NCBI GenBank assembly: GCA_903851195.1
Contig: CAINNJ010000038.1
Span: forward strand, 124,001-188,000
Direction of reading: 5' to 3'
Source: an uncultured Acidobacteriia bacterium
Lineage (GTDB): Bacteria > Acidobacteriota > Terriglobia > Bryobacterales > Bryobacteraceae
DNA: 64,000 bases
Both the position numbers and the translations under genes were made by a program. Positions 1 through 64,000 of the stretch are shown piece after piece (positions within the stretch are counted from its first letter, which is position 1; each line of letters opens with the position of its first letter). The notes under the pieces were generated by a model that made no database searches, was not told the DNA's origin, and worked only from the letters and a program-made list of their open reading frames with translations.

Positions 1-1047
1 CGGGTCGCTGCCGGCAATGACCCCGATCAGCTTCGAACTCACCGCCACCCCGATCCAGCCCACCGTTACCGCAATGCCGATCGCCGTGGCTGTCCCCTCC
101 GGAAACGCCGCGCTGACCAGCGCGAGTGTCGTGGGATAGACCGGCGCCATGGCTATTCCCGCGCAGAAGACCGCCAGACCGGCCGTGAACGTGCCGGATG
201 CGAGCAACATCAGCGTGGTGGTGGCCAGCATGGCCGCCGAGCATCCCATCGTCACCGCCGAGGGATGGAAACGCAACAACAGCCGCGAGGCCGCGAGCCG
301 CCCGGTAATAATCCCCGCCGCGAAGCCGAACGACAACGTTCGCAGCGCGGTCGCTTTCGGCACTCCCCGGCCGGTCAGATACGCCGCCAGCCAGTTCCAG
401 ACGCCCAGTTCGGCAGAAACGTAGAGGAACAGGAACAGACAGAGCAGCGGAAACAGGGGACGCAGCGCGAGCGTGCGCCAGTCCGTGGCGGCACGCGCGA
501 TCCGTTCCTGCCTGCGGCCGGGACGGACGGAGGCATGCAAAGCCATCGTCGCCAGAGCCAGCGCGGCGATCAGTCCGCACAACAGCCGTGTCTCGAGGAA
601 CGCGGCCAGCGCCGGCGTCGTCAACCCGCCCAGCCCGAAGAACACGTTCAACAGGTTCATCATGCTCGCCTGGCGATTTCCACCCAGATCCGACGCCAGG
701 GTATTGGTGGTCGTCGAAATGACGCCTCCGCCGAGTCCCATCAGAGTCATGACAATGACGAGCGGCAGGTACTCGTGAACCCGACCGAGCAGGGTCACCG
801 CCAGCATTATGAGCCCAAGGCCGGTCAGCGCCCCCGTTTTTCGCCCTGCCCTGTCGAGCACCGGCCCGGTCACGAGGGAGGCCATCATCAGGCCGAGAGA
901 TTGCACGGACGCCAGCGTGCCGCTCTGACCCGGCGTGAAGGTTTTCGATAATTCCGGCAGGAGCGCGCCCAGCAGGGTCGCCTGCATTCCGTAAACCGCA
1001 ATCGTCAGGGCTGTCGCCGCGGTCAGGCGTCTGTTCGGGATTTGCAA
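1..1047 (-). CDS. MFS transporter, C-terminus cut by window edge
   Basis: The minus strand is open from a TTG at 1047 to the window edge, 349 codons in frame. It reads as a major facilitator: a first hydrophobic helix (TALTIAVYGMQATLLGALLP), then a short loop with DRAGRKTG, which fits the MFS A-motif between helices 2 and 3, and repeated Gly/Ala/Leu-rich helices up to the edge. The start is uncertain: the TTG has no clear Shine-Dalgarno and an internal ATG follows about 20 codons later. It diverges from the blaI-like gene. The substrate cannot be told from sequence. The open frames on the plus strand over this interval are mirror-image shadows. Confidence 0.8.
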   Translation of the reverse strand, partial: MQIPNRRLTAATALTIAVYGMQATLLGALLPELSKTFTPGQSGTLASVQSLGLMMASLVTGPVLDRAGRKTGALTGLGLIMLAVTLLGRVHEYLPLVIVMTLMGLGGGVISTTTNTLASDLGGNRQASMMNLLNVFFGLGGLTTPALAAFLETRLLCGLIAALALATMALHASVRPGRRQERIARAATDWRTLALRPLFPLLCLFLFLYVSAELGVWNWLAAYLTGRGVPKATALRTLSFGFAAGIITGRLAASRLLLRFHPSAVTMGCSAAMLATTTLMLLASGTFTAGLAVFCAGIAMAPVYPTTLALVSAAFPEGTATAIGIAVTVGWIGVAVSSKLIGVIAGSDP

Positions 1048-1067
1048 GGTTGGACCATTTTAGCCCC

Positions 1068-1096
1068 TTGACATGGTTCGCAATCGGACTTACTCT
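1068..1096 (+). promoter_or_regulatory. sigma70-like promoter of the BlaI operon
   Basis: A perfect TTGACA (1068-1073), a 17-bp spacer and TACTCT (1091-1096) lie just before the BlaI-like start at 1113, leaving a very short leader. The spacing is ideal for a housekeeping sigma factor. Confidence 0.5.
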
Positions 1097-1101
1097 TAAT
1101 T

Positions 1102-1116
1102 CCATAGTTGATATGG
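1102..1116. promoter_or_regulatory. inverted repeat over the blaI start, possible operator
   Basis: CCATA-GTTGA-TATGG has 5-bp arms and covers the ATG of the BlaI-like gene, immediately after the putative -10. BlaI/MecI dimers bind short dyads at their own promoters, so autoregulation is plausible. It lacks the classical TACA/TGTA half sites, so this is a candidate only. Confidence 0.3.
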
Positions 1117-1499
1117 CAAGGAAACCCAGTCTGAACCTCACGGAGGCCGAGTTGCGGCTGATGGATGTCCTGTGGGACAAGGGCGCCGCCACGGTGACCG
1201 AGGTCGCGGAGGCGCTGCCAGGCGACCCGCTTGCGTACAACACGGTGCTCACCACCCTGCGGATTCTGGAGCAGAAGGGCTATCTCCGCCACACGAAATC
1301 GAATGAGGGGCGCGCGTTCATCTATGAACCGGTAGTGGGACGCCGCCAGGCGAGCACCAACGCCGTGCGGCACCTGATCAGCCGCTTCTTCGGAAACTCG
1401 CCGGAGAAGCTTGTGCTGAACCTGCTGGAGGACGAAGAAATCGACGAGACGGAACTCCGGCGCATCCGCTCGCTGCTCGCGAAAGGAGATCGGAAATGA
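1113..1499 (+). CDS. BlaI/MecI/CopY family winged-helix repressor
   Basis: A 128-residue protein. The N-terminus LNLTEAELRLMDVLWDKG and the stretch LAYNTVLTTLRILEQKGYL with HTKSNEGRAFIYEP are hallmark BlaI/MecI winged-helix sequences (helix-turn-helix, then wing), followed by the C-terminal dimerisation helices. ATG 1113 is preferred to an earlier in-frame codon at 1050 because it matches the family length and sits just after the promoter. The stop overlaps the M56 peptidase start as ATGA, so the two are translationally coupled as in blaI-blaR1. In this family the membrane peptidase partner triggers cleavage of the repressor. Confidence 0.9.
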   Translation: MARKPSLNLTEAELRLMDVLWDKGAATVTEVAEALPGDPLAYNTVLTTLRILEQKGYLRHTKSNEGRAFIYEPVVGRRQASTNAVRHLISRFFGNSPEKLVLNLLEDEEIDETELRRIRSLLAKGDRK

Positions 1500-3061
1500 C
1501 ACCGGAAACGCTGGTTGCCGCTTTTCTGAATTCGCTCTGGCAGACGGCCGCGATCGCCGCCCTTGTCTGGACGATCTTCCGCTTCGCCCGAACCTTCAAT
1601 GCAGCCACCCGGCATGGCGTCTGGTGGGCCGTGCTGGCCGTGGTCATCCTGCTGCCCGTTCTCGTACTGACTCGCCGGCCTGAACCGTACCGCGCCACGG
1701 TCGTTGCCGCCGGTGTAGAGAACGTGACCGCAATCCCCGCGCCGGCATCCCGTGCCGCCGCTCGGCAGCCGCGCGAAGTACGGCCCGGAGCCCTTCCCGC
1801 GATTGTTCTCTCCGCGTGGCTGCTTCTCTCCGGATTTCTTCTCCTCCGCCTTGTCCGGAGCGCATATGAGCTCCGGCGGCTGATGAGACGCTGTTCACCC
1901 GCGCCCCGCGCAGCCGTTGAACGGCTGGACCACTGGCGCGGCACGCGTCGTGTCGTCCTTCTGGTCTCCCCGGACGTGGCTTCCCCACTCGCGTGCGGCT
2001 TCCGGCGCGCTTGCGTGATCCTGCCGGAAACGCTGCTGACCGAAGTCACGGAGGCCGAACTCGACTACATCCTGCTCCACGAGCTGGCGCATCTGGCCCG
2101 ACGGGACCAGTGGACGAACCTGCTGGCGCGCCTCGCGGGTGCGCTGCTGGCGCTGCACCCGGTCGCGGTCTGGGTGCTGCGCCGCATCGAGCGCGAACGC
2201 GAACTGGCGTGCGATGAGTGGGTGGTCGCGGCCACCGGAGCGCCCCGACCTTACGCCGCCACACTGGCCCGGCTCTTCGAACTGTGCCGCGGGCGGCGCC
2301 GGCAGTTGCTTGCCACGGCCATGGCCGGGAAGTCCTCCCGGCTCGGCGAACGCATCGAAACCCTTGTCTCGAAACGGTATTCCGCTTATGCATGCGCGTC
2401 TCGCCTGCGGGTGGCCGCGGGGATCGTGATTCTGATTGTCTGCCTCGCCGCCGGCGCCAGTGTGCCGGCGTGGATCGCCTTCGCCCAGAGCCCTCTGCCG
2501 GCGCACGTCCCGCCCACTCCGGCGGGTCCTCCGCGCGCTGGTTCTTTGCTCGCGGCACTGGTGGCGACCGGCTACGGCGACCTTCCGGTCGACGACATCA
2601 TCAGCCTCAAAAACCACGGCATCGGAGCCACGTTCATTCGCGAAATGCAGCAGTCGGGCTGGGGACGGCTCACGGTCGCGCAACTCATCGAGATCCACGC
2701 GCGCGGTCTGCGTCCCGAGTACATGGCGGCGCTCCGCGCGGCGGGCTTTACGAGTCTCAGCATGCCGGACGCCATCCATCTTCACGACCAGGGAGTCCCG
2801 GCCGCGTATCCCTCCGGAATCCACCGTCTGGGCTTCGGTCCCTGGTCCGCCGGCCAAATTATTAACCTGCGTACCCACGGGGTGCGCATTGAACTCTTCG
2901 AAGCCCTGCGTGAAAACGGCATCGGCAGCGCGGAACTTTCCGACGTGATCGACGCTCAGAACGCCGGCCTTGGCGCCGGGAATCTCCGCCGGGCCCGCCA
3001 GTTCGGCTCCGGTCTGACGCTCCGTCAGCTGATCCGGCTTAAGAAATCGGGTGTGATATGA
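1496..3061 (+). CDS. BlaR1-like M56 membrane zinc peptidase with C-terminal helical repeats
   Basis: 521 residues. Hydrophobic segments lie near residues 5-30, 40-60 and 95-120. The zinc site HELAH is near residue 193 and the second-ligand region ERELACDEWV near 240. Another membrane helix around 305-330 precedes an exported C-terminal part. In place of a penicillin-binding sensor domain, that part consists of about six units of roughly 25 residues with the pattern L..LI.LK.HG(V/I)...(Y/F)...L...G. Related M56 proteins sense a signal outside and activate proteolysis of the BlaI-type repressor; the ligand here is unknown. It is coupled by ATGA overlaps to the genes on both sides. Confidence 0.85.
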   Translation: MTPETLVAAFLNSLWQTAAIAALVWTIFRFARTFNAATRHGVWWAVLAVVILLPVLVLTRRPEPYRATVVAAGVENVTAIPAPASRAAARQPREVRPGALPAIVLSAWLLLSGFLLLRLVRSAYELRRLMRRCSPAPRAAVERLDHWRGTRRVVLLVSPDVASPLACGFRRACVILPETLLTEVTEAELDYILLHELAHLARRDQWTNLLARLAGALLALHPVAVWVLRRIERERELACDEWVVAATGAPRPYAATLARLFELCRGRRRQLLATAMAGKSSRLGERIETLVSKRYSAYACASRLRVAAGIVILIVCLAAGASVPAWIAFAQSPLPAHVPPTPAGPPRAGSLLAALVATGYGDLPVDDIISLKNHGIGATFIREMQQSGWGRLTVAQLIEIHARGLRPEYMAALRAAGFTSLSMPDAIHLHDQGVPAAYPSGIHRLGFGPWSAGQIINLRTHGVRIELFEALRENGIGSAELSDVIDAQNAGLGAGNLRRARQFGSGLTLRQLIRLKKSGVI

Positions 3062-4164
3062 AAACCATCGTCTATGGGCGGGAAGCCCTTGTTTTGACCG
3101 TGATTCTTGCCGGAGCCGTCTTCGTCGGCGTGCGGCAAAACCGGCAGGAATGGGAACTGGAGAAGACGCCGGACCCCGGCGTTTATCACTTGAACATCAG
3201 CCGCGTCCGGCCCGGCAATTTCTGGAGAAACTCCAGCGACGTGCCCTCCGGCGGCCTGCAGAACTTCACCGTCGGATCGCCCGACCACTCCGGTCCCGTT
3301 CGGTTCGAATACCGGCAGGACGCGGGCACACTGGTCTGCGAAGGACGCATGTACTTCGGCCGCGGCTCCGGCACGTGGACGTTCCGGCCCAATCCCGCCT
3401 TTATCGCATCGCTGCAGCAACTCGGTTACTCCACCCCGGGCGACGACCAGTTGTTCGACTTCCTGCAGTCGCGCGTCACGCTGGAATATGCGCGCGCGAT
3501 CCGTGACCTGGGTCTGGGCGCTACCACCACGGAACTGCTCCAGTTGCGCCAGCACGGCGTCACGCTCGATTACCTGCGGGACGGACGTGCCGCGGGTTAT
3601 TCCCAACTCTCCGCCCGCGCGTTCATGGACCTGAAAGCGCACGGGATCGGCATCGATTACCTGCGCGATCTCCACACGGCCGGCTACCGGCTCGGCGCCG
3701 CGGATCTGATCACGCTGCACTCCCGTGGTGTCTCCGCAAATTTCGCGGCGGAACTCAAAGGCGCCGGTTACGACCTGCCGCCGGGCCAACTCGCCGACCT
3801 GCACGCCAATGGCATCGGCACGGAATATGTCCGCCGGCTGCAGCGGCACAACCTGCATCCGCCAGCCGACGAACTGATCCGCTTCCACAGCCACGGCGTC
3901 GATCCCGACTACCTGAGCGGCCTCGAGAAGGCCGGGCTGACCAACCTGCCGCCGCAGGAGGTCACCGACCTGCACGCGCATGGCGTCAACACGAATTTCA
4001 TGCTGGCCTCCGCGGGACTCGGCTACCAGTTCACGCCGCGGGAACTGATCGATCTGCACGCGCACGGCGTCAGCGAAGACTACCTGCGCAACCTGCGCGC
4101 TTCCGGGATGACCAATCTGTCAGCCGAACAGATCGTCAAACTGCGGTCTCACGGCGTGGAATAG
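3058..4164 (+). CDS. membrane-anchored or secreted helical-repeat protein
   Basis: 368 residues. A hydrophobic segment at residues 11-27 (LVLTVILAGAVFVGVR) is a signal or anchor. After an extracytoplasmic region of about 110 residues come about nine degenerate units of 25-27 residues, each with a core such as LIDLHAHGVSEDYLRNLRAS. The same unit forms the C-terminus of the upstream M56 protein, so the two probably work in one signalling complex. The start overlaps the M56 stop (ATGA). The last 16 bases overlap the convergent miaE gene. No enzymatic motif is visible. Confidence 0.8.
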   Translation: MKTIVYGREALVLTVILAGAVFVGVRQNRQEWELEKTPDPGVYHLNISRVRPGNFWRNSSDVPSGGLQNFTVGSPDHSGPVRFEYRQDAGTLVCEGRMYFGRGSGTWTFRPNPAFIASLQQLGYSTPGDDQLFDFLQSRVTLEYARAIRDLGLGATTTELLQLRQHGVTLDYLRDGRAAGYSQLSARAFMDLKAHGIGIDYLRDLHTAGYRLGAADLITLHSRGVSANFAAELKGAGYDLPPGQLADLHANGIGTEYVRRLQRHNLHPPADELIRFHSHGVDPDYLSGLEKAGLTNLPPQEVTDLHAHGVNTNFMLASAGLGYQFTPRELIDLHAHGVSEDYLRNLRASGMTNLSAEQIVKLRSHGVE

Positions 4165-4802
4165 ACTTCGGGCACAGGCAGTCCCGAATGCGGCACTCCC
4201 GAATGCATGCGGGGGCCGGGCTCCTGCGCGGCGAGGATCTTCGCTTCCTCGGCGAGCAACTGCTCCCAGCGCGCATTCGCCACGGCACGGCCGGAAATCT
4301 TCTGCGCCAGGCGCAGGAACACTTTGTAGTGGCCCATTTCCGAGGAAAACAACGCTTTGTAGAGCGCGGCCAATTCCTCGTCTTCCGCGTGCGCGGCCAG
4401 AACGGCGAAGCGCTCGCAGGACCGCACCTCGATCAGGGCCGATACCAGCACGCGGTCCATTGCCTCGTTCTGCCCGCCCAGGCGCACCAGGGTTCGCAGG
4501 GTTTTCGCATAGGCATTGCGGTGGCCGCGTCCGAGCCGCCCGCCGCGCCGGGTCAGAATGCGCGTCACCTGCGACAGATGCGCCGCCTCGTCGCGGGCCA
4601 CGCCGGTCATCGTTTCGATCCAGCCTGGCAGCCACTCGCCGGGCCAGCGCGTCAGCAGTTCGATCGCATTCTGCGCCGCTTTCTTTTCGAGGAAGGCATG
4701 ATCGATCAGCAGTGCGATGGGGTCCGCCAGCACCGCGCGCGCCCACTCGGGCGGGGTTCGCGAATGGACAGGTAAACTCTCGGCTTTTTCGAGTAACGAC
4801 AC
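4149..4802 (-). CDS. miaE: tRNA-(ms2io6A)-hydroxylase MiaE-like diiron protein
   Basis: 217 residues, the usual length. The ferritin-like diiron ligands can be followed: E39 in LIDHAFLEKKAA, E72 and H75 in ARDEAAH, E125/E130 in EVRSCERF, and E155 with H158 in SEMGHYKVF. The family hydroxylates the isopentenyl group of 2-methylthio-N6-isopentenyladenosine at tRNA position 37, after MiaA and MiaB, neither of which lies here. The start is a GTG at 4802 with AAGGA directly adjacent, an unusually short spacing. Between it and the co-oriented sialidase gene lies the hairpin repeat array. The 3' end overlaps the repeat-protein gene tail to tail. Confidence 0.88.
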   Translation of the reverse strand: MSLLEKAESLPVHSRTPPEWARAVLADPIALLIDHAFLEKKAAQNAIELLTRWPGEWLPGWIETMTGVARDEAAHLSQVTRILTRRGGRLGRGHRNAYAKTLRTLVRLGGQNEAMDRVLVSALIEVRSCERFAVLAAHAEDEELAALYKALFSSEMGHYKVFLRLAQKISGRAVANARWEQLLAEEAKILAAQEPGPRMHSGVPHSGLPVPEVYSTP

Positions 4803-4812
4803 TCCTTTGAGA

Positions 4813-4980
4813 TTAGCGGACCTTGTCTGGCTTTAGCGGACCTTGTCCGCGGTCTGGCTTTAGCGGACCTTGTCCGCGGTCTGGCTTTAGCGGACCTTGT
4901 CCGCGGTCTGGCTTTAGCGGACCTTCTCTGGGTTTAGCGGACCTTGTCCGCGGTCTGGCTTTAGCGGACCTTGTCCGCGC
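4813..4980. repeat. 27-bp hairpin-forming tandem repeat array
   Basis: Four full 27-bp units (4833-4859, 4860-4886, 4887-4913, 4934-4960) and three shortened ones (4813-4832, 4914-4933, 4961-4980). Each full unit contains the perfect inverted repeat GCGGAC-CTT-GTCCGC. The last unit is the coding end of the sialidase gene (ADKVR plus stop on the minus strand), so the array looks like repeated copying of the gene's own 3' end into the gap before miaE. It resembles REP-type palindromes and could act as an RNA hairpin stabiliser or weak terminator. Confidence 0.85.
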
Positions 4981-5989
4981 GCGTCTCCCGAGGCAGTCGC
5001 GCGAACCGGATGTACTCGCCCGGCTCACCGCTGTCGCCGGCTCCCGTCATCACCAGCGCGATCTCGCCCGGCGAAGTCTGGTAGAACGCCGGCCACACGC
5101 CATGGAGGAACGCCGGACTCCCTGTATCCTGCCATTCGCTCAGATTCCCCGTGCTGATCAGGATGGAATGTATGTTGGAGGTGGCTACGATCAGGCGACC
5201 GGCCGCGATCCCCTGCGCGTTCTGCAGGGTGTTGGGGATGGCAGGTCCGATGGCTCCGCTCCAGGTCACTCCGTCGCCCGAAGTGGAGGTGTGTCCGACG
5301 CAGTTCTCGCTACCGCAGACTTCGTAAAACAACGCCACGCCGCCCGCCACGGGCACGACGTTCGGCTCGCCCGGCCGCGAATTCCCCGGCACGCCCACGG
5401 CCCGGATCTCCGGCCCCCACGTTTTCCCGCCATCGGCCGAAATTCGTTCGGAAATTGCCTGGCTGTACGCCGGTTTTTCCACGGAATGCTTTTCGTTTGC
5501 ATAGAAGATCGCCGTACGGCCGTCGGCAAGCTCCCACAGGAAAGGCTCGTAAACACCGCGCGTCTGCGAGCCGCCCGTGTTCTCGCTGGTATCCGCGGTG
5601 CTCAAATACGTGAAGGAATTCCCGTTGTCCACGCTCGCGTACACCTGAATCCGGTAGGACTGGCCCGGCACCTGCGACCGCATGGCCAGCAGCACGATGC
5701 CGTCCGGCCGCTGGTAAAGATTGGCGTTGTCGACATCCCGGCCAGGTTCACTGGTCTCGCCGAGAAACTGCCAGGTGCGCATGCGGTCGAAGCTGCGTTT
5801 CACCCGCAATCGCGTCGGACTGCGCCCGACCGCGTACGCCGCAAGCCAGGAACCATCCTTCAAATGGACCATGCGGGTCCAGCTGGAACCTTCGTCCTCC
5901 AGAACCACCGCTTCGGGGGACCAGGTAAGCGACTGGGCGAGGGCCGACACCGCTCCCAGCAAAATGTACGAAATGACCCTGAACGTCAT
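4961..5989 (-). CDS. exported sialidase-like (BNR/Asp-box) glycosidase
   Basis: 342 residues with a signal peptide (MTFRVISYILLGAVSALAQS). Asp-box motifs are visible (SVDNGNSF, SADGGKTW, SGDGVTW) together with the early arginine-containing strand SWTRMVHLKDGSWL, indicating a six-bladed sialidase fold. Whether the substrate is sialic acid or another sugar cannot be decided; many soil acidobacterial members are uncharacterised. The stop codon lies inside the first unit of the hairpin repeat array. It diverges from the small cupin gene across a 64-bp AT-richer gap. Confidence 0.8.
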   Translation of the reverse strand: MTFRVISYILLGAVSALAQSLTWSPEAVVLEDEGSSWTRMVHLKDGSWLAAYAVGRSPTRLRVKRSFDRMRTWQFLGETSEPGRDVDNANLYQRPDGIVLLAMRSQVPGQSYRIQVYASVDNGNSFTYLSTADTSENTGGSQTRGVYEPFLWELADGRTAIFYANEKHSVEKPAYSQAISERISADGGKTWGPEIRAVGVPGNSRPGEPNVVPVAGGVALFYEVCGSENCVGHTSTSGDGVTWSGAIGPAIPNTLQNAQGIAAGRLIVATSNIHSILISTGNLSEWQDTGSPAFLHGVWPAFYQTSPGEIALVMTGAGDSGEPGEYIRFARLPRETRADKVR

Positions 5990-6053
5990 GTTTCATACAA
6001 TTTACCAGATGTGCGATTTTATACATTAGGAAACGTGCTACGATCCCGGAAGA

Positions 6054-6374
6054 ATGCCTGTCGTCGACATCGAAACGCTTCCGGTCGTTGAGCGCCTTCC
6101 CGGCTGGCGGGGTCGTTTCTTCCACTCCGCGAACATGACTTTCGCCCATTACGAGTTCCGGCACGGTTCTTCCATCCACCGGCATTTCCATCCGCAGGAG
6201 GAAGTCTGGGAAGTGATCGAAGGCGAGATCGAACTGACTCTGGACGACGTGACACTGATTGCGAGGCCAGGCCTGGTCGCGATTGTGCCCCCCAACGTTC
6301 CTCACTCGGTCCGGGCGTTGAGCGACGGCCGCGCAATCATCGTCGATTACCCTTTGCGGCAGGACCTCACGTAA
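6054..6374 (+). CDS. small single-domain cupin protein
   Basis: 106 residues. Cupin motif 1 is HRHFHPQEEVWEVIEGEIE, with the two His and Glu metal ligands, and motif 2 is PGLVAIVPPNVPHSVRAL with the last His. It has no signal peptide, so it is cytosolic. GGAAG sits just before the ATG. A lactonase-like gene starts 16 bases downstream and is probably co-transcribed. The role is unknown; single cupins range from sugar isomerases to binding proteins. Confidence 0.8.
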   Translation: MPVVDIETLPVVERLPGWRGRFFHSANMTFAHYEFRHGSSIHRHFHPQEEVWEVIEGEIELTLDDVTLIARPGLVAIVPPNVPHSVRALSDGRAIIVDYPLRQDLT

Positions 6375-6390
6375 AATCAACGAAAGTCTC

Positions 6391-7479
6391 GTGTCTTCCC
6401 AACCAATCCTCGCCTACGTTGGCGCCGCCGCGCCCAACGGCAACGGAATTTACCTGTTCCGTCTGAACCCCGCCGATGGGGTGCTGACTCCGGTCAAACT
6501 TGCCGCCGCGATCAACAGTCCATCGTGGCTGGATATCCATCCAAACGGCGGAATCCTTTACGCCGTGGATGAGGCTTCCGGTTCGGTCATGGCTTTTTCC
6601 ATCGATCGCACGAACGGCGAACTGACGCCACTCGGCGCGGCGGTCAGTTCTCAGGGCGCGGGACCCGCCCACCTCAGCGTTGATCCCCTGGGGCAGTTTG
6701 TGTTCGTCGCCAACTATGAGGGCGGCAGCATCGCGGTTCTTCCCATCCGGGAAGATGGATCGGTTGGCGACGCTTCCGACGTCCATATCGATACCCAGCC
6801 CGTGGGTCCGGCGAACGCCGCCAGCGCGCCTCCCGGCAGCTTTGCCATCAGCGGTCACGACGCCGCCCATCCCCACCAGATTCAGGCCGATCCCGCCGGC
6901 AAATTCGTAATCCATACGGACCTCGGCGAAGACCGCATTTACAGCTGGCTGCTGAATCGCGGCGCCGGCAAGCTCACGCTGAATGCAGTGACGCCGGTCC
7001 CCCCGGGAGACGGCCCGCGACACTTCGCGTTCCACCCCAACGGAGCCTGGCTCTACTCGCTGCAGGAGGAAGGTTCGACGCTGATCTTCTTCACGTACAC
7101 CGCCGCGACCGGAACGCTGACGGAGCAGCAGCAGATATCCACTCTTCCGCCGGATTTCGCGGGCACCAGTTTCACGAGCGAAGTCCGTGTGTCAGCCGAC
7201 GGGAACTTCGTTTACGCGGCCAACCGCCTCCACGACACGATCGCCGTCCTTCGCGTGGATGCGCACTCCGGCCGGCTCACTCGTGTGGGCGAAGCGTCCA
7301 CCGAAGGCGACTACCCGCGCAATTTCACCATCGATCCGACCGGCAATTATCTTTTTTGCTGTAACCAGCGGAGCGATGCCATCACCACGTTCCGCATCCG
7401 GGAGCGCGGAGCCGTCCTCGATTTTACGGGACGGTATACGGCCGTGGGGAGTCCGGCCGTGATTGTCTTTTTAACGTAA
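6391..7479 (+). CDS. seven-bladed propeller lactonase (6-phosphogluconolactonase-like)
   Basis: 362 residues starting at GTG 6391. It has the regular blades of the YbhE/Pgl lactonase family: NGIYLFRLNPADGVLTPV, PSWLDIHPNGGILYAVDE, GPAHLSVDPLGQFVFVANY, HPHQIQADPAGKFV, GPRHFAFHPNGAWLYSL and YPRNFTIDPTGNYLFCCNQ. The family includes true 6-phosphogluconolactonases and many propellers of unknown substrate. No signal peptide. It follows the cupin on the same strand. The stop codon abuts a hairpin that terminates the opposing receptor gene. Confidence 0.8.
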   Translation: MSSQPILAYVGAAAPNGNGIYLFRLNPADGVLTPVKLAAAINSPSWLDIHPNGGILYAVDEASGSVMAFSIDRTNGELTPLGAAVSSQGAGPAHLSVDPLGQFVFVANYEGGSIAVLPIREDGSVGDASDVHIDTQPVGPANAASAPPGSFAISGHDAAHPHQIQADPAGKFVIHTDLGEDRIYSWLLNRGAGKLTLNAVTPVPPGDGPRHFAFHPNGAWLYSLQEEGSTLIFFTYTAATGTLTEQQQISTLPPDFAGTSFTSEVRVSADGNFVYAANRLHDTIAVLRVDAHSGRLTRVGEASTEGDYPRNFTIDPTGNYLFCCNQRSDAITTFRIRERGAVLDFTGRYTAVGSPAVIVFLT

Positions 7480-7513
7480 AAACGCCCTGAGAGTTTTGTC
7501 GACTCTCAGGGCG
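7478..7513 (-). terminator. rho-independent terminator of the first TonB receptor gene
   Basis: A perfect 12-bp stem (7483-7494 with 7502-7513; arm CGCCCTGAGAGT) and a 7-base loop. Read on the minus strand, the hairpin is followed by TTTTTA (7482-7477), so it terminates the receptor gene ending at 7543. There is no T-tract on the plus side. Confidence 0.85.
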
Positions 7514-7542
7514 CGGGAACTACTCGACCTCAGTTCTTTCGA

Positions 7543-10500
7543 TCAGAAGGTCAGGCGCATCGAGAACTGAATCTGCCGCGGCGTCCAGTAGGACGTCTGG
7601 AGCGATTCGATTCCGTCCGTCGTATTCGGATTGACCCGGCCCTGCAGGTTGAACGCGTTAAAGCCGTCCACGTTCACGCGGAGTTTCACCCGTTCGGTGA
7701 TCGAGAACGTTTTGTAGATCGAGATATCGGTCTGGTAGTTGAAGGGTCCAAGAAGCACGGTCTGCGAGAAGGGGTTGGCGCCGGACGGACCCGGCGAGTA
7801 ACCGGTCTGCACGACACTGCCGTTCTTCAGAGTGAGCGGGACGTTGTTGTTGCCGAAGTTGGCCGTGCCGGGCGTATTGTTGATCGGCGAGAGGTACGGC
7901 GTGTAACTGGCCGGGAGTCCGGAGATGCCGTTCTTCGCGGCATTGATGACAGTCGGCGAAATATAGCCGTTGAACCACTGGTAGGCCTGGTAGCAGACGC
8001 CGCTGCGGCAATCGGTGATGGGCACCGAACTGCCGTACTGCTGCACCTGGCTGGTGGCGCCCCAGTTGGACGCGGCGACCTGGAAGCTCTGCGAGAGCAA
8101 CTGACCGACGAAGGCCACCTGGTAGCCGCCCAGTACGGCATCGACGAACTTGTTGGATTTTCCGAGGAACCGTTTGCCGCGGCCGACCGGGAGATCCACC
8201 ACGCCGTTGTAGTTGATGCGGTGTTCCGGGATGGCCGTATCGATGTGATAGTTCTCATAGCGATTGAGAGCCTGGCTGGGGTTGACGATGGTGCCGGGAT
8301 CCAGACCTTTCGGCAGCACGCCGGGAAGGAAGTCGGCCGCGGGGTAGAGGACGTTGTCGCGGAACGTGTTGCCACCGACGCGGAAAGCCCGCGAATAGAC
8401 GTAGTAAATCTGGTACGCGATCCCGTGCGAAAACTGCTTCTGATAGTTGAGCTGCAGGGCACTGTCGTTGGAGAAACCGGTCTTCAGGGAGATCACGTTG
8501 CCGCTGCCCCATACCGTCTGGTCGTAGGGGCCGGTTGCCGTGTTGGCATAGGTTCCGGTGGGAGGAACCGTGCCGGTCACCGCCTCCCAAACATACGTGG
8601 AAGGATGCGAGTTGTACTGGTAGTTCTGGTCGAGGTTGGAGCCGTGCGTGAACACATACGTGGCGCGCAGAACCGACCCGTCCCGGAACGGCTGTTCGAT
8701 GGTGAAGTTCGCTTCCCGAACGTGGGCGGGCGGATAGTGAGAAGCGAGTGTGGTCAGGCCGATGCCGGGGAGCAGGGAGTTAATGTTTCCGCTGTTGACC
8801 ACGTTGGCGCTGTTCAGACCGGCGACCACCGTGAGCGGTGAGCGCAGCAGGTAATTCGGCAGGCCGTCGGGAGACTGCGCGGCGCTGGTGTAGCTCTGCG
8901 AGTAGCCCGCGGTGAACGGGTAGTTGGCGCTGTCATAGCGAACCGAGTTGCGAATCGGCACCGGATAGATATATTCGCCGTAGCCGCCGCGCACCACCGT
9001 GCCGCGGTTCGCGAACGGTGTCCAGGCGAAGCCCACGCGCGGGTTGAAGTTGTACATGCTGTTTTCCTGGCCGGCGGCCGGGAGTCCACCCTGCGCGGGC
9101 GTTTCGAACTTCACGCCGAGGTTCTGCAGGTTGGTGACGATGGTCTGGGTGGTGTAACCCTTGTCGATGTAGAACGAGAGGGGATTCGGCAGCGCGAGCG
9201 CATCGTTCTTCAGATCGAACGTCACGTTCAGGCCATCGTTGGAATGGGGCGCGGGGTGCATTTCCCAGCGCAGTCCCGCGTTGATGGTGAGGCGATTATT
9301 GACGCGGAAATTATCCTGCCCGTAGAAGTCGACTTCCTGCTCGCGATAGCGGCCGAAGGGAGCGTTCTTATTCTGGCTGTAAGAGCTGGCGGCGCCGAGG
9401 AAGAAATCGGCGTCGGCGTAACCGGTGTTCGGCAGCGCGCCGTAGTTGGCGCCGGTCGAGGGGTCGTAGACGGCGGTGGCCTGGTTGGTGTACGCGACGG
9501 TGTCGGGTGAACGATCGGAGAGGTAGCCGAAGCGCTCATGACGATAGCGGCCGCCAAACGAGATCTGGTGTTTGCCGGCGACCTTGGTCAGATTCTCGTC
9601 CACCGTGGAGAGGATCTGGTTCATGCCATAGTTCCACTGGGAACCGCCATAGGGCATGATCAGGTTCGAGCCGATGGCGGGAAAGCCGGTCTGGCCGAAG
9701 TTGTTCGGCAGGCCGAGCTGTTTTTCGTAGTTGCCCAGCGAGACGGGGTTTCCTTCCACGTAAAAACTCTGCCACTGCTGGCTCAGAATGGTTTCGGAGT
9801 AAAAGGTGGGCGAAAAGATATGGGAGAGACCGAGGGCGCCGCTGATTGTGGTAACAGGCTGCGTCTGGAAGCCGGTGGCTCCGGCCGGCAGTCCGCCGCC
9901 CGCGATGTTGGCCGGCGAATTCGCCGGATAGTTGCGCAGCGCCTGCTGGACCTGCTCGATGTCCGTGAACCGGAAGTAGACACGGTTGCTCTGGTTGAAC
10001 ACGTGGTCGAGACGGGTCGTGATATTCGGGACCGTCTGCGTGACGTTGTTCGTCGCATTGAAATTGGAGTGCACCAGCGGGTTATCGGAACTGGTGGGAA
10101 GCGGGGTAGCGGCATACAGCGTCTTCGCCAGCGGGCTTTCGCGGCTGATCGGAATCTGGTTGCCCGGGAAGGGCGTGCGCTGCAGCGTGCCGGGCACGGT
10201 GGTGTTGGGATCGTACAACGTCTGGTAGATGCCGGAGCCGTTCACCAGGCCGCTGAAGTCGCCGTTGCGCATGGCCACGGTGGGCACGCTGACCAGTTCG
10301 CTCGAGTTCTGGCGCAGGGAGAAGCGCTCGTAGGCGAAGAAGAAGAACGTTCTGTTCTTGCCGTCGTAGAGTTTCGGGATGCTCACGGGACCGCCGACGT
10401 TCGCGCCGAACTCGTTGCGGACCAGGTGGGGCGCGGCGAAGTTCGCCGGATTCTGACGGGCTTTCGCGACGCCGATCGCGTTGTTGCGCGCGGTTTCAAA

Positions 10501-11244
10501 GAACGAGGCATGGTACTGGTTGGTGCCGGACTTGGTGGTGAGGATGGCCGTTGCGGGCGTGGAAAACTGCGCACTGGAGTTCAGCGTTTCCACTTTCACC
10601 TCCTGCACCGAATCGGGGTCCGGCAGGGTGGATTGCGCCGTGTTCGCTTCGCCGCCGAAGTTGCGGTTCGTCATGGGCGCGCCATCCTGCGAGTACTCGA
10701 GGCCTTCGCCCATCAGACCGTTGGCGCGGGTGCCGTTCGCTTCGAGACCGGGCGTGGTGTTCTGGACGAGTCCGAGGACGTTGCGGCCGTTTTGGGGCAA
10801 CTGGTCGATGCGCTTGAAATCGAGCTGGTTGCTGACCGTGCCGCTGTCATAGGTGGCGAGCTGGACGGCATCGCCCGCCGAGACGGTCACCTGTTCGGTG
10901 ACTTCGCCAATGGACAGCTTCGGATTCAGGGTGAGAACCTGGGCATCCTGCAGGGTGACGTTGGTCTGGTATTTCTTCATGCCCGGCGCGGTGAAAGTGA
11001 GCGTGTAGCTGCCCGCGAAGAGGCCGGGAACCGAGTAAAAGCCGCTGCCATTGGAAACCGTGTCGTTGACGACACCGGTGCTCTGGTTGGCGACGTGGAC
11101 GGCGCAGCCGGGAATGGCGGCGGAAGAGGCATCCTGCACGGAGCCCTGAATTGAGCCGGCGCCGCTCTGGGCGAAAAGGCCGACGGGAACCAACAGCGCG
11201 ACCGCCAGCGTGAGCGTGCGCGGACTAAACGTTTTCATCATCAT
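7543..11244 (-). CDS. Oar-like TonB-dependent receptor with CarboxypepD_reg-like N-domain
   Basis: 1233 residues. A signal peptide (TLTLAVALLVPVGLFAQS) is followed by a carboxypeptidase-regulatory-like Ig fold at about 28-110 (IQGSVQDASSAAIPGCAVHVAN, SNGSGFYSVPGLFAGSYTL), then the plug and a long outer-membrane barrel ending in phenylalanine (QIQFSMRLTF). The first of three ATGs is chosen because AGGA lies 6 bases upstream. Receptors of this kind are abundant in Solibacter-type genomes and take up large substrates, often glycans; the ligand is unknown. It diverges from the cytochrome/TPR gene. Confidence 0.92.
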   Translation of the reverse strand: MMMKTFSPRTLTLAVALLVPVGLFAQSGAGSIQGSVQDASSAAIPGCAVHVANQSTGVVNDTVSNGSGFYSVPGLFAGSYTLTFTAPGMKKYQTNVTLQDAQVLTLNPKLSIGEVTEQVTVSAGDAVQLATYDSGTVSNQLDFKRIDQLPQNGRNVLGLVQNTTPGLEANGTRANGLMGEGLEYSQDGAPMTNRNFGGEANTAQSTLPDPDSVQEVKVETLNSSAQFSTPATAILTTKSGTNQYHASFFETARNNAIGVAKARQNPANFAAPHLVRNEFGANVGGPVSIPKLYDGKNRTFFFFAYERFSLRQNSSELVSVPTVAMRNGDFSGLVNGSGIYQTLYDPNTTVPGTLQRTPFPGNQIPISRESPLAKTLYAATPLPTSSDNPLVHSNFNATNNVTQTVPNITTRLDHVFNQSNRVYFRFTDIEQVQQALRNYPANSPANIAGGGLPAGATGFQTQPVTTISGALGLSHIFSPTFYSETILSQQWQSFYVEGNPVSLGNYEKQLGLPNNFGQTGFPAIGSNLIMPYGGSQWNYGMNQILSTVDENLTKVAGKHQISFGGRYRHERFGYLSDRSPDTVAYTNQATAVYDPSTGANYGALPNTGYADADFFLGAASSYSQNKNAPFGRYREQEVDFYGQDNFRVNNRLTINAGLRWEMHPAPHSNDGLNVTFDLKNDALALPNPLSFYIDKGYTTQTIVTNLQNLGVKFETPAQGGLPAAGQENSMYNFNPRVGFAWTPFANRGTVVRGGYGEYIYPVPIRNSVRYDSANYPFTAGYSQSYTSAAQSPDGLPNYLLRSPLTVVAGLNSANVVNSGNINSLLPGIGLTTLASHYPPAHVREANFTIEQPFRDGSVLRATYVFTHGSNLDQNYQYNSHPSTYVWEAVTGTVPPTGTYANTATGPYDQTVWGSGNVISLKTGFSNDSALQLNYQKQFSHGIAYQIYYVYSRAFRVGGNTFRDNVLYPAADFLPGVLPKGLDPGTIVNPSQALNRYENYHIDTAIPEHRINYNGVVDLPVGRGKRFLGKSNKFVDAVLGGYQVAFVGQLLSQSFQVAASNWGATSQVQQYGSSVPITDCRSGVCYQAYQWFNGYISPTVINAAKNGISGLPASYTPYLSPINNTPGTANFGNNNVPLTLKNGSVVQTGYSPGPSGANPFSQTVLLGPFNYQTDISIYKTFSITERVKLRVNVDGFNAFNLQGRVNPNTTDGIESLQTSYWTPRQIQFSMRLTF

Positions 11245-11318
11245 CCGAAATCCTGGTAGTGAAGTAGCGGCAGAGGGGTGAAGCGCGGACGACCCTGTTT
11301 TGATCTACTATATCCGAC

Positions 11319-11333
11319 GCGGAAGGCTTCCGC
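11319..11333. promoter_or_regulatory. 15-bp palindrome between divergent genes
   Basis: GCGGAAG-G-CTTCCGC has perfect 7-bp arms and sits in the gap between the receptor and the cytochrome/TPR gene. It could be a shared operator; the 1-base centre makes an RNA hairpin unlikely. Confidence 0.35.
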
Positions 11334-11358
11334 AATCGTTAACTTAAGATGGAATACG

Positions 11359-13617
11359 TTGCTGCGTACGAAATCGAAATACGGCTGGGCGGCGGGCCTG
11401 GTGGGCGCAATCTCACTCACGGTTGCGGGCCAGCCTTTCACGGGCGTACATCAAGAGGCGGGTTATGCGGAACCCGGAACCTGTGAGAATTGCCACGCGG
11501 AAATCGCGGCGAATTACAGGAAAACCGCCATGGCTCGTTCGTTCTATCCGGCGGCAGCTGAAGAGCAAGGGACGTATTATCATGCGCCGTCCGACAGTTA
11601 CTTCAGCCTGATCCGGCGCGACGGAGCGTCTTACCAGCGCCGGTATCAGCTGGATTCGGCAGCCCGCCCGGTCAACGTGATGGAAAAGCGGATCGATTTC
11701 GTGCTGGGTTCGGGGAACCACGCGAGAACGTATCTACACCGCACGGAGCGCAATACTCTGGTGGAACTGCCACTCGCCTGGTACGCGGAAAAAGGCGGTT
11801 CACTGGCGATGAATCCGGGTTACGACCGGCCGGATCACGAAGGCTTCCGCCGCGCCATTACTTACGACTGCATGTTCTGCCACAACGCCTATCCGGCGGC
11901 GATTCCGGCGGGGCATGAGGAACGTTTCGCGGAACCGGTGTATGCGGGATCGCTTCCCCAGGGGATCGACTGCCAGAGGTGCCACGGGCCGGGACTGAAG
12001 CACGCCCAACTGGCGAAGACGGCGGGCGCGGCAAGCGCGGCGGTGCGCGCAGCGATCGTCAATCCGGCGCGGCTCATTTCCCAGCGGCAGATGGAGGTGT
12101 GTCTGCAATGCCATCTGGAAACGACGAGCTTCCCGCTACCGAACGCGGTGCAGCGGGAAGGCCGCGGGCCGTTTTCGTTTCGGCCCGGGGAAGCGCTGGA
12201 GGGCTTTCTGCTTTTCTTCGACCACGCGCCGGGCGCGGGCCGCGACGAGAAGTTCGAAATTGTCAGCGCGGCCTATCGGCTGCGGCGATCCGCCTGTTTC
12301 CTGAAGAGCGGCGACCGGTTGACCTGCACCACCTGCCATAATCCGCACGACACCCCGCGCGGCGAGGCTGCCACGAGACATTACGTAACGGTCTGCCGGT
12401 CCTGCCATGCGGCGGCGTTCGACCGGCTGGTGGCGGCCGGAACCCATACGGGAGAGTCGAACTGCGCGGGCTGCCACATGCCGAAGCGGCGGACGGAAGA
12501 CGTGGTGCATGTGGTGGTGACGGATCACTATATTCAGCGCCAGGTTCCGGCGGCGGATCTGCTGGCAGAACGAGCGGAGCGGCACGAAGCGCCCGGCGAC
12601 TACACCGGCGAGGTGGCGCTGTATTATCCGCCGAAGCTGCCGCATACGGCGGCGAACGATCTGGATATCGCGGTTGCGCAGGTCAATCAGCGCAGCAATC
12701 TGTCCGGCGGCATCCCGCAGTTGACGGCTGCGATCCGGCGATATGCGCCGAAAGGTCCGGAATATTATCTGGAACTCGCCGAGGCTCTGCGCCATAACGG
12801 GGAACCGGACAAAGCGCTTGCGATGTACCGCGAGGCGGTTCGGCAGAAGCCGGACTCCGTCCCCGCGCTGCAGCGTTTGGGCGCGGCATTGCGTCGTTCA
12901 GCGAAATACCCCGAAGCGGCGGAAACGCTGCGCCGGGCTGCCGCGCTCGCGCCGGACAACGCCGCCACGTGGCAGGAACTTGGCCAGACGCTTCAGGCGC
13001 TGGGCAAAACCCAGGAGGCGATTGCGGCCCTGCAGCGGGCCGTGCAACTGGATCCGGATCTCTCGGAGGGATACAACAATCTGGGGGTCGTCTGGTCAGC
13101 CGGATCGGATCCGGCGCGCGCCGAAGCCGCGTTTCGGGAGGCGATCCGAATTCAGCCGGATTCGGCCGACGCGCACGGCAACCTGGCCAGTCTGCTCTCC
13201 GGCGCGGGCGATTCCGTACAGGCCGAGGAACACTTCCGGATCGCGCTGCAGCGTCGGCCCGATGATGTCCCCACCCGCTACAACCACGCGATGTCGCTGG
13301 GCCGGATGCGCCGTTTCGAAGACGCGCGGGCCGAACTCGAAAAGTGCGTCCGGACCGACCCGAACTTTCCGGATGCGCATCAGTTATTGGGGGATCTCTT
13401 GCTGGCCCAGGAGCAGGCGCCGGCAGCCATGACGCAGTATCGTGAGGTGATTCGGATTCAGCCGGGATCGGGACGGGCCTACCTGGGACTGGCGTCGGCC
13501 CAACTGACAGTGAGGGATGTTGCCGGAGCGATTCCGAACCTCCGCAAGGCGGCCGCCGATACCGATCCGGCGGTCCGCCAGGAGGCGCTTCAGATGCTCC
13601 GGCAACTCGGGCAGTGA
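11359..13617 (+). CDS. exported seven-heme cytochrome c fused to TPR domain
   Basis: About 752 residues. A signal peptide (LLRTKSKYGWAAGLVGAISLTV) precedes seven CxxCH sites: CENCH, CMFCH, CQRCH, CLQCH, CTTCH, CRSCH and CAGCH. The last leads into the conserved end CHMPK...TDHYIQ. From about residue 440 to the end there are about eight TPR units (YYLELAEALRHNGEPDKALAMYREA and similar). TTG 11359 is preferred because it puts a good signal peptide at the N-terminus; a GTG at 11278 is in frame but lacks a spaced ribosome site. The electron-transfer partner is unknown. The same two modules occur as separate coupled genes at 40427-42498. Confidence 0.85.
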   Translation: MLRTKSKYGWAAGLVGAISLTVAGQPFTGVHQEAGYAEPGTCENCHAEIAANYRKTAMARSFYPAAAEEQGTYYHAPSDSYFSLIRRDGASYQRRYQLDSAARPVNVMEKRIDFVLGSGNHARTYLHRTERNTLVELPLAWYAEKGGSLAMNPGYDRPDHEGFRRAITYDCMFCHNAYPAAIPAGHEERFAEPVYAGSLPQGIDCQRCHGPGLKHAQLAKTAGAASAAVRAAIVNPARLISQRQMEVCLQCHLETTSFPLPNAVQREGRGPFSFRPGEALEGFLLFFDHAPGAGRDEKFEIVSAAYRLRRSACFLKSGDRLTCTTCHNPHDTPRGEAATRHYVTVCRSCHAAAFDRLVAAGTHTGESNCAGCHMPKRRTEDVVHVVVTDHYIQRQVPAADLLAERAERHEAPGDYTGEVALYYPPKLPHTAANDLDIAVAQVNQRSNLSGGIPQLTAAIRRYAPKGPEYYLELAEALRHNGEPDKALAMYREAVRQKPDSVPALQRLGAALRRSAKYPEAAETLRRAAALAPDNAATWQELGQTLQALGKTQEAIAALQRAVQLDPDLSEGYNNLGVVWSAGSDPARAEAAFREAIRIQPDSADAHGNLASLLSGAGDSVQAEEHFRIALQRRPDDVPTRYNHAMSLGRMRRFEDARAELEKCVRTDPNFPDAHQLLGDLLLAQEQAPAAMTQYREVIRIQPGSGRAYLGLASAQLTVRDVAGAIPNLRKAAADTDPAVRQEALQMLRQLGQ

Positions 13618-15627
13618 TTAGCGGCCGGGCGTAGCGGGGGCTTTCAGGATCGAGGCCAGAGCGCGCATCCGGTCGGCGTCCGCCGGAGTTTTCGCGGCGG
13701 CCGCGTCTTTTTCCAAACCGGCAGCCAGGGTCTTGAGCTGACCGGCTTCCCGGCGGTCGGCCGGCGACTGGTCAGCCTTCGTAACAGCGGCGTTCAGTGC
13801 CGCGATCCTTTGGGGCGTCAGGGAAGTGCCGCGAGCGAGCTGATCGAGATAGGCGCGCGCCGTGACGAACGTTGCGGGCCAGGTGACCTTCGGCTGGTTC
13901 TGCACGTTGAGCTCATCGAAGTGCACCTGGTTGGCGGCGTCGATTTCGTTCTGCGTGACGAACTTGCTCGGCACCATTTTGAACACGTCCACGCCACGCG
14001 CGATTTCCGAGCCGTAGATGTAGCCGTTGTACCAGTAGGTCGACCACTGGCCGCCCATGGCGCGCTTCGTGCCATCGACGGGACCGCGGTCGAAGTAAGC
14101 GATCTCCATCGGATGGGCCGCGTCCGTGAAATCCACCATGGAGATGCCGCCCTGATACCAGGACTGCACCAGGATGTCGCGGCCCGGAATGGGCACGAGC
14201 GAACCGTTATGCGCGACGCAGTTTTCGAATTCGGTCTGCGGGGCGGGCATTTTGTAATACGACGCGAGTTTCAGCTTGCGGTCGGTCAGCGTGAAGATGG
14301 CGTCGGCGCCCCAACTCATGGGATCGGTGGCGCGGCAGCGGGGCTGTCCGCCACCGCCCCATTCATCGGTGAACAGGACCTTGGTGCCGGCGTTATTGAA
14401 GTTCGCCGAATGCCAGAACGCATAGTTCGGATCGCTGACGGCCGCGAGGCGGACCGGGTTCACGGGATCGGAAATGTCGAGCAGGATGCCGTTGCCGGAG
14501 CAGGCGCCGGCGGCCAGACCAACCGCCGAGTAGATGGTGATGTCGTGGCACTGGTTGGTGGCCGACGTGTTCTGCGTGCCTTCGCCCGTGTTGCCGCCCT
14601 TCGAGAGGCCGTTGATGGCGCCGGTCTGTTTATCGGTGAAAATGCGGGGGCTGGACACGATTTTGGCCTGCTCGGGATGCGCGAGCGGGACCTTGATGAT
14701 GTCGATGCGGAAGAGAGCTGTATTGGGATCGGTTTCCGCGTCGCCGCCGGAGCAGCCGGCCAGTTCATCGGCCTGACGAACGCCGCCGGTGCCGGAAATA
14801 TAGACGTAGATATTGTCCTTATCCTTCGGATCAATCAGCAGCGAGTGGGTGTGGGAACCGCGACAGCTCTGCACGGCGGCAACCTGCTTCGGATTGCCGA
14901 TGTCGGTGATATCGAAGATGCGAACGCCGCGGAAGCGGTCCGGGCTGGGGGGCGGCAGCGGGCGGGCCCGACGCGCGGCCGGAGCACCGGGAGCGGTGGG
15001 AGCGGGGGGTGGCGGCGGAGGAGGAGGAACGTAGCCGGCGGGCAGCGGGATGCCCTGCGTACCGCAGTCCGTGCGTCCGTTCAGGGCCTCGGCGGACATG
15101 AACATCAGATGGCCGTAAACCGACACGTCGCCCTGGCCACCCGGGCACAGCAGGGACGCGCGCAGCTTCGCGCTCGCCGGACTGTCGATGTCGTAGGTGT
15201 TGATGCCGTTGTAATTGCCGACGAAGAGATGGTTGCCGCTGAAAGCGAGATCGGAATTCGTGGAGCCGTATTGATTGCTGGGCGGCTGGGGCGGCGGGGT
15301 TTCACCGGCGGCCGCGGGAGGCGGTTCCGGAGCCGGGCCGGCGGGCGCCATGATCGCGTTGCCCGGACCGAAGCCGGTGGGCTTGGCGAGCGAGGTAAGC
15401 TTCTGCATCCCGAACGCGGCTTCACCAGCGTCATACAAGCCGCCTTTCAGACCGATACGCGGATCGTCCGGCCCGCTGCGCGGATTGGTGGACACACCGG
15501 TGTCGGTCGGCTTCGGCGGCACCACCGGCCGGGGCGCGGGGGCCGGAGCCGGAGCCGGATTCTGGGCGAAGCAGGCGATCGCGAGCGAGAGGGCAAAAGC
15601 CAGGCGCGATGAGCGTTTCGATTTCAT
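13618..15627 (-). CDS. exported LVIVD-repeat beta-propeller protein with proline-rich segments
   Basis: 669 residues. Signal peptide SSRLAFALSLAIACFAQ, then an Ala/Pro tract. LVIVD-type blades are visible (NSDLAFSGNHLFVGNYNGINTYDID, RGVRIFDITDIGNPKQVAAVQ, GNGILLDISDPVNPVRLAAVSDPN, ISMVDFTDAAHPMEIAYFD). Two proline-rich linkers interrupt the fold, near residues 100-116 and 200-225. No catalytic motif is evident. The ATG overlaps the stop of the M28-DUF305 gene (ATGA), so the two form an operon. Its stop directly abuts that of the convergent cytochrome/TPR gene. Confidence 0.8.
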   Translation of the reverse strand: MKSKRSSRLAFALSLAIACFAQNPAPAPAPAPRPVVPPKPTDTGVSTNPRSGPDDPRIGLKGGLYDAGEAAFGMQKLTSLAKPTGFGPGNAIMAPAGPAPEPPPAAAGETPPPQPPSNQYGSTNSDLAFSGNHLFVGNYNGINTYDIDSPASAKLRASLLCPGGQGDVSVYGHLMFMSAEALNGRTDCGTQGIPLPAGYVPPPPPPPPAPTAPGAPAARRARPLPPPSPDRFRGVRIFDITDIGNPKQVAAVQSCRGSHTHSLLIDPKDKDNIYVYISGTGGVRQADELAGCSGGDAETDPNTALFRIDIIKVPLAHPEQAKIVSSPRIFTDKQTGAINGLSKGGNTGEGTQNTSATNQCHDITIYSAVGLAAGACSGNGILLDISDPVNPVRLAAVSDPNYAFWHSANFNNAGTKVLFTDEWGGGGQPRCRATDPMSWGADAIFTLTDRKLKLASYYKMPAPQTEFENCVAHNGSLVPIPGRDILVQSWYQGGISMVDFTDAAHPMEIAYFDRGPVDGTKRAMGGQWSTYWYNGYIYGSEIARGVDVFKMVPSKFVTQNEIDAANQVHFDELNVQNQPKVTWPATFVTARAYLDQLARGTSLTPQRIAALNAAVTKADQSPADRREAGQLKTLAAGLEKDAAAAKTPADADRMRALASILKAPATPGR

Positions 15628-17504
15628 TTCTTCTCCTTGAGCCGGCTTTGCGGGCCGAGCATGTTTTGCATGATTTTGATCTCAGCGCGCTGAGTGTTGT
15701 CGATGTCGGTAGCGAAGTCGAACAGAACGGCGTCCTGTCCGGCTCCCGCGGTGTCGAAGAGGTCTTTCACCATGATCAAAGCGCCGTTGTGGTGCTGGAT
15801 CATGCCGGTCAGGAACAGATAGTCGAAGGTCTTGCCTTTGGCTTTGGCGAGAGCTTTCATCTGGGCAGGCGTGAGCATGCCGGGCATCATGGCCATGCCT
15901 TCCATGTCCATTCCCTTCATGTCCATGCCTTTCATGTCCATGCCTTTCATGTCCATGCCCGCGTGATCCATGCCCTTCATATTCATGGCCGAGTGATCCA
16001 TGTGGTGCATCGGCGCCACGGGCTGGCCGCGTTCCCGCAGCCAGTTCTTCATGTATTCGATCTCGTCCGTCTGCGAGATGCTGATGCGTTTGCCCATGGC
16101 CTGCAGAGCCGGCGTATTCGTGCGGGTGCGCAGCAGATCGGTCATCTCGACGGCCTGGGAGTGGTGCATGATCATGCCCTGCATGAAGTCGATATCGGCG
16201 GCGGTCGGCACGCGCGGGTGAATGGCCGCGGCTGACGGCGAGATCACCTGGCCGCTCTTGCCGGGCGCGCCGGGCTGCACGATCGGCACGGCGTCCGTGG
16301 TGGCGCCGGCCAGTTGTCCCACCGCGCCGAGAGTGGTCTGCGCGGCGTTCAGGCCGAGGCGGAAGTCGTCGTCACTGTAGGTGGAGTAGAGATCGGTGGG
16401 CTGGTGGTGCTGCGGATCCCAGCCGTTGCCCAGTTGCGAGCCGCGCTCGTTCTCGCGCAGGCTGATGGACGGGGTGAAATCCATGAACGGCGTGGAATCC
16501 GTGTTCGTCATGTGCGGCCCGACGGTCGCGGGATAGTGGGTGGCGTACTTGTCGTTGGCAAGCTGAAATTTGTGCGCCAGATCCATGGCGGCGGCTGCGA
16601 GTTTCGACGTCCACTGGTACTCGATGTTGATGTCGGCTTCGGGGCGCTGTTTTTTGCTCATGGTGCCGTCGGGCAGCGGCATGCCGTGATCGAACATCAT
16701 CATGTCGTGCTGGATCATGCCGAGCCACTTCGGTTCGGGAAACTTGCCGGAGCCCGCGGGGGACTCGATGCCCTGCAGGTCCTTGCGCTGATCGACGTAG
16801 GCGCGCGCGCCGTTCAGACCCGTCTCTTCGTTGTTCCAGAGGGCGAAACGGAGGGAGCGGTCGGTGTGGACGTCCGGGCTGCTGAAGATGCGGGCCAGTT
16901 CCATGACGAGCGCGGTTCCGGAGCCATCGTCGTTAGCGGCCTCACCCCAGCCGATGCCGTCCATGTGCGCGGCGACAATGTACATCTCCTGCGGATGAAC
17001 GGAACCCACTTTGGTGCAGTAGACTTCTTCGCGAAGACCCGGCGCGGAGGGCTGAGAGTTCAACTCGCGGAGCTTCACGTCAGGCTGTTTCAGCGGATCG
17101 TTATTGACGGTTTCCGGGATGCGGTAACCGCGGCGGCGCGAGCCACCCGGACCGGCGTTGGGGTCGGCGGCACCGCGGCCCCCGCCACCGCGGCCCGCAT
17201 TCGCGGCAGGCGGCTGGAAGTCATAGCGGATGCGCTCCGTGTTGGTGCAGCCGTAGCTTTTGAGCTGCGCTTCAATCCAGTCGAGGGCGGCGCGGTTGCG
17301 GTCCGTGCCCTGACGGCGATCGCCGAACTGCGTCAGGCCTTTAACCGTGGCTTTATAGCGTTCCAGATCGAGGCGTCCGGCGAGGGTCGCAAGGGGATCC
17401 GGTCCGGCTGGTTTCGGAGGCGCTTCCTGCGCGACGAGAAGGGCGCCGGAGCACAAGGCGACAAGGGTTCGGCGGAGAGCGATGCAAGGGAACGGATTCG
17501 TCAA
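15624..17504 (-). CDS. exported M28 zinc peptidase fused to a C-terminal DUF305 domain
   Basis: About 626 residues. TTG 17504 is chosen over an earlier in-frame codon because AGGAGA sits 6 bases upstream and a signal peptide follows at once (CIALRRTLVALCSGALLVAQ). Residues about 40-410 are an M28 aminopeptidase: AHMDGIGWGEAANDDGSG and LWNNEETGLNGA supply the dinuclear zinc ligands. Residues about 430-620 are DUF305, with IDFMQGMIMHHSQAVEMTDLL and YLFLTGMIQHHNGALIMVKDL. Between the two DUF305 halves is a Met-rich linker of repeated MDMKG. A Gly/Arg-rich insert (GRGGGGRGAADP) lies in the N-terminal third. DUF305 and Met-rich tracts are often copper-linked; this is inference here. Confidence 0.85.
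   Translation of the reverse strand: MTNPFPCIALRRTLVALCSGALLVAQEAPPKPAGPDPLATLAGRLDLERYKATVKGLTQFGDRRQGTDRNRAALDWIEAQLKSYGCTNTERIRYDFQPPAANAGRGGGGRGAADPNAGPGGSRRRGYRIPETVNNDPLKQPDVKLRELNSQPSAPGLREEVYCTKVGSVHPQEMYIVAAHMDGIGWGEAANDDGSGTALVMELARIFSSPDVHTDRSLRFALWNNEETGLNGARAYVDQRKDLQGIESPAGSGKFPEPKWLGMIQHDMMMFDHGMPLPDGTMSKKQRPEADINIEYQWTSKLAAAAMDLAHKFQLANDKYATHYPATVGPHMTNTDSTPFMDFTPSISLRENERGSQLGNGWDPQHHQPTDLYSTYSDDDFRLGLNAAQTTLGAVGQLAGATTDAVPIVQPGAPGKSGQVISPSAAAIHPRVPTAADIDFMQGMIMHHSQAVEMTDLLRTRTNTPALQAMGKRISISQTDEIEYMKNWLRERGQPVAPMHHMDHSAMNMKGMDHAGMDMKGMDMKGMDMKGMDMEGMAMMPGMLTPAQMKALAKAKGKTFDYLFLTGMIQHHNGALIMVKDLFDTAGAGQDAVLFDFATDIDNTQRAEIKIMQNMLGPQSRLKEKK
15901..15960. repeat. 15-bp in-frame tandem repeat encoding MDMKG
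   Basis: Four near-identical 15-bp units (15901-15915, 15916-15930, 15931-15945, 15946-15960) inside the DUF305 part of the M28 fusion gene. Each encodes one Met-Asp-Met-Lys-Gly type unit on the minus strand. Unit number could vary by slippage without breaking the frame. Confidence 0.8.
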
Positions 17505-17660
17505 CTCAAATCTCCTGATAACTGGATGCGAGTCTATCGGCGGAGATAGAGAGGTGCCTGGGACGGGAGGCGGAATGACGGGACTTTCCGCCATTCTATC
17601 GGTTCCGGGGTGGCGGGCGCTACAAAGAAATATTTATCGAATGGTTATGGGCGCGGAAGG

Positions 17661-18863
17661 TCAGGCGCCGGAGTGCTCGTATTCGCTGCGATCAAGTTTT
17701 TCCAGCATGGCGCGGGCGGGGTTCAGGGCTTTGTTCACCAGAGCGCCGGCAAACAGCATGGCCGCGAAGCCCGTGGCCAGGTAGAAGCCGAACTTCGGGG
17801 CGCCGAACCAGTCGCTCACCGCGCCCATCGCGAGCGGGCCCAGCGCCGCGCCACCGCAGGTAAAAAACAAGATCACACCGGCGACGCTGCCATGCTGGGT
17901 CTTCGGAAAACAGCTGATGCCTTTCGAGTTGATGGTCGGATAGACCACGGACATGAACAGGCCGGAGAGCGGCAGCAGGAAAACGGCGGCATCGACACCG
18001 CCGGCCACGCTGCCCGCGAAGCAAAGCAGGATCGCGCCGCTGAACAGCAGCAGGACGGAGGTCCAGTCCCGGCGGGCCAGCACCCACGCGCCGAGGAAGC
18101 GGCCGCCCGCGCGCAGCACGAAGAAGATCGAGATCGCATAGACGGCCATGAAATGCGCGGGACCCGCATAGCCGGCCAGCAGCGTCGGCATCCAGACATA
18201 GATGGCGCATTCGACGGCGACATAGAGGAACGCGCCGAGCGAGAACGCCAGTGCGTACGGATTGCCGACCATGGAAAGGGTGCGTGCGATGTCGATGGGC
18301 TCTTCGGTCTTCTTCGTGGAGGCGGGGTAGCGGGCGAGTGCCGCCGCGAGAATCAGCAGCACGCAGATCGACCCCGCGATCACGTAAAGCCACTTCCAGG
18401 AGATACCGGCTTCCAGCAGCCGCGCCACGATGGCGGGCCCGATGATGGCGCCGACCCCGAAGAAACCTTCCACCGTGTTCATGGTGGTGGTGTGTTCCGC
18501 GGCCGATTTCGAAAGGTCCCCGATGAGCGCAAGCGCGCCGGTTTTGAAGATCCCGATGGCCGCGCCGGAGACCGCCAGCAGGCCCACGAAGAAGCCGAAG
18601 GAGTTCCCCACCGCGAAGAGAAAAGAGTTCAGCGCGAACAGCACCAGGCCGAGGATGATGGTTTTCTTGCGTCCGAGGCGGTCCGCCAGAAAGCCCAGCA
18701 GGATGCCGGAGCAGGCGATCGCCGCCATCGGGACGTAGTGGAACGCGCCCGCCTCCGTCATGGAGAGGTGAAATTCCTTGATGATCTGCGGGATGATCAC
18801 GCCCACGGAATCCGTGGTCATGGCGAACATGGTGAACATCAGGAACGTGAGCAGGCGAATCAT
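17661..18863 (-). CDS. MFS transporter, likely sugar uptake
   Basis: About 400 residues with twelve hydrophobic helices, starting LLTFLMFTMFAMTTDSVGVII. The MFS A-motif GFLADRLGRKK lies between helices 2 and 3. ATG 18863 is chosen because it overlaps the stop of the sucrose phosphorylase gene (ATGA); the longer in-frame extension would run into that gene. Operon context with sucrose phosphorylase and the regulator suggests import of sucrose or a similar glucoside; this is inference from position. Confidence 0.85.
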   Translation of the reverse strand: MIRLLTFLMFTMFAMTTDSVGVIIPQIIKEFHLSMTEAGAFHYVPMAAIACSGILLGFLADRLGRKKTIILGLVLFALNSFLFAVGNSFGFFVGLLAVSGAAIGIFKTGALALIGDLSKSAAEHTTTMNTVEGFFGVGAIIGPAIVARLLEAGISWKWLYVIAGSICVLLILAAALARYPASTKKTEEPIDIARTLSMVGNPYALAFSLGAFLYVAVECAIYVWMPTLLAGYAGPAHFMAVYAISIFFVLRAGGRFLGAWVLARRDWTSVLLLFSGAILLCFAGSVAGGVDAAVFLLPLSGLFMSVVYPTINSKGISCFPKTQHGSVAGVILFFTCGGAALGPLAMGAVSDWFGAPKFGFYLATGFAAMLFAGALVNKALNPARAMLEKLDRSEYEHSGA

Positions 18864-20341
18864 GCGGACACCCCGACGGCAAGCCGTCCGGATTCTTCCG
18901 GGGCGTCGGGAAGCGAGTACTCGATCCAGGCTTCCATGGTCGCCAGATCGGCGCGGAGACAGGCGCGGTCCGCGCCGGAACGCCATTCGAGCGCGAGTTC
19001 CCGATCGGACGTCGGCAGCACGCTCAGTTCGCCCGAGAACGCGGGGTGCCGGTTACGGAACCGGATCAGTTCGATCTGCTTGCGGACGACCGGCCGCGCC
19101 AGCGCGCTTTCCACTTCGGCCGGCGTGTAGTAGTGGCGATTGATGTCACGCCCCACGCCGGAGCGGGCCAGCAAGGGCATGTCGTTCGTGCCGGCCAGCA
19201 GTCCCGCATAGTAAACCTGCGGAATGCCCGGCGCGAAAAGCTGGATGGCGCGGGCGAGCAGGTACTCGTTATCGCGTTCGCCCAGAGCGCTGTAGAAGGT
19301 GCAGTTCACCTGATAGAGATCGAGATTGCTGGCCGCCGCGCCGGTGGCCTGGCGGCTCTCGCCTTTGCTTCGGAGGTGAATGGTTTCCACCAGGCTGTCG
19401 ATTGCCTCCGGTGGCAGCAGACCGGGCTCGCCCGCAGGCCCGGCGCCGACGTCGATCACGCCGATGCCATCGTGCGTGTCGAGCACCGTGACGGTGTTGC
19501 GGGGCGCGATCGCCAGCCAGTTCTTCAGATTCGCGGAGGTTCCGGAGAAGAGGGTGTGCAGCACCAGTGGAGGCAGCGCAAAGTCATAGACGCGATCGAC
19601 GCGCTTCGCAATCCCGATCTGCTGCAGATAGTGGCTGTGAATTTCCACCAGCACTTCCATCCCGGCATTGCGGGCTTTGGCCGCCAGTTCCGAGATGAAG
19701 TCGTAGGTTTCGGGGATCATGAAGCAACTGGTGCCCGCTTTCTTGATCGCGTAGCCGGCGGCATCGAGGCGAATGGCGGCGATGCCGGCCTGGCGGAAGC
19801 GGTCGAGAATGGCATCGAGGTAAGCCTCACCGGCGGGATGCCGGACATCGATGTCGATCTGTTGTGGTGTGAACGTGGTCCACAAAAGGCGGCGCTCTCC
19901 GGTAGCGAGGGTAACGCTCGTGAACGGCAGGCCGGGGCGAGGGCGGTAGATTTTCGTGAGATCCGCCTCGCGCGCGCCGCCGGGAAAGACGGAGTCGAGC
20001 TTGAGGAAGAGACCCGCCGACGGGGACTCCTCGCCGCGCGCCAGATAGTCCTGAAACGGGGGCGAATCGCTGGAGACGTGATTCACGATCAGATCCGCCA
20101 TCACATCGAAATCCGCGGTCAGGAGGCGGATGTCGTCCCAGGTGCCCAGGCGGGGATCAACGCGAGTGTGATCCCGTGGGTCGAAACCGGCGTCCGAGCC
20201 GTCGATGGGATCGAAGAACGGCAGCAGATGAGCGCCGCCGAAGACGCCCGCCAGAGGGCCGTTCAGCAGTTCGCTGAGAGAGGAAAGACCGCCGCCCGAG
20301 AGACGGTCGACATAGGTAATGAGCTGGACCTGGTTACGCAC
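18860..20341 (-). CDS. sucrose phosphorylase (GH13_18)
   Basis: 493 residues, typical length. The N-terminus MRNQVQLITYVDRLSGGGL, the loop DLTKIYRPRPGLPFT, and the catalytic segments AAIRLDAAGYAIKKAGTSCF (nucleophile Asp near 194), EVLVEIHSHY (acid/base Glu near 232) and TVLDTHDGIGVID (Asp near 290) match bifidobacterial-type sucrose phosphorylase closely. It would convert sucrose and phosphate to glucose-1-phosphate and fructose in the cytosol. GH13_18 also contains glucosylglycerate and sucrose-6-phosphate phosphorylases, so the acceptor needs testing. The start is GTG 20341, 19 bases after the putative -10. Confidence 0.88.
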   Translation of the reverse strand: MRNQVQLITYVDRLSGGGLSSLSELLNGPLAGVFGGAHLLPFFDPIDGSDAGFDPRDHTRVDPRLGTWDDIRLLTADFDVMADLIVNHVSSDSPPFQDYLARGEESPSAGLFLKLDSVFPGGAREADLTKIYRPRPGLPFTSVTLATGERRLLWTTFTPQQIDIDVRHPAGEAYLDAILDRFRQAGIAAIRLDAAGYAIKKAGTSCFMIPETYDFISELAAKARNAGMEVLVEIHSHYLQQIGIAKRVDRVYDFALPPLVLHTLFSGTSANLKNWLAIAPRNTVTVLDTHDGIGVIDVGAGPAGEPGLLPPEAIDSLVETIHLRSKGESRQATGAAASNLDLYQVNCTFYSALGERDNEYLLARAIQLFAPGIPQVYYAGLLAGTNDMPLLARSGVGRDINRHYYTPAEVESALARPVVRKQIELIRFRNRHPAFSGELSVLPTSDRELALEWRSGADRACLRADLATMEAWIEYSLPDAPEESGRLAVGVSA

Positions 20342-20359
20342 GTTTTAGACGCCTTGAAC

Positions 20360-20388
20360 ATACTACATGGTTAAAGTTGTCTTGACAA
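20360..20388 (-). promoter_or_regulatory. sucrose phosphorylase promoter with palindromic operator over the -35
   Basis: On the minus strand TTGTCA (20388-20383), a 17-bp spacer and TAGTAT (20365-20360) form a promoter. The perfect palindrome TTGTC-TT-GACAA (20377-20388) overlaps the -35. Similar motifs lie before the regulator gene and before the 28.2-31.6 kb TonB receptor, pointing to the GntR-type protein next door as the binder. Confidence 0.6.
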
Positions 20389-20403
20389 GTCCAGAAAATT
20401 GCC

Positions 20404-21525
20404 CTAGCCCGCTTGGGGCCGCTGTTCGGCGGCGCCGCAGGATTTTCGTACCACAAGCTGGCAGTCCAGCAGGATGTCCCGCGCAGGCAGTTCGGGATTT
20501 TCGAGGCGCGTCAGCATGGCGTGGATCGCGGTCTCGCCGATCTCCTGGCAGGGCTGTTTCAGCGTCGTGAGAGGGACGCGCAGAAGGCTCGCATAGCGGA
20601 CATCGTCAAAGCCGGTGATGCGGACATCGCGAGGCACATCGAAGCCCAGCGTGTCGAGACTCTGCATCAGCGTGGCTGCGGTGACGTCATTGGCGCAAAC
20701 GAAGCCGTCCGGCACGCGGGTTTCCATGATTTGCGCGATACGGACGTGATCGTCGGGCGCGCAGAGGATCATGTCCTCCGGCGTCATGCCCCTTTGCAGC
20801 AGGGCTTCCCGGAAGCCGGCAAAGCGCTCGGCTACCGTGGGTGCGGAGTAGGAGAGGGCGATAAAGGATGGCCGCACCGAGCCCTGGTTCAGCAGGTGGT
20901 TCGTGATGAGATAGCCTGCGCGGCGGTTGTCGATACCGACCAGATCAAAGCGGGACCGGCGGGGCCAGGAATAGATGCCTCGATCGAGCAGCACGAGCGC
21001 GATACCGGCATCGCTCAGACGTTTCGCGATCAGTTCGTTGACCGCATCTTTGTTGGCGATTCGTTCCAGCGGAGCGAAGAACACGCCCGAGACGCGCCGG
21101 GAGATGTAGTCGTCGCACAGCCGGTGCGCGACGAACTCCTTGTCCTCATCCGCCGCGTGCGTGGTGTGGCCCCAGAGCAGCGCGTGACCGCCGATCTGGC
21201 CCGCTTTCGCCATGCCCTGGCACATGGGTTCGAAAATTTCCGTGTCTCCCAGACCCGGGATCAGCAGGCCGAACAGATGGCCATGAGTCTCTTTGCGGGG
21301 CAGTACGTAAGTGCCGGAACCGGCGCGGCGCTCCACCAGACCCTCGATCTGCAGTTCCTTCAGAGCGCGCTGGACGGTGAGACGGGAAACCGCATAGGTC
21401 TCGCCAAGATCGGTTTCACTGGGCAGGCGCTCGCCGGATTTCGCCTGTCCGGAGACAATGGAACGACGCAACTCCACAAGGATTTGCTGGTACTTCGGCA
21501 AGTCACCAGGCTCTTTGGGCGGCAT
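20404..21525 (-). CDS. GntR-type winged helix fused to LacI-type sugar-binding domain
   Basis: About 373 residues. The N-terminal part is a GntR helix-turn-helix (LPKYQQILVELRRSIVSGQ, SGERLPSETDLGETYAVSRL, KELQIEGLVERRAGSGTYV). The rest is a periplasmic-binding-protein fold as in LacI/AraR (HGHLFGLLIPGLGDTEIFEPM, VGIDNRRAGYLITNHLLNQG, ERFAGFREALLQRGM, VRITGFDDVRYASLLRVPLTT). ATG 21525 is preferred to a start 63 bases earlier because the domain begins soon after; a GTG at 21546 is also possible. It probably represses the phosphorylase-transporter operon and itself, with a sugar as inducer. Confidence 0.85.
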   Translation of the reverse strand: MPPKEPGDLPKYQQILVELRRSIVSGQAKSGERLPSETDLGETYAVSRLTVQRALKELQIEGLVERRAGSGTYVLPRKETHGHLFGLLIPGLGDTEIFEPMCQGMAKAGQIGGHALLWGHTTHAADEDKEFVAHRLCDDYISRRVSGVFFAPLERIANKDAVNELIAKRLSDAGIALVLLDRGIYSWPRRSRFDLVGIDNRRAGYLITNHLLNQGSVRPSFIALSYSAPTVAERFAGFREALLQRGMTPEDMILCAPDDHVRIAQIMETRVPDGFVCANDVTAATLMQSLDTLGFDVPRDVRITGFDDVRYASLLRVPLTTLKQPCQEIGETAIHAMLTRLENPELPARDILLDCQLVVRKSCGAAEQRPQAG

Positions 21526-21576
21526 CTTCCCGCTGGATTCAATCACTCGGATCAGTGTGGCATAAACGCCTCGAAC

Positions 21577-21588
21577 CTGACAAGACAA
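21577..21588 (-). promoter_or_regulatory. candidate operator before the GntR/LacI-type gene
   Basis: Minus-strand TTGTCTTGTCAG matches 10 of 12 positions of the palindrome at 20377-20388. It lies about 50 bp upstream of the preferred start and would fit autoregulation. Confidence 0.45.
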
Positions 21589-21657
21589 GTTCTGCGGCTT
21601 TGTTTACGTCGGGGATGAACGTGCAGTTCCGAGGGGCGGGTGCGATCCCGGCGGGGG

Positions 21658-23358
21658 TCAACGCGCGGCCGGGCTTCCCTTCCCTTCCGTGAGGGCGACA
21701 ATCCGATTGGCAGTCAAACCGGAGTGGAACTCGGTCAGACCAGAAGGCCAGCGAATTTCCACATCCGCGGTGGAGGCGGTCCCGAGTCCAAAGTGAAGGC
21801 GGAGGTCGCTTTGCGAGTAGAAACTCGACTGGCTCAGAACTTCCTGGCGCTGCCGTCTTCCGCCGGCGGTCAGGAAGACGCGCGCTCCGATGGCGCTGCG
21901 GTTGGACTTCGTGCCGGTGAGTTTAAGTTTGAGCCAGTGGTTCGCGCCCGGCGTCTCGTTTTTCAGGAGCGAAGGCGGCTCGCTCATGTTCATGATGACG
22001 ACGTCGACACGGCCGTCGTTGTCGAAATCGCCGAAGGCGCAGCCCCGGCTGGAATGAACCGTCGTGATGCCCGGTCCGCTGGCGGCGCTGACATCGGCAA
22101 ACTCGCCGTTGCCCAGATTCCGCAGCACGATGCGCGGATTGCGGTACTTGTACTCCGCGAAGTAACGTTCAATTTCCGGGTAGACGTTTCCGTTCACGAA
22201 GAGCAGGTCGGGAAAGCCGTCGTTGTCGAAATCGGCGAAGCCGGCGCCCCAGCCGACGTAGCGGGTGAAGCCGCCGAAACCGGCTTTGGATGTCATGTCC
22301 TCGAAGCGCCCCTTACCCCGGTTGCCGTAAAGGATCGGCGTGTCGTCGGCGAAATGCGTTTTGAAGATATCGAGCCGCCCCGAGTTCGACGCGTCGCCGA
22401 TGGCTACGCCCATGCCGGCCTGCTCGCGGCCGTCTTCGTTGTACGCGACGCCGGCTTCGAGGGCGATGTCCGTGAAGGTGCCGTCGCGGTTGTTGCGGTA
22501 GAGAATACTCGGTGTCGAGTCACAGGCGACGAAGATATCGGGCCAGCCATCGTCGTCGAAATCGGCGGCTACGGCGGTCATGGCGTACCGCCGGTCTACC
22601 TTCGCGATGCCGGAAGCTTCGGAGACATCGGTGAAGGTGCCGTCACCGTTGTTGCGAAAGAGGAAATTGCGGCCGGTGGGCAGACCGCGAGGGCCGCAGT
22701 TGACCGCGATGCCTTTCCAGTTGCAGTCGGGTGAAGCGCCGGGCAGAGGGACGGTCTTCGGATCAAAGTTCAGATAGGTGCTGACAAACAGGTCGAGAAA
22801 GCCGTCGCGGTTGTAGTCCGTGAAGGTGCACCCCGCGCACCACTCGGGCTTCGCGTGCAGCAGGCCCGCTTCTTTGGTGATGTCCGTGAAGGTGCCGTCG
22901 CCGTTATTCCGGTAGAGGATATTCTGGCCCCAGCAACTGATGAAGAGGTCGTCGAAACCGTCGTTGTTGTAGTCGCCGACGCAGACACCGGAGGCCCAGA
23001 CGGCGCGCTCGAGGCCGGCTTTCTTCGTGACATCCGTGAAGGTGCCGTCTCGATTATTCCGGTAAAGGCGATTGCTGGTTTGAGGGGGCGAGCCGTCCAG
23101 ACGAGATCCGCCGGGAACGAAGATATCGAGCCAGCCGTCGTGATCGTAATCGAAAAAGGCGATGCCGCAGCCGTTGGTTTCGAGGATGTACTTCTTGGTG
23201 TCCGGGTTGCCGTAGACGATGGGTTCCGTGAGGCCGGCCTGCGCCGCGATGTCGGTGAACCGGAACGGGGCCGGCGACGCGGCACGTACGGGACGCGGCA
23301 GCAGCGCGGCGGCAGCAGCAGTCAGGAACTCACGCCGTTTCAATTCTCGCCGTGTCAA
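21658..23358 (-). CDS. Tat-exported ASPIC/UnbV-VCBS repeat protein
   Basis: 566 residues. The N-terminus has a Tat-like signal (KRREFLTAAAAALLP). Seven or so FG-GAP/VCBS blades carry the calcium-loop pattern DxDxDGxxD ([42 protein letters not shown]), alternating with [14 protein letters not shown]. The C-terminal ASPIC/UnbV domain is GTKSNRSAIGARVFLTAGG to DVEIRWPSGLTE. It starts at TTG 23358, overlapping the previous stop as TTGA. The family is secreted and of unknown function, probably carbohydrate- or surface-binding. Confidence 0.88.
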   Translation of the reverse strand: MTRRELKRREFLTAAAAALLPRPVRAASPAPFRFTDIAAQAGLTEPIVYGNPDTKKYILETNGCGIAFFDYDHDGWLDIFVPGGSRLDGSPPQTSNRLYRNNRDGTFTDVTKKAGLERAVWASGVCVGDYNNDGFDDLFISCWGQNILYRNNGDGTFTDITKEAGLLHAKPEWCAGCTFTDYNRDGFLDLFVSTYLNFDPKTVPLPGASPDCNWKGIAVNCGPRGLPTGRNFLFRNNGDGTFTDVSEASGIAKVDRRYAMTAVAADFDDDGWPDIFVACDSTPSILYRNNRDGTFTDIALEAGVAYNEDGREQAGMGVAIGDASNSGRLDIFKTHFADDTPILYGNRGKGRFEDMTSKAGFGGFTRYVGWGAGFADFDNDGFPDLLFVNGNVYPEIERYFAEYKYRNPRIVLRNLGNGEFADVSAASGPGITTVHSSRGCAFGDFDNDGRVDVVIMNMSEPPSLLKNETPGANHWLKLKLTGTKSNRSAIGARVFLTAGGRRQRQEVLSQSSFYSQSDLRLHFGLGTASTADVEIRWPSGLTEFHSGLTANRIVALTEGKGSPAAR

Positions 23359-25571
23359 TGGTGATGGTCCTCAGAGCCTTGACGGAAACGGAACAGCTTC
23401 ACGGACAGGGGAACGGGCTGGGAGCCTTCCTGGATGCGGTACGTCCGGCCGGCGGCAATTCCGGCGATGACCTGCGTCTCTCCGGCGGGCCAGCGAATCC
23501 CAATCTTTTCAACGGCCGTCGCATCCCCCACGCCGACATGCAGTTCCAAAGGCGAATCGCCGAAGCTGGAACCGTAGCCGACGGTCTGATAGATGCTGCG
23601 CCGGCCAGAAGGCCCCGCCACATCGACACGCACGCGCGCACCGACCGCGGACCGGTTCGATTGGCGGCCTTCGAGTTTCAGGCCCAGCCAGCGGTTTGTG
23701 TGTCCCGGATTATGAAGCAGCGTGCTCCGATAGGTATCGCCTGGAAATGCACCGCCCAGGACCTCGAAAACGTCCTGATTGCCGTCGCGATCGAAGTCGG
23801 CGAAGGAGATGGCGTGTCCTTTCTGAAGCTGGCCGAAACGGCCGGAGGTCGTGACGTCCTGAAAGCCTTTGCCCTCCGCGTTGCGGAACATCCGGTTCGG
23901 CAGCAGCGTTTGGTATTCGGGCGCGCCGGTGCCGAAGTAGCAATCGGGCCAGCCGTCGTTGTCGAGGTCGCCGAAGCCCGCGCCCATCGCGAGGATCACT
24001 CGGTTCAGGCCCACGGCTTTGGTGACATCCCGGAAGGTGCCGTCTCGATTATTGCGATAAAGCCGGGGCGTTTCGGCCTTATTCGGAAGTCCGAGATGAA
24101 AGGCCGGAATATCGGCGAGGGTTTCAGTGTAATAGCCGGCGACGAGCAGATCCGGCCAGCCGTCGTTGTCATAGTCGAAGAACCAGGTAGCGAAGCTGTG
24201 GATCGGCTCGCCGACACCCGCGGCGGCGGTCACGTCGGTGAACTTCCAGCCGTGGGCGGCGTCCGGGCCGTCATTGCGCAGCAGCACGTTGGGAAGGCCT
24301 TTGCGGGAGAGGTAGAGGTCGGGGCGGCCATCGTTGTTGTAGTCGCCCCACGCGACGCCCTTGACGAAACCCATGGCGGCTACTCCGGCGTTCGCCGCGA
24401 TGTCCGTGAATGTTCCGTCGTGGTTGTTGCGGTAGAGCGCGGAGGGCGCGGGGTCGTCCCGCGTGGATTCATGAGCGAGGTAAAGGTCGAGCCAGCCGTC
24501 GCCGTCGAAATCCGCCCAGGCGGCTGTCTGCGTGGGGTGCGGAGACAGGAGGCCGGCCTCTTCGGTGACGTCCGTGAAAGTGATCTGGCCCGCCGGATTG
24601 GGTCCGTTATTTCGAAGCAGGGACGGCGGGTAGTTGCCGTGAGCGCCCCACCAGCCCCCACGCAGGACCAGCAGGTCGGGGTAGCCGTCGTTGTTGTAGT
24701 CGGCATGGATCACGTTGAGGCCGCCCGTGATGCCTTCGAGTCCGGCGGCGAGGGTCTGGTCGGAGAATGTGCCGTCGCCGTTGTTGTGGAAGTAGTGCAG
24801 CGGGTCGCGCGGTCCCGAGGAAGACACGACAAGATCGAACAGCCCGTCGCCGTCGAAGTCTTCGGCGACGCTGCCACCGGCATGGCCGTTGACGTCGACT
24901 CCGGCGGATGCCGCGACGTCGGTGAAGGCGCCGATGTCGTATTCGTCGGGCAGAACGGTGGCGGGGATCAGCCATTTCGCGGGCACGCCGGACGGGTGCT
25001 GTCCGAGCGCCATGTAAGCGATGTTGAGGAGCCAGCGCGAGCCGAGATCGCCGGGGTCGCGCTGCAGGATTTTGGTGTATTGCGCGACGGCCGCGGCGGC
25101 GCCGTTCTTGTCTGAGTGAACGCCACCGCCGCGCAACGGATACACGCAGGATTCCGCGTTGTGGTTGGTCAGACAGTTCTGCTGTTCGCCGGCGCGCAGG
25201 TACGCCATCGCCAGCATTTCTTCGGCTTCGCGAAGCAGAAGGTGCGGAGCGTCCGCGACGTTCGGCAGGGCAAGCAGTTTTTCCAGTTCCACCGCGGCGG
25301 CGGCGCTTTCGCCCGCCACGAGCAGGTGTTCGGAAAGATCGAGCCGAGCCTGGCACTCCTTTTCACGCGGCAATGGCAGGGTGAGCAGGCGGCGATAGTA
25401 GGCGACGCGTTCGGCGGCCTTGCTCGGGTCGGTCTTCCAGTCCTGCTCGCTGTAGATACGGGACAGAAGCGCAGCCATTTTCCGTGTGCTCGCCGCGCGC
25501 GGGTCGGCGTCGCTCGCAAGCGGCAAGCAGGCGAAGACGAGACAACTGAACGCGACGAGCGGAACCTTCAC
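23355..25571 (-). CDS. exported ASPIC/UnbV-VCBS protein with helical N-terminus
   Basis: About 738 residues. GTG 25571 gives a clear signal peptide (VPLVAFSCLVFACLPLASDA) and lies 10 bases after the GH31 stop; the earlier in-frame codon lies inside that gene. Residues about 25-190 are TPR-like helices, ending in QQNCLTNHNAESCVYPLRGG, a cysteine-containing motif I recall from other members. Then come VCBS blades (AEDFDGDGLFDLVV, ADYNNDGYPDLLV) and a C-terminal ASPIC/UnbV domain (GRQSNRSAVGARVRVDVAG to KIGIRWPAGETQ). It is part of an operon with the GH31 enzyme and the next ASPIC protein. Confidence 0.87.
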   Translation of the reverse strand: MKVPLVAFSCLVFACLPLASDADPRAASTRKMAALLSRIYSEQDWKTDPSKAAERVAYYRRLLTLPLPREKECQARLDLSEHLLVAGESAAAAVELEKLLALPNVADAPHLLLREAEEMLAMAYLRAGEQQNCLTNHNAESCVYPLRGGGVHSDKNGAAAAVAQYTKILQRDPGDLGSRWLLNIAYMALGQHPSGVPAKWLIPATVLPDEYDIGAFTDVAASAGVDVNGHAGGSVAEDFDGDGLFDLVVSSSGPRDPLHYFHNNGDGTFSDQTLAAGLEGITGGLNVIHADYNNDGYPDLLVLRGGWWGAHGNYPPSLLRNNGPNPAGQITFTDVTEEAGLLSPHPTQTAAWADFDGDGWLDLYLAHESTRDDPAPSALYRNNHDGTFTDIAANAGVAAMGFVKGVAWGDYNNDGRPDLYLSRKGLPNVLLRNDGPDAAHGWKFTDVTAAAGVGEPIHSFATWFFDYDNDGWPDLLVAGYYTETLADIPAFHLGLPNKAETPRLYRNNRDGTFRDVTKAVGLNRVILAMGAGFGDLDNDGWPDCYFGTGAPEYQTLLPNRMFRNAEGKGFQDVTTSGRFGQLQKGHAISFADFDRDGNQDVFEVLGGAFPGDTYRSTLLHNPGHTNRWLGLKLEGRQSNRSAVGARVRVDVAGPSGRRSIYQTVGYGSSFGDSPLELHVGVGDATAVEKIGIRWPAGETQVIAGIAAGRTYRIQEGSQPVPLSVKLFRFRQGSEDHHH

Positions 25572-25581
25572 GCTATGTCCA

Positions 25582-28074
25582 TCATCGCGTAACGGAGAGG
25601 CGAAGTTCTCCTCCGGCGGGCGAGGCCGGGATGCGGACATGCAGCGCCTGCTGCGCGGCACCATAACGGGGCGCGGCCACCGGCTTGCCATCAAGCGTCA
25701 CCCGGGCAGCGCTGTCGCGCCAGCCGTAAACCACGACTTCTATCGTCTGCCACCACGGCGCATACGAGCCCTCTCGGGCGCTCAGGCGCAACGTGAAGCC
25801 GCCTGCCGCCATATCACAGGAGAACGACTGCCGGAGAAACTCTCCGCGCTGAAACGCGAAGCTGATGCCGTCATCCTGATACACGGAACCCTTGCAGTCC
25901 GGGCCGGGATACACACGCAGTTCCAGCGGCCCCACGGGCTTCTCGCCGGTGCTCTGCACCAGCGGTTGCAGGGGGATAATGGAGCCGCCGCGCGCGAAAA
26001 CAGGCAGTTCCGCCAGCGTGGGCGTGATTTCCAGATCGAGCACCCGCGCCGGTCCTTTGGCGCCGCCGGTGATGACGGGATCGCCGCCGGGCGCCTTGCC
26101 CTCCGCTTTGCGTCCGGTCCAGTAGTCATACCAGTCTCCGGCGGGAAGCTTGACGGCGTACTTCTGCGGTTCCTCTCCGAAGATGGCGGGCGCGATCATC
26201 AGACCAGGTCCCCACAGGAACTGATTGCCGGCGTCGAGGTCGAGCGGATGCTTGTCACCGGCCACTTCGGGGAATTCCAGAAACAGCGGCCGCATCATCG
26301 GAATGCCGGTGCGCGAGGCCTCTTCGGCCAGCGTGTAGATGTACGGCAGCAGGCGATAGCGGGCTTCGATGAACTTCCGACGGATGCTTTCGTGAACGGG
26401 TCCGCCGACCCATGGTTCCTGAGGCAGCGAGACCTTTTCGGTGTGGTCGCGGTAGATGGGATTGAAAGCGCCGATCTCGAACCACTTCGTCAGCAGATCC
26501 ATGGAAGGCGAGCCGCCGAAGCCGCCGATATCGTCGCCCGCGATGGCAAAGCCGCTCAGGCCGAGATTGAGCAGCATGGGCGTGCTCATGCGGAGGTGAT
26601 TCCAGGTGCTGGCGTTGTCGCCGGTCCAGGTGGCGGCGTAACGATGGCCCCCTGCATAGGTCGCGCGCGTCAGGACGAACGGGCGCTGGCCGGGATTCAG
26701 CTTCAGCAGTCCTTCGAAAGTACCGCGCGTATTCAGCATCCCGAAGACGTTATGGGCTTCCCGCTGCGTGATGGCGCGGGGCCGGAATCCGGGCTCGTCG
26801 AGTTGCCCCACCACGTCGAGCGGAATCGTCTTCGTTGGCGTCTGGAATACGGCAGGCTCATTCATATCGTTCCAGAAGCCGGCCGCGCCCATCGCGTAGA
26901 AGTCTTTATAAAGCGAGCCCCACCAGGCGCGCGAGGGCTGCCGGGTGAAATCGGGAAAGACCGCGGGACCGGGCCACACGATGCCCGAATAAACGGAGCC
27001 ATCGGGGTTTTTCACGAAGTGGCCGCCGCGCAGCCCTTCGTCGTAAGGCGCATAGTCGGCGTTCGGCAGGTTGGCGATGTGGAGGTCCGTGATCAGCACG
27101 GAATGAAACTGCTGCGTCCGCAGGTCTTTGAGGAGTTTCGGGAAGTCGGGGAAATTCTGCGTATCGACGGTAAAAGGGCGATTCTTCTTCTGGTAATCGA
27201 TATCGAAGTAGAGGGCATCGACGGGAATTTTATCCGCGCGCAAACGAGCGGCAACCTGGCGCACTTTCGCTTCCGACTCGTAACTGTACCGGGACTGCTG
27301 AAAGCCCAGCGACCACAGGGGAGGCAGCGGCGGTGTGCCCGTCAGCCAGGCGTAAGTTTCGAGGACGCGCTTCGGTTCCGGTCCATAGAAAAAGTAATAG
27401 TCGAGCGGGCCGGCTTCGGCACCGAAGGAGTAGCTGTTCCGGTCTTCCTTGCCGAAATCGAAGCTGGACCGGAAGGTGTTGTCGAACAGCAGGCCATAGC
27501 TTTTGCCGGCGCGAAAGCCGAGGAAAAAGGGAATGCTCTTGTAAATGGGATCGGTGCTTTCCTGGAAGCCCGTGTCGGTGTTCCAGAGAGTGAAGGCGAG
27601 ACCGCGCCGATCAAGCGGTCCGGTCTTGTCGCCGAGGCCGAAATAGTGCTCATCCGGCGGCATCTCTTTGTAAATTCGAAAACTCTCGCCGTGGTATTCG
27701 AGCGGTCTCGCCGGCGCATCCGCCAGCACCACGTTGCCGGCGAGGTCGGTGACGATCACGCGGAAGGACGCTTTCTCCACGCGGACTCGCAGGCTTTTGG
27801 TCGCGAAACCGTCAGTCGCGGAGGTCACGGCCACGGTGGCGGTACGGGTGGGAGCAAGCACTGCCCACGACGCATCTTCCGGCAACTGACCATCCGCACC
27901 AAGGCGGACTCGCACCACGTCGTCGCGCAAAGCGGTAATCCGCATGACCGCAGTGCCGCTTCGGACTTCCACGCCGTCGGGACGGGCGGTGACGGAATCG
28001 GCCCGGTCAAAGATGCGAGTCTGGGCGCCACAGAGAAGAGGAAGGAAGGAAAGAATCAGGGCAGGGTGCTTCAT
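25582..28074 (-). CDS. exported GH31 alpha-glucosidase/xylosidase-type glycosidase
   Basis: 830 residues with signal peptide (ALILSFLPLLCGAQ). The GH31 catalytic barrel is clear: nucleophile motif GFWNDMNEPAVF near residue 400, acid/base segment WTGDNASTWNHLRMS near 480, and GDDIGGFGG. N-terminal galactose-mutarotase-like and C-terminal beta domains flank it. The specificity (alpha-1,4, alpha-1,6 glucoside or xyloside) is open. It follows a TonB receptor across a strong hairpin and precedes two ASPIC/UnbV genes, giving an uptake-and-degradation cluster next to the sucrose phosphorylase genes. Confidence 0.9.
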   Translation of the reverse strand: MKHPALILSFLPLLCGAQTRIFDRADSVTARPDGVEVRSGTAVMRITALRDDVVRVRLGADGQLPEDASWAVLAPTRTATVAVTSATDGFATKSLRVRVEKASFRVIVTDLAGNVVLADAPARPLEYHGESFRIYKEMPPDEHYFGLGDKTGPLDRRGLAFTLWNTDTGFQESTDPIYKSIPFFLGFRAGKSYGLLFDNTFRSSFDFGKEDRNSYSFGAEAGPLDYYFFYGPEPKRVLETYAWLTGTPPLPPLWSLGFQQSRYSYESEAKVRQVAARLRADKIPVDALYFDIDYQKKNRPFTVDTQNFPDFPKLLKDLRTQQFHSVLITDLHIANLPNADYAPYDEGLRGGHFVKNPDGSVYSGIVWPGPAVFPDFTRQPSRAWWGSLYKDFYAMGAAGFWNDMNEPAVFQTPTKTIPLDVVGQLDEPGFRPRAITQREAHNVFGMLNTRGTFEGLLKLNPGQRPFVLTRATYAGGHRYAATWTGDNASTWNHLRMSTPMLLNLGLSGFAIAGDDIGGFGGSPSMDLLTKWFEIGAFNPIYRDHTEKVSLPQEPWVGGPVHESIRRKFIEARYRLLPYIYTLAEEASRTGIPMMRPLFLEFPEVAGDKHPLDLDAGNQFLWGPGLMIAPAIFGEEPQKYAVKLPAGDWYDYWTGRKAEGKAPGGDPVITGGAKGPARVLDLEITPTLAELPVFARGGSIIPLQPLVQSTGEKPVGPLELRVYPGPDCKGSVYQDDGISFAFQRGEFLRQSFSCDMAAGGFTLRLSAREGSYAPWWQTIEVVVYGWRDSAARVTLDGKPVAAPRYGAAQQALHVRIPASPAGGELRLSVTR

Positions 28075-28132
28075 GGCATCTCACGCGTTTCTTAGAAACC
28101 GCTCGGGTTTCAGCCGAGCTTCTGACGAACAA

Positions 28133-28161
28133 AGCCGGCGGAACAGGGCGTTCCGCCGGCT
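28133..28161 (-). terminator. hairpin between receptor and GH31 gene, terminator or attenuator
   Basis: A perfect 12-bp stem AGCCGGCGGAAC / GTTCCGCCGGCT around a 5-base loop, 28 bp after the receptor stop. On the minus strand it is followed by TTGTTC, a weak U-tract, so it may terminate only partly and set the receptor-to-enzyme ratio. Confidence 0.65.
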
Positions 28162-28188
28162 CTTATTACAACTTTCCGAGGCGGCTCC

Positions 28189-31100
28189 TCAGAATTTCAT
28201 GGTACCGGAGAACTGAACCCGCCGCATGGAACCGCCCGGGGCAAGTCCGGTGATCTGACCGGCGCTCGGACTCTGCACATCGCTGTTGGGAGACCCGAGG
28301 TTGGTGTGGTTTAGAGCGTTGTCCGCGTCGATCCGAAGCGTGAAGCCGATCTTTTCCGTCGCCTTGAAGGTCTTGGCGAGAGAAAGATCCTGCTGGATAA
28401 AGCGCGGTCCGAAGAGGGTGTTGATCGGATAGTTGCCGAAGGTGTTGGCAGTGGGAATGGTGAATGCACTGCCGATGCCGCCGACGAACCACTGATTGCG
28501 GTTGCCCTGTGCGCCGGCATACGGATCACCGGTGCCCAGATTCGGGCGATTGTTCGGTCCCGCACCCGGCTGGCCGCCCTGCGCGCCGTAATTTTCCAGC
28601 GACGGAGAGAAGGGGAAGCCGCTGTAGTACGTCATCACGCCGCTGATCTTCCAGCCGCCCAGGAGGTAGTCGACCGGTTTGCTGATGGTGCTGCCGTACT
28701 TCTGGCCTTTACCGAAGGGGATTTCATAGGTCTGCGCGATGGTCCACTGCTGGCGGGGCAGCGTGTTGCTGTAGCCCTTGCCGTTCGCGCGGTCGTAGAT
28801 GAAGTAGTAGTTGGAATCGTAACCCCAGCCATCGCCGTACTGGCGCTGGTAGGTGTAGCTGCCCTGCATCGTCCAGCCCTGGAAGGCGTTGACTTTGACG
28901 GTGCTCTGGAACGAGTTGTAGTTCTCGTTGGCGCAGTCGCAGTAGTAAGAGAGGTCGTTCGTCCAGCCGAATTTGCTGTAGTACGGGCGGTTCAGGTTGT
29001 TGTTGCTGGCGCCCACGACGAATTTCGCTTCATTCGGATTGATGGTGTTGCTGGTGCCCATGAAGCCGTGCCGGTTGGCATTGCCCACATAAGCGGCAGT
29101 CACCGCGATTTTGCTGTTGATCTGCCGCTGCAGCGCAACGTTGTACATGTACACCTGCGGCAGGGTAACGGTGGCCGGGCGGAACTTCGGATTGATGTCC
29201 GCCGGGAGAGCGAACGTGCCGTTGCTGCCGACCTTGATGGGAGCGAGAGCGGGCGGGCCCTGCGCCAGCGTGAACACGCTGGAGAAGCCGTTGGCCGGCT
29301 GGATGCTCTGGTTCGCCAGAACGGGAACGTTCTGGGTCACGTTGTGGCCGAAGTTGGAGCCGAACACGCCCAGATCGTAGCCCATGCCGACACCGGCGCG
29401 GAACACGGTCTTCGAGTTCAGCTGGTAGGCGGCGCTGAGGCGCGGCGCGAAGTTTTTCCAGTTCATGGTCTGGATGCCCGACGAAGAAACGCCGCCCACG
29501 CCGAAGACGTACATCAGGCCGTCATTCAGATTCAGGGTGGCGCCGTTACCGGAGCCGTTCACTTTTTCGGGGAAGATCATTTCCCAGCGAAGGCCGGCGG
29601 TGACGGTGAGTTTCGAGGTGGGACGCCATTCGTCCTGACCGTACCAGAAGAAGCGGCGCTGGCTTTCCGCCGCGTTGGTGCTGGTGCTGACGTAGCGGCC
29701 GAAGTTGGTGACGTCGCCGAGAAGGAAGGTCGCGAGACCGATACCCGGGGAGGGGTTCTGTCCGGCCACGGCAACGCTGCCGGTCAGGCCGCCGTTGAAG
29801 GTGAGTTCGCCGGCACGGTGCACGTCGCTCGGAACGCGGAGGTTCTTCGCGTAGCGGAGATCGACGCCCAACTTGAGGGTGTGCTTGCCGACCGTCTTGC
29901 TCAGGTTGTCGACAAACTGGAACTGCGATTCCGTCTGGGTCAGCGGGCAGTTGCACTGGTTGGTGCCGAGCGAGTAACCGAGCTGGAAGGAGGCGTTCGG
30001 CGAAGGGATGTTGAACGCCGGCAACCCGGAGGTATACGTGTTGTCGAGGTTCAGACCAGGAATTCCGGCGGCAGTCGCCGGCTGGGTGCCGTAACCGTTG
30101 GGGACGTCGAACACGTGATAACGCATCCAGCCAAAACGGAACTCGTTGATCAGCGTGGGGCTGAAGCTGCTGGTCCAGCCAAGGGCGATGCTCTGGTTCG
30201 AGGCAACGGAACTACCAGCGTAGTTTCCGAAAGCCGGTCCACCAGCCGCCTGGCCGAAGGCGCCCGGCGCATCTTCCGTGAAGCCCTGGTAGCTGTAGCG
30301 GCCGAAGATGGAGTTCTTCTGGTTCAGGTAGTAGTCTTCACGAGTGTTGTACGAGTTGCCCGTGATGGCGACCGCGCCGTTGGCGGCGTAGTTGTTTACA
30401 AAGGGAGCGCCCGCGATCTGCTGGTAGTTCGGATTCGGGAAGTTCGCCATGATCTTCAGCGCCTGCGGAGAGAGCAGGCTGGTGGGAATGGTGTTGTTGG
30501 TGAACGGCGTGCGGCCGATGCCGGTCGCCTGATTGCCGGTGGTGGGGTCGTAGATCTGGTAGTTCTTGTTGTACGCCAGCCAGTCGCTGAAGTTGCCGCC
30601 GCGATTGAGGGCGGTCGGCACGCTGGTGACCAGCGAAGCGCCCTGCGACTGCCGGTTCAGCTGGATATCGCCGAAGTAGAAGAGTTTGTCTTTGATGATC
30701 CTGCCGCCCGCGGAGCCGCCGAACTGGTTCTGACGGTAGGTGGCCGGGGGAAGACCGGTAAAGGGATTCGCCGCGAAGGTGGTGAAACCGGGCGTGTTGA
30801 GCTGCAGGTACTCGAAAAGAGAACCGTGGAGATCGTTGGTGCCGGATTTGGTGGAGTACGAAGCAACGCCGCCACCGACGTACGAGAATTCGGCGCTGAA
30901 GTTCTGCAGCGACTGCTTCACTTCGGAAACCGATTCAAAGGTCGGGTTGATGACGATGATGCCGAGAATGGGATCCTGGTTGGTGGTTCCGTCCAGTTCG
31001 TAACCCATGGAATCGAACAACTGGCCGTTGACGACCATCTGCACGCTGGCCTGCGGATTTTCGTCCGAGGCATGCTGCCAGCCGAGTTTCGCCGAGCCGG

Positions 31101-31590
31101 GCTCGAGCAGTTCCATCGACTGGAGATTGCGGCCCAGGTTCGGCAGGTCATTGATTTCTTTGCTGCTGAAGGTCTGCGCCACGTCGGCGCGGTCGGACTG
31201 CAACAGCGGCGCGGCGGCAGTCACTTCGACTTCCGTGGTGACGTCGCCGATCCGCATGGTGGCGTCATACCGGGCGGCTTCGTCGACGTGGACTTCCAGA
31301 TTGTCCGACCTGACTTTCGAGAAGCCCGGCGCTTCGATCACAACCTTATAGGTATCCGGGATCAGCTGCGGTTTGCGGTAGTTGCCCGAGGCATCGGTAA
31401 CGACCTCGAACGTGGTTCCTTTGTTGACATCTGTAATGGTGACTTTGGCATTGACGACGACGGCTCCCCCGGGATCCGTAACCGTGCCGTAAATGCTGCC
31501 GAAGACCTGTTGCGCATAGCTGACCGAAGCGCTGGAGCCCAGCGTGATGGCTATTGCGAGCAGGAGCATGCGGCGACGATGGCTGAACAT
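28189..31590 (-). CDS. Oar-like TonB-dependent receptor with CarboxypepD_reg-like N-domain
   Basis: About 1133 residues. ATG 31590 is chosen: AAGGAG lies 9 bases upstream and a signal peptide follows (MLLLAIAITLGSSASVSYAQ). The Ig-like domain is at about 25-115 (GSIYGTVTDPGGAVVVNAKV), then the plug and barrel with C-terminal phenylalanine (RRVQFSGTMKF). A TTGACA promoter 110 bp upstream overlaps a motif like the sucrose phosphorylase operator. Context with GH31 and ASPIC/UnbV genes suggests glucan or glucoside uptake across the outer membrane. Confidence 0.9.
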   Translation of the reverse strand: MFSHRRRMLLLAIAITLGSSASVSYAQQVFGSIYGTVTDPGGAVVVNAKVTITDVNKGTTFEVVTDASGNYRKPQLIPDTYKVVIEAPGFSKVRSDNLEVHVDEAARYDATMRIGDVTTEVEVTAAAPLLQSDRADVAQTFSSKEINDLPNLGRNLQSMELLEPGSAKLGWQHASDENPQASVQMVVNGQLFDSMGYELDGTTNQDPILGIIVINPTFESVSEVKQSLQNFSAEFSYVGGGVASYSTKSGTNDLHGSLFEYLQLNTPGFTTFAANPFTGLPPATYRQNQFGGSAGGRIIKDKLFYFGDIQLNRQSQGASLVTSVPTALNRGGNFSDWLAYNKNYQIYDPTTGNQATGIGRTPFTNNTIPTSLLSPQALKIMANFPNPNYQQIAGAPFVNNYAANGAVAITGNSYNTREDYYLNQKNSIFGRYSYQGFTEDAPGAFGQAAGGPAFGNYAGSSVASNQSIALGWTSSFSPTLINEFRFGWMRYHVFDVPNGYGTQPATAAGIPGLNLDNTYTSGLPAFNIPSPNASFQLGYSLGTNQCNCPLTQTESQFQFVDNLSKTVGKHTLKLGVDLRYAKNLRVPSDVHRAGELTFNGGLTGSVAVAGQNPSPGIGLATFLLGDVTNFGRYVSTSTNAAESQRRFFWYGQDEWRPTSKLTVTAGLRWEMIFPEKVNGSGNGATLNLNDGLMYVFGVGGVSSSGIQTMNWKNFAPRLSAAYQLNSKTVFRAGVGMGYDLGVFGSNFGHNVTQNVPVLANQSIQPANGFSSVFTLAQGPPALAPIKVGSNGTFALPADINPKFRPATVTLPQVYMYNVALQRQINSKIAVTAAYVGNANRHGFMGTSNTINPNEAKFVVGASNNNLNRPYYSKFGWTNDLSYYCDCANENYNSFQSTVKVNAFQGWTMQGSYTYQRQYGDGWGYDSNYYFIYDRANGKGYSNTLPRQQWTIAQTYEIPFGKGQKYGSTISKPVDYLLGGWKISGVMTYYSGFPFSPSLENYGAQGGQPGAGPNNRPNLGTGDPYAGAQGNRNQWFVGGIGSAFTIPTANTFGNYPINTLFGPRFIQQDLSLAKTFKATEKIGFTLRIDADNALNHTNLGSPNSDVQSPSAGQITGLAPGGSMRRVQFSGTMKF

Positions 31591-31677
31591 GACGTTTCTC
31601 CTTCTCCAAATCTGAAAATGCTGCAGAGAGGGCGTGCCCCTGCAGATCAAGAACGAAAGTACCTGAATCTTGCTGAC

Positions 31678-31710
31678 GATATAACCGATTCACACATCTT
31701 GTCAAGACTG
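31678..31710 (-). promoter_or_regulatory. receptor promoter with predicted sugar-regulator operator
   Basis: On the minus strand a perfect TTGACA (31705-31700) is followed after 16 bp by TATATC (31683-31678). The -35 is embedded in CAGTCTTGACAA (31710-31699), matching 10 of 12 positions of the palindrome at 20377-20388, in the same relation to the -35. Confidence 0.5.
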
Positions 31711-31879
31711 ATTCTGAAAAGCTGACTGGTCGGAAGACGAGGAACCGATGTATAGCACGAGCCTTGTGTCAGTTTGGTCGCTCTGGACACCGGGCTCAAG
31801 TTCGATTTGGGTATGACACTGTTACCGGGGTTAAAGCTTTCCGTTGCAATTGGTTCGGGGAATTGTTACGTTGTGTTTC

Positions 31880-33151
31880 ATGGTGGTGACAGGCGTTCCC
31901 CCGGAGTTCCGGGAAGAACTGCTGGCGCAAATCGGCAAAATCTGCAGCAGCGACGGGCTTCGAAGTTCCGAGTCGCTGTGTCACCTTTTGACTTATCTGG
32001 CTCGACACGCGATTCGGGAACCGGGCAGTTCCGCTAAGGAGTATCAGATCGCCACGGAGGTACTGGGCAGGCCTGCGGACTTCGACCCGCGCCTCGATTC
32101 CACCGTGCGGGTGCAGACTGGCCGGCTCCGGGCCAAACTGGCGGAATACTACGCAGGCCCCGGGGCGGAAGATCCGATTATTGTGGAGGTGCCCAGGGGT
32201 TCCTACTCGGTTGCGGTTCATCCCCGGGCGTTACCGGCTCCGCCCGCCGCCCTCGCGCCATCGCCACCCGCTCCGGAGCCCGCCGCCCCCGGTCTGCCCA
32301 TCCGGGAAAAGCGTTACGGAAATGCGGCGCTACTGCTGTCGTTTGTCTGCTTCGGACTGCTCGCCGCGCTGCTCTATGTGGTTCTGGCCTACGTGGTTCC
32401 GGTGCACCGCACGGCGACCGGGGCGCGCACCTCCGGCCCCGGTCCGTCTCTGAGCCGATTCTGGGAGCCCTTCGTGACCGGACCCGAACGCACCTGGGTG
32501 GTTTTCAGTAATGCGGAGTTCGTGGGCCGCCCGGAAACCGGAATGCGGTACCTGCGGGCGGAGCGCGACAAGGGCGCTGTCATCCTGGACCACTACACCG
32601 GAACGGGCGAAGTGATGGCGATCCATGAAATCGACCGCCTGTTCGCGCAGTTCGGGCACGCCGTTTTCGTAAAACGCGGCCGCCTGCTGAATTTGGACGA
32701 TGTGAAGAACAACGACGTGGTCTTTGTGGGTTCGCCGTCGGAGAATCTGACGCTGCGGGATCTTCCGCCGGCGCGGAACTTCGAGTTCGGGCGTGAGCCG
32801 GGCGGTAACCCGGAGAGCGCTTTGCGAATCCTGAACCTGCATCCCTCGGCGGGCGAGCAGCCCGCGTATTTCGCTTCGCCGGGCCTGCCGATCACGCAGG
32901 ACTATGCCGTAATCGGGCTGATGCCGGGGCCGGACGGAGCCCACTGGGTGATGACGCTGGCGGGTATCAGCACGATCGGCACGCAGGCCGCCGTGGAATA
33001 CGCTTGCAACGAGGCGAGTGTTACACAACTGGTCCGGCGTGCCGCTTTGCCGGGGGGCAAGCTGCAGCCGTTCGAAGCACTGATTCGGGTGACCATCAGC
33101 CGGGGAGTGCCGGTGTCGGGTGAGCTGGTCGCCTTCCACCCGAGGGTCTGA
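31880..33151 (+). CDS. winged-helix protein with one transmembrane helix
   Basis: About 423 residues. The N-terminal 115 residues look like a transcription-regulator winged helix ([55 protein letters not shown]). A Pro/Ala-rich linker leads to a membrane helix ([24 protein letters not shown]) near residue 150, then an extracytoplasmic domain of about 250 residues without recognised motif. Such CadC-like architecture recurs in Solibacter-type genomes and suggests membrane-bound regulation. The start is uncertain (ATG 31880 or the following GTGs). It diverges from the TonB receptor. Confidence 0.75.
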
Positions 33152-33174
33152 AGCCGCGCCTTTATACTGATGGC

Positions 33175-34056
33175 ATGTTGCAGACCACCTCGCTGCTGGC
33201 GCCGTTTTTCCTGTTCCTGCTCGCTGACGATCACGCCGCGGGCGTGGCGCTCTACAAGGAACGGCAGTTCGCGAAAACCATCGAAACGATGCAGCGGGCC
33301 ATTGCCGCGGAGAAACCGGGCACGGCGGAATACCGGGAATCCGCGGTCATTCTGGGGCAAAGCTACTACCTGACCTCGCGTCTTCCCGAGGCTTCCGGCT
33401 GGCTGCAGAAGGCCGTGGACGATGGCGCGCGGATCAACGAAGTGTTTTATATGCTCGGCAATTGCTACATCCAGCAGCGGGAACCGGCGAAGGCGCGGGC
33501 TGCGTTCGCGGCTATGTTCGGCGTGCCGTTCGATTCCGCCGCCGCACATCTGCTGACCGCGCAGTTCATGGTGCGCCAGGAGTTCGAGGAGTTCGCGGCG
33601 AAAGAGCTGACAGCGGCGCTGGAACTCGATCCGAAGATCCCGCAGGCGCATTATCTGCTCGGCATCATGGCGACTTTTCGCAACGACATCGACAAGGCGC
33701 TGGAGGAACTGAAGAAAGAGATCGCGATCAATCCCGATTTCGCGATGGCGCATTACAAACTGGGCGATGCGTATACGCGGCGGGAGGACTGGAATAACGC
33801 GATTCCGGCGCTGCAGCGCTCGGTCTGGCTGAATCCGGATTACAGCGGTCCTTATATCCTGCTGGGAAAGGCGTACCTGAAGAAAGAGGATCTGGGGTCG
33901 GCGGAAGGGATGCTGCGGCGGGCGATCCGGATGGATCCAGGCAATTACCAGGCGCACTACATGCTGGGCCAGGTTCTGATGAAAGCGGGCAAGACGGATG
34001 AGGGGAAAGCCATGCTTGAAGAATCGCGGAAGCTGCGCGGACCGGGGGATAAGTAA
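33175..34056 (+). CDS. exported TPR protein
   Basis: 293 residues. A short hydrophobic N-terminus ([18 protein letters not shown]) may be a signal peptide. About seven TPR units follow ([57 protein letters not shown]). A protein-interaction scaffold is likely, with no catalytic domain. It starts 23 bases after the winged-helix gene and is probably co-transcribed with it. Confidence 0.8.
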
Positions 34057-34086
34057 GAAGCGCCTGAGTCGGCAAGAGCGTCCGAT

Positions 34087-34134
34087 CCGAACCTGATAAC
34101 ACCCGAACCTGATATCACCCGAACCTGATAACAT
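34087..34134. repeat. three tandem 16-bp direct repeats
   Basis: Units 34087-34102, 34103-34118 and 34119-34134 share CCGAACCTGATA[A/T]CA[C/T]. They fill the gap between the TPR gene and the aminotransferase gene, about 90 bp before the latter's start. Regular 16-bp spacing could serve as a cooperative protein-binding site or be a small slippage repeat. Confidence 0.8.
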
Positions 34135-34225
34135 CGGTGAAACGTTCCCGCTGCGTCGGAGCAGTGTCGGGGAACGCATCCGAGCCAAGCCGCTCCGTTC
34201 GAAATTCGTTCAGGAGACCCCACAG

Positions 34226-35497
34226 ATGGATCGACGCAGTTTCTTTCATTTCACCTCCGGCGTGGCGGCGGCCACCGCGCTCGCCTCCCAACTTCCCGTG
34301 CGGGCCTTCGCGGCTGCCGCCAAAGGCAAGACGGCCGAGGAACTCGCCGTCGACGAAGACTTCTGGACGCAGGTGCGGAACGAGTTCACGACGGACCGCA
34401 CGGTGATCAACATGAATAACGGGTACGCCAGTCCCGCGCCGCGCACCGTGCAGGAGGCGATGAAGCGTTATCTCGACTACACCAACATGGGTCCGTATCA
34501 CACGATGGTGCGGGAACTGGATCCGAAGATCGAGACGGCGCGTCGCATGATCGCGGAGGCGGCGGGCTGCGATCCCGAAGAGATTGCGATCACGCGGAAC
34601 TCCAGCGAGGCGCTCGAAATCGCGCAGATGGGCATCAATCTCAAAGCCGGCGATGAGGTGCTGACGACGAATCAGGACTACCCGCGCATGCTGACCACCT
34701 TCCGGCAGCGGGTCCGCCGCGAGGGAATCAAGCTGAAGACGATTTCCTTCCCGGTGCCGGTCACCAGCCAGGACGATCTGTTTCATCGCTACGAACAGGC
34801 GATTACGCCGCAGACGAAGCTCATCCTGCTCTGCCACATCACGAATCGCACGGGACAGATTCTGCCGGTCCGGCGCATCTGCGATATGGCCCATGAGCGC
34901 AATATCCCGGTAATCGTGGACGGCGCGCATGCCTTCAGTCAGTTCCCGTATAAGATTTCCGACCTCAATTGCGACTACTACGGCGTGAGTCTGCACAAAT
35001 GGACCTTCGCGCCGATCGGCACCGGGTTTCTCTATGTCCGGAAATCGCGCATCAAAGAGACCTGGGCACTGATGGCGTCTTCAGAGCGGAACGACGACGA
35101 TATCCGGAAATTCGAAGAAGTGGGAACGCATCCGGCGGCCAATTTCGATGCCATCTGTGAGGCGCTTACGTTCAACCAGAGCATCGGCATCGATCGCAAG
35201 GCGGCGCGCCTGCGTTATCTGAAAGACCGCTGGGCCACGCGGCTGGCGAAAAATCCGAAGGTCCGGATTCTGCACAATCCGGATCCGGAGATGTCCTGCG
35301 GAATCGGCATGCTGGGCCTACAGGGCGCGGACCCGGCGAAGCTCGCCGATGCGCTGCAGCGCAAGCATGCGATCTACACGGCCTTCGTTCCGCATGAGGA
35401 ATACACGGGGATCCGGATTACACCGAGCGTCTATACGACGCTGGCGGAAGTGGACCACTTCGCGGCCTGCGTGGAACTGGAACTGAAGAACGCCTGA
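34226..35497 (+). CDS. exported PLP-dependent class V aminotransferase (isopenicillin-N-epimerase-like)
   Basis: 423 residues. A Tat-like signal opens the protein (DRRSFFHFTSGVAAATALAS). The PLP fold shows INMNNGYASPAPRTVQEAM, ITRNSSEALEIAQMGINL, the aspartate in IPVIVDGAHAF, and the Schiff-base lysine in YYGVSLHKWTFAPIGTGFLYV. AGGAGA is well placed before the ATG. The family includes isopenicillin N epimerase and cysteine-desulfurase-like enzymes; the substrate is unknown. Periplasmic location of such an enzyme is unusual but common in this lineage. Confidence 0.87.
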   Translation: MDRRSFFHFTSGVAAATALASQLPVRAFAAAAKGKTAEELAVDEDFWTQVRNEFTTDRTVINMNNGYASPAPRTVQEAMKRYLDYTNMGPYHTMVRELDPKIETARRMIAEAAGCDPEEIAITRNSSEALEIAQMGINLKAGDEVLTTNQDYPRMLTTFRQRVRREGIKLKTISFPVPVTSQDDLFHRYEQAITPQTKLILLCHITNRTGQILPVRRICDMAHERNIPVIVDGAHAFSQFPYKISDLNCDYYGVSLHKWTFAPIGTGFLYVRKSRIKETWALMASSERNDDDIRKFEEVGTHPAANFDAICEALTFNQSIGIDRKAARLRYLKDRWATRLAKNPKVRILHNPDPEMSCGIGMLGLQGADPAKLADALQRKHAIYTAFVPHEEYTGIRITPSVYTTLAEVDHFAACVELELKNA

Positions 35498-35512
35498 TTG
35501 GTTGCGGGCCGG

Positions 35513-36814
35513 TCAGGCCCACCACTTTTCGCCCGGGGCGAGATGGGAGCGGAGCCAGTCTTCGTTGAGATCGAGCCCCAGTCCCGGGCCTTCCGGCACG
35601 GGGAAGACGCTCTTTCGCACGGCCGGTTCCGGGCCCTGCGCCATTTTTTCCTTAAAGCCGCGGAAGGCGCCCAGGACGTTCTCTACTTTGAAGAAGTTCT
35701 CGACTGCGGCGCCCATATGCATGGAGGCATAGAAGCGAATCAGTGAGCAGGGGCCGCTGTGCATCCCCATGGGAGTCCGGGTCAGCGCGGCGTAATCGGC
35801 AATTTTGCGGCAACCGGTGATGCCGCCGGAATACGCGACGTCGGGATGGATCATGTCGAGCACCTGATTGTCCAGGTAAGGCCGGAAACCCTCCACCAGT
35901 TCGACCTTCTCGCCGGCCAGCAGGGGGACACGCGTGGAACGCTTCAGTTCGAGCCAGGCTTCGGAGTAACGGACCGTCAGCGGGTCTTCGATCCAGAGCG
36001 GGTCGCAGGGTTCGATCGCCTTGCAGAGTCCGATGGAACTGCGCGTATCGAACTGACCGGTGCAGTGCATCGCGATGTCGATGGTTTCGCCGAGCGCTTC
36101 GCGGAGATTAGCGTACTCGTGCGCGGTGCGGCGGAACACGGCGCCGTCGAGAGTCGGATTGTAGGGTCCGGTGGGACGTCCACCGCCACGGCCGCCACCA
36201 CCAGGAGCCGCGCCGGGCGCAGCGGCCGCGCCGTCACCACCTCTGCCGCCTCCCGGAGTTCCGAAGCCGAACTTAAAGGCCGTGAAGCCTTCGGGAGCGG
36301 CCTTCATCTGATCCGCCCAGGCGCGGCATTCCGCTTTATCGAGGAGGTTGCGCGGGCCGCCATGCGAGTAGACCGGGATGTCTTTGCGGATCGGGCCGCC
36401 GAGCAAACGGTAGACCGGCAGTCCCGTGATTTTGCCCGCCAGATCCCAAAGGGCGATATCGATTCCGCTGACCGTCGGAATGTTCGCCATGAAGGAATAC
36501 TGGGTGGTGCTCATCATGTAGAAGTGCCGCTCGATGGCGAGCGGATCCTGTCCGATGAGTTGCGGCAGAATCATCGCGATGCGCTCGCGCGCGGCGGCGG
36601 CGGGCAGGCCCGCTTCCCCGTAACCGACAAGGCCCGCGTCGGTGTCGATCCGGACCAGGCAGCCGTCGCCAACATTGTCGAGGCCCATGGCCTTGATGCC
36701 GGTGATCTTTACCAGTTTGGCGGCGGGCGCCGCCAGCGCGCGGTAGCCGGTCATCCAGGCGGCGGCGGGCAGCGCGGTTGCCATACGAATCAGATCGCGG
36801 CGAGTTAAGTTCAT
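35513..36814 (-). CDS. exported mandelate racemase/muconate lactonizing (enolase superfamily) protein
   Basis: About 433 residues. ATG 36814 is preferred (GGAGAAAC upstream; Tat-like LTRRDLIRMATALPAAAWM follows). The N-terminal capping domain and barrel are clear: NIPTVSGIDIALWDLAGKITGLPVYRLLGG, LWIEDPL and VPLLAGEKVE (metal ligands Glu), and DMIHPDVAYSGGITGCRKIA. At the first metal-ligand strand it reads IAMHCTGQFD rather than the usual Asp-x-x. A Gly/Arg/Ala-rich insert of about 30 residues interrupts the barrel after AFKFGFGTP. Likely a sugar-acid dehydratase or racemase, or a degenerate member. Tail to tail with the aminotransferase gene. Confidence 0.85.
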   Translation of the reverse strand: MNLTRRDLIRMATALPAAAWMTGYRALAAPAAKLVKITGIKAMGLDNVGDGCLVRIDTDAGLVGYGEAGLPAAAARERIAMILPQLIGQDPLAIERHFYMMSTTQYSFMANIPTVSGIDIALWDLAGKITGLPVYRLLGGPIRKDIPVYSHGGPRNLLDKAECRAWADQMKAAPEGFTAFKFGFGTPGGGRGGDGAAAAPGAAPGGGGRGGGRPTGPYNPTLDGAVFRRTAHEYANLREALGETIDIAMHCTGQFDTRSSIGLCKAIEPCDPLWIEDPLTVRYSEAWLELKRSTRVPLLAGEKVELVEGFRPYLDNQVLDMIHPDVAYSGGITGCRKIADYAALTRTPMGMHSGPCSLIRFYASMHMGAAVENFFKVENVLGAFRGFKEKMAQGPEPAVRKSVFPVPEGPGLGLDLNEDWLRSHLAPGEKWWA

Positions 36815-36977
36815 CTGCTTTGTTTCTCCGAATCCCGAAACACACAATATCAGAGATCGGACTGAACCCGAAAATACTGGCGACGCATTGCTCACGGCTT
36901 TCGGTTTTGATAGGCTATCGGGCACAATTCCGGTGAAGGCCTGCCACCGGCGGCCTCCAGGCAAAGGGGAATAATCC

Positions 36978-39900
36978 ATGTTGATGCGTTTCTTCTACGC
37001 GGCGATTACTTCAATGCTGCTCCTGCTGACAGACGTGCCGGCTTTCGGCCAGGCAACGACGGCCACGCTAACCGGGACGGTCCGGGACGCCTCCGGGTCG
37101 ATCGTGCCCAGCGCCGGCGTGACGCTGAAGAACGAATCGTCCGGCGACATCCGAAAAACCAATACGAATGCGGAAGGCTTTTACAGTATTGTGGCGATCC
37201 CGGCAGGCAGCTATGCCGTGACCGTTGAAGCCGCGGGGTTCCAGCGCAGCGAGCAAAAGGGGATCGCACTGAACAGCGCGGACAAGCGGAATGTGGATGT
37301 CACGCTACAGATCGGCGCGACGTCGCAAACGGTGGAGATTTCCGCCGCCGCAGACAGCGTGACGCCGCTCGATTCGGGCGAAAAGGCGCTCACGCTCAAC
37401 ACGGAAGCGCTCCAGGGAATCGCCACCGTGGGCCGCAGCGCGGCGGAATTTATTAAGATTATGCCGGGCTTCGCGCAGGCCGGCAACGGCGCCACGAATG
37501 CCCCCGGCTATGACGGCCAGGTGATCGGCATCAATGGCAATGGCAATGCGGGCCGGCAGAGTGCGCTTGGCTACTTCTCCGCGAATGGTACGCCGCTGAA
37601 CTCCACCGAGATCGTTTCGGACGGCGCGCACGTATCCGACCCCGGCTGTAACTGCGCCACGCCGGTGAACCCCAACGCGGATATGATCCAGGAGGTCAAG
37701 GTTCTCAGTTCGAATTTCTCGGCCGAAAACTCGAAAGGGCCGGTGGTTATCAGCAGCATCACCAAGGCCGGCGGTTCCAGCTATCATGGCGAGGGTTATC
37801 TTTCCGCCCGGAATTACGTGTTGAACGCGGGCGACTGGCTGGACAACAAGGCCGGACTTTCCAAACCGGCAAACGTCTATTACTTCCCTGGGGGCAATGT
37901 CGGCGGCCCCGTGATCATCCCCAAAACGGGCTTCAACAAAAACCGCGACAAGCTCTTTTTCTTCACCGGCTTCGAATATTTTTATCAGCACCTGAACTCC
38001 TCGCAGATTCAGACCTCGGTGCCCACGGCGGCCATGCGCGCGGGGGATTTCTCGGCGGCATCCATCGCGGCTTTGGGGCCCGCGGGCACGGTTCCCGGCA
38101 ACCCCAAACCCGTCTCGGACCCCGCGTTTCCCGGCGGCATCATCCCGGTCAGCCGGTTCGATCCGGGCGGCAAGGTGATGACAGGCCTGCTGCCCCTGCC
38201 GAACGCCGATCCCGCGCAGACGGGCGGTTACAACTATGCGTTCAAGGCGGTGTTTCCGCAGAATGGTTCGCAGTTCGTGACGCGCGTCGATTATTCGATC
38301 AGCGACGCGACCAAACTCTTTGTCCGCGCTTATCACCAGCAGGAACAGCAGAACTTCCCGATCCAGCTCTGGGCGAATGCGTCGAATCAGGTGCCGTATC
38401 CATCCGCCGTGACCGCGCCGAATCACTCGGAATCCTGGTCGGTGGATCTGACGCACGTTTTCAACTCCACGCTGACCAATGAATTCATCGGGGCGTTCAC
38501 TTATATCGGATTCCCCAATACCTTCGTGAATCCGGATGCCATTGACCGCACGAAGCTGGGCTATCCTTACCACGGCTTCTTCAACAACGGCATTGCGCAG
38601 ATCCCGAACATTCTTTCGGCCGCGAACCAGACGGCGGTGCTTTCCAATAACGGCGGATTCGCGGCGGGTGGCGGCACACTATTCGCGAATAAACCGCTCG
38701 GCAGCCTTGCGGATAATATTGCGAAGGTCTGGGGTACTCACACGATTAAGGGCGGCTTTTATGCGGAATACGTGGCAAATCTGCAGCCCGCCGGCGGGGC
38801 TGCCAACGGCAGCATCACCACAGACGCGACGAACCCCATCAGTTCCGGCAACGCCTATGCGGACCTGCTGCTGGGCCGCGTTTCCGCGTTCTCTCAGGTG
38901 AACTTCAATAACGTGAACCGGATCGCGTCCAAGCTCTATGAGGGCTACGTGCAGGACAGCTGGAAAGTCTTCCGGAATTTCACGGTCGATTACGGGATCC
39001 GACTGCAGCACGAAGGACAGTGGTTCGACCGGTACGGACTTGGCTATGCCGTGTTCAAGCCGTCGCTCTACAAGCCGGATCCGACGGCGATTCTGCCCGG
39101 CATCGTCTGGAATAAGATCGACAGCAGCGTGCCGAATCCCGGTTTCCCCACGCGAGCGCTCTTTTACGCGCCGCGCTTCGGCATGGCCTACGACGTGTTC
39201 GGCAGCGGCAAGACGGTGATCCGGGGCGGCATTGGCTTGTTCCGCTATCGCGGTTCGCAGAGCGGCACCGGCACTGCGCCGGCAACGGGTTCTTATACGC
39301 AGAATCTGACGACGTCGTCCGGAACCACGCTGGCGGCGATTGATGCGGCCCCGCCGATCGCACGCTCGACCCTCAACGGCTCGTTCCCGGTGGTCAATTC
39401 GAGCGACAGCCAGAATCCCCTTACGTGGTCCTATAACTTTACGGTCTCTCAGCGCGTTCCCGGCAATTCGAGACTGGAAGTGGCGTATGTCGGTAATCTG
39501 GTGCGGCACGTCCTGATCACGAGCGGACTTGATAACCTGAACGCGGTTCCTTACGGAACCTTGCTCAACGTGCCGAACGCCAACAGCGTGAACTACAACC
39601 TCTATCGGCCCTACACGGTGTATGGAGATCTGTACATTGTGGATCACAACGCTTACTCGAACTACAACGCCCTGCAGGTCGGCCTGAATCACCAGAGTTC
39701 GCGGTACACGTGGCTGGTGAATTACTCGTTTTCGAAGGTGCTGGGCGCGGGCACGGCGGGGACGGCCATCGACCAGCTCAACATCAACAACAACTACGGT
39801 CCGTTGAACTTCGACCGCCGGCATATCTTCAACGCCGCTTACTCGCTGCAACTCGGCAAGCCGCTCCGCAATAGTAGGTTCGGGGGCGCGTTTTTGAACG

Positions 39901-40403
39901 ACTGGCAGCTTTCCGGCGTGATTCAGTTGCAAAGCGGCGCGCCGCTGCAGTTGAACAGCACGAACAGCAACTTCAATCTGACGTTGCCCAAGGGGGTAAC
40001 GGTGCTGAACATTACGGGAACCAAATCGGTGCCGGCGATGCCTGTGCTGACCTGCAACCCGACCAGCGGACTGGGCGCCAACCAGTACCTGAATCCGAAC
40101 TGCTTTGCGCTGCCGACCGCGGGCAATAACGGCGCGATCATCGAGCCCGAAGCCTTCGGACCGCATTTCTTCAACACGGACGCGTCGCTGTTCAGGAATT
40201 TCGAGTTCAGGGAACGGCAGCGGCTGCAGTTCCGGGTGGAAGGCTTCAACTTCATCAACCACCCGAACTATACGTTTGGCGCCGACCAGAACCTCAACCT
40301 GGTCTTCGATGCCAGCGGAAAGCAGACGAATGCGCTTTTTGGCACGGCAACCAGTAAGCTCGGCCACCGGATCATCCAACTGGCGGTAAAGTATTACTTC
40401 TGA
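36978..40403 (+). CDS. Oar-like TonB-dependent receptor with CarboxypepD_reg-like N-domain
   Basis: 1141 residues. AAGGGGA precedes the ATG. Signal peptide (AAITSMLLLLTDVPAFGQ), Ig-like domain at 22-105 (ATLTGTVRDASGSIVPSAGVTLKNE, TNAEGFYSIVAIPAGSYAVT), plug, then barrel ending in phenylalanine (RIIQLAVKYYF). It starts a plus-strand cluster with a TPR protein, a seven-heme cytochrome and an ASPIC/UnbV protein, so the receptor may serve this exported redox group. It diverges from the enolase-superfamily gene. Confidence 0.92.
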   Translation: MLMRFFYAAITSMLLLLTDVPAFGQATTATLTGTVRDASGSIVPSAGVTLKNESSGDIRKTNTNAEGFYSIVAIPAGSYAVTVEAAGFQRSEQKGIALNSADKRNVDVTLQIGATSQTVEISAAADSVTPLDSGEKALTLNTEALQGIATVGRSAAEFIKIMPGFAQAGNGATNAPGYDGQVIGINGNGNAGRQSALGYFSANGTPLNSTEIVSDGAHVSDPGCNCATPVNPNADMIQEVKVLSSNFSAENSKGPVVISSITKAGGSSYHGEGYLSARNYVLNAGDWLDNKAGLSKPANVYYFPGGNVGGPVIIPKTGFNKNRDKLFFFTGFEYFYQHLNSSQIQTSVPTAAMRAGDFSAASIAALGPAGTVPGNPKPVSDPAFPGGIIPVSRFDPGGKVMTGLLPLPNADPAQTGGYNYAFKAVFPQNGSQFVTRVDYSISDATKLFVRAYHQQEQQNFPIQLWANASNQVPYPSAVTAPNHSESWSVDLTHVFNSTLTNEFIGAFTYIGFPNTFVNPDAIDRTKLGYPYHGFFNNGIAQIPNILSAANQTAVLSNNGGFAAGGGTLFANKPLGSLADNIAKVWGTHTIKGGFYAEYVANLQPAGGAANGSITTDATNPISSGNAYADLLLGRVSAFSQVNFNNVNRIASKLYEGYVQDSWKVFRNFTVDYGIRLQHEGQWFDRYGLGYAVFKPSLYKPDPTAILPGIVWNKIDSSVPNPGFPTRALFYAPRFGMAYDVFGSGKTVIRGGIGLFRYRGSQSGTGTAPATGSYTQNLTTSSGTTLAAIDAAPPIARSTLNGSFPVVNSSDSQNPLTWSYNFTVSQRVPGNSRLEVAYVGNLVRHVLITSGLDNLNAVPYGTLLNVPNANSVNYNLYRPYTVYGDLYIVDHNAYSNYNALQVGLNHQSSRYTWLVNYSFSKVLGAGTAGTAIDQLNINNNYGPLNFDRRHIFNAAYSLQLGKPLRNSRFGGAFLNDWQLSGVIQLQSGAPLQLNSTNSNFNLTLPKGVTVLNITGTKSVPAMPVLTCNPTSGLGANQYLNPNCFALPTAGNNGAIIEPEAFGPHFFNTDASLFRNFEFRERQRLQFRVEGFNFINHPNYTFGADQNLNLVFDASGKQTNALFGTATSKLGHRIIQLAVKYYF

Positions 40404-40426
40404 TCCTTTCGGTTTTCAACACGAAA

Positions 40427-41539
40427 TTGGCCGGGGCGCAATTTCTGATTGCGCTGCTGGCCATTCGTGTTTTCGGGCAGCAACCGCCCGAGGCACTGGC
40501 CGAGGCTCTGCGGGTCCATCAGGCGGGCGACGCGAAGGCCGCCCTGCCGCTCTATCGGGAGTATCTGAAAGAGCACCCGGAGTCTGTGGATGGCCTGGTG
40601 AATTTCGGCGCGGCACTGGCGCACGAGGGTCTTTTCGACGAAGCGATCCGGCAGTACGACAAAGCGCTTGCGCTGCAGCCGGAGAATCCGCAGGTGCTGC
40701 TGAATCTGGCGCTGGCCCATTATAAGACGGGCCGTTACGCGGATGCGAGCGCCGGTTTCGGGAAGGTGTTGCCGCGGCTGCAGCCTTTCTCGGCGCCGCA
40801 TCGGCAGATCTCGTTTCTGCTCGCCGATTGCGACATCCGGCTGGGACAGTATAAGCCGGCAATCGAACTGCTGAATGGTTATGACCAGAAGACTCCGGAC
40901 GACATGGCGCTCGCTTACCTGCTCGGCACCGCGCTGCTGAAAGACAAGCAGTCGGAACGGGGCGGCGTGGTCATCGACAGGATTCTTCGTAAGGGGGAAT
41001 CGGCGGAGTCGCGGCTGTTGATGGGTACCGTGAAGCTGAACTCGCTCGATTTCACGGGCGCGCGCGATGAGTTGCAGAGGGCCGCGGAGTTGAATCCGAA
41101 GCTGCCCGAAGTGCACGGGTCGCTTGGCCTGGCGCTTTTGGGACTCAGCCAGAATGACGCGGCGACGGCGGAATTCCGGCGGGAACTGGAAGTGGATCCG
41201 AACAATTTCGCGGCTGTCTTTCAGTTGGGGATTCTTGCCAAACAGGAGCAGCGGTATGCGAAAGCGCGCGAGTTTCTCGCGAGGAGCCTGCGCCTGCGTC
41301 CGGGCGATCCCGCGGTGCTCTATCAATCAGCCACGGTGGATGTCGCTTCAGGCAAACTGGAGGAGGCGCGGCTTGAGCTGGAGGATCTGATCCGGCGGAG
41401 TCCGGAGTTTACGGAAGCGCACGTGAGCCTCGCGGGCGTTTACTACAAGCTGAAGCGCAAGGAAGAGGGCGACCGGGAGCGCGCCATCGTGCGGCGGCTC
41501 ACTGCGGAAGCGCAGGCCCGACAACCGGCGTCCAGATGA
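40427..41539 (+). CDS. exported TPR protein
   Basis: 370 residues from TTG 40427, 23 bases after the receptor stop. The hydrophobic start (FLIALLAIRVFGQQ) is a likely signal peptide. About nine TPR units follow (VDGLVNFGAALAHEGLFDEAIRQYDKALALQPEN). The stop overlaps the cytochrome start as ATGA. It corresponds to the C-terminal half of the cytochrome/TPR fusion at 11359-13617. Confidence 0.85.
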   Translation: MAGAQFLIALLAIRVFGQQPPEALAEALRVHQAGDAKAALPLYREYLKEHPESVDGLVNFGAALAHEGLFDEAIRQYDKALALQPENPQVLLNLALAHYKTGRYADASAGFGKVLPRLQPFSAPHRQISFLLADCDIRLGQYKPAIELLNGYDQKTPDDMALAYLLGTALLKDKQSERGGVVIDRILRKGESAESRLLMGTVKLNSLDFTGARDELQRAAELNPKLPEVHGSLGLALLGLSQNDAATAEFRRELEVDPNNFAAVFQLGILAKQEQRYAKAREFLARSLRLRPGDPAVLYQSATVDVASGKLEEARLELEDLIRRSPEFTEAHVSLAGVYYKLKRKEEGDRERAIVRRLTAEAQARQPASR

Positions 41540-42498
41540 TGTTACTGCTCCTCGCTGTCGCCGTTCCGGCCTGTGCGGGATGCCACCCCGCCGAGGCGAA
41601 GTCGCACGCTTCCACGCCAATGATGCAGGCCCTGATGCCAGCCCGTGACTCGTCGGTTCTCCGGGACAATCCGGAGTTGCGCACGCGCCGGGGCGTTTAT
41701 GAATGGACGCTGCGGAGTTCGGGTGGAGACCCCGTTTATTCGGTCAGCGACGGCAAGCAGACCGTTACGGCGAAACTCCGGTGGGCCTTCGGCTTCGGCG
41801 TCCTCGGGCAGACCTTCGTCTATGAAAAGGACGGAGCGCTGTATGAATCCACAATGAGCTACTATGCGGCCACCAAAGGTCTGGATTATACGCCCGGCCA
41901 CGTGGATCGCCCGCAGCGCAATATCGAAGAAGCTGCGGGCCGACTGATCGATCCGGCGGAAGTGCGGCGCTGCTTCGGCTGTCATTCCACCGGCAGCGCG
42001 GAACCTGTCAACACTGGCGTTCAGTGCAGCCATTGCCATGCGGACACGGCGCAACACGCGGTGTCGCTCTCGAAGGTGACGAAGCTCAGGCAATCGAGTT
42101 CCGAAGAGATCTCCGGTCTCTGTGGGGCCTGTCATCGCACCTGGGAAGACATCGCCACAAATGGTCCGAAGGACATCAACAACGTTCGCTTTCAGCCCTA
42201 TCGGCTGGCCAACAGTAAGTGCTACGACGCGGAAGACCGCCGCATTTCCTGCACGGCCTGTCACGAGCCGCACACACCCGCCAGTCACGTCACCGCAGGT
42301 TACGATGCGAAATGTCTGGCCTGTCATACGCAAGGCAATCCTGCGCAGGGCAATCGTGCGCAGGGTAACGTGTGCAAGGTCGGCAAGCGGGACTGCGTAA
42401 CGTGCCACATGCCGAAGACCGCAATACCGGGAATTCACTTCGGGTTTACCGATCACTGGATTCGCGTTGTCCGCCCCGGTGAGACGTATCCGCAATGA
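41536..42498 (+). CDS. exported seven-heme cytochrome c
   Basis: 320 residues with a short signal peptide ([15 protein letters not shown]). Seven CxxCH sites: CAGCH, CFGCH, CSHCH, CGACH, CTACH, CLACH and CVTCH. The end [21 protein letters not shown] closely matches the cytochrome half of the fusion at 11359-13617. A small duplicated element ([13 protein letters not shown]) lies between hemes six and seven. ATGA overlaps on both sides couple it to the TPR gene and the ASPIC gene. A periplasmic electron-transfer or oxidoreductase role is likely; the substrate is unknown. Confidence 0.88.
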
Positions 42499-44153
42499 AG
42501 ACCAGCCGCCGCCGGTTCCTGCAGTACGGCGCGGCCACCCTGCCCGCCGGCAGGCTCTTCGGCGCCAGTGCGCCTCTCTTCGAAGAGATCTCTCCGGCAA
42601 AGAGCGGCATCCGCTTTGTCCACCAAAATGCCTTGTCGGAAAAGCGATATCTGCCGGAGAGTCTCGGCCCGGGCTGCGCTTTTCTCGATTTCGATAACGA
42701 CGGCTGGCTTGATATCTACCTGGTCAACAGCGGCCCCTGCGACTTCTGGACGCCATCGCAGCCGGTTCGCAACGCGCTTTACCGGAACAATCGCGACGGC
42801 ACATTTACCGATGTCACCGAACGAGCCGGCGTGCCCGGCGGCAACTTCGGTATGGGGGTCGCCGTGGGGGATTACAACAACGACGGCTTTCCGGATCTCT
42901 TTCTCACCGGGTACGGCCGCACGATTCTCTATCGCAATAACGGCGACGGCACCTTCACCGATGTGACAAAGCAATCGGGCCTGCTGGTGGAGGGCTGGAC
43001 GACCGGGGCGGTGTGGTTCGATTACGACAACGACGGACGCCTGGACCTGTTCGTCGGGAGCTATGTCGATTACGGCAAGGGCGAGCATTACTCCTGCGGC
43101 AACAATAAGCTGGGCCGCAACTTTTACTGTGTGCCGCGTCTGTTTAAGCCCACCGCCAGCCTGCTCTTCCACAACAACGGGGATGGCACGTTCACCGAGA
43201 CCGGATCGAAGACGGATATCGGGAGTTCTCTCGGGAAGGCGCTGGGCGTGGTCGCGACCGACGTCAATAACGACGGCCTCACGGACCTGTTCGTCGCCAA
43301 CGATACGTCGCCCAATTGTTTGTTCCTGAACCGGGGCGGCGGCCGGTGGGAAGAGGCGGCGCTGGCGGCGGGCGTCGGCTTTAGCAGCGACGGCAGGCCG
43401 CGCTCCGGGATGGGCGTCGATTCCGCGAGCCTGCGAGGCGATGGCTGGCAGGATCTCTTTGTCGCCAATATCGACCAGGAGAAGTTTTCGCTTTACAAGA
43501 ATCAGCACGACGAGACGTTTCAGGACATCGCCTTCGACGAGGGAATCGCCCAGGCTACGCGGCTGCTGAGCGGCTGGGGACTGAAGTTTTTCGATTACGA
43601 TAACGACGGCGAGGTGGATCTGATTCTGGCCAACGGACATCCCGACGACATGGTGGAGAGTTACTCGCCCGGCGTGAAGTACCGCGAGCCGTTGCTGCTG
43701 TTCCATCAGGAGAAAGGGCGGCTGCGCGACGTGAGTTCACTGGCGGGGCCGGCGTTTCGGCAGAGCTACACCGCACGCGGACTGGCGGTCGGCGATATCG
43801 CGAATGAAGGACGGCTGGACCTTTTAATCGCCAATAACGGAGGCGCGCCGGTGCTGCTGAAAAACCGGAGCGGCGAAGGCAATCACTGGCTGGGGCTGAA
43901 GCTCAGGGGGACGCTGTGCAATCGCGACGCGATCGGAGCCCGTGTTACGTGGTCCGCGGGAGGAGTGCAGCGCAGCCGGCTGAAGACAGGTGGCGGGAGC
44001 TATCTGTCGTCGCACGACCCCCGTGAAATTCTGGGCCTGGGCCGCGCGGAAAAGGCAGACTGGTTGGAAGTGAAATGGCCGGGGCCGGACGGGAAGACCG
44101 AACGATTCGCCGGTCTCCCCTCGGGGCGTTATTCCGTGATTACCCAAAAATAA
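42495..44153 (+). CDS. Tat-exported ASPIC/UnbV-VCBS repeat protein
   Basis: 552 residues. Tat signal ([16 protein letters not shown]), VCBS blades with calcium loops ([42 protein letters not shown]) and a C-terminal ASPIC/UnbV domain ([19 protein letters not shown] to [12 protein letters not shown]). It is the last gene of the receptor-TPR-cytochrome operon, coupled by ATGA to the cytochrome. It is a paralogue of the protein at 21658-23358. Confidence 0.88.
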
Positions 44154-44154
44154 A

Positions 44155-45108
44155 TCACGCCGGGATTTTGAGCAGCTTGTGGGCGTTGTCCCACGCGAGT
44201 TTGCGGAAGATGGCGGGCGTGGTGGAACTCTTCAGCACGGTCAGCGTTTCGCGCGCGACACATTTGCCCGCGAGACGAGTGGCCGTCGGATTGTTGGCCT
44301 GGGACACGCCTCCGCCCTTACCGTCTTTGCAGCCGCAGTCGCTGCCGAAGATGAGCTTATCCTGATGGCGTTTGAGGAAGTCGGGCGTGAAAGACGGATC
44401 CCGCGAGAGCGCGTTGTTTCCGGAGTTCGCGGAAAGGTCGGCATGCAGATTGGCATAGTCGCCCAGCAGCTTATCGGTGACTCCGCCGCGTTTGATCGGC
44501 CCGGTTGGATAGGCGACGTCATTCGCGTAGTCCGCGCTTACGTTGGCCCAGAAGGCATCGGCGTGGCCGATAAACTTCGTTTTCGGATAAGCCTTCAGCA
44601 TGGCTTCGAAGTTCCTGAATCCGGTGCTGAAGACGCCTTCGGTCGGGGTATGCGGCACTTCCTGAAAGTGCACGGTGATGGGCACATTCAGTTCGGCGGC
44701 CAGAGCATACATGCGGCGCAGTTCCGGCCCGTCGGCGGCGACATGGAACTTGATCTCGCCGAGCCCCTGCGCGCCGTCCTTCACGGCCTGCGTGAGAATC
44801 TTCTCGGCCTCGGGCTTCGTGATATCCGTGCTGCTGAACCAGATGAAGCGCTTCGGATACGCCGCCTGCACGGCTTTCACCTGTTCGAGCGCGGGGCCGC
44901 GGGTAAGCAGATTCGCTTTGGTAACCCCGCAGCCATCCAGGTGTTCGGCGTTGCCCTCCACCGCGGGACGCATGTGGAAATGGATGTCGAAGACCGGCGT
45001 CCCCCACATGTCGTTTGCGCCCGGAGCGGCGTTCTGAGCGCGCAGACCGGAAGCGGTGGCGGCGAGTACGGCACTTTGCAAAAAATGGCGGCGGTGAATG
45101 TTTGTCAT
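44155..45108 (-). CDS. exported amidohydrolase (TIM-barrel, Amidohydro_2 type)
   Basis: About 317 residues. ATG 45108 is preferred because AAAGGA lies just upstream; an in-frame GTG and ATG occur 15-18 bases earlier. Tat-like start (IHRRHFLQSAVLAATASGL). The metal-binding motif is FDIHFHMRP (HxH), with later IGHADAF and LIFGSDCGC, where Asp is the usual catalytic/metal residue. It sits downstream of a bicupin gene on the same strand (21-bp gap). The substrate is unknown. Confidence 0.82.
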   Translation of the reverse strand: MTNIHRRHFLQSAVLAATASGLRAQNAAPGANDMWGTPVFDIHFHMRPAVEGNAEHLDGCGVTKANLLTRGPALEQVKAVQAAYPKRFIWFSSTDITKPEAEKILTQAVKDGAQGLGEIKFHVAADGPELRRMYALAAELNVPITVHFQEVPHTPTEGVFSTGFRNFEAMLKAYPKTKFIGHADAFWANVSADYANDVAYPTGPIKRGGVTDKLLGDYANLHADLSANSGNNALSRDPSFTPDFLKRHQDKLIFGSDCGCKDGKGGGVSQANNPTATRLAGKCVARETLTVLKSSTTPAIFRKLAWDNAHKLLKIPA

Positions 45109-45129
45109 TGGTTCCTTTGTCATCACGGG

Positions 45130-46164
45130 TTACTGTCCCGCGGTGTTGTTCATATTGATGAAGTCGTAGGCGCCGAGCGCCAGCCGGCAGGAAGGTCCCG
45201 GCCCTTTGAAGCCCATCTGATGCCATGTCATCGGCGTGGCATACAGAACATCGCCTTCGCTGGCGACGAGTTCCCCCACGTTCTCAAACCGCGCGGTGAT
45301 CTGGCCCGACTGCACCAGCCACCATTCGGCTGGCCCAGTGTGCATATGTCCAAAAGTGGAGTGCGGATCGAACGGTCCTGTTGCGCCACCCCGTCCGCCG
45401 CGTCCCCCGCGACCGCCGCCCGGATTCCCGCGATCCGGGTTCAGCGGATCATTTGGATCGGCGAAACCATAGATGGGATTCGCGAACAGGTGGTCTTCGG
45501 TGACACGGACTCCGGAAGGATTCTTCGTTTTGGCCGCTTCGAACAGATTCCAGTGCGGCATGTTGGGTTCCACGTAAGACGCGGGGCGATTGCCGAAAGA
45601 GACCTTTACCATCTGGCCGCCAAGCTTCGGCGCCGGGGCAGGATCTTCCGACGGATACATGGTCCGGAAGTTCAGCGGGTCGATGGTCAGCCAGAAGGCG
45701 GGTGTGTTCCCGGCCACCTCGAAGGAGTACGGGGTGGTCCGCAGGATGTTGACGATGGAGCCGCGCGTGGCCATGATGGGCGCCTGACCTTCGATATCGA
45801 CATGCAGTTCGCCGGACACGACCACCATCATCTCCGGGGTATCGGGGTGTACGCTGCGCGGGAACTTCGTGCCCGGAGCCGCGGAGTTGTAGACGGCCTG
45901 ATGCTCGGGATCTTTGACGATCAGTTCCGACCAGTTTGCCTGACCCGCGTGTTTGGCCTTGAGATCGGCAAGGCGGGTAATGGGTTTATTCGGCGGGACG
46001 TAGACACCGCCGGACGTCTTCTCTACCCAGTAGGTCTTTACCGGCCCTTTGTCGCGAGCGCCCCGGCCGGCGGGAGCAGTGGAGTCCTGCGCGAAGAGGA
46101 GTCCGAGGCAGCCGCCCGCCACCATGGCGGCGAGCGTGATCGTTTTCTGCAGTGTTGTCGTCAT
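45130..46164 (-). CDS. exported bicupin protein with Gly/Arg-rich insert
   Basis: 344 residues. Signal peptide (TITLAAMVAGGCLGLLFAQ). The first cupin is around 100-150 (SVHPDTPEMMVVVSGELHVDIEGQ). The second is around 270-330 (GHMHTGPAEWWLVQSGQITARFENVG, ASEGDVLYATPMTWHQMGF). Between them is GGGRGGRGGRGG (about 45388-45424), a low-complexity insert like those in two other exported proteins here. Probably an operon with the amidohydrolase. Confidence 0.8.
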   Translation of the reverse strand: MTTTLQKTITLAAMVAGGCLGLLFAQDSTAPAGRGARDKGPVKTYWVEKTSGGVYVPPNKPITRLADLKAKHAGQANWSELIVKDPEHQAVYNSAAPGTKFPRSVHPDTPEMMVVVSGELHVDIEGQAPIMATRGSIVNILRTTPYSFEVAGNTPAFWLTIDPLNFRTMYPSEDPAPAPKLGGQMVKVSFGNRPASYVEPNMPHWNLFEAAKTKNPSGVRVTEDHLFANPIYGFADPNDPLNPDRGNPGGGRGGRGGRGGATGPFDPHSTFGHMHTGPAEWWLVQSGQITARFENVGELVASEGDVLYATPMTWHQMGFKGPGPSCRLALGAYDFINMNNTAGQ

Positions 46165-46269
46165 GAAGAGACCTGTGTTCCGGGCGAAATGGCTATCGGC
46201 TATACAGTCTATTCGATTGCGGGCGTTTTTTGTTGAGATTGCGCAGTTGACATCCCGACGGTCAATCCC

Positions 46270-46380
46270 CTAAACTCGATCTAGTTAGTGGGCTTTACCT
46301 AAAGCCGCTTCCTGTCAGCACCAGGGGACCTGCTGGCCGCTCGACCGCCCTGGATTCGGTCGCGCCGCGAGGTGCACAAC
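46270..46380 (+). promoter_or_regulatory. structured 5' leader of the ANTAR operon
   Basis: Two perfect hairpins lie in this gap: GGCTTT-ACCT-AAAGCC (46291-46306) and CGACCG with CGGTCG around a 9-base loop (46342-46362). A possible third uses CAGCA/TGCTG (about 46316-46335). They precede a cysteine-rich uORF and an operon that encodes an ANTAR RNA-binding regulator, so transcript-level control is plausible. No T-tract follows the hairpins, and no known riboswitch class is recognised. Confidence 0.45.
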
Positions 46381-46515
46381 ATGAGTTTCCGGACCACACC
46401 CATCTCTGCCCGTTCCTCCATCCCGGCCTGTTGTTGTTGCCGCGCAAATCGGCCACGCAATGCTGCCTTCGAACCGAGTGGAGATGGTGATGCAGGAAAA
46501 AGAATTACTTCGTGA
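46381..46515 (+). CDS. candidate regulatory leader peptide with four consecutive cysteines
   Basis: A 44-codon frame with GAGG eight bases before its ATG. It reads MSFRTTPISARSSIPACCCCR and then a polar tail. The Cys run is at codons 17-20. The frame ends 26 bases inside the next gene (start 46490), so ribosomes on it could influence that start. Poly-Cys uORFs act as cysteine-responsive attenuators in mycobacteria; the resemblance is by pattern only. It could be a chance frame over a TGT repeat. Confidence 0.45.
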   Translation: MSFRTTPISARSSIPACCCCRANRPRNAAFEPSGDGDAGKRITS

Positions 46516-46879
46516 GATCGCTGAAGTCGTCCGGCTCGCGGACGATATCCCCGCCGCGCTGACCCAGGTTCAGTCGCTTCTCGCCAACACGTGCGGCGGC
46601 GCGTTGCTGATCGTCAGGCCAGTCACGGCAGGCGCCGTGCTGCCGGAAACTCCCGCCGTTTGCGAATTTCTGGAGTCCCGTCGATTTCCTTTTCGCGGCC
46701 TTTATATGACGCCGCTGAACTCCGGCCATCGCGCCGCCGGCACCTTGGTAGCCTGCATTGGAACGTGGGGCGTGCCGGGCGATCTGTTGCGGCGCATCGC
46801 GACATTCGTGGGGCAGCAACTGACCGACCTGGCAAGGCGTCTGGCACTGCCTGCCCTCGAATATGCGGAGGCCGCGTAA
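46490..46879 (+). CDS. small GAF-like protein
   Basis: 129 residues. ATG 46490 is chosen because GGAG sits 6 bases upstream; earlier in-frame ATGs at 46460 and 46484 lack this. Helix, then CGGALLIVRP...PFRGLYMTPLN...GTLVACIGTWG, and a last amphipathic helix, suggest a short GAF-type fold without visible cofactor residues. Its stop overlaps the PIG-L start (TAATG). It resembles the N-terminal part of the ANTAR protein two genes on, and may be a sensory partner. Confidence 0.65.
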   Translation: MQEKELLREIAEVVRLADDIPAALTQVQSLLANTCGGALLIVRPVTAGAVLPETPAVCEFLESRRFPFRGLYMTPLNSGHRAAGTLVACIGTWGVPGDLLRRIATFVGQQLTDLARRLALPALEYAEAA

Positions 46880-47805
46880 TGGGCCGCTTGTTGCAACTGC
46901 TCACCCGAGCTTCCGCTTCCGGTGCCTGGTGGCCCGGATGCCCGGAGTTTTCGCTGGCCGATGCGGTGCCTTCCGTGCCCCTGAAGGTTCTGCTGGTGGT
47001 GGCTCATCCGGATGACGAATCGGAGTGCGCGGCCACGCTCTACCGGATCACGCATGGACTCGGCGGCGTGGTGGATCAGGTGATTGTGACCAACGGCGCC
47101 GGTGGGCAACACTTCTCCGCTCCGGGACTCGAGTATTACGGGCTTTCCGGCAGTCCGGGTGTTGCCAAAGCTCTGCCGCGGTTGCGGCGCCGGGAGGTGA
47201 TGCGCGCCGGGCAGATTATCGGCATCCGCAATCACTATTTTCTGGAACAGGACGACACAGGTTTTACGCTCGATCCGGCTGAAGGACTGCGGAGCTGGAA
47301 TCTGCCGTGGATCCGCCGTCAACTGCAACATCTCCTGCAATGTGAAGGCTACGATCTGGTTCTGACGCTGCTGCCCACGCGGGACACGCACGGGCACCAC
47401 AAGACTGTCGCGATGCTGGCACTGGAAGCGGCCGCCGCGATGCCGTGCGACGCGCGTCCGGCCGTCGCCGGTGTTCGCGCCGCTTCGCCCGCCGGCGGCG
47501 CGCTTCCCGTGTTCCATGAACTGGACGGATTTCCCGGGACGCGCACCACCAGCGGCGCACCCGTTTGGGCCTTCGACCGGCGCACGCCGCTTTTGCGGAA
47601 TGCCGCGCTCGACCACAGCATCATCGTGCACTGGGTGATTGCCGAACACAAGTCGCAGGGCATGTTCCAGATGGAGTACGGCCGGAACACGCATGAATAT
47701 TTCTGGCAGTTTGCCACCGGGCAGGAGCGCTGGGACGGGCTCTGGCAACGGTTCGGGGAACCGGGTCCGGTGGACCGGCAACTGGCCGGCGCGGAGGCCG
47801 CATGA
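46879..47805 (+). CDS. PIG-L family N-acetylglucosaminyl deacetylase
   Basis: 308 residues. Zinc motif VVAHPDDESE at about residue 43, and the second zinc histidine in RDTHGHHKTVAML near 172. The family deacetylates GlcNAc-type substrates, including the mycothiol and bacillithiol precursors (MshB, BshB) and others. No other thiol-biosynthesis gene is here. The upstream poly-Cys frame makes a thiol link worth testing but does not prove it. It overlaps genes on both sides (TAATG, ATGA). Confidence 0.85.
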   Translation: MGRLLQLLTRASASGAWWPGCPEFSLADAVPSVPLKVLLVVAHPDDESECAATLYRITHGLGGVVDQVIVTNGAGGQHFSAPGLEYYGLSGSPGVAKALPRLRRREVMRAGQIIGIRNHYFLEQDDTGFTLDPAEGLRSWNLPWIRRQLQHLLQCEGYDLVLTLLPTRDTHGHHKTVAMLALEAAAAMPCDARPAVAGVRAASPAGGALPVFHELDGFPGTRTTSGAPVWAFDRRTPLLRNAALDHSIIVHWVIAEHKSQGMFQMEYGRNTHEYFWQFATGQERWDGLWQRFGEPGPVDRQLAGAEAA

Positions 47806-48530
47806 GCGCCCTGGCGGACCGTTTGCCGCATTTCGAGAGCAGCATTCTGGCGCTTGCCAGGGTGGCCTTTCAGGAAACCGGCGCCACGGGCTTCGCGCTC
47901 TTCGAGGAGACTCGCGAGGCGCCTGGCCTGCGGCCGGTAGCACGTCTGGGAAAGGAACTTTCCGTACCCGCGGTGCTGGAAGACGTTCATTTCCCGCTGG
48001 TCGCGTTTCCGCTGCATGCCAAGCACGCGGCGGACGGTTTCGCGGCGTTCTCGTTCGAAGACCGAACAGGGGCTGAGCGGGCCCGGGAGCCGCTGAACCG
48101 GATGCGGGAAGCGCTTGAAATCATCTGGTCCGCGCGCTTTCCCGAGGCGCGGCTCCTGGAACTCGTCGCCGGCATCAGCACTCTGGAAGCGCGCCTGATC
48201 GGTTCCAAGATAGCGGAGCGGGCACACGGGCTTCTGACAGGCGAGCCTGGCGCCGATCGGCTGGGCGCTTTGGTGAATCACGTGAGAACCGTGGTCCGCC
48301 CCGGCGTTGCGATCCGCGCGCTGGAAAGCATTGTGAAGGAACTGGAAGATGAACTCGACGAGAGACGCGTCACCGGTCAGGCGAAAGCGCTCCTGCAGGC
48401 CACGCATTCGATTTCGGAAAACCAGGCATACACACACCTGCGCGTGCTGAGCCGCAAGTCCCGGCGGCCGCTTAAGGATGTCGCAACGGACGTGATCGCC
48501 ATTCTGGCCGCAACCACCAGCGCGGCGTAG
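47802..48530 (+). CDS. GAF-ANTAR RNA-binding antiterminator
   Basis: 242 residues. The N-terminal ~120 residues look GAF-like (GFALFEETREAPGLRPVARLG, FPLVAFPLHAKHAADGFAAFSFED). The C-terminal ~70 residues form an ANTAR three-helix bundle (LDERRVTGQAKALLQATHSISENQAYTHLRVLSRKSRRPLKDVATDVI). ANTAR proteins bind paired RNA hairpins and prevent termination. Signal input would be ligand binding to the GAF part, as no receiver Asp is seen. The start overlaps the PIG-L stop (ATGA). The RNA target may be this operon's leader. Confidence 0.8.
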   Translation: MSALADRLPHFESSILALARVAFQETGATGFALFEETREAPGLRPVARLGKELSVPAVLEDVHFPLVAFPLHAKHAADGFAAFSFEDRTGAERAREPLNRMREALEIIWSARFPEARLLELVAGISTLEARLIGSKIAERAHGLLTGEPGADRLGALVNHVRTVVRPGVAIRALESIVKELEDELDERRVTGQAKALLQATHSISENQAYTHLRVLSRKSRRPLKDVATDVIAILAATTSAA

Positions 48531-48576
48531 TTATCGGCTTTTCGAAGCTCAATCCCTCTTTTCGGGCATTTTCTGA

Positions 48577-49800
48577 ATGAACACCAGAACCATATTCTTC
48601 ACGCTTACGGTAGCCGGCGGCCTTGCTCTGGCCGCGCCGGTAGTGAAACAGCAGGGCTACATTCCGTTCGGCGACGCGCCCATCAACTACCGCTCGCAGG
48701 ACCTGCATGATCCCGTGGCGAATTTACAAAAACGACTGGACCGCGGCGAAGTCAAGCTGAAGTACGAAGCGGGCCAGAGCTATCTGCGATCGGTGCTGGA
48801 GTTACTGAAGATTCCGGTTAATTCACAGGCGCTGGTGTACTCCAAAACCAGCTTCCAGTATCCGAAGATCTCGCCTGACAAGCCGCGCGCGCTCTATTTC
48901 AACGACGATGTTTACGTGGGCCGCGTGCACGATGGCATGGCGCTCGAGTTCGTGTCCTTCGATCCGACCCAGGGCGCGATCTTTTACATTCTCGACGAGC
49001 ACAAGGCGGATAAGCCGCGTTTCGAGCGGGCGAACCTCGACTGCATCCAGTGCCATGTTTCCAACGTGCAGACGAAGGGTGTTCCGGGCGTCATGGTCCG
49101 TTCCCTATCCACCGGTCCCGCGGGCACGCAGGTTGGCGGGACGCCCGCTTATGTGTCCGGCCACGAGAGTCCGCTCGCGCAACGGTGGGGAGGCTGGTAC
49201 GTGACCGGCGACATCCCGCAAACCCACATGGGCAAAGCGAGTCCGCCGGATACGTCGTTCTATCTCACCGGGACCAGCGATGTGGTAGCGCATCTGGTAC
49301 TGGACCACCAGACGCAGATGCACAACCTGATCACGCAGACGAACTATCAGGCGCGGCTGGCTCTCTATTCCGGCGCGCCCGCCGCAACGCAGCAGATGGA
49401 GCGCTCCGCCGAGCAGCTTGTGAGGTATTTACTCTTCGCGAAGGAAGCGAAGCTCGAAGGCCCCGTGGAAGGCGGCTCGGGCTATGCCGAAGAGTTCGCC
49501 GCGAAAGGGCCGCGCGATCCGCGGAGGCGCTCTCTGCGGGACTTCGATCTGCGCACACGAATTTTCCGGTACCCCTGTAGCTACCTGATCTACTCGGAGG
49601 CGTTCGACGCCATTCCGGGGCCGGCCAAAGAGTTCATCTTACGCCGGTTGTTGGAAGTCCTCAGCGGACGCGACCAGAGTCCTGAGTTCGCGGCGTTGTC
49701 GGCGGAGGATCGCCGGGCGATCCTCGAAATCCTCGTCGCGACGAAGCCGGGCCTCCCGGCGGAGTGGCGCCAAACCGCTTCCCTGAAGCCCCAACCGTGA
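48577..49800 (+). CDS. exported mono-heme cytochrome-like protein
   Basis: 407 residues. Signal peptide (IFFTLTVAGGLALAAPV). A single heme site (LDCIQCHVSNVQTKGVPG) is near residue 157. Segments such as DDVYVGRVHDGMALEFVSFDP and QRWGGWYVTGDIPQTHMG recur in unclassified exported proteins I associate with acidobacteria and planctomycetes. The specific function is unknown. It lies 46 bases after the ANTAR gene and 23 bases before a thioredoxin-like gene. Confidence 0.75.
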   Translation: MNTRTIFFTLTVAGGLALAAPVVKQQGYIPFGDAPINYRSQDLHDPVANLQKRLDRGEVKLKYEAGQSYLRSVLELLKIPVNSQALVYSKTSFQYPKISPDKPRALYFNDDVYVGRVHDGMALEFVSFDPTQGAIFYILDEHKADKPRFERANLDCIQCHVSNVQTKGVPGVMVRSLSTGPAGTQVGGTPAYVSGHESPLAQRWGGWYVTGDIPQTHMGKASPPDTSFYLTGTSDVVAHLVLDHQTQMHNLITQTNYQARLALYSGAPAATQQMERSAEQLVRYLLFAKEAKLEGPVEGGSGYAEEFAAKGPRDPRRRSLRDFDLRTRIFRYPCSYLIYSEAFDAIPGPAKEFILRRLLEVLSGRDQSPEFAALSAEDRRAILEILVATKPGLPAEWRQTASLKPQP

Positions 49801-49823
49801 ACACCGAAAGGAACACCAAACGT

Positions 49824-51131
49824 ATGAAGACGCTGCGAAATCTCACAGCCCTTGCCACGATGGCTCTGGGCATCACAGGCCTTGCGGGAGCGCAAAGCCT
49901 GAATGGCCGATGGGCCGCCAACACCGAACAGGGCGGCTCGAAAATCCCCTTCCGCCTCGATATATCAGGAGAGGGCGATCAGGCCAAAGGCACGCTCTAT
50001 AACGGCGAAGATAAGGAGTACACAACCAGCGCGAGCGTCCGGGACGGCAAGGTAGAGCTGAACTTCGATCACTACCTGGTATCCATTGTTGCCGAAGTGA
50101 AAGACGGCGAACTCGACGGCCGCATTGAATCGCACCGGGGCGGACCCGCTGCCGAGGAGAGCGCCAACAACGCGCCCTCCACCACGCCGGGTGCGCCTGC
50201 CCGCCGCAACTCCACGCCCTTCCATGCGGTGCGCTACGTGGCTCCCACGGCGGCCGAAGTGAAGAACGTCCCGAATATCGACGGTGTCTGGGAAGTCGCG
50301 CGGGAAACTCCCAAAGGAGAAAAGGCGTGGCGCGTTGTCGTGCAGCAGAAGGGCGCCGAGATCACCACCACCATCCTGCGCGTGGATGGCGACACGGGAG
50401 CGCTTACCGGCAGCTGGCAGGACGGCAAGTTTGTCGCCAGCCACTTCGACGGCGCGCGGCCTGGTTTGATCACGCTGACTCCGCAGGCCGATGGCAGCCT
50501 CGGCGTGGAACTGAATACGGGCAACCGCAATGGAATGCTGATCGCTTACCGGCCGGAAGTGGCGCGCGCCAAGGGTCTGCCGGAGCCTTCGAACTATCAG
50601 ACTCACACCACGGTGCGGGATCCGAATGAGGTCTTCACCTACAGCTTTCCGGACACCAGCGGCAAGATCGTGTCCAATGAAGATCCCGCTTACAAGGGCA
50701 AGGTGGTTCTCGCGATCGTGACCGGCACGTGGTGCCCGAACTGCCACGACGAGGCGCAGTACCTTGTGGAACTTTACAAGAAGTATCACGACCAGGGCCT
50801 GGAAATCGTCGCGCTCGACTTCGAAGAACCCACCGAGATCAGCTCACTGAAACGCGTGAATGCATTCGTCAAACAGTACAAAGTGCCGTACAAGTATCTG
50901 ATCGCCGGGCAGCCTTCGGAAATGTGGGACAAGGTGCCGCAGCTGGTGAATCTGAATACCTGGCCCGCGACCGTTTTCGTGGGTCGCGACGGCAAGGTGA
51001 AGGCCACTCACGCCGGCTTCGCGGCGCCTGCCAGCGGCGTGTTCAACAAGCTGCTGAAAGAGGAGTTCACGTCGAATATCGAACGCCTGCTGAAAGAGAA
51101 GGCGCCGGTGACCACGGCTTCGTTGCAGTAA
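49824..51131 (+). CDS. exported TlpA/thioredoxin-like protein with N-terminal beta domain
   Basis: About 435 residues. ATG 49824 has AAAGGA upstream and a signal peptide (LTALATMALGITGLAGAQ). Residues about 25-270 are two beta-rich repeats (LNGRWAANTEQGGSKIPFRLD; IDGVWEVARETPKGEKAWRVV). Residues about 285-420 are a redoxin fold with active site TGTWCPNCHDE and cis-proline region LNTWPATVFVG. Probably a membrane- or periplasm-located disulfide reductant, possibly for the neighbouring heme protein. Confidence 0.85.
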   Translation: MKTLRNLTALATMALGITGLAGAQSLNGRWAANTEQGGSKIPFRLDISGEGDQAKGTLYNGEDKEYTTSASVRDGKVELNFDHYLVSIVAEVKDGELDGRIESHRGGPAAEESANNAPSTTPGAPARRNSTPFHAVRYVAPTAAEVKNVPNIDGVWEVARETPKGEKAWRVVVQQKGAEITTTILRVDGDTGALTGSWQDGKFVASHFDGARPGLITLTPQADGSLGVELNTGNRNGMLIAYRPEVARAKGLPEPSNYQTHTTVRDPNEVFTYSFPDTSGKIVSNEDPAYKGKVVLAIVTGTWCPNCHDEAQYLVELYKKYHDQGLEIVALDFEEPTEISSLKRVNAFVKQYKVPYKYLIAGQPSEMWDKVPQLVNLNTWPATVFVGRDGKVKATHAGFAAPASGVFNKLLKEEFTSNIERLLKEKAPVTTASLQ

Positions 51132-51134
51132 GGT

Positions 51135-51587
51135 ATGCGCTGCTTCGTTGTTGTTTTCCTGCTGGCCGCGAGTGGTCTCCCGCAGACCGCGCGCGGCCGG
51201 CAAGCCGATACCGGTGTTTGGCTGGATCCCGCCACACGGCTTACATGGGCCGCCGCCGACAACGGGATTGGAGCCAGCGCCGCCCAGGCAGCGCGGTATT
51301 GCCGCGCACTGACTTTGGGTGGCCATAAAGACTGGCGGCTGCCCGATATCGAAGAACTCCAGGGGCTGTTCGGCGGGCCCGCGGACGGTAACGGCCGCCA
51401 CCTCGTCGGGCCTGTCAAAGTTACCGGCTGGGCGTGGAGTTCCACGCCTGGCCAGCAGCCCGGTGAACAATGGGTGCTCGATTTCGGCGATGGCGGGCGG
51501 GCTTCGGCGGTGACCGGGGATTCCGGTCTGAACCGGGCGTTGTGCGTGCGGGGGCACAGCCGGAACCAAGAGAAGATCCGATTATAA
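51135..51587 (+). CDS. exported DUF1566 (Lcl C-terminal) domain protein
   Basis: 150 residues. Signal peptide (CFVVVFLLAASGLPQTARG). The core matches Lcl/DUF1566: GVWLDPATRLTWAAADNG, AARYCRALTLGGHKDWRLPDIEELQGLF, GWAWSSTPG and RALCVRG. In Legionella the Lcl C-terminal domain binds glycosaminoglycans; the role here is unknown. It starts 4 bases after the thioredoxin-like gene. Confidence 0.75.
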   Translation: MRCFVVVFLLAASGLPQTARGRQADTGVWLDPATRLTWAAADNGIGASAAQAARYCRALTLGGHKDWRLPDIEELQGLFGGPADGNGRHLVGPVKVTGWAWSSTPGQQPGEQWVLDFGDGGRASAVTGDSGLNRALCVRGHSRNQEKIRL

Positions 51588-51626
51588 GGCCGAATGGCGC
51601 CCGTTAAGACGCGAGTGTGCCCGGAC

Positions 51627-52292
51627 TCACGCAGAGGGCTTGAGTAAACTGACATGCTGCTGTGCATACTGCAACAGCGCGTTGCTGCCGGAAAGCTTCA
51701 GCTTCGCCGCGATGTTGGCGCGGTGCCGGTCCACGGTGCGGACGCTGATGAAGAGATCGTCCGCGATCTGTTTGCTGCTTTTGAAATCGGCGATCGACCG
51801 GAGCACTTTCAGTTCGGTGGGCGTCAGCGTTGCCAACTCCGGATGTGCGAGGCTGGAGGCCCTCGCTGACCGGCCCCGGTTCAACAGGAAGTCGGTCAAC
51901 AAAGGCGTGATGTACGATTTTCCGGATGCCACCACCCGGATGCCTGTGACAATCTCGGTAGCCGCGCAATCCTTCAGGATAAAGCCGCGAACGCCCTCAT
52001 CGAGCGCGGCATTGAACAGGCGCTCGTTCTTGTGCCCGGTCAGCAGAATTACGGCTGTATCGATCCCGAGATCCCGAATGCGGCGTGCCATCGCAAGTCC
52101 GTCGGTCACCGGCATATCGATGTCGAGCACCGCGACCTGCGGAGGGCGCCGCAGCAACAGATCCATCGCCTGCTCGCCATCGCCGGCTTCGGCCAGTACT
52201 TTCAACCCGGGTTCTTCCTCGATGATTTGCCGCAATCCCAGGCGGAAGACCGGGTGATCCTCGGCAATAAGAATGGTGATTTCAGCCGCCAC
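51627..52292 (-). CDS. NarL/FixJ-type response regulator
   Basis: 221 residues from GTG 52292, chosen because GGAG sits 6 bases upstream and the receiver begins at once (EITILIAEDHPVFRLGL). Phospho-acceptor Asp57 is in VAVLDIDMPVTDG, conserved Thr in VILLTGHK and Lys in GFILKD. The LuxR helix-turn-helix is LTPTELKVLRSIADFKSSKQIADDLFISVRTVDRHRANIAAKL. It overlaps the end of the kinase gene by 11 bases, so the two form one two-component system. Targets are unknown. Confidence 0.92.
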   Translation of the reverse strand: MAAEITILIAEDHPVFRLGLRQIIEEEPGLKVLAEAGDGEQAMDLLLRRPPQVAVLDIDMPVTDGLAMARRIRDLGIDTAVILLTGHKNERLFNAALDEGVRGFILKDCAATEIVTGIRVVASGKSYITPLLTDFLLNRGRSARASSLAHPELATLTPTELKVLRSIADFKSSKQIADDLFISVRTVDRHRANIAAKLKLSGSNALLQYAQQHVSLLKPSA

Positions 52293-55200
52293 CCGATGCT
52301 CCTTTCGCATGTGCCTTTGGCGCGACGTACTCCGGGATGCGAATGTCCAGCGTGGTCCCCTGCCCTGGTTTTGAAGAGTAGGCGTAGGCGCCGCCGAGCA
52401 TCCGAACCCGCTCGACGATGCTGTCCAGACCGAGACCGCGCCGGATTGGCGCATCCGGATCGAACCCGCAACCGTTGTCCGAAATGGTGATGTGGATGAG
52501 GGCCTCTTCGCGCCAGATCTCCAGATTCGCCCGTGTCGCCCGCGCATGCCGGGTAATGTTGCTGATACTCTCCTGGATGACGCGGTAGAGCTTGATCGCG
52601 CCTTCGGGAGTCAGCGCATCGTCGATCGGAGTCACGCTGCTGCCGAACTCGAGACCGGAGGTTTCGGCGGTCTTCTCGATCAGTTCCTCGATTGCCACGG
52701 TGAGGCCTAAGCGATCCAGGTTCGGCGGTCGAAGGTCGTAAGCGATCTTTCGCACTTCCTCGATCGCTTCCCCCGCCGACGTGGCGATCTGGTCGAACTG
52801 TCCCTTCGTCGCATCAGGCTGATTCGCATCCCGCAAACCCAGCGCGGCGCGGTTTTTGATCACCAGAAGCTGCTGACTCAGGCTATCGTGCAGTTCGGCG
52901 GCGATGCGCTTCCGTTCTGCTTCCTGGGATTCGACCAGTTTGCGCGAAAACTCCAGTTGCTGCGTGGTTGCGCGCTCCAATTGCCTCACTTTCCGGCGCC
53001 ACAGCAACCAGGCTGCGAACGCAGTGACGGCCAGGGCGAGGGTCAAAAACCACCGGGTTTGGTAATAAGGCGGCAGGACGACGATGGAGAGAGTGGCCCC
53101 TGCCTGGCTCCAGGCGCCATCGCCGTTGGCTGCAATCACGTGGAAAATATAGTTTCCAGGGGGCAAGTACTGGTAAAACGCGGTCCGGCGCCCGCCCGCT
53201 TCCACCCACGCGGTGTCCAGGTTTTCCAGCCGGTACCGGAAGCGGATCCGCTGTGGCTGGGCCAGGCTGAGTCCCGTATACTGAATCTCCATGCCTCCCG
53301 TTCCGGGTTCCAGGCGCAACCCACCCGCGAGCGGCATCCTCAAGCCCTGAACCATCGCGGATTCGATCACCACCGGGGGTGGCGGCGTGTTGAGCGGCAC
53401 GGTTTCCGGATCGATGCTGACGACGCCATCCTGAGTTGGGAACCAGAGTTTGCCGTCCCGCGCGCGGAAACCGGCAGCGGCGCGGCCGCCGTTGCATTCC
53501 GGATTGAGCATTCCGTCGGACTTGCCGAACGCCATGGTAGTAACAGCCCGGATGCGTCCCGCGGCCAGATCTTCTAACTGGTGGCGGCTGACACGGTAGA
53601 TGCCCTGATTGCTGCTGACCCAGAAGTGATCGTGCAAATCCTCCAGAATCTGAAACGCTCCGTTGCTGAACAATCCGTCCGCGGCGGAGAAGTTGGTAAA
53701 AACGCCGTCGCGCAGACGCGAGATACCGCGATCGTAGGTCCCGAACCAGAGCGTGCCCTGGGCATCTTCGTAGATCGCGCGGACATTGTTGCTGGCGAGT
53801 CCGTCGCGCTCCGTGTACGGGATGAAACGCGAGCCGTTCAGGCGCGCGATACCCTCCGTGCTGCCCGCCCATATCGTTCCATCGCGCGATTGATAAACCA
53901 GTTTGACGTTGTTTCCGGGAAGACCGTCGGCCGTGGTAAAGCGGCGCGGTTGACCGCCATCGTAGCGCACCAGGCCGAATTGCGTGGAAAACCAGAATGC
54001 GCCCGTCTTGTCCTGGTATACGGACCACACCGGAGTGTCAGGAATATTCAGCCGCGGGGTGATATCGGTAAACCGGCCATTTGTGTAGTAACCGGCCCCG
54101 CTGATGAAACTGACCCAGAGCCGTCCGTCGCGATCCTCATATAAGCCCTGTACGTTATAGAATTGCTGCGGGATACGAAGAGAACGGAGGACCCGCCCGG
54201 CCCGAATCCGGGTGATATCGCGTTCGGTGCCTGCCCAAATGTCACCTTTGTGATCTTCCAGAATCGGATAGACATTCCTTGCCGGCAAACCTGCCGCGGT
54301 CGAAATGCAGGAAACCTCCCGCGGCCGCAGCCTGTTCAGGCCGTTTGCCGGCGTGCCGACCCAGAAGGTGCCTTCGCGGTCCTGAAAAAAGCTCTGGGTG
54401 TCGTTGCTCGAAAGACCATCCGCTTTGCCGAAACAACGAAAGCGGCCGTTCTCCATGCGGCAAACGCCGCCTCCTCCGACCAGCCAGACGTGGCCGTCGC
54501 GATCGTGAGCGATTTCGAGAATCCGCTCCGCGGGGACGCCGTCTTTTCGCCGGTACGCCGTCAGACCGTCGTTGGTCAGCCGGTAAACGACGCCGAACTG
54601 GGCGAGCCACAAGGCCCCGTCGGGAGTTTCGTGCATGACGGGCGGAGCCAATGGATACAGAGTCAGGTCGGCGGGCAAACGGATCCGGGTTTCGCGTCCG
54701 CCGGCCGTTTTGTTCAGGAACGGATAATCCCACCGCCAGACCACTCCGCTCGGCGAAACATACTCCTTTTGATTGGTTCTCCTCTCACGAATCGCCTCCA
54801 CGGTGTCGTTCCGCAAGCGGAAGGATTTCGACGACGTCTCGACGAACAGCGACCCGTCGAGGTGCGTTCCCATCGTGAGAATGGTGTCGTCCGGCACTCC
54901 GGCGGCGACCGTGAACGCGCGAAAGCGGCCGGCGCGGTAACGCACGAGTCCGACTGCCGTATCCATGGCGGCCCAAAGTGCGCCGTCGGGAGCGGTGAAC
55001 ATCAGCGTGAAGCGGTTCGAAGGCAACTCCGGATTGCTGGCGCGATTGAACACCGTAAAACGCAGGCCATCGAAGCGGACCAGGCCGTCGTACGTGCTGA
55101 ACCATAAATATCCGTCGGATGTCTGCCGGACGGACAGAACGGAGTTTTGGGGCAGTCCGTTCTCGGCGGTCCAGGAATCGACGACAAATTGCGCGCGCGC

Positions 55201-55374
55201 CGGCGGCGTCAGGAAGAAGGCGGCGAGGATCGAAATCGCAGGGAAAGCAGTTATGGCGAATCTGTGTGAGGGTCGGGCGGGGCAGTCCGGCTCAGCGCCG
55301 GGGTTCGGGGAGTCAGGTCGGAGCGGGGCCGCCGTGCCGGCTCTGGGTGGATTTATCACTGGCCTGATACCCAA
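52282..55374 (-). CDS. propeller-sensor histidine kinase (HisKA_3)
   Basis: About 1030 residues. A signal or anchor (FAITAFPAISILAAFFLTPP) precedes roughly fourteen two-component-regulator propeller units at 60-690 (WTAENGLPQNSVLSVRQTSDGYLWFSTYDGLVRFDG; GLASNNVRAIYEDAQGTLWFGTYDRGISRL). A Y_Y_Y domain follows at about 710-780, a membrane helix (WFLTLALAVTAFAAWLLW), then HisKA_3 (RKRIAAELHDSLSQQLLVIKNR) and HATPase (NISDNGCGFD-like TISDNGCGFD, GLGLDSIVERV). The topology places the propellers in the periplasm, as in SusR-like glycan sensors but without the fused regulator. The start (TTG 55374 or GTG 55359) is uncertain. Confidence 0.9.
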   Translation of the reverse strand: MGIRPVINPPRAGTAAPLRPDSPNPGAEPDCPARPSHRFAITAFPAISILAAFFLTPPARAQFVVDSWTAENGLPQNSVLSVRQTSDGYLWFSTYDGLVRFDGLRFTVFNRASNPELPSNRFTLMFTAPDGALWAAMDTAVGLVRYRAGRFRAFTVAAGVPDDTILTMGTHLDGSLFVETSSKSFRLRNDTVEAIRERRTNQKEYVSPSGVVWRWDYPFLNKTAGGRETRIRLPADLTLYPLAPPVMHETPDGALWLAQFGVVYRLTNDGLTAYRRKDGVPAERILEIAHDRDGHVWLVGGGGVCRMENGRFRCFGKADGLSSNDTQSFFQDREGTFWVGTPANGLNRLRPREVSCISTAAGLPARNVYPILEDHKGDIWAGTERDITRIRAGRVLRSLRIPQQFYNVQGLYEDRDGRLWVSFISGAGYYTNGRFTDITPRLNIPDTPVWSVYQDKTGAFWFSTQFGLVRYDGGQPRRFTTADGLPGNNVKLVYQSRDGTIWAGSTEGIARLNGSRFIPYTERDGLASNNVRAIYEDAQGTLWFGTYDRGISRLRDGVFTNFSAADGLFSNGAFQILEDLHDHFWVSSNQGIYRVSRHQLEDLAAGRIRAVTTMAFGKSDGMLNPECNGGRAAAGFRARDGKLWFPTQDGVVSIDPETVPLNTPPPPVVIESAMVQGLRMPLAGGLRLEPGTGGMEIQYTGLSLAQPQRIRFRYRLENLDTAWVEAGGRRTAFYQYLPPGNYIFHVIAANGDGAWSQAGATLSIVVLPPYYQTRWFLTLALAVTAFAAWLLWRRKVRQLERATTQQLEFSRKLVESQEAERKRIAAELHDSLSQQLLVIKNRAALGLRDANQPDATKGQFDQIATSAGEAIEEVRKIAYDLRPPNLDRLGLTVAIEELIEKTAETSGLEFGSSVTPIDDALTPEGAIKLYRVIQESISNITRHARATRANLEIWREEALIHITISDNGCGFDPDAPIRRGLGLDSIVERVRMLGGAYAYSSKPGQGTTLDIRIPEYVAPKAHAKGASGGG

Positions 55375-55456
55375 TCATCTTAATAAAGAGGGGCGGCCGG
55401 TCCCGCTCAGGGAGCGGCTTTTGGTGGCTTTTGGCAACAACGCGCGATAAGATGCG

Positions 55457-55503
55457 AATGGTGGGCGCGCAGGGACTCGAACCCCGGACCTCCTGCGTGT
55501 GAA
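55457..55503 (-). repeat. tRNA-Val(CAC) 3' fragment, left attachment-site copy
   Basis: On the minus strand it begins at anticodon-loop position 32 (TTCACAC, anticodon CAC), followed by stem GCAGG, variable loop, T-arm with TTCGAGT, acceptor strand CGCGCCC, A73 and encoded CCA (ending at 55459). The 5' half is absent: the preceding bases cannot pair with GCAGG. It is identical to 59947-59993, and divergence begins exactly at the anticodon loop, as expected of a tyrosine-recombinase crossover. Confidence 0.85.
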
Positions 55504-55620
55504 GCCTGCAAGGGGGCAGTTTTGTTTTCCATTCTTTCTATGGCGTTCTCTGTTTTTTCAACAACTTGGGGCATCTGCTCTTTGCTCGCGCAGCAACGTC
55601 AATGGGATCAATAGATGGGG

Positions 55621-55642
55621 TTTTGATACGGTTCTGATACGG
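55621..55642. repeat. tandem 11-bp repeat, possible arm-type site (left)
   Basis: TTTTGATACGG followed by TTCTGATACGG, 117 bp inside the left tRNA fragment. The same tandem occurs inside the right end (59767-59788) in the same orientation. Confidence 0.6.
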
Positions 55643-55698
55643 CGAGGTTCTGGTCTCCGGCTCTCGGTGATCAATCAGGATTTCAGCAATTAAGCACA

Positions 55699-58092
55699 TC
55701 ATGAACACGACTCCTGCTGCTTCAATGCAGCCTCACTAACTTTGTAGCCCATATCAGCGTAACCTTTCAGTCGGCGATCATACATTCGAACCAGCATCCG
55801 AACATTCGGATCGACGTAGTCGTATACCTCAACTGTGCGTTTTGCGTCGTGCAGTCGGTGCAGGCGACCAACGTACTGCTGCAGTGTGCCTTTCCAGGAA
55901 ATCGGCATAGCGAGGAACAGCGTGTCTAGCCGTGCGTCGTCGAATCCCTCGCCAATGTAACTGCCCGTGGCGAGGATGACGCGCTGCTCTGTTTCCGGAA
56001 TCGACGCCAGTTGCTCCGCCAGCGCCCGACGCTGCTTCTTCCCGAGACCGCCTTTCAGAATCAGAATATTTTTTACGAGTCCAGTTAGCTTTTCCGCAAA
56101 GACGGCGAGATGTTCTGTGCGCCCGGTCAAGAGAAGCGGCGAACGGCCGGACAGCACAGCACGGGTCAGATCCGACGCGATCAACTGATTACGGGCACCG
56201 TCGCCCACGAGGCCGGCATAAACTTCCTGAATCGTGATGTCGTCGATGCCGTCACCCATCCGGAAATCGGTCGTTCGCGGTATCACAACGTGTTCGAAGG
56301 GAGTCGATTCCGTCATCGTCCGGGCGCTCATCCGGTACCGAATCGGTCCACATTGCATGTAGATGATCGGGTGGTGACCGTCTTTGCGCGTTGGCGTCGC
56401 TGTCAGCCCGACGACATACTTCGCTTTCACCTCGCGGAGCACTTTCTCGAACGTGACCGCGGATAGATGATGACACTCATCCACGACGACGTGGCCGTAC
56501 TCCGCAACAAGGTCCTTGACCACATGATCGTGGTAAAGGCTCTGGATCACGGCAACATCGAGCCTGCCCGACCGTTTTGTGCTCCCGCCGCCAATCTGGC
56601 CGATCTGATCGATGGGCAAGCTCAGAAACATCGCGAGCCGTTCGCGCCACTGGTCAAGCAGTTGTTGGCGGTGGACAAGGACGAGCGTTGACACGTTCCG
56701 GTTCGCGATCAGCCAGGCAGCTACAGCGGTCTTTCCAAACGCCGTCGGAGCGCATACGACTCCATCGTCGTAAGCGATAACCGCCTGCACCGCCTGTATC
56801 TGCTTATCTCGCAGGGTGCCATGAAATCCGAAGTTCACGTCCGGCCCGGCGTAGCGTTCATCCCGCAGGTTGGGCTTGATCGAATGACTTTCGAGAACAG
56901 CGGTTAAGTCCGCCAAGCAACCACGAGGAAGCGCGACAAACCCGGACACATCTTCACCGCAGAAGATGACACGAGGCTTTCCGTACGTCGAAAGACGCAT
57001 CGACTGGGTCCTGTAAAACTCCGGATTCTGAAATGCGGCGATGCGAAGCACCCGGTTCAACATCGCCGGCGGAAGTCCGGCCTTGTCAACATAAATCAGA
57101 TTCGACCGAACGATGTTAACGGTCTTCGGAAAAGGACCCTGTATCTTTTTTGCTGATCCGCTTTTTCGTGAGGGTGGTAGTGTCCACGGGTCGGGCTCAC
57201 CTTCATCGTCGGTCGTTGTGGTTCGAACGCCGATGAGGTCGCCTTTGCGAAGAACCTCCGCAACCACGGCTTCAACGGCCGACGCACTGATACGTTTTAC
57301 AGAAGCAAGGAAGGCCCACTGATCCGACCAGGGCTCAAAGCGGCTATCGAGGAACACGCTGTTCCCTGCTTCGCGTGGAACCTTCTGAAGAGGAAGCGCG
57401 ATGAGGTTGCCGAACCCGCCCTTTGGCATAGTGTCCTGATTCGGAAAAAGCCGGTCATAAGAGTCAAGCCCGATCTGGTGGCGGCGCTCCATGGCACGCG
57501 TCAGCAACGCACAGCCGAGTTTTCGCGCAAGCAACGCCGAAACTGAGTTCTCGAAGAAGATCCAGATGTGACCACCCTTGCCCGAGCGTGATCTTTCGAG
57601 CACAGCGGGAATGTTCCATTCTGAGCAGGACTCAAGAAATGCCTGACAGTCTTCCTGCCACGTTGTCTTATCGAAATCAGCAGCCAGCAACCAACAGCTT
57701 TCGTCTCGCAGTAAAGGGTAGATTCCCACGGTAATCTCGCCCTGCAGATGGGCTCGGATTGCCTCGTCGGTTAGCGGGACATGCTTGCGCGTTTCGCGGT
57801 CTACTCTCTGGCGTTCTTCCGGCCGGGCAGCATACCAGGCCTTCCAGTCGCGATCTGACTTCGGCGAGTATCCTTTTCTGCCGTCCGGGCTCTCCCACCT
57901 CACAGCATAGACGTCGTCACGGCCTCGAAACAGTTCGCGAAATAACCGGATCTTCGCCTCCGGCGAGAACCGTCGGGGTTCAAGGGTTTCAATGAGGACG
58001 GGGGGATCGGGTGGAATTTCAATTCCATTCCTCGTGAGCAGTTCACGGAGGCGACGGTTCTCGTCCCGCAGTCTCCCAAGGTCGTCACCCAT
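55699..58092 (-). CDS. TOTE-type archaeo-eukaryotic primase fused to SF2 helicase
   Basis: 797 residues. A coiled-coil start (LGRLRDENRRLRELLTRNG) leads into a primase domain at about 40-320 with catalytic acidic motif LLAADFDKTTW and LERSRSGKGGHIWIFFE (sxH), then DSYDRLFPNQDTMPKGGFGNLIALPLQ. The helicase occupies about 430-780: Walker A APTAFGKTAVAAW, motif II VVVDECHH, motif III GLTATPTRKDG, motif VI QQYVGRLHR. The family is tied to TOTE conflict elements. It follows AbiEii with a TGATG overlap, so it is translated from the same mRNA. It probably acts on foreign or replicating DNA; this is inference. Confidence 0.87.
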   Translation of the reverse strand: MGDDLGRLRDENRRLRELLTRNGIEIPPDPPVLIETLEPRRFSPEAKIRLFRELFRGRDDVYAVRWESPDGRKGYSPKSDRDWKAWYAARPEERQRVDRETRKHVPLTDEAIRAHLQGEITVGIYPLLRDESCWLLAADFDKTTWQEDCQAFLESCSEWNIPAVLERSRSGKGGHIWIFFENSVSALLARKLGCALLTRAMERRHQIGLDSYDRLFPNQDTMPKGGFGNLIALPLQKVPREAGNSVFLDSRFEPWSDQWAFLASVKRISASAVEAVVAEVLRKGDLIGVRTTTTDDEGEPDPWTLPPSRKSGSAKKIQGPFPKTVNIVRSNLIYVDKAGLPPAMLNRVLRIAAFQNPEFYRTQSMRLSTYGKPRVIFCGEDVSGFVALPRGCLADLTAVLESHSIKPNLRDERYAGPDVNFGFHGTLRDKQIQAVQAVIAYDDGVVCAPTAFGKTAVAAWLIANRNVSTLVLVHRQQLLDQWRERLAMFLSLPIDQIGQIGGGSTKRSGRLDVAVIQSLYHDHVVKDLVAEYGHVVVDECHHLSAVTFEKVLREVKAKYVVGLTATPTRKDGHHPIIYMQCGPIRYRMSARTMTESTPFEHVVIPRTTDFRMGDGIDDITIQEVYAGLVGDGARNQLIASDLTRAVLSGRSPLLLTGRTEHLAVFAEKLTGLVKNILILKGGLGKKQRRALAEQLASIPETEQRVILATGSYIGEGFDDARLDTLFLAMPISWKGTLQQYVGRLHRLHDAKRTVEVYDYVDPNVRMLVRMYDRRLKGYADMGYKVSEAALKQQESCS

Positions 58093-58922
58093 CAGGATCC
58101 CCCGGCTTGCCTCAGTTTCCCGACTACATCGCGAAAACGAACTTCGATGGCCGCTGGGGTCGTGATCGGAAATTCAAGTTCTTTTGCCAGCGACTCGAGT
58201 TCCGGATACCACTCGCGAGGAAACACAATCCCTGGCGGGAATTCATGTGTGGCACGTTCGCGAAAGATCCGCCGGGATGCTTCCGCCGCCGCTGCATAGT
58301 CTAATTCGGACAGCAGATCGACCAGCAGGATATCCAGCACGTCCCTTGCTCGGCCCGCGGAGAAAGGGCCGGTGCAGGCGTGTAGCTTTTGAGCGATCTG
58401 CTCCGCGAGGTTCAGACAGCGAACAGGAGAGACTATCGGTATGTTCAGCTCCAGCAGACCTCGGACACCTGGTTCGATCAGGTCGATCTGTTCGGAGGAG
58501 GCCGGTCCCAAATCTACCTCGATCGTCTGCCAGGATCGCGTTCGGTACTGGACCGAGACCTGAACGCGGATGGTATCAGCCTGTTCCATGTCCCGGGTCT
58601 GAGCTTTAACGCGGAACGTGAACTGATCAAATCCGAGGCGCAGCGCCGCAGACAATGCCTGAAGCCGACCTGCCCGGGTGCCTTCGATTCCGAGGTCAAG
58701 ATCTTTCGTGGCGCGAGCACGTTGCGCAAACCGCAATTCCATGGCGACGCCGCCTTTGAGATAGTAGCCGCCGAGAACGCTTTCTGAAAGGGCTCTTTCC
58801 AGCACTCCGCACAAAGCCAGAAAGGAAACCCACCGGCGTAATCTTTCCTGATCGATACCCTGTTCTCTGGCGACGCGCGCCAGCCGTTTCTCGAGTCTTT
58901 CTGTTGGTCCTGGAAGAGTCAT
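58092..58922 (-). CDS. abiEii: AbiEii/AbiGii family nucleotidyltransferase toxin
   Basis: 276 residues. The nucleotidyltransferase core is YYLKGGVAMELRF followed by RATKDLDLGI (GG and DxD-type metal ligands), with the third Asp likely in IEVDLGPAS. The family motif LAEQIAQKLHACTGPFSAGRARDVLDILLV follows. In characterised AbiE systems the enzyme transfers nucleotides to tRNA or a similar target and arrests growth until phage abort. ATG overlaps the AbiEi stop (ATGA) and its stop overlaps the helicase start. Confidence 0.9.
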   Translation of the reverse strand: MTLPGPTERLEKRLARVAREQGIDQERLRRWVSFLALCGVLERALSESVLGGYYLKGGVAMELRFAQRARATKDLDLGIEGTRAGRLQALSAALRLGFDQFTFRVKAQTRDMEQADTIRVQVSVQYRTRSWQTIEVDLGPASSEQIDLIEPGVRGLLELNIPIVSPVRCLNLAEQIAQKLHACTGPFSAGRARDVLDILLVDLLSELDYAAAAEASRRIFRERATHEFPPGIVFPREWYPELESLAKELEFPITTPAAIEVRFRDVVGKLRQAGGS

Positions 58923-59539
58923 GCTTCGCCTGGTTCCATTTGCGTCGGGTGGCTACTCTGGCGTAGCGCAACAATATGGCGCTCGACCTCACGGCGGAGA
59001 GTTCTTGCTTCCGCGGCATCGATATATCCTTCGCGTCGGGCATCCGAAATGGCCTGTCGGATCAGATCCAGGCGGGCGCCGGATTCCAGCAGATCGCGAA
59101 CGGTTCTGCTGACCGTTGTGACCGGAACCCCTTCGTGAATTGCGATGTCTTTGGCTTCCAGATCGCTCTGGTGAAGGACGATACCCTTGGGGTGCTCGCG
59201 TCGAAGGCGTGCGGTCCGGGGGACAGTCAAGTGGATGACGTCGGGACTTGCGTCGGAGATTCCGTAGACGCTGAGCGCGGAGGCGTGGGAGATCGCCACT
59301 TCCTGAGGCCCGCGGTTGGCTTTCGCCCACAGCACGATCTCAAGATATTGCGAGAAGCGGCCCGCGTTGCGCCAGGGGATCCGGTATACGCCTCGCGCGG
59401 TGCGCTCAATACGACCTCGTTGGACGAGGCGGGCGAGAACTGAGTCGGTGAATCCGGAGTGACGGGCCTGTCCTGCCGTCACGAGCCCGTCGTGCTCTTC
59501 GGCCATCAAGGCCAATTCCTCAAGACGCGATCGCGGCAT
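58919..59539 (-). CDS. abiEi: AbiEi antitoxin and operon repressor
   Basis: About 206 residues. An N-terminal winged helix (RLEELALMAEEHDGLVTAGQARHSGFTDSVLARLVQRGRIERTARGVYRIP) and the C-terminal antitoxin domain (VAISHASALSVYGISDASPDVIHLTVPRTARLRR; IHEGVPVTTVSRTVRDLLE) match AbiEi. ATG 59539 is preferred: a promoter -10 overlaps the other ATG at 59551, and its transcript would start about at 59540, giving a nearly leaderless mRNA. The family neutralises AbiEii and represses its promoter through inverted repeats. Confidence 0.9.
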   Translation of the reverse strand: MPRSRLEELALMAEEHDGLVTAGQARHSGFTDSVLARLVQRGRIERTARGVYRIPWRNAGRFSQYLEIVLWAKANRGPQEVAISHASALSVYGISDASPDVIHLTVPRTARLRREHPKGIVLHQSDLEAKDIAIHEGVPVTTVSRTVRDLLESGARLDLIRQAISDARREGYIDAAEARTLRREVERHIVALRQSSHPTQMEPGEA

Positions 59540-59542
59540 AGC

Positions 59543-59575
59543 CAATATCATTCCATAATTGAACTATATTGACAA
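59543..59575 (-). promoter_or_regulatory. abiE promoter with inverted-repeat operator
   Basis: Minus-strand TTGTCA (59575-59570), 17 bp, AATGAT (59552-59547). Inverted arms CAATAT (59543-59548) and ATATTG (59566-59571) are separated by 17 bp and bracket the promoter core, the layout expected of an AbiEi operator. Confidence 0.55.
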
Positions 59576-59766
59576 GCCCTCTCGTGCCTTCCCACCGACA
59601 ACCGCAGGGCCGGGAGGTACATCAGCAGTTCGGGACCGAGGACGTTCAGTAATGCCGCCAACGGCATCATTTGACATCGGTTACAGGTATGGGCCACCGT
59701 ATCATAACCGGCGCTGGCAGAGCATCCGGAGTCGGGTAAACAGTTGAGGATATTGAGGAATCGGGA

Positions 59767-59788
59767 TTTTGATACGGTTTTGATACGG
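59767..59788. repeat. tandem 11-bp repeat, possible arm-type site (right)
   Basis: Two perfect copies of TTTTGATACGG end to end, 158 bp inside the right tRNA fragment; 21 of 22 bases match the left tandem at 55621-55642. Confidence 0.6.
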
Positions 59789-59946
59789 CGGGTTCAGCCC
59801 GGAAAACGACACGGACTGCAACGCGATGAATCCAATGCATTTCTGCTCAGGGACAAGGGAGTTTTTTCTCAACGCGACTGCTCGAAAAGCAGCCGCTCCG
59901 CCGCTCCGGTATTAGGGGTACCGATACCGCATAAACTACTGAAAAC

Positions 59947-59993
59947 AATGGTGGGCGCGCAGGGACTCGAACCCCGGACCTCCTGCGTGTGAA
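59947..59993 (-). repeat. tRNA-Val(CAC) 3' fragment, right attachment-site copy
   Basis: Identical to 55457-55503 over 47 bp, again beginning at anticodon-loop position 32 and ending past the CCA (59949). The 5' half is missing, so this is an internal junction between two elements rather than the functional tRNA gene. Confidence 0.85.
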
Positions 59994-60208
59994 TTCATCA
60001 TTCATCCCCTATATTGCTGATTCTTTTAGCCGCCACCTCCTGTTTGTTCGGCCTGTTCGCATCTCTCCGGCGCTTAACGCACAACATTCTGAACAACTTT
60101 TTGCCAATGAGACCGGAAGGCGAGTGTGTCGCGTGAGAACCCGCTTTCCTGTGGTTTGGCGCGATCGCGTCCCTCTCGCAAGCTGACCAAACGACCCGGA
60201 GTATCGCA

Positions 60209-61144
60209 ATGCTGAAACATGCGGGTACGTGTGTCCGTGAACTGTTTCCGGACGACCTCCTGATTCCTCCGCCTTCCTCAAGTGTCCTCGGGAAGGCTGA
60301 GCAGATCGAATCCATACGACGGCGGCGTGACACCCAGGACCAGGATGTCTCCTTCGGCGCCCGACCGTTCATACTGTGCGGACTCCCCATTCGCCGACTG
60401 CCGCCTCAAACGCTGAAGTATTCGCGCCGGAACGGACGGTTCTTGCTGGAGATCGTGGGGCATCCTGAATACGGCGTGCCGTTTGGGCAGGACCGGCTTG
60501 TCCTGCTGTGGCTCGCCACCGCCGCCGTCCGCCAGAAGAGCCCGGTGGTGCGGTTCGGCAGCGCCGCCGAAATTCTGGTCGAGTGGGGAATGCAGACCAA
60601 TGGATCGCATTACCGGCGGTTGCATGACGCATTCCGCCGGGTCTTCGGCAGCACGATCTTCTTCGGAACCAAAGACGACCTCCGCGAAGCCGAAGTATGG
60701 AACTGCAGCCGTGGCCACTTCTTCGATCAGATGCGGCTCTGGTTTCACAAAGAGAACTCCACAGGCGGAAAGAAGGGAGAGAATACAGTCACACTTTCCC
60801 CGGCATTCTGGGAGGAACTCAGGACCCATCCAATACCGGTCGATACGGAAGTCGTGCGGGCGCTGGCGAACAATCCCGGATGCCTCGACTTGTACACGTG
60901 GCTGACGTGGCGGTGCTATCAGGCCAGAGATGTCCAGCGGATTCCATTGTTCGGTCCGATGGGACTGGGGAGTCAGTTGGGTGTGCAGGACTACGCGAGG
61001 GAGCGCAAGTTCCGGGAACGGATTCGCCAATGGCTGGAGTTGGTTCGCCTTTGCTGGCCGGAATGCCCGGCAGTCGTGGCGAGCAACGGAGCCTTTCTGG
61101 AACTGCACCAGGCAACGGCTGTGCGGGAGAAACGCGGAGCATGA
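60209..61144 (+). CDS. RepA_C-type plasmid replication initiator
   Basis: 311 residues. Characteristic RepA_C segments are PFGQDRLVLLWLATAAVRQKS, FGSAAEILVEWGMQTNGSHY, VTLSPAFWEELRTHPIPVDTEVVRALANNP and LDLYTWLTWRCYQA. The family initiates replication of broad-host-range plasmids by binding origin DNA; no iterons are seen nearby. Its presence right after the tRNA fragment suggests an integrated plasmid-like element. The stop overlaps an ATG as ATGA, followed by a disturbed small frame. Confidence 0.8.
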   Translation: MLKHAGTCVRELFPDDLLIPPPSSSVLGKAEQIESIRRRRDTQDQDVSFGARPFILCGLPIRRLPPQTLKYSRRNGRFLLEIVGHPEYGVPFGQDRLVLLWLATAAVRQKSPVVRFGSAAEILVEWGMQTNGSHYRRLHDAFRRVFGSTIFFGTKDDLREAEVWNCSRGHFFDQMRLWFHKENSTGGKKGENTVTLSPAFWEELRTHPIPVDTEVVRALANNPGCLDLYTWLTWRCYQARDVQRIPLFGPMGLGSQLGVQDYARERKFRERIRQWLELVRLCWPECPAVVASNGAFLELHQATAVREKRGA

Positions 61145-61394
61145 ACTCGAAGCGGGTGTTTGGCAGAGGCGGCGTTCCTGCGGGTGCTGCTACCCGGCGT
61201 TCCGGCCTGCAAAGGCGCGGTGTCGGATCTGTGAATGCCGGAAACGCATTTCCGATGGAGACCGTGCCCTCGATAGTCTGGTCCACTCGACCCTCGCTTT
61301 GCACAAACTGGAAATCGTGTATTTCAACCGAGGGAGTTCGGTCCGCTCGATGCGTTTTCTCTCCGGCCCGCTGTTTACTCACCGACTTGCCTGA
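61141..61394 (+). pseudogene. possible small zinc-ribbon ORF, perhaps frameshifted
   Basis: An ATG at 61141 is coupled to the repA stop, but the protein-like frame is another one, ending at 61394: CGCCYPAFRPAKARCRICECRKR (Cys cluster), then DSLVHSTLALHKLEIVYFNRGSSVR. That frame has no good start codon of its own. A one-base indel near 61155-61165 would join them. It could instead be noise; the family is not recognised. Confidence 0.35.
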
Positions 61395-61508
61395 GACGGC
61401 GGCCGGAACGGATGGCTCAGTCTGCGAGCCGGAGAATTTTCGGGACCGCCCGGCAATGCTTCTGTATGAAAGTAGACACCGTCCGACCCATTTCAGTAAG
61501 CTTGACAG
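61395..61508. promoter_or_regulatory. gap before the CARF gene with TTGACA
   Basis: A TTGACA at 61502-61507 may be a -35 for the CARF gene; the matching -10 (GATTTT after 17 bp) is poor. If used, transcription would start inside the frame and ATG 61611 would be the true start. Nothing else is seen in this short gap. Confidence 0.3.
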
Positions 61509-62639
61509 TTGACCGAATCCATTCGATTTTCATTCGCTGTCGGCATCGGCATTCTGACTCACTGGGTAACCACCAAGCTTCATACTCTAGTTCGGTATCT
61601 ACAGGAGAATATGGGTTCCGGATTCGCTCAATCGCTGCCGTGGGCGGTCGTGGCTGAGTTCGCCGGCGCCTCAATGTTCATCATTATCTGTCTGACCGCC
61701 AAGGGCGTTCTTTACAAACGGTATCGCCAGGCGGGTCGTTTCGCCGTGATGGGCCTTGTCGCAGTGCAGTACCTCGGAATTGCGACTGTCGAACCTCCGA
61801 AGGGTGCTGTCGAGATCCTTGCAGTAATTGCTATGTTGGCCGTCATTTTTTGGCTCTACAGGAAATTTCACGTCCTGAAGATCCACATTGGAGACAACCT
61901 CCAGTCCACATTCGACGTCAAGCGGGAACAAGCGCCGAAACCGCGACCCGGCATGGTTTTGTTCCTGAGCTTCCTTACGGGAAGAAATGCTGAAAATCGG
62001 CTGGACTTCGCCGGAAAGCCAACTCGCGTCCTCAGCGCCGGAACGAACGAGTACGAAGATCATCCAGACTGGACACGGTACAGGGAGCACATCCTGGAAC
62101 TGGCGCGGAGCCTCGGACAAAACGGTGCGGGTTCAATTGAAGACGCGGGATTGCTCAAGCCGTTCGGCGCTTTCAATATTCGGATGCCCCTCGAAGCGAT
62201 TCGATCACAACTAGCGGCCGGTGCTTTGAAGCACATCGTTTTGATTTCCTCGAAAGACAGCAAGAGGCGCGAAAAGGATTCAATCCTCCGGGAACAGCCG
62301 TATACGGGCAGTGGCGGCCAGACAGAATTTTTCCGGGAAGTGTATCGCGAAGTGTTTTCGCCCTTGTGCGCCCGGTTGCCGGAGATCGAAGTAACGGACC
62401 CTGCCGATTTCGAAAACGAGGAGGAGATATCCCAAGCAATCGAACACGCCCGACGGCTACTGAAAGCCGGTGGAGCGAACCACCATTACGTGGACATAAC
62501 AGGCGGACAGGCCATATGCTCCATTGTGGGGGCGGTCCGCTCGCTCGGGCGGGAGGAAAGGTGCCAATACATCAGCACGCGAGATTATAAACCGATCGTT
62601 TACGATTTCGTCGTCGAGGCCCCGCCGGAAATTGGGTAA
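61509..62639 (+). CDS. membrane-anchored CARF-domain protein (type III CRISPR accessory)
   Basis: 376 residues from TTG 61509, or about 342 from ATG 61611 (AGGAG 3 bases upstream). Three or four hydrophobic helices fill residues about 8-130 (AVVAEFAGASMFIIICLTAKGVLY, FAVMGLVAVQYLGIATV, EILAVIAMLAVIFWLYR). The cytosolic rest is a CARF fold: VLSAGTNEYEDHPDW, MPLEAIRSQLAAGALKHIVLISS, and the ligand-loop motif HHYVDITGGQAICSIVGAV. CARF domains bind cyclic oligoadenylates made by Cas10. The layout recalls Cam1, whose membrane part depolarises cells. No nuclease motif is seen. It ends antisense to a RAMP gene with 40 bp overlap. Confidence 0.75.
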   Translation: MTESIRFSFAVGIGILTHWVTTKLHTLVRYLQENMGSGFAQSLPWAVVAEFAGASMFIIICLTAKGVLYKRYRQAGRFAVMGLVAVQYLGIATVEPPKGAVEILAVIAMLAVIFWLYRKFHVLKIHIGDNLQSTFDVKREQAPKPRPGMVLFLSFLTGRNAENRLDFAGKPTRVLSAGTNEYEDHPDWTRYREHILELARSLGQNGAGSIEDAGLLKPFGAFNIRMPLEAIRSQLAAGALKHIVLISSKDSKRREKDSILREQPYTGSGGQTEFFREVYREVFSPLCARLPEIEVTDPADFENEEEISQAIEHARRLLKAGGANHHYVDITGGQAICSIVGAVRSLGREERCQYISTRDYKPIVYDFVVEAPPEIG

Positions 62640-64000
62640 ACGGGCTTTCGCCAGAAAGCGCGGGCCATCTTCATGGCAGCGGGGCGCTCTTTCGGATCGC
62701 GGCTCTGATTGGGAACAGGCAGCCAGGTGTAGTCGCGGAAATTAACGGGGTAAGCGCAAACCCTTGATTCCGCCGGCAACGTATGAAGTGCCCGGAAGTC
62801 ATCGAGATGGTCTTTGGGTCCCGGAGCCGTCAGGAATGCCTGGCGATACTCACCACGTATGGACGTCTTGTCTTCCAGGCCGTCGCCGCCAGTAAGGCTT
62901 CGGTACCGGGCTCCGTAGTTGAAGAGCTTCAGCGCTTCGACTTTGGGCTGAACAGTGCCAAGGCCGCGGGCTTTGGCCTTTCCGAGTTTAATGCCATGAG
63001 TGTACGTTCCGTCGCCCTCCAGGACGAAGAGCAGTGCGCCGAGTTCTTGCGGGGTGAGGTTCTCAAAGTGCACCTCGCAGGTAAAGGACGTGCCGGCCTT
63101 GAGTGCCAGGAGAGGGGGTGGACATTGGTCTGCAACGTTCTCATGGAACACAGTGTCGTAACGGTGATACTTCCAGACCGGGCCGTCCGACGGTTTCTGA
63201 TGCCAGTAAAACTTGCGTCCCCGTAAGCTCACATTGGGGTCGTCGAAAGAGAGTGATTGCGCGGCTGGTTGATTGTCCGCCTGTTTGAGGTAAAGCGGAC
63301 GCGCCTTGGCACGTGTCTCCGGCGCCGTGAGCGGAGCCAGTTCCAGCCGCATGCCCTGCTCGGAGGTCCATTCCGCCGGGCCGGGCCAATTCTCTTCCTC
63401 ACGGCAGGAAAGAGCCGCCGGCCCCCATCCCGTCGTAAACCTTACCTTGCCTCGGAAGGGATGGCTTACGATGTTGCCCGCGGCGTCATGCTTGTGCTCA
63501 CCCGCAAAACCGAAAACGCGCTCGGCGAGGCTGAGGTTCTGCTCCAGGGATCGCTGCACTAAAGGATAAAACTTCCAGCAGAGGTCACCAACCGATTGAC
63601 TGGCTGGCCACATGTAGTTGACATTCTTGCCGAACGTGGTGATCGTCAAGTTGCTCGACGTGAAATAGATGAGGGTGCCCGGGGCGAGCTCGGCCAGTTC
63701 AGCCATCACGACCGGAAACAATGGCAGGGCCTTGTAAGGCCGCTTTGCGGGGGTGAGACTGTTGCTTTTATCGTAATGCTTTCTGTAATGCGGACTCTCC
63801 AGATTCGCCAGGTAGTCGCTCACGACCTTGCCTGGAAGCACGAAGGTTTCGCCGGGTTTTGTCAGGACGGTATGCGAATACTTATGCTGTCCTTTTTCTT
63901 TCCCCGAGGCGGGCGGCTGGTTGAGCAGGTTGGCGCGATAGGGGCGGGCATCTTCGGCGGCGACAACGCCGGTGCCCGGCTCGGCAATCTTCTTGAATCC
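62600..64000 (-). CDS. CRISPR-associated RAMP protein (TIGR03986-like), 5' end beyond window
   Basis: The frame is open from 62600 to the edge (about 466 codons); a GTG at 63841 is internal, since upstream codons read on as coding (PYRANLLNQPPASGKEKGQHKYSHT). Features: FGKNVNYMWPASQSVGDLCWKFYP, RVFGFAGEHKHDAAGNIVSHPFRGKVRFT, and the RAMP-like glycine loops FVLEGDGTYTHGIKLGKAKARGLG. This resembles a large RAMP family found in type III-like CRISPR loci. It would form part of the Cas7/Cas5-like backbone. Other cas genes should follow to the right. Confidence 0.75.
   Translation of the reverse strand, partial: GFKKIAEPGTGVVAAEDARPYRANLLNQPPASGKEKGQHKYSHTVLTKPGETFVLPGKVVSDYLANLESPHYRKHYDKSNSLTPAKRPYKALPLFPVVMAELAELAPGTLIYFTSSNLTITTFGKNVNYMWPASQSVGDLCWKFYPLVQRSLEQNLSLAERVFGFAGEHKHDAAGNIVSHPFRGKVRFTTGWGPAALSCREEENWPGPAEWTSEQGMRLELAPLTAPETRAKARPLYLKQADNQPAAQSLSFDDPNVSLRGRKFYWHQKPSDGPVWKYHRYDTVFHENVADQCPPPLLALKAGTSFTCEVHFENLTPQELGALLFVLEGDGTYTHGIKLGKAKARGLGTVQPKVEALKLFNYGARYRSLTGGDGLEDKTSIRGEYRQAFLTAPGPKDHLDDFRALHTLPAESRVCAYPVNFRDYTWLPVPNQSRDPKERPAAMKMARAFWRKPVYPISGGASTTKS

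Follow-up and report, generated by a model that had tools for sequence, protein, structure and literature searches.

The window analysed here, a stretch of 64,000 nucleotides (C38:124001-188000), ends 8.6 kb short of the end of its contig, and towards that end it carries a gene for a putative membrane protein with a C-terminal CARF domain (hereafter CARF-TM). The features of this gene and of its neighbour are as follows:

61509 to 62639, plus strand: CARF-TM gene, an open reading frame of 376 aa with a TTG start
61518 to 61574, plus strand: candidate TM1, residues 4-22, weak, hydropathy maximum 1.05
61644 to 61700, plus strand: TM2, residues 46-64, hydropathy maximum 2.07
61734 to 61790, plus strand: TM3, residues 76-94, hydropathy maximum 1.46
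61803 to 61859, plus strand: TM4, residues 99-117, hydropathy maximum 2.28
61944 to 62621, plus strand: CARF domain, residues about 146-371
62490 to 62510, plus strand: VDITGGQ motif, residues 328-334, with Q334 at the position of Cam1 K160
62568 to 62579, plus strand: YIST, residues 354-357, with Y354 and T357 aligning with the cA4-contacting Y180 and T183 of Cam1
62600 to 64000 and on to C38:189026 outside the window, minus strand: TIGR03986 type III RAMP gene, 808 aa, the 3'-most gene of a type III-D operon

The first-pass annotation had noted an adjoining type III RAMP gene, and this is the TIGR03986 gene, which is convergent with the CARF-TM gene and overlaps its 3' end by 40 bp. It belongs to a minus-strand operon that continues past the window and encodes Cas10 (552 aa), a 228-aa RAMP, Csx10, a double Cas7-type RAMP, Csx19 and the TIGR03986 RAMP, all of them open and full length. 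Csx19 (TIGR03984, 1.7e-14) and TIGR03986 (1.5e-62) match above their cut-offs, Cas10 is matched by PADLOC at 4e-54, and the Csx10 match (1.3e-13) falls under its cut-off. With Cas10, Csx10, Csx19 and Cas7-type RAMPs, the neighbouring locus is a type III-D CRISPR-Cas system. The CARF-TM gene stands outside the operon and convergent with it, and the 13.6 kb of the III-D locus up to the contig end show no further effector candidate. On the plus strand the cas operon is followed by an AAA-Csx3 gene and then by a CRISPR array, with repeats of about 36 bp, that reaches the contig end. The AAA-Csx3 product (L002 11961-13109, outside the window) has a P-loop and, in the C-terminal half, Csx3-like motifs that may form two Csx3-like repeats (PF09620, 9e-4, under cut-off). 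Elsewhere in the same genome, contig C50 carries a Cas1 gene and contig C60 encodes a second, type III-B Cas10/Cmr2 with GGDD (566 aa; C60:37607-37996, L070), and messengers may be shared across the two loci.

Profiles from Pfam and NCBIfam gave no qualifying match to the CARF-TM protein and PHROGs gave none. PADLOC profiles matched it as 'TM+CARF' (1e-18), CARF8--CARF_TM (6e-18) and CARF_2M (5.5e-12), PDLC01053 spanning residues 104-368 and PDLC01168 residues 99-361. An AlphaFold2 model built with nine sequences reaches pLDDT values of about 70-92 at most positions between residues 221 and 370, and VIA-align of the predicted domain returned the CARF domain of Cam1 as the best structure (8t66_A; Z 13.6, rmsd 2.4, 142/155 residues). 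Ranks 1-39 were all CARF or CARF-related, with Csm6, Crn1, Cdn1, Can2, Card1, Cami1 and Csa3 after Cam1. Foldseek E-values for the model are by themselves not significant (best 0.05), and the fold claim rests on VIA-align together with the sequence profiles; a family profile of 19 sequences also has Cam1 as its best PDB sequence (E 6.3e-6). Membership of the CARF superfamily, with a Rossmann-like fold and the D-x-T-[GS]-G motif, is firm and far beyond chance, and the first-pass reading of a CARF domain with a VDITGGQ loop is upheld by both the profiles and the fold. In addition to Y354 and T357, the cA4-contacting S75 of Cam1 corresponds to S154, a match that rests only on its place after the first strand, and K160, essential in vivo in Cam1, is replaced in the alignment by Gln334. 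No enzymatic domain was detected in the protein, in agreement with the first-pass annotation, which had seen no nuclease domain.

The number of membrane helices depends on the start codon. The TTG at 61509, directly 3' of an in-frame stop at 61503, is without a clear ribosome-binding site, and promoter prediction 5' of the gene gave no good call; an alternative ATG at 61611, with AGGAG 3 bases upstream, yields 342 aa without the first helix, and the choice between them sets four versus three helices. Kyte-Doolittle hydropathy maxima (19-residue window) give three clear helices, 2-4, and a weaker helix 1, and AlphaFold2 run on residues 1-145 by themselves predicts four (3-35, 45-68, 70-91 and 98-140), with a low mean pLDDT of 61.5, in line with the three or four helices first proposed. 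With nine sequences the pLDDT is again low across much of the membrane part, and the model is too uncertain for helix packing to be read from it. Positive charges lie at the N-terminal R, in KRYRQAGR after helix 2 and in YRKFHVLK after helix 4, a pattern that would fit four helices with both termini cytosolic under the positive-inside rule. TM1, with its 'GILTH', resembles the first helix of two four-helix relatives (p 0.027 by shuffling for L060, 0.097 for L058) and not that of L041 (p 0.80), and in the control for L060 one out-of-frame translation scored equal or above (34 vs 28); this likeness is weak evidence, and the first helix is the least certain of the four. A protein starting at ATG 61611, made up of a two-helix CARF core plus one helix, is a possibility that we consider doubtful. 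The ribosome-binding site, the low hydropathy of TM1 and its weak similarity to other four-helix members speak for it; against it stand four clear helices in three relatives of the same layout, the 33-residue first helix that AlphaFold2 predicts in the isolated segment, and the charge pattern. This alternative concerns architecture and is compatible with a gated-effector function. Duplication of a hairpin, with TM1-2 as a copy of TM3-4, found no support with hhalign (TM1-2 against TM3-4, p 0.16; TM1-2 against the hairpins of two-helix members, p 0.26); TM3-4 matches the two-helix hairpins weakly (p 0.01).

Scans with the single protein of genome contigs, viral contigs, plasmids and phages found no close relative, an alignment scan of viral contigs found no relatives, and a single-sequence scan of 396 genomes of the phylum gave one weak match. 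Profile searches recovered 19 other loci, from Acidobacteriota, Aquificota, Campylobacter concisus and a MAG labelled Hyphomicrobiales; two of them, L039 and L040, are strains of one species and both are counted. Ten lie by cas10/cmr2 (L007, L008, L031, L032, L033, L039, L056, L058, L059 and L061) and five by other CRISPR genes:

L036: cas6 and cas1
L037: an adjacent CARF2 CARF-HEPN gene
L040: cas6 and CARF-HEPN
L055: RT-cas1
L060: cas6 and cas1

The remaining four (L030/L034, L035, L042 and L057) have no CRISPR genes in the available surrounding DNA, L042 and L057 being at contig ends. The association of the family with CRISPR is therefore strong (15/19), and the homologues near cas10 that the first-pass annotation proposed to look for exist, rather than lying consistently away from type III loci. 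An AAA-Csx3 gene is also found 76 bp from the relative L058.

The hydrophobic part is kept throughout the family. In most relatives the CARF domain is preceded by two helices, and four are found in other Acidobacteriota proteins (L041/L003, L058 and L060). In these proteins the catalogued 2-TM+CARF profiles cover the CARF domain and the pair of helices next to it and leave unmatched about 77-119 N-terminal residues with two further helices, and TM4 of the window protein aligns with the last helix of these profiles. Read from the sequences, the window protein, L041, L058 and L060 are the known 2-TM+CARF core with an added N-terminal hairpin.

Among characterized proteins the closest is Cam1, which shares a CARF domain without nuclease, an N-terminal membrane part, a type III setting and equivalents of S75, Y180 and T183, and is the nearest solved CARF by both fold and family profile. 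NhCam1 consists of one 24-residue helix, a short linker and a CARF domain in 206 aa; its CARF dimer binds cA4 and it forms a tetrameric pore, with depolarisation and growth arrest as the outcome (PMC10808066). Its N-terminus is simpler, as the first-pass annotation had it, and with three to four helices, 376 aa and Gln in place of K160, as against a single helix and about 206 aa, the window protein is not Cam1. The PADLOC entries CARF8--CARF_TM, CARF_2M and 'TM+CARF' (PDLC01947, PDLC01168, PDLC01053) describe the same CARF domain and last helix, and every one of the 19 sequences in the family alignment (A6) matches PDLC01053 and PDLC01168. These profiles match the window protein over the CARF domain and adjoining helix; however, the catalogued core has exactly two helices, whereas here there are three clear and one weak, and in this protein, L041, L058 and L060 about 80-120 N-terminal residues, the extra hairpin among them, fall outside the profiles. 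Cap1, a cA4-opened tetrameric pore of a type III system with two helices per subunit, likewise has more than one helix per subunit, but carries a divergent, four-fold symmetric CARF-like domain and DUF4579, in contrast to the conventional, Cam1-like CARF domain here (PMC12642688). DUF4579 was absent from the Pfam scan at E<=10, and Cap1 was absent from the structure matches, an absence that excludes nothing. Csx23, Cam2 and Cam3 are also type III membrane effectors or candidates, but none has a CARF domain as its soluble part: Csx23 has its own cA4-binding fold, Cam2 a REC domain and Cam3 a helical one (PMC11014256, PMC11229360). Cam2 and Cam3 were considered as relatives and rejected on this ground (PMC11229360). 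A literature search found no description of a four-helix CARF effector, with an earlier listing in the main CARF classification (Makarova 2020) possible. The two-helix CARF-TM form is already catalogued, and the extra N-terminal membrane hairpin is the new part relative to characterized proteins.

What, then, is the role of this protein? We consider it likely to be a cyclic-oligoadenylate-gated membrane effector of the type III-D system, Cam1-like in action, as the first-pass annotation had suggested; the CARF fold, the type III-D locus and the CRISPR association of the family support this, while ligand, oligomerisation, pore and toxicity are inferred. Upon meeting foreign RNA, the crRNA-guided complex would trigger Cas10 to make a cyclic oligoadenylate, most likely cA4, which would bind the CARF dimer interface on the cytosolic side. 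The signal would then pass via the short linker after TM4 to the four-helix (possibly three-helix) membrane domain, which as an oligomer may open a pore or otherwise disrupt the membrane, such that the cell is depolarised, growth stops and phage multiplication is blocked. Removal of cA4 could then fall to the Crn3-like AAA-Csx3 protein encoded nearby. These steps derive from the protein families; observed here are the CARF fold, the hydrophobic helices, the lack of a detected enzymatic domain, the III-D setting and the CRISPR association. Crn3 acts on cA4 as a ring nuclease, and ring nucleases occur in 81% of Cam1 loci (PMC12409355). The ligand is probably cA4, because Cam1 uses cA4 and a Crn3-like AAA-Csx3 gene is present both here and beside L058.

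Several observations count against a gated effector, namely the replacement of K160 by Gln, the position of the gene outside the operon, the low AlphaFold2 confidence in the membrane part, the missing promoter call, the TTG start with no clear ribosome-binding site, and the Cas10 active site. In this Cas10 (L002 10131-11789, C38:193131-194789) AGED replaces GGDD and the first-palm DGDG is kept. The system could accordingly be dying or silenced, its cyclase inactive and the CARF-TM protein a leftover or a responder to the type III-B Cas10, which has GGDD; the convergent orientation of the effector gene would suit this. Yet every operon gene is open, relatives have GGDD, SGDD or GGDE at the cyclase site, and D-to-E at the third position retains the carboxylate, a change tolerated in related GGDEF cyclases. 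With two acidic residues and DGDG retained, cyclase activity is plausible from the sequence, and we regard silencing as distinctly unlikely. Less probable still is a membrane-anchored ring nuclease or signal sink, whose CARF domain would break down or sequester the messenger while its helices serve just as an anchor. Many CARF proteins do act as ring nucleases, and the VIA-align matches include Crn1 structures (Z about 10-11.6), but the best match, Cam1, is an effector, a separate ring-nuclease-like AAA-Csx3 gene is already at the locus, and four spans, in a family that keeps its hydrophobic part, are more than an anchor needs.

The gated effector remains the preferred reading, and the different channel class that had been raised is not established, as the window protein is the catalogued two-helix core with a hairpin and the channel itself is inferred. 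In a bolder reading, the four-helix CARF-TM proteins found in Acidobacteriota would make up a distinct channel gated by cyclic oligoadenylate, or else a membrane module that is gated, ion-selective or regulated; the hairpin would build a separate pore wall or gate, and the mechanism would differ from that of the pores of Cam1 (one helix) and Cap1 (two helices). This seems to us rather unlikely. Few type III membrane effectors are characterized, among them Cam1, Cap1, Csx23 and CorA, and an effector that joins a CARF domain to a larger membrane part would illustrate how one sensor is coupled to different membrane outputs. The window protein, L041, L058 and L060 provide a concrete set to compare with the two-helix form.

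Directly 5' of the CARF-TM gene lies a RepA-like plasmid replication gene (60209-61144, plus strand; PF04796, 1.8e-11), a hint of an integrated plasmid or mobile island. No Rfam match was found in window positions 59000-64000. Further upstream on the minus strand are an AbiEii toxin/AbiEi antitoxin pair (58092-59551; PF08843, 2.8e-18, and PF13338, 1e-12) and a 797-aa TOTE conflict-system protein with archaeo-eukaryotic primase and helicase (55699-58092; PF22548, 3.5e-93), the latter placing the CRISPR locus near other defence or conflict genes. At the other end of the window, positions 4786-4979 hold head-to-tail copies of TTAGCGGACCTTGTCCGCG-type units at a spacing of about 27 bp.
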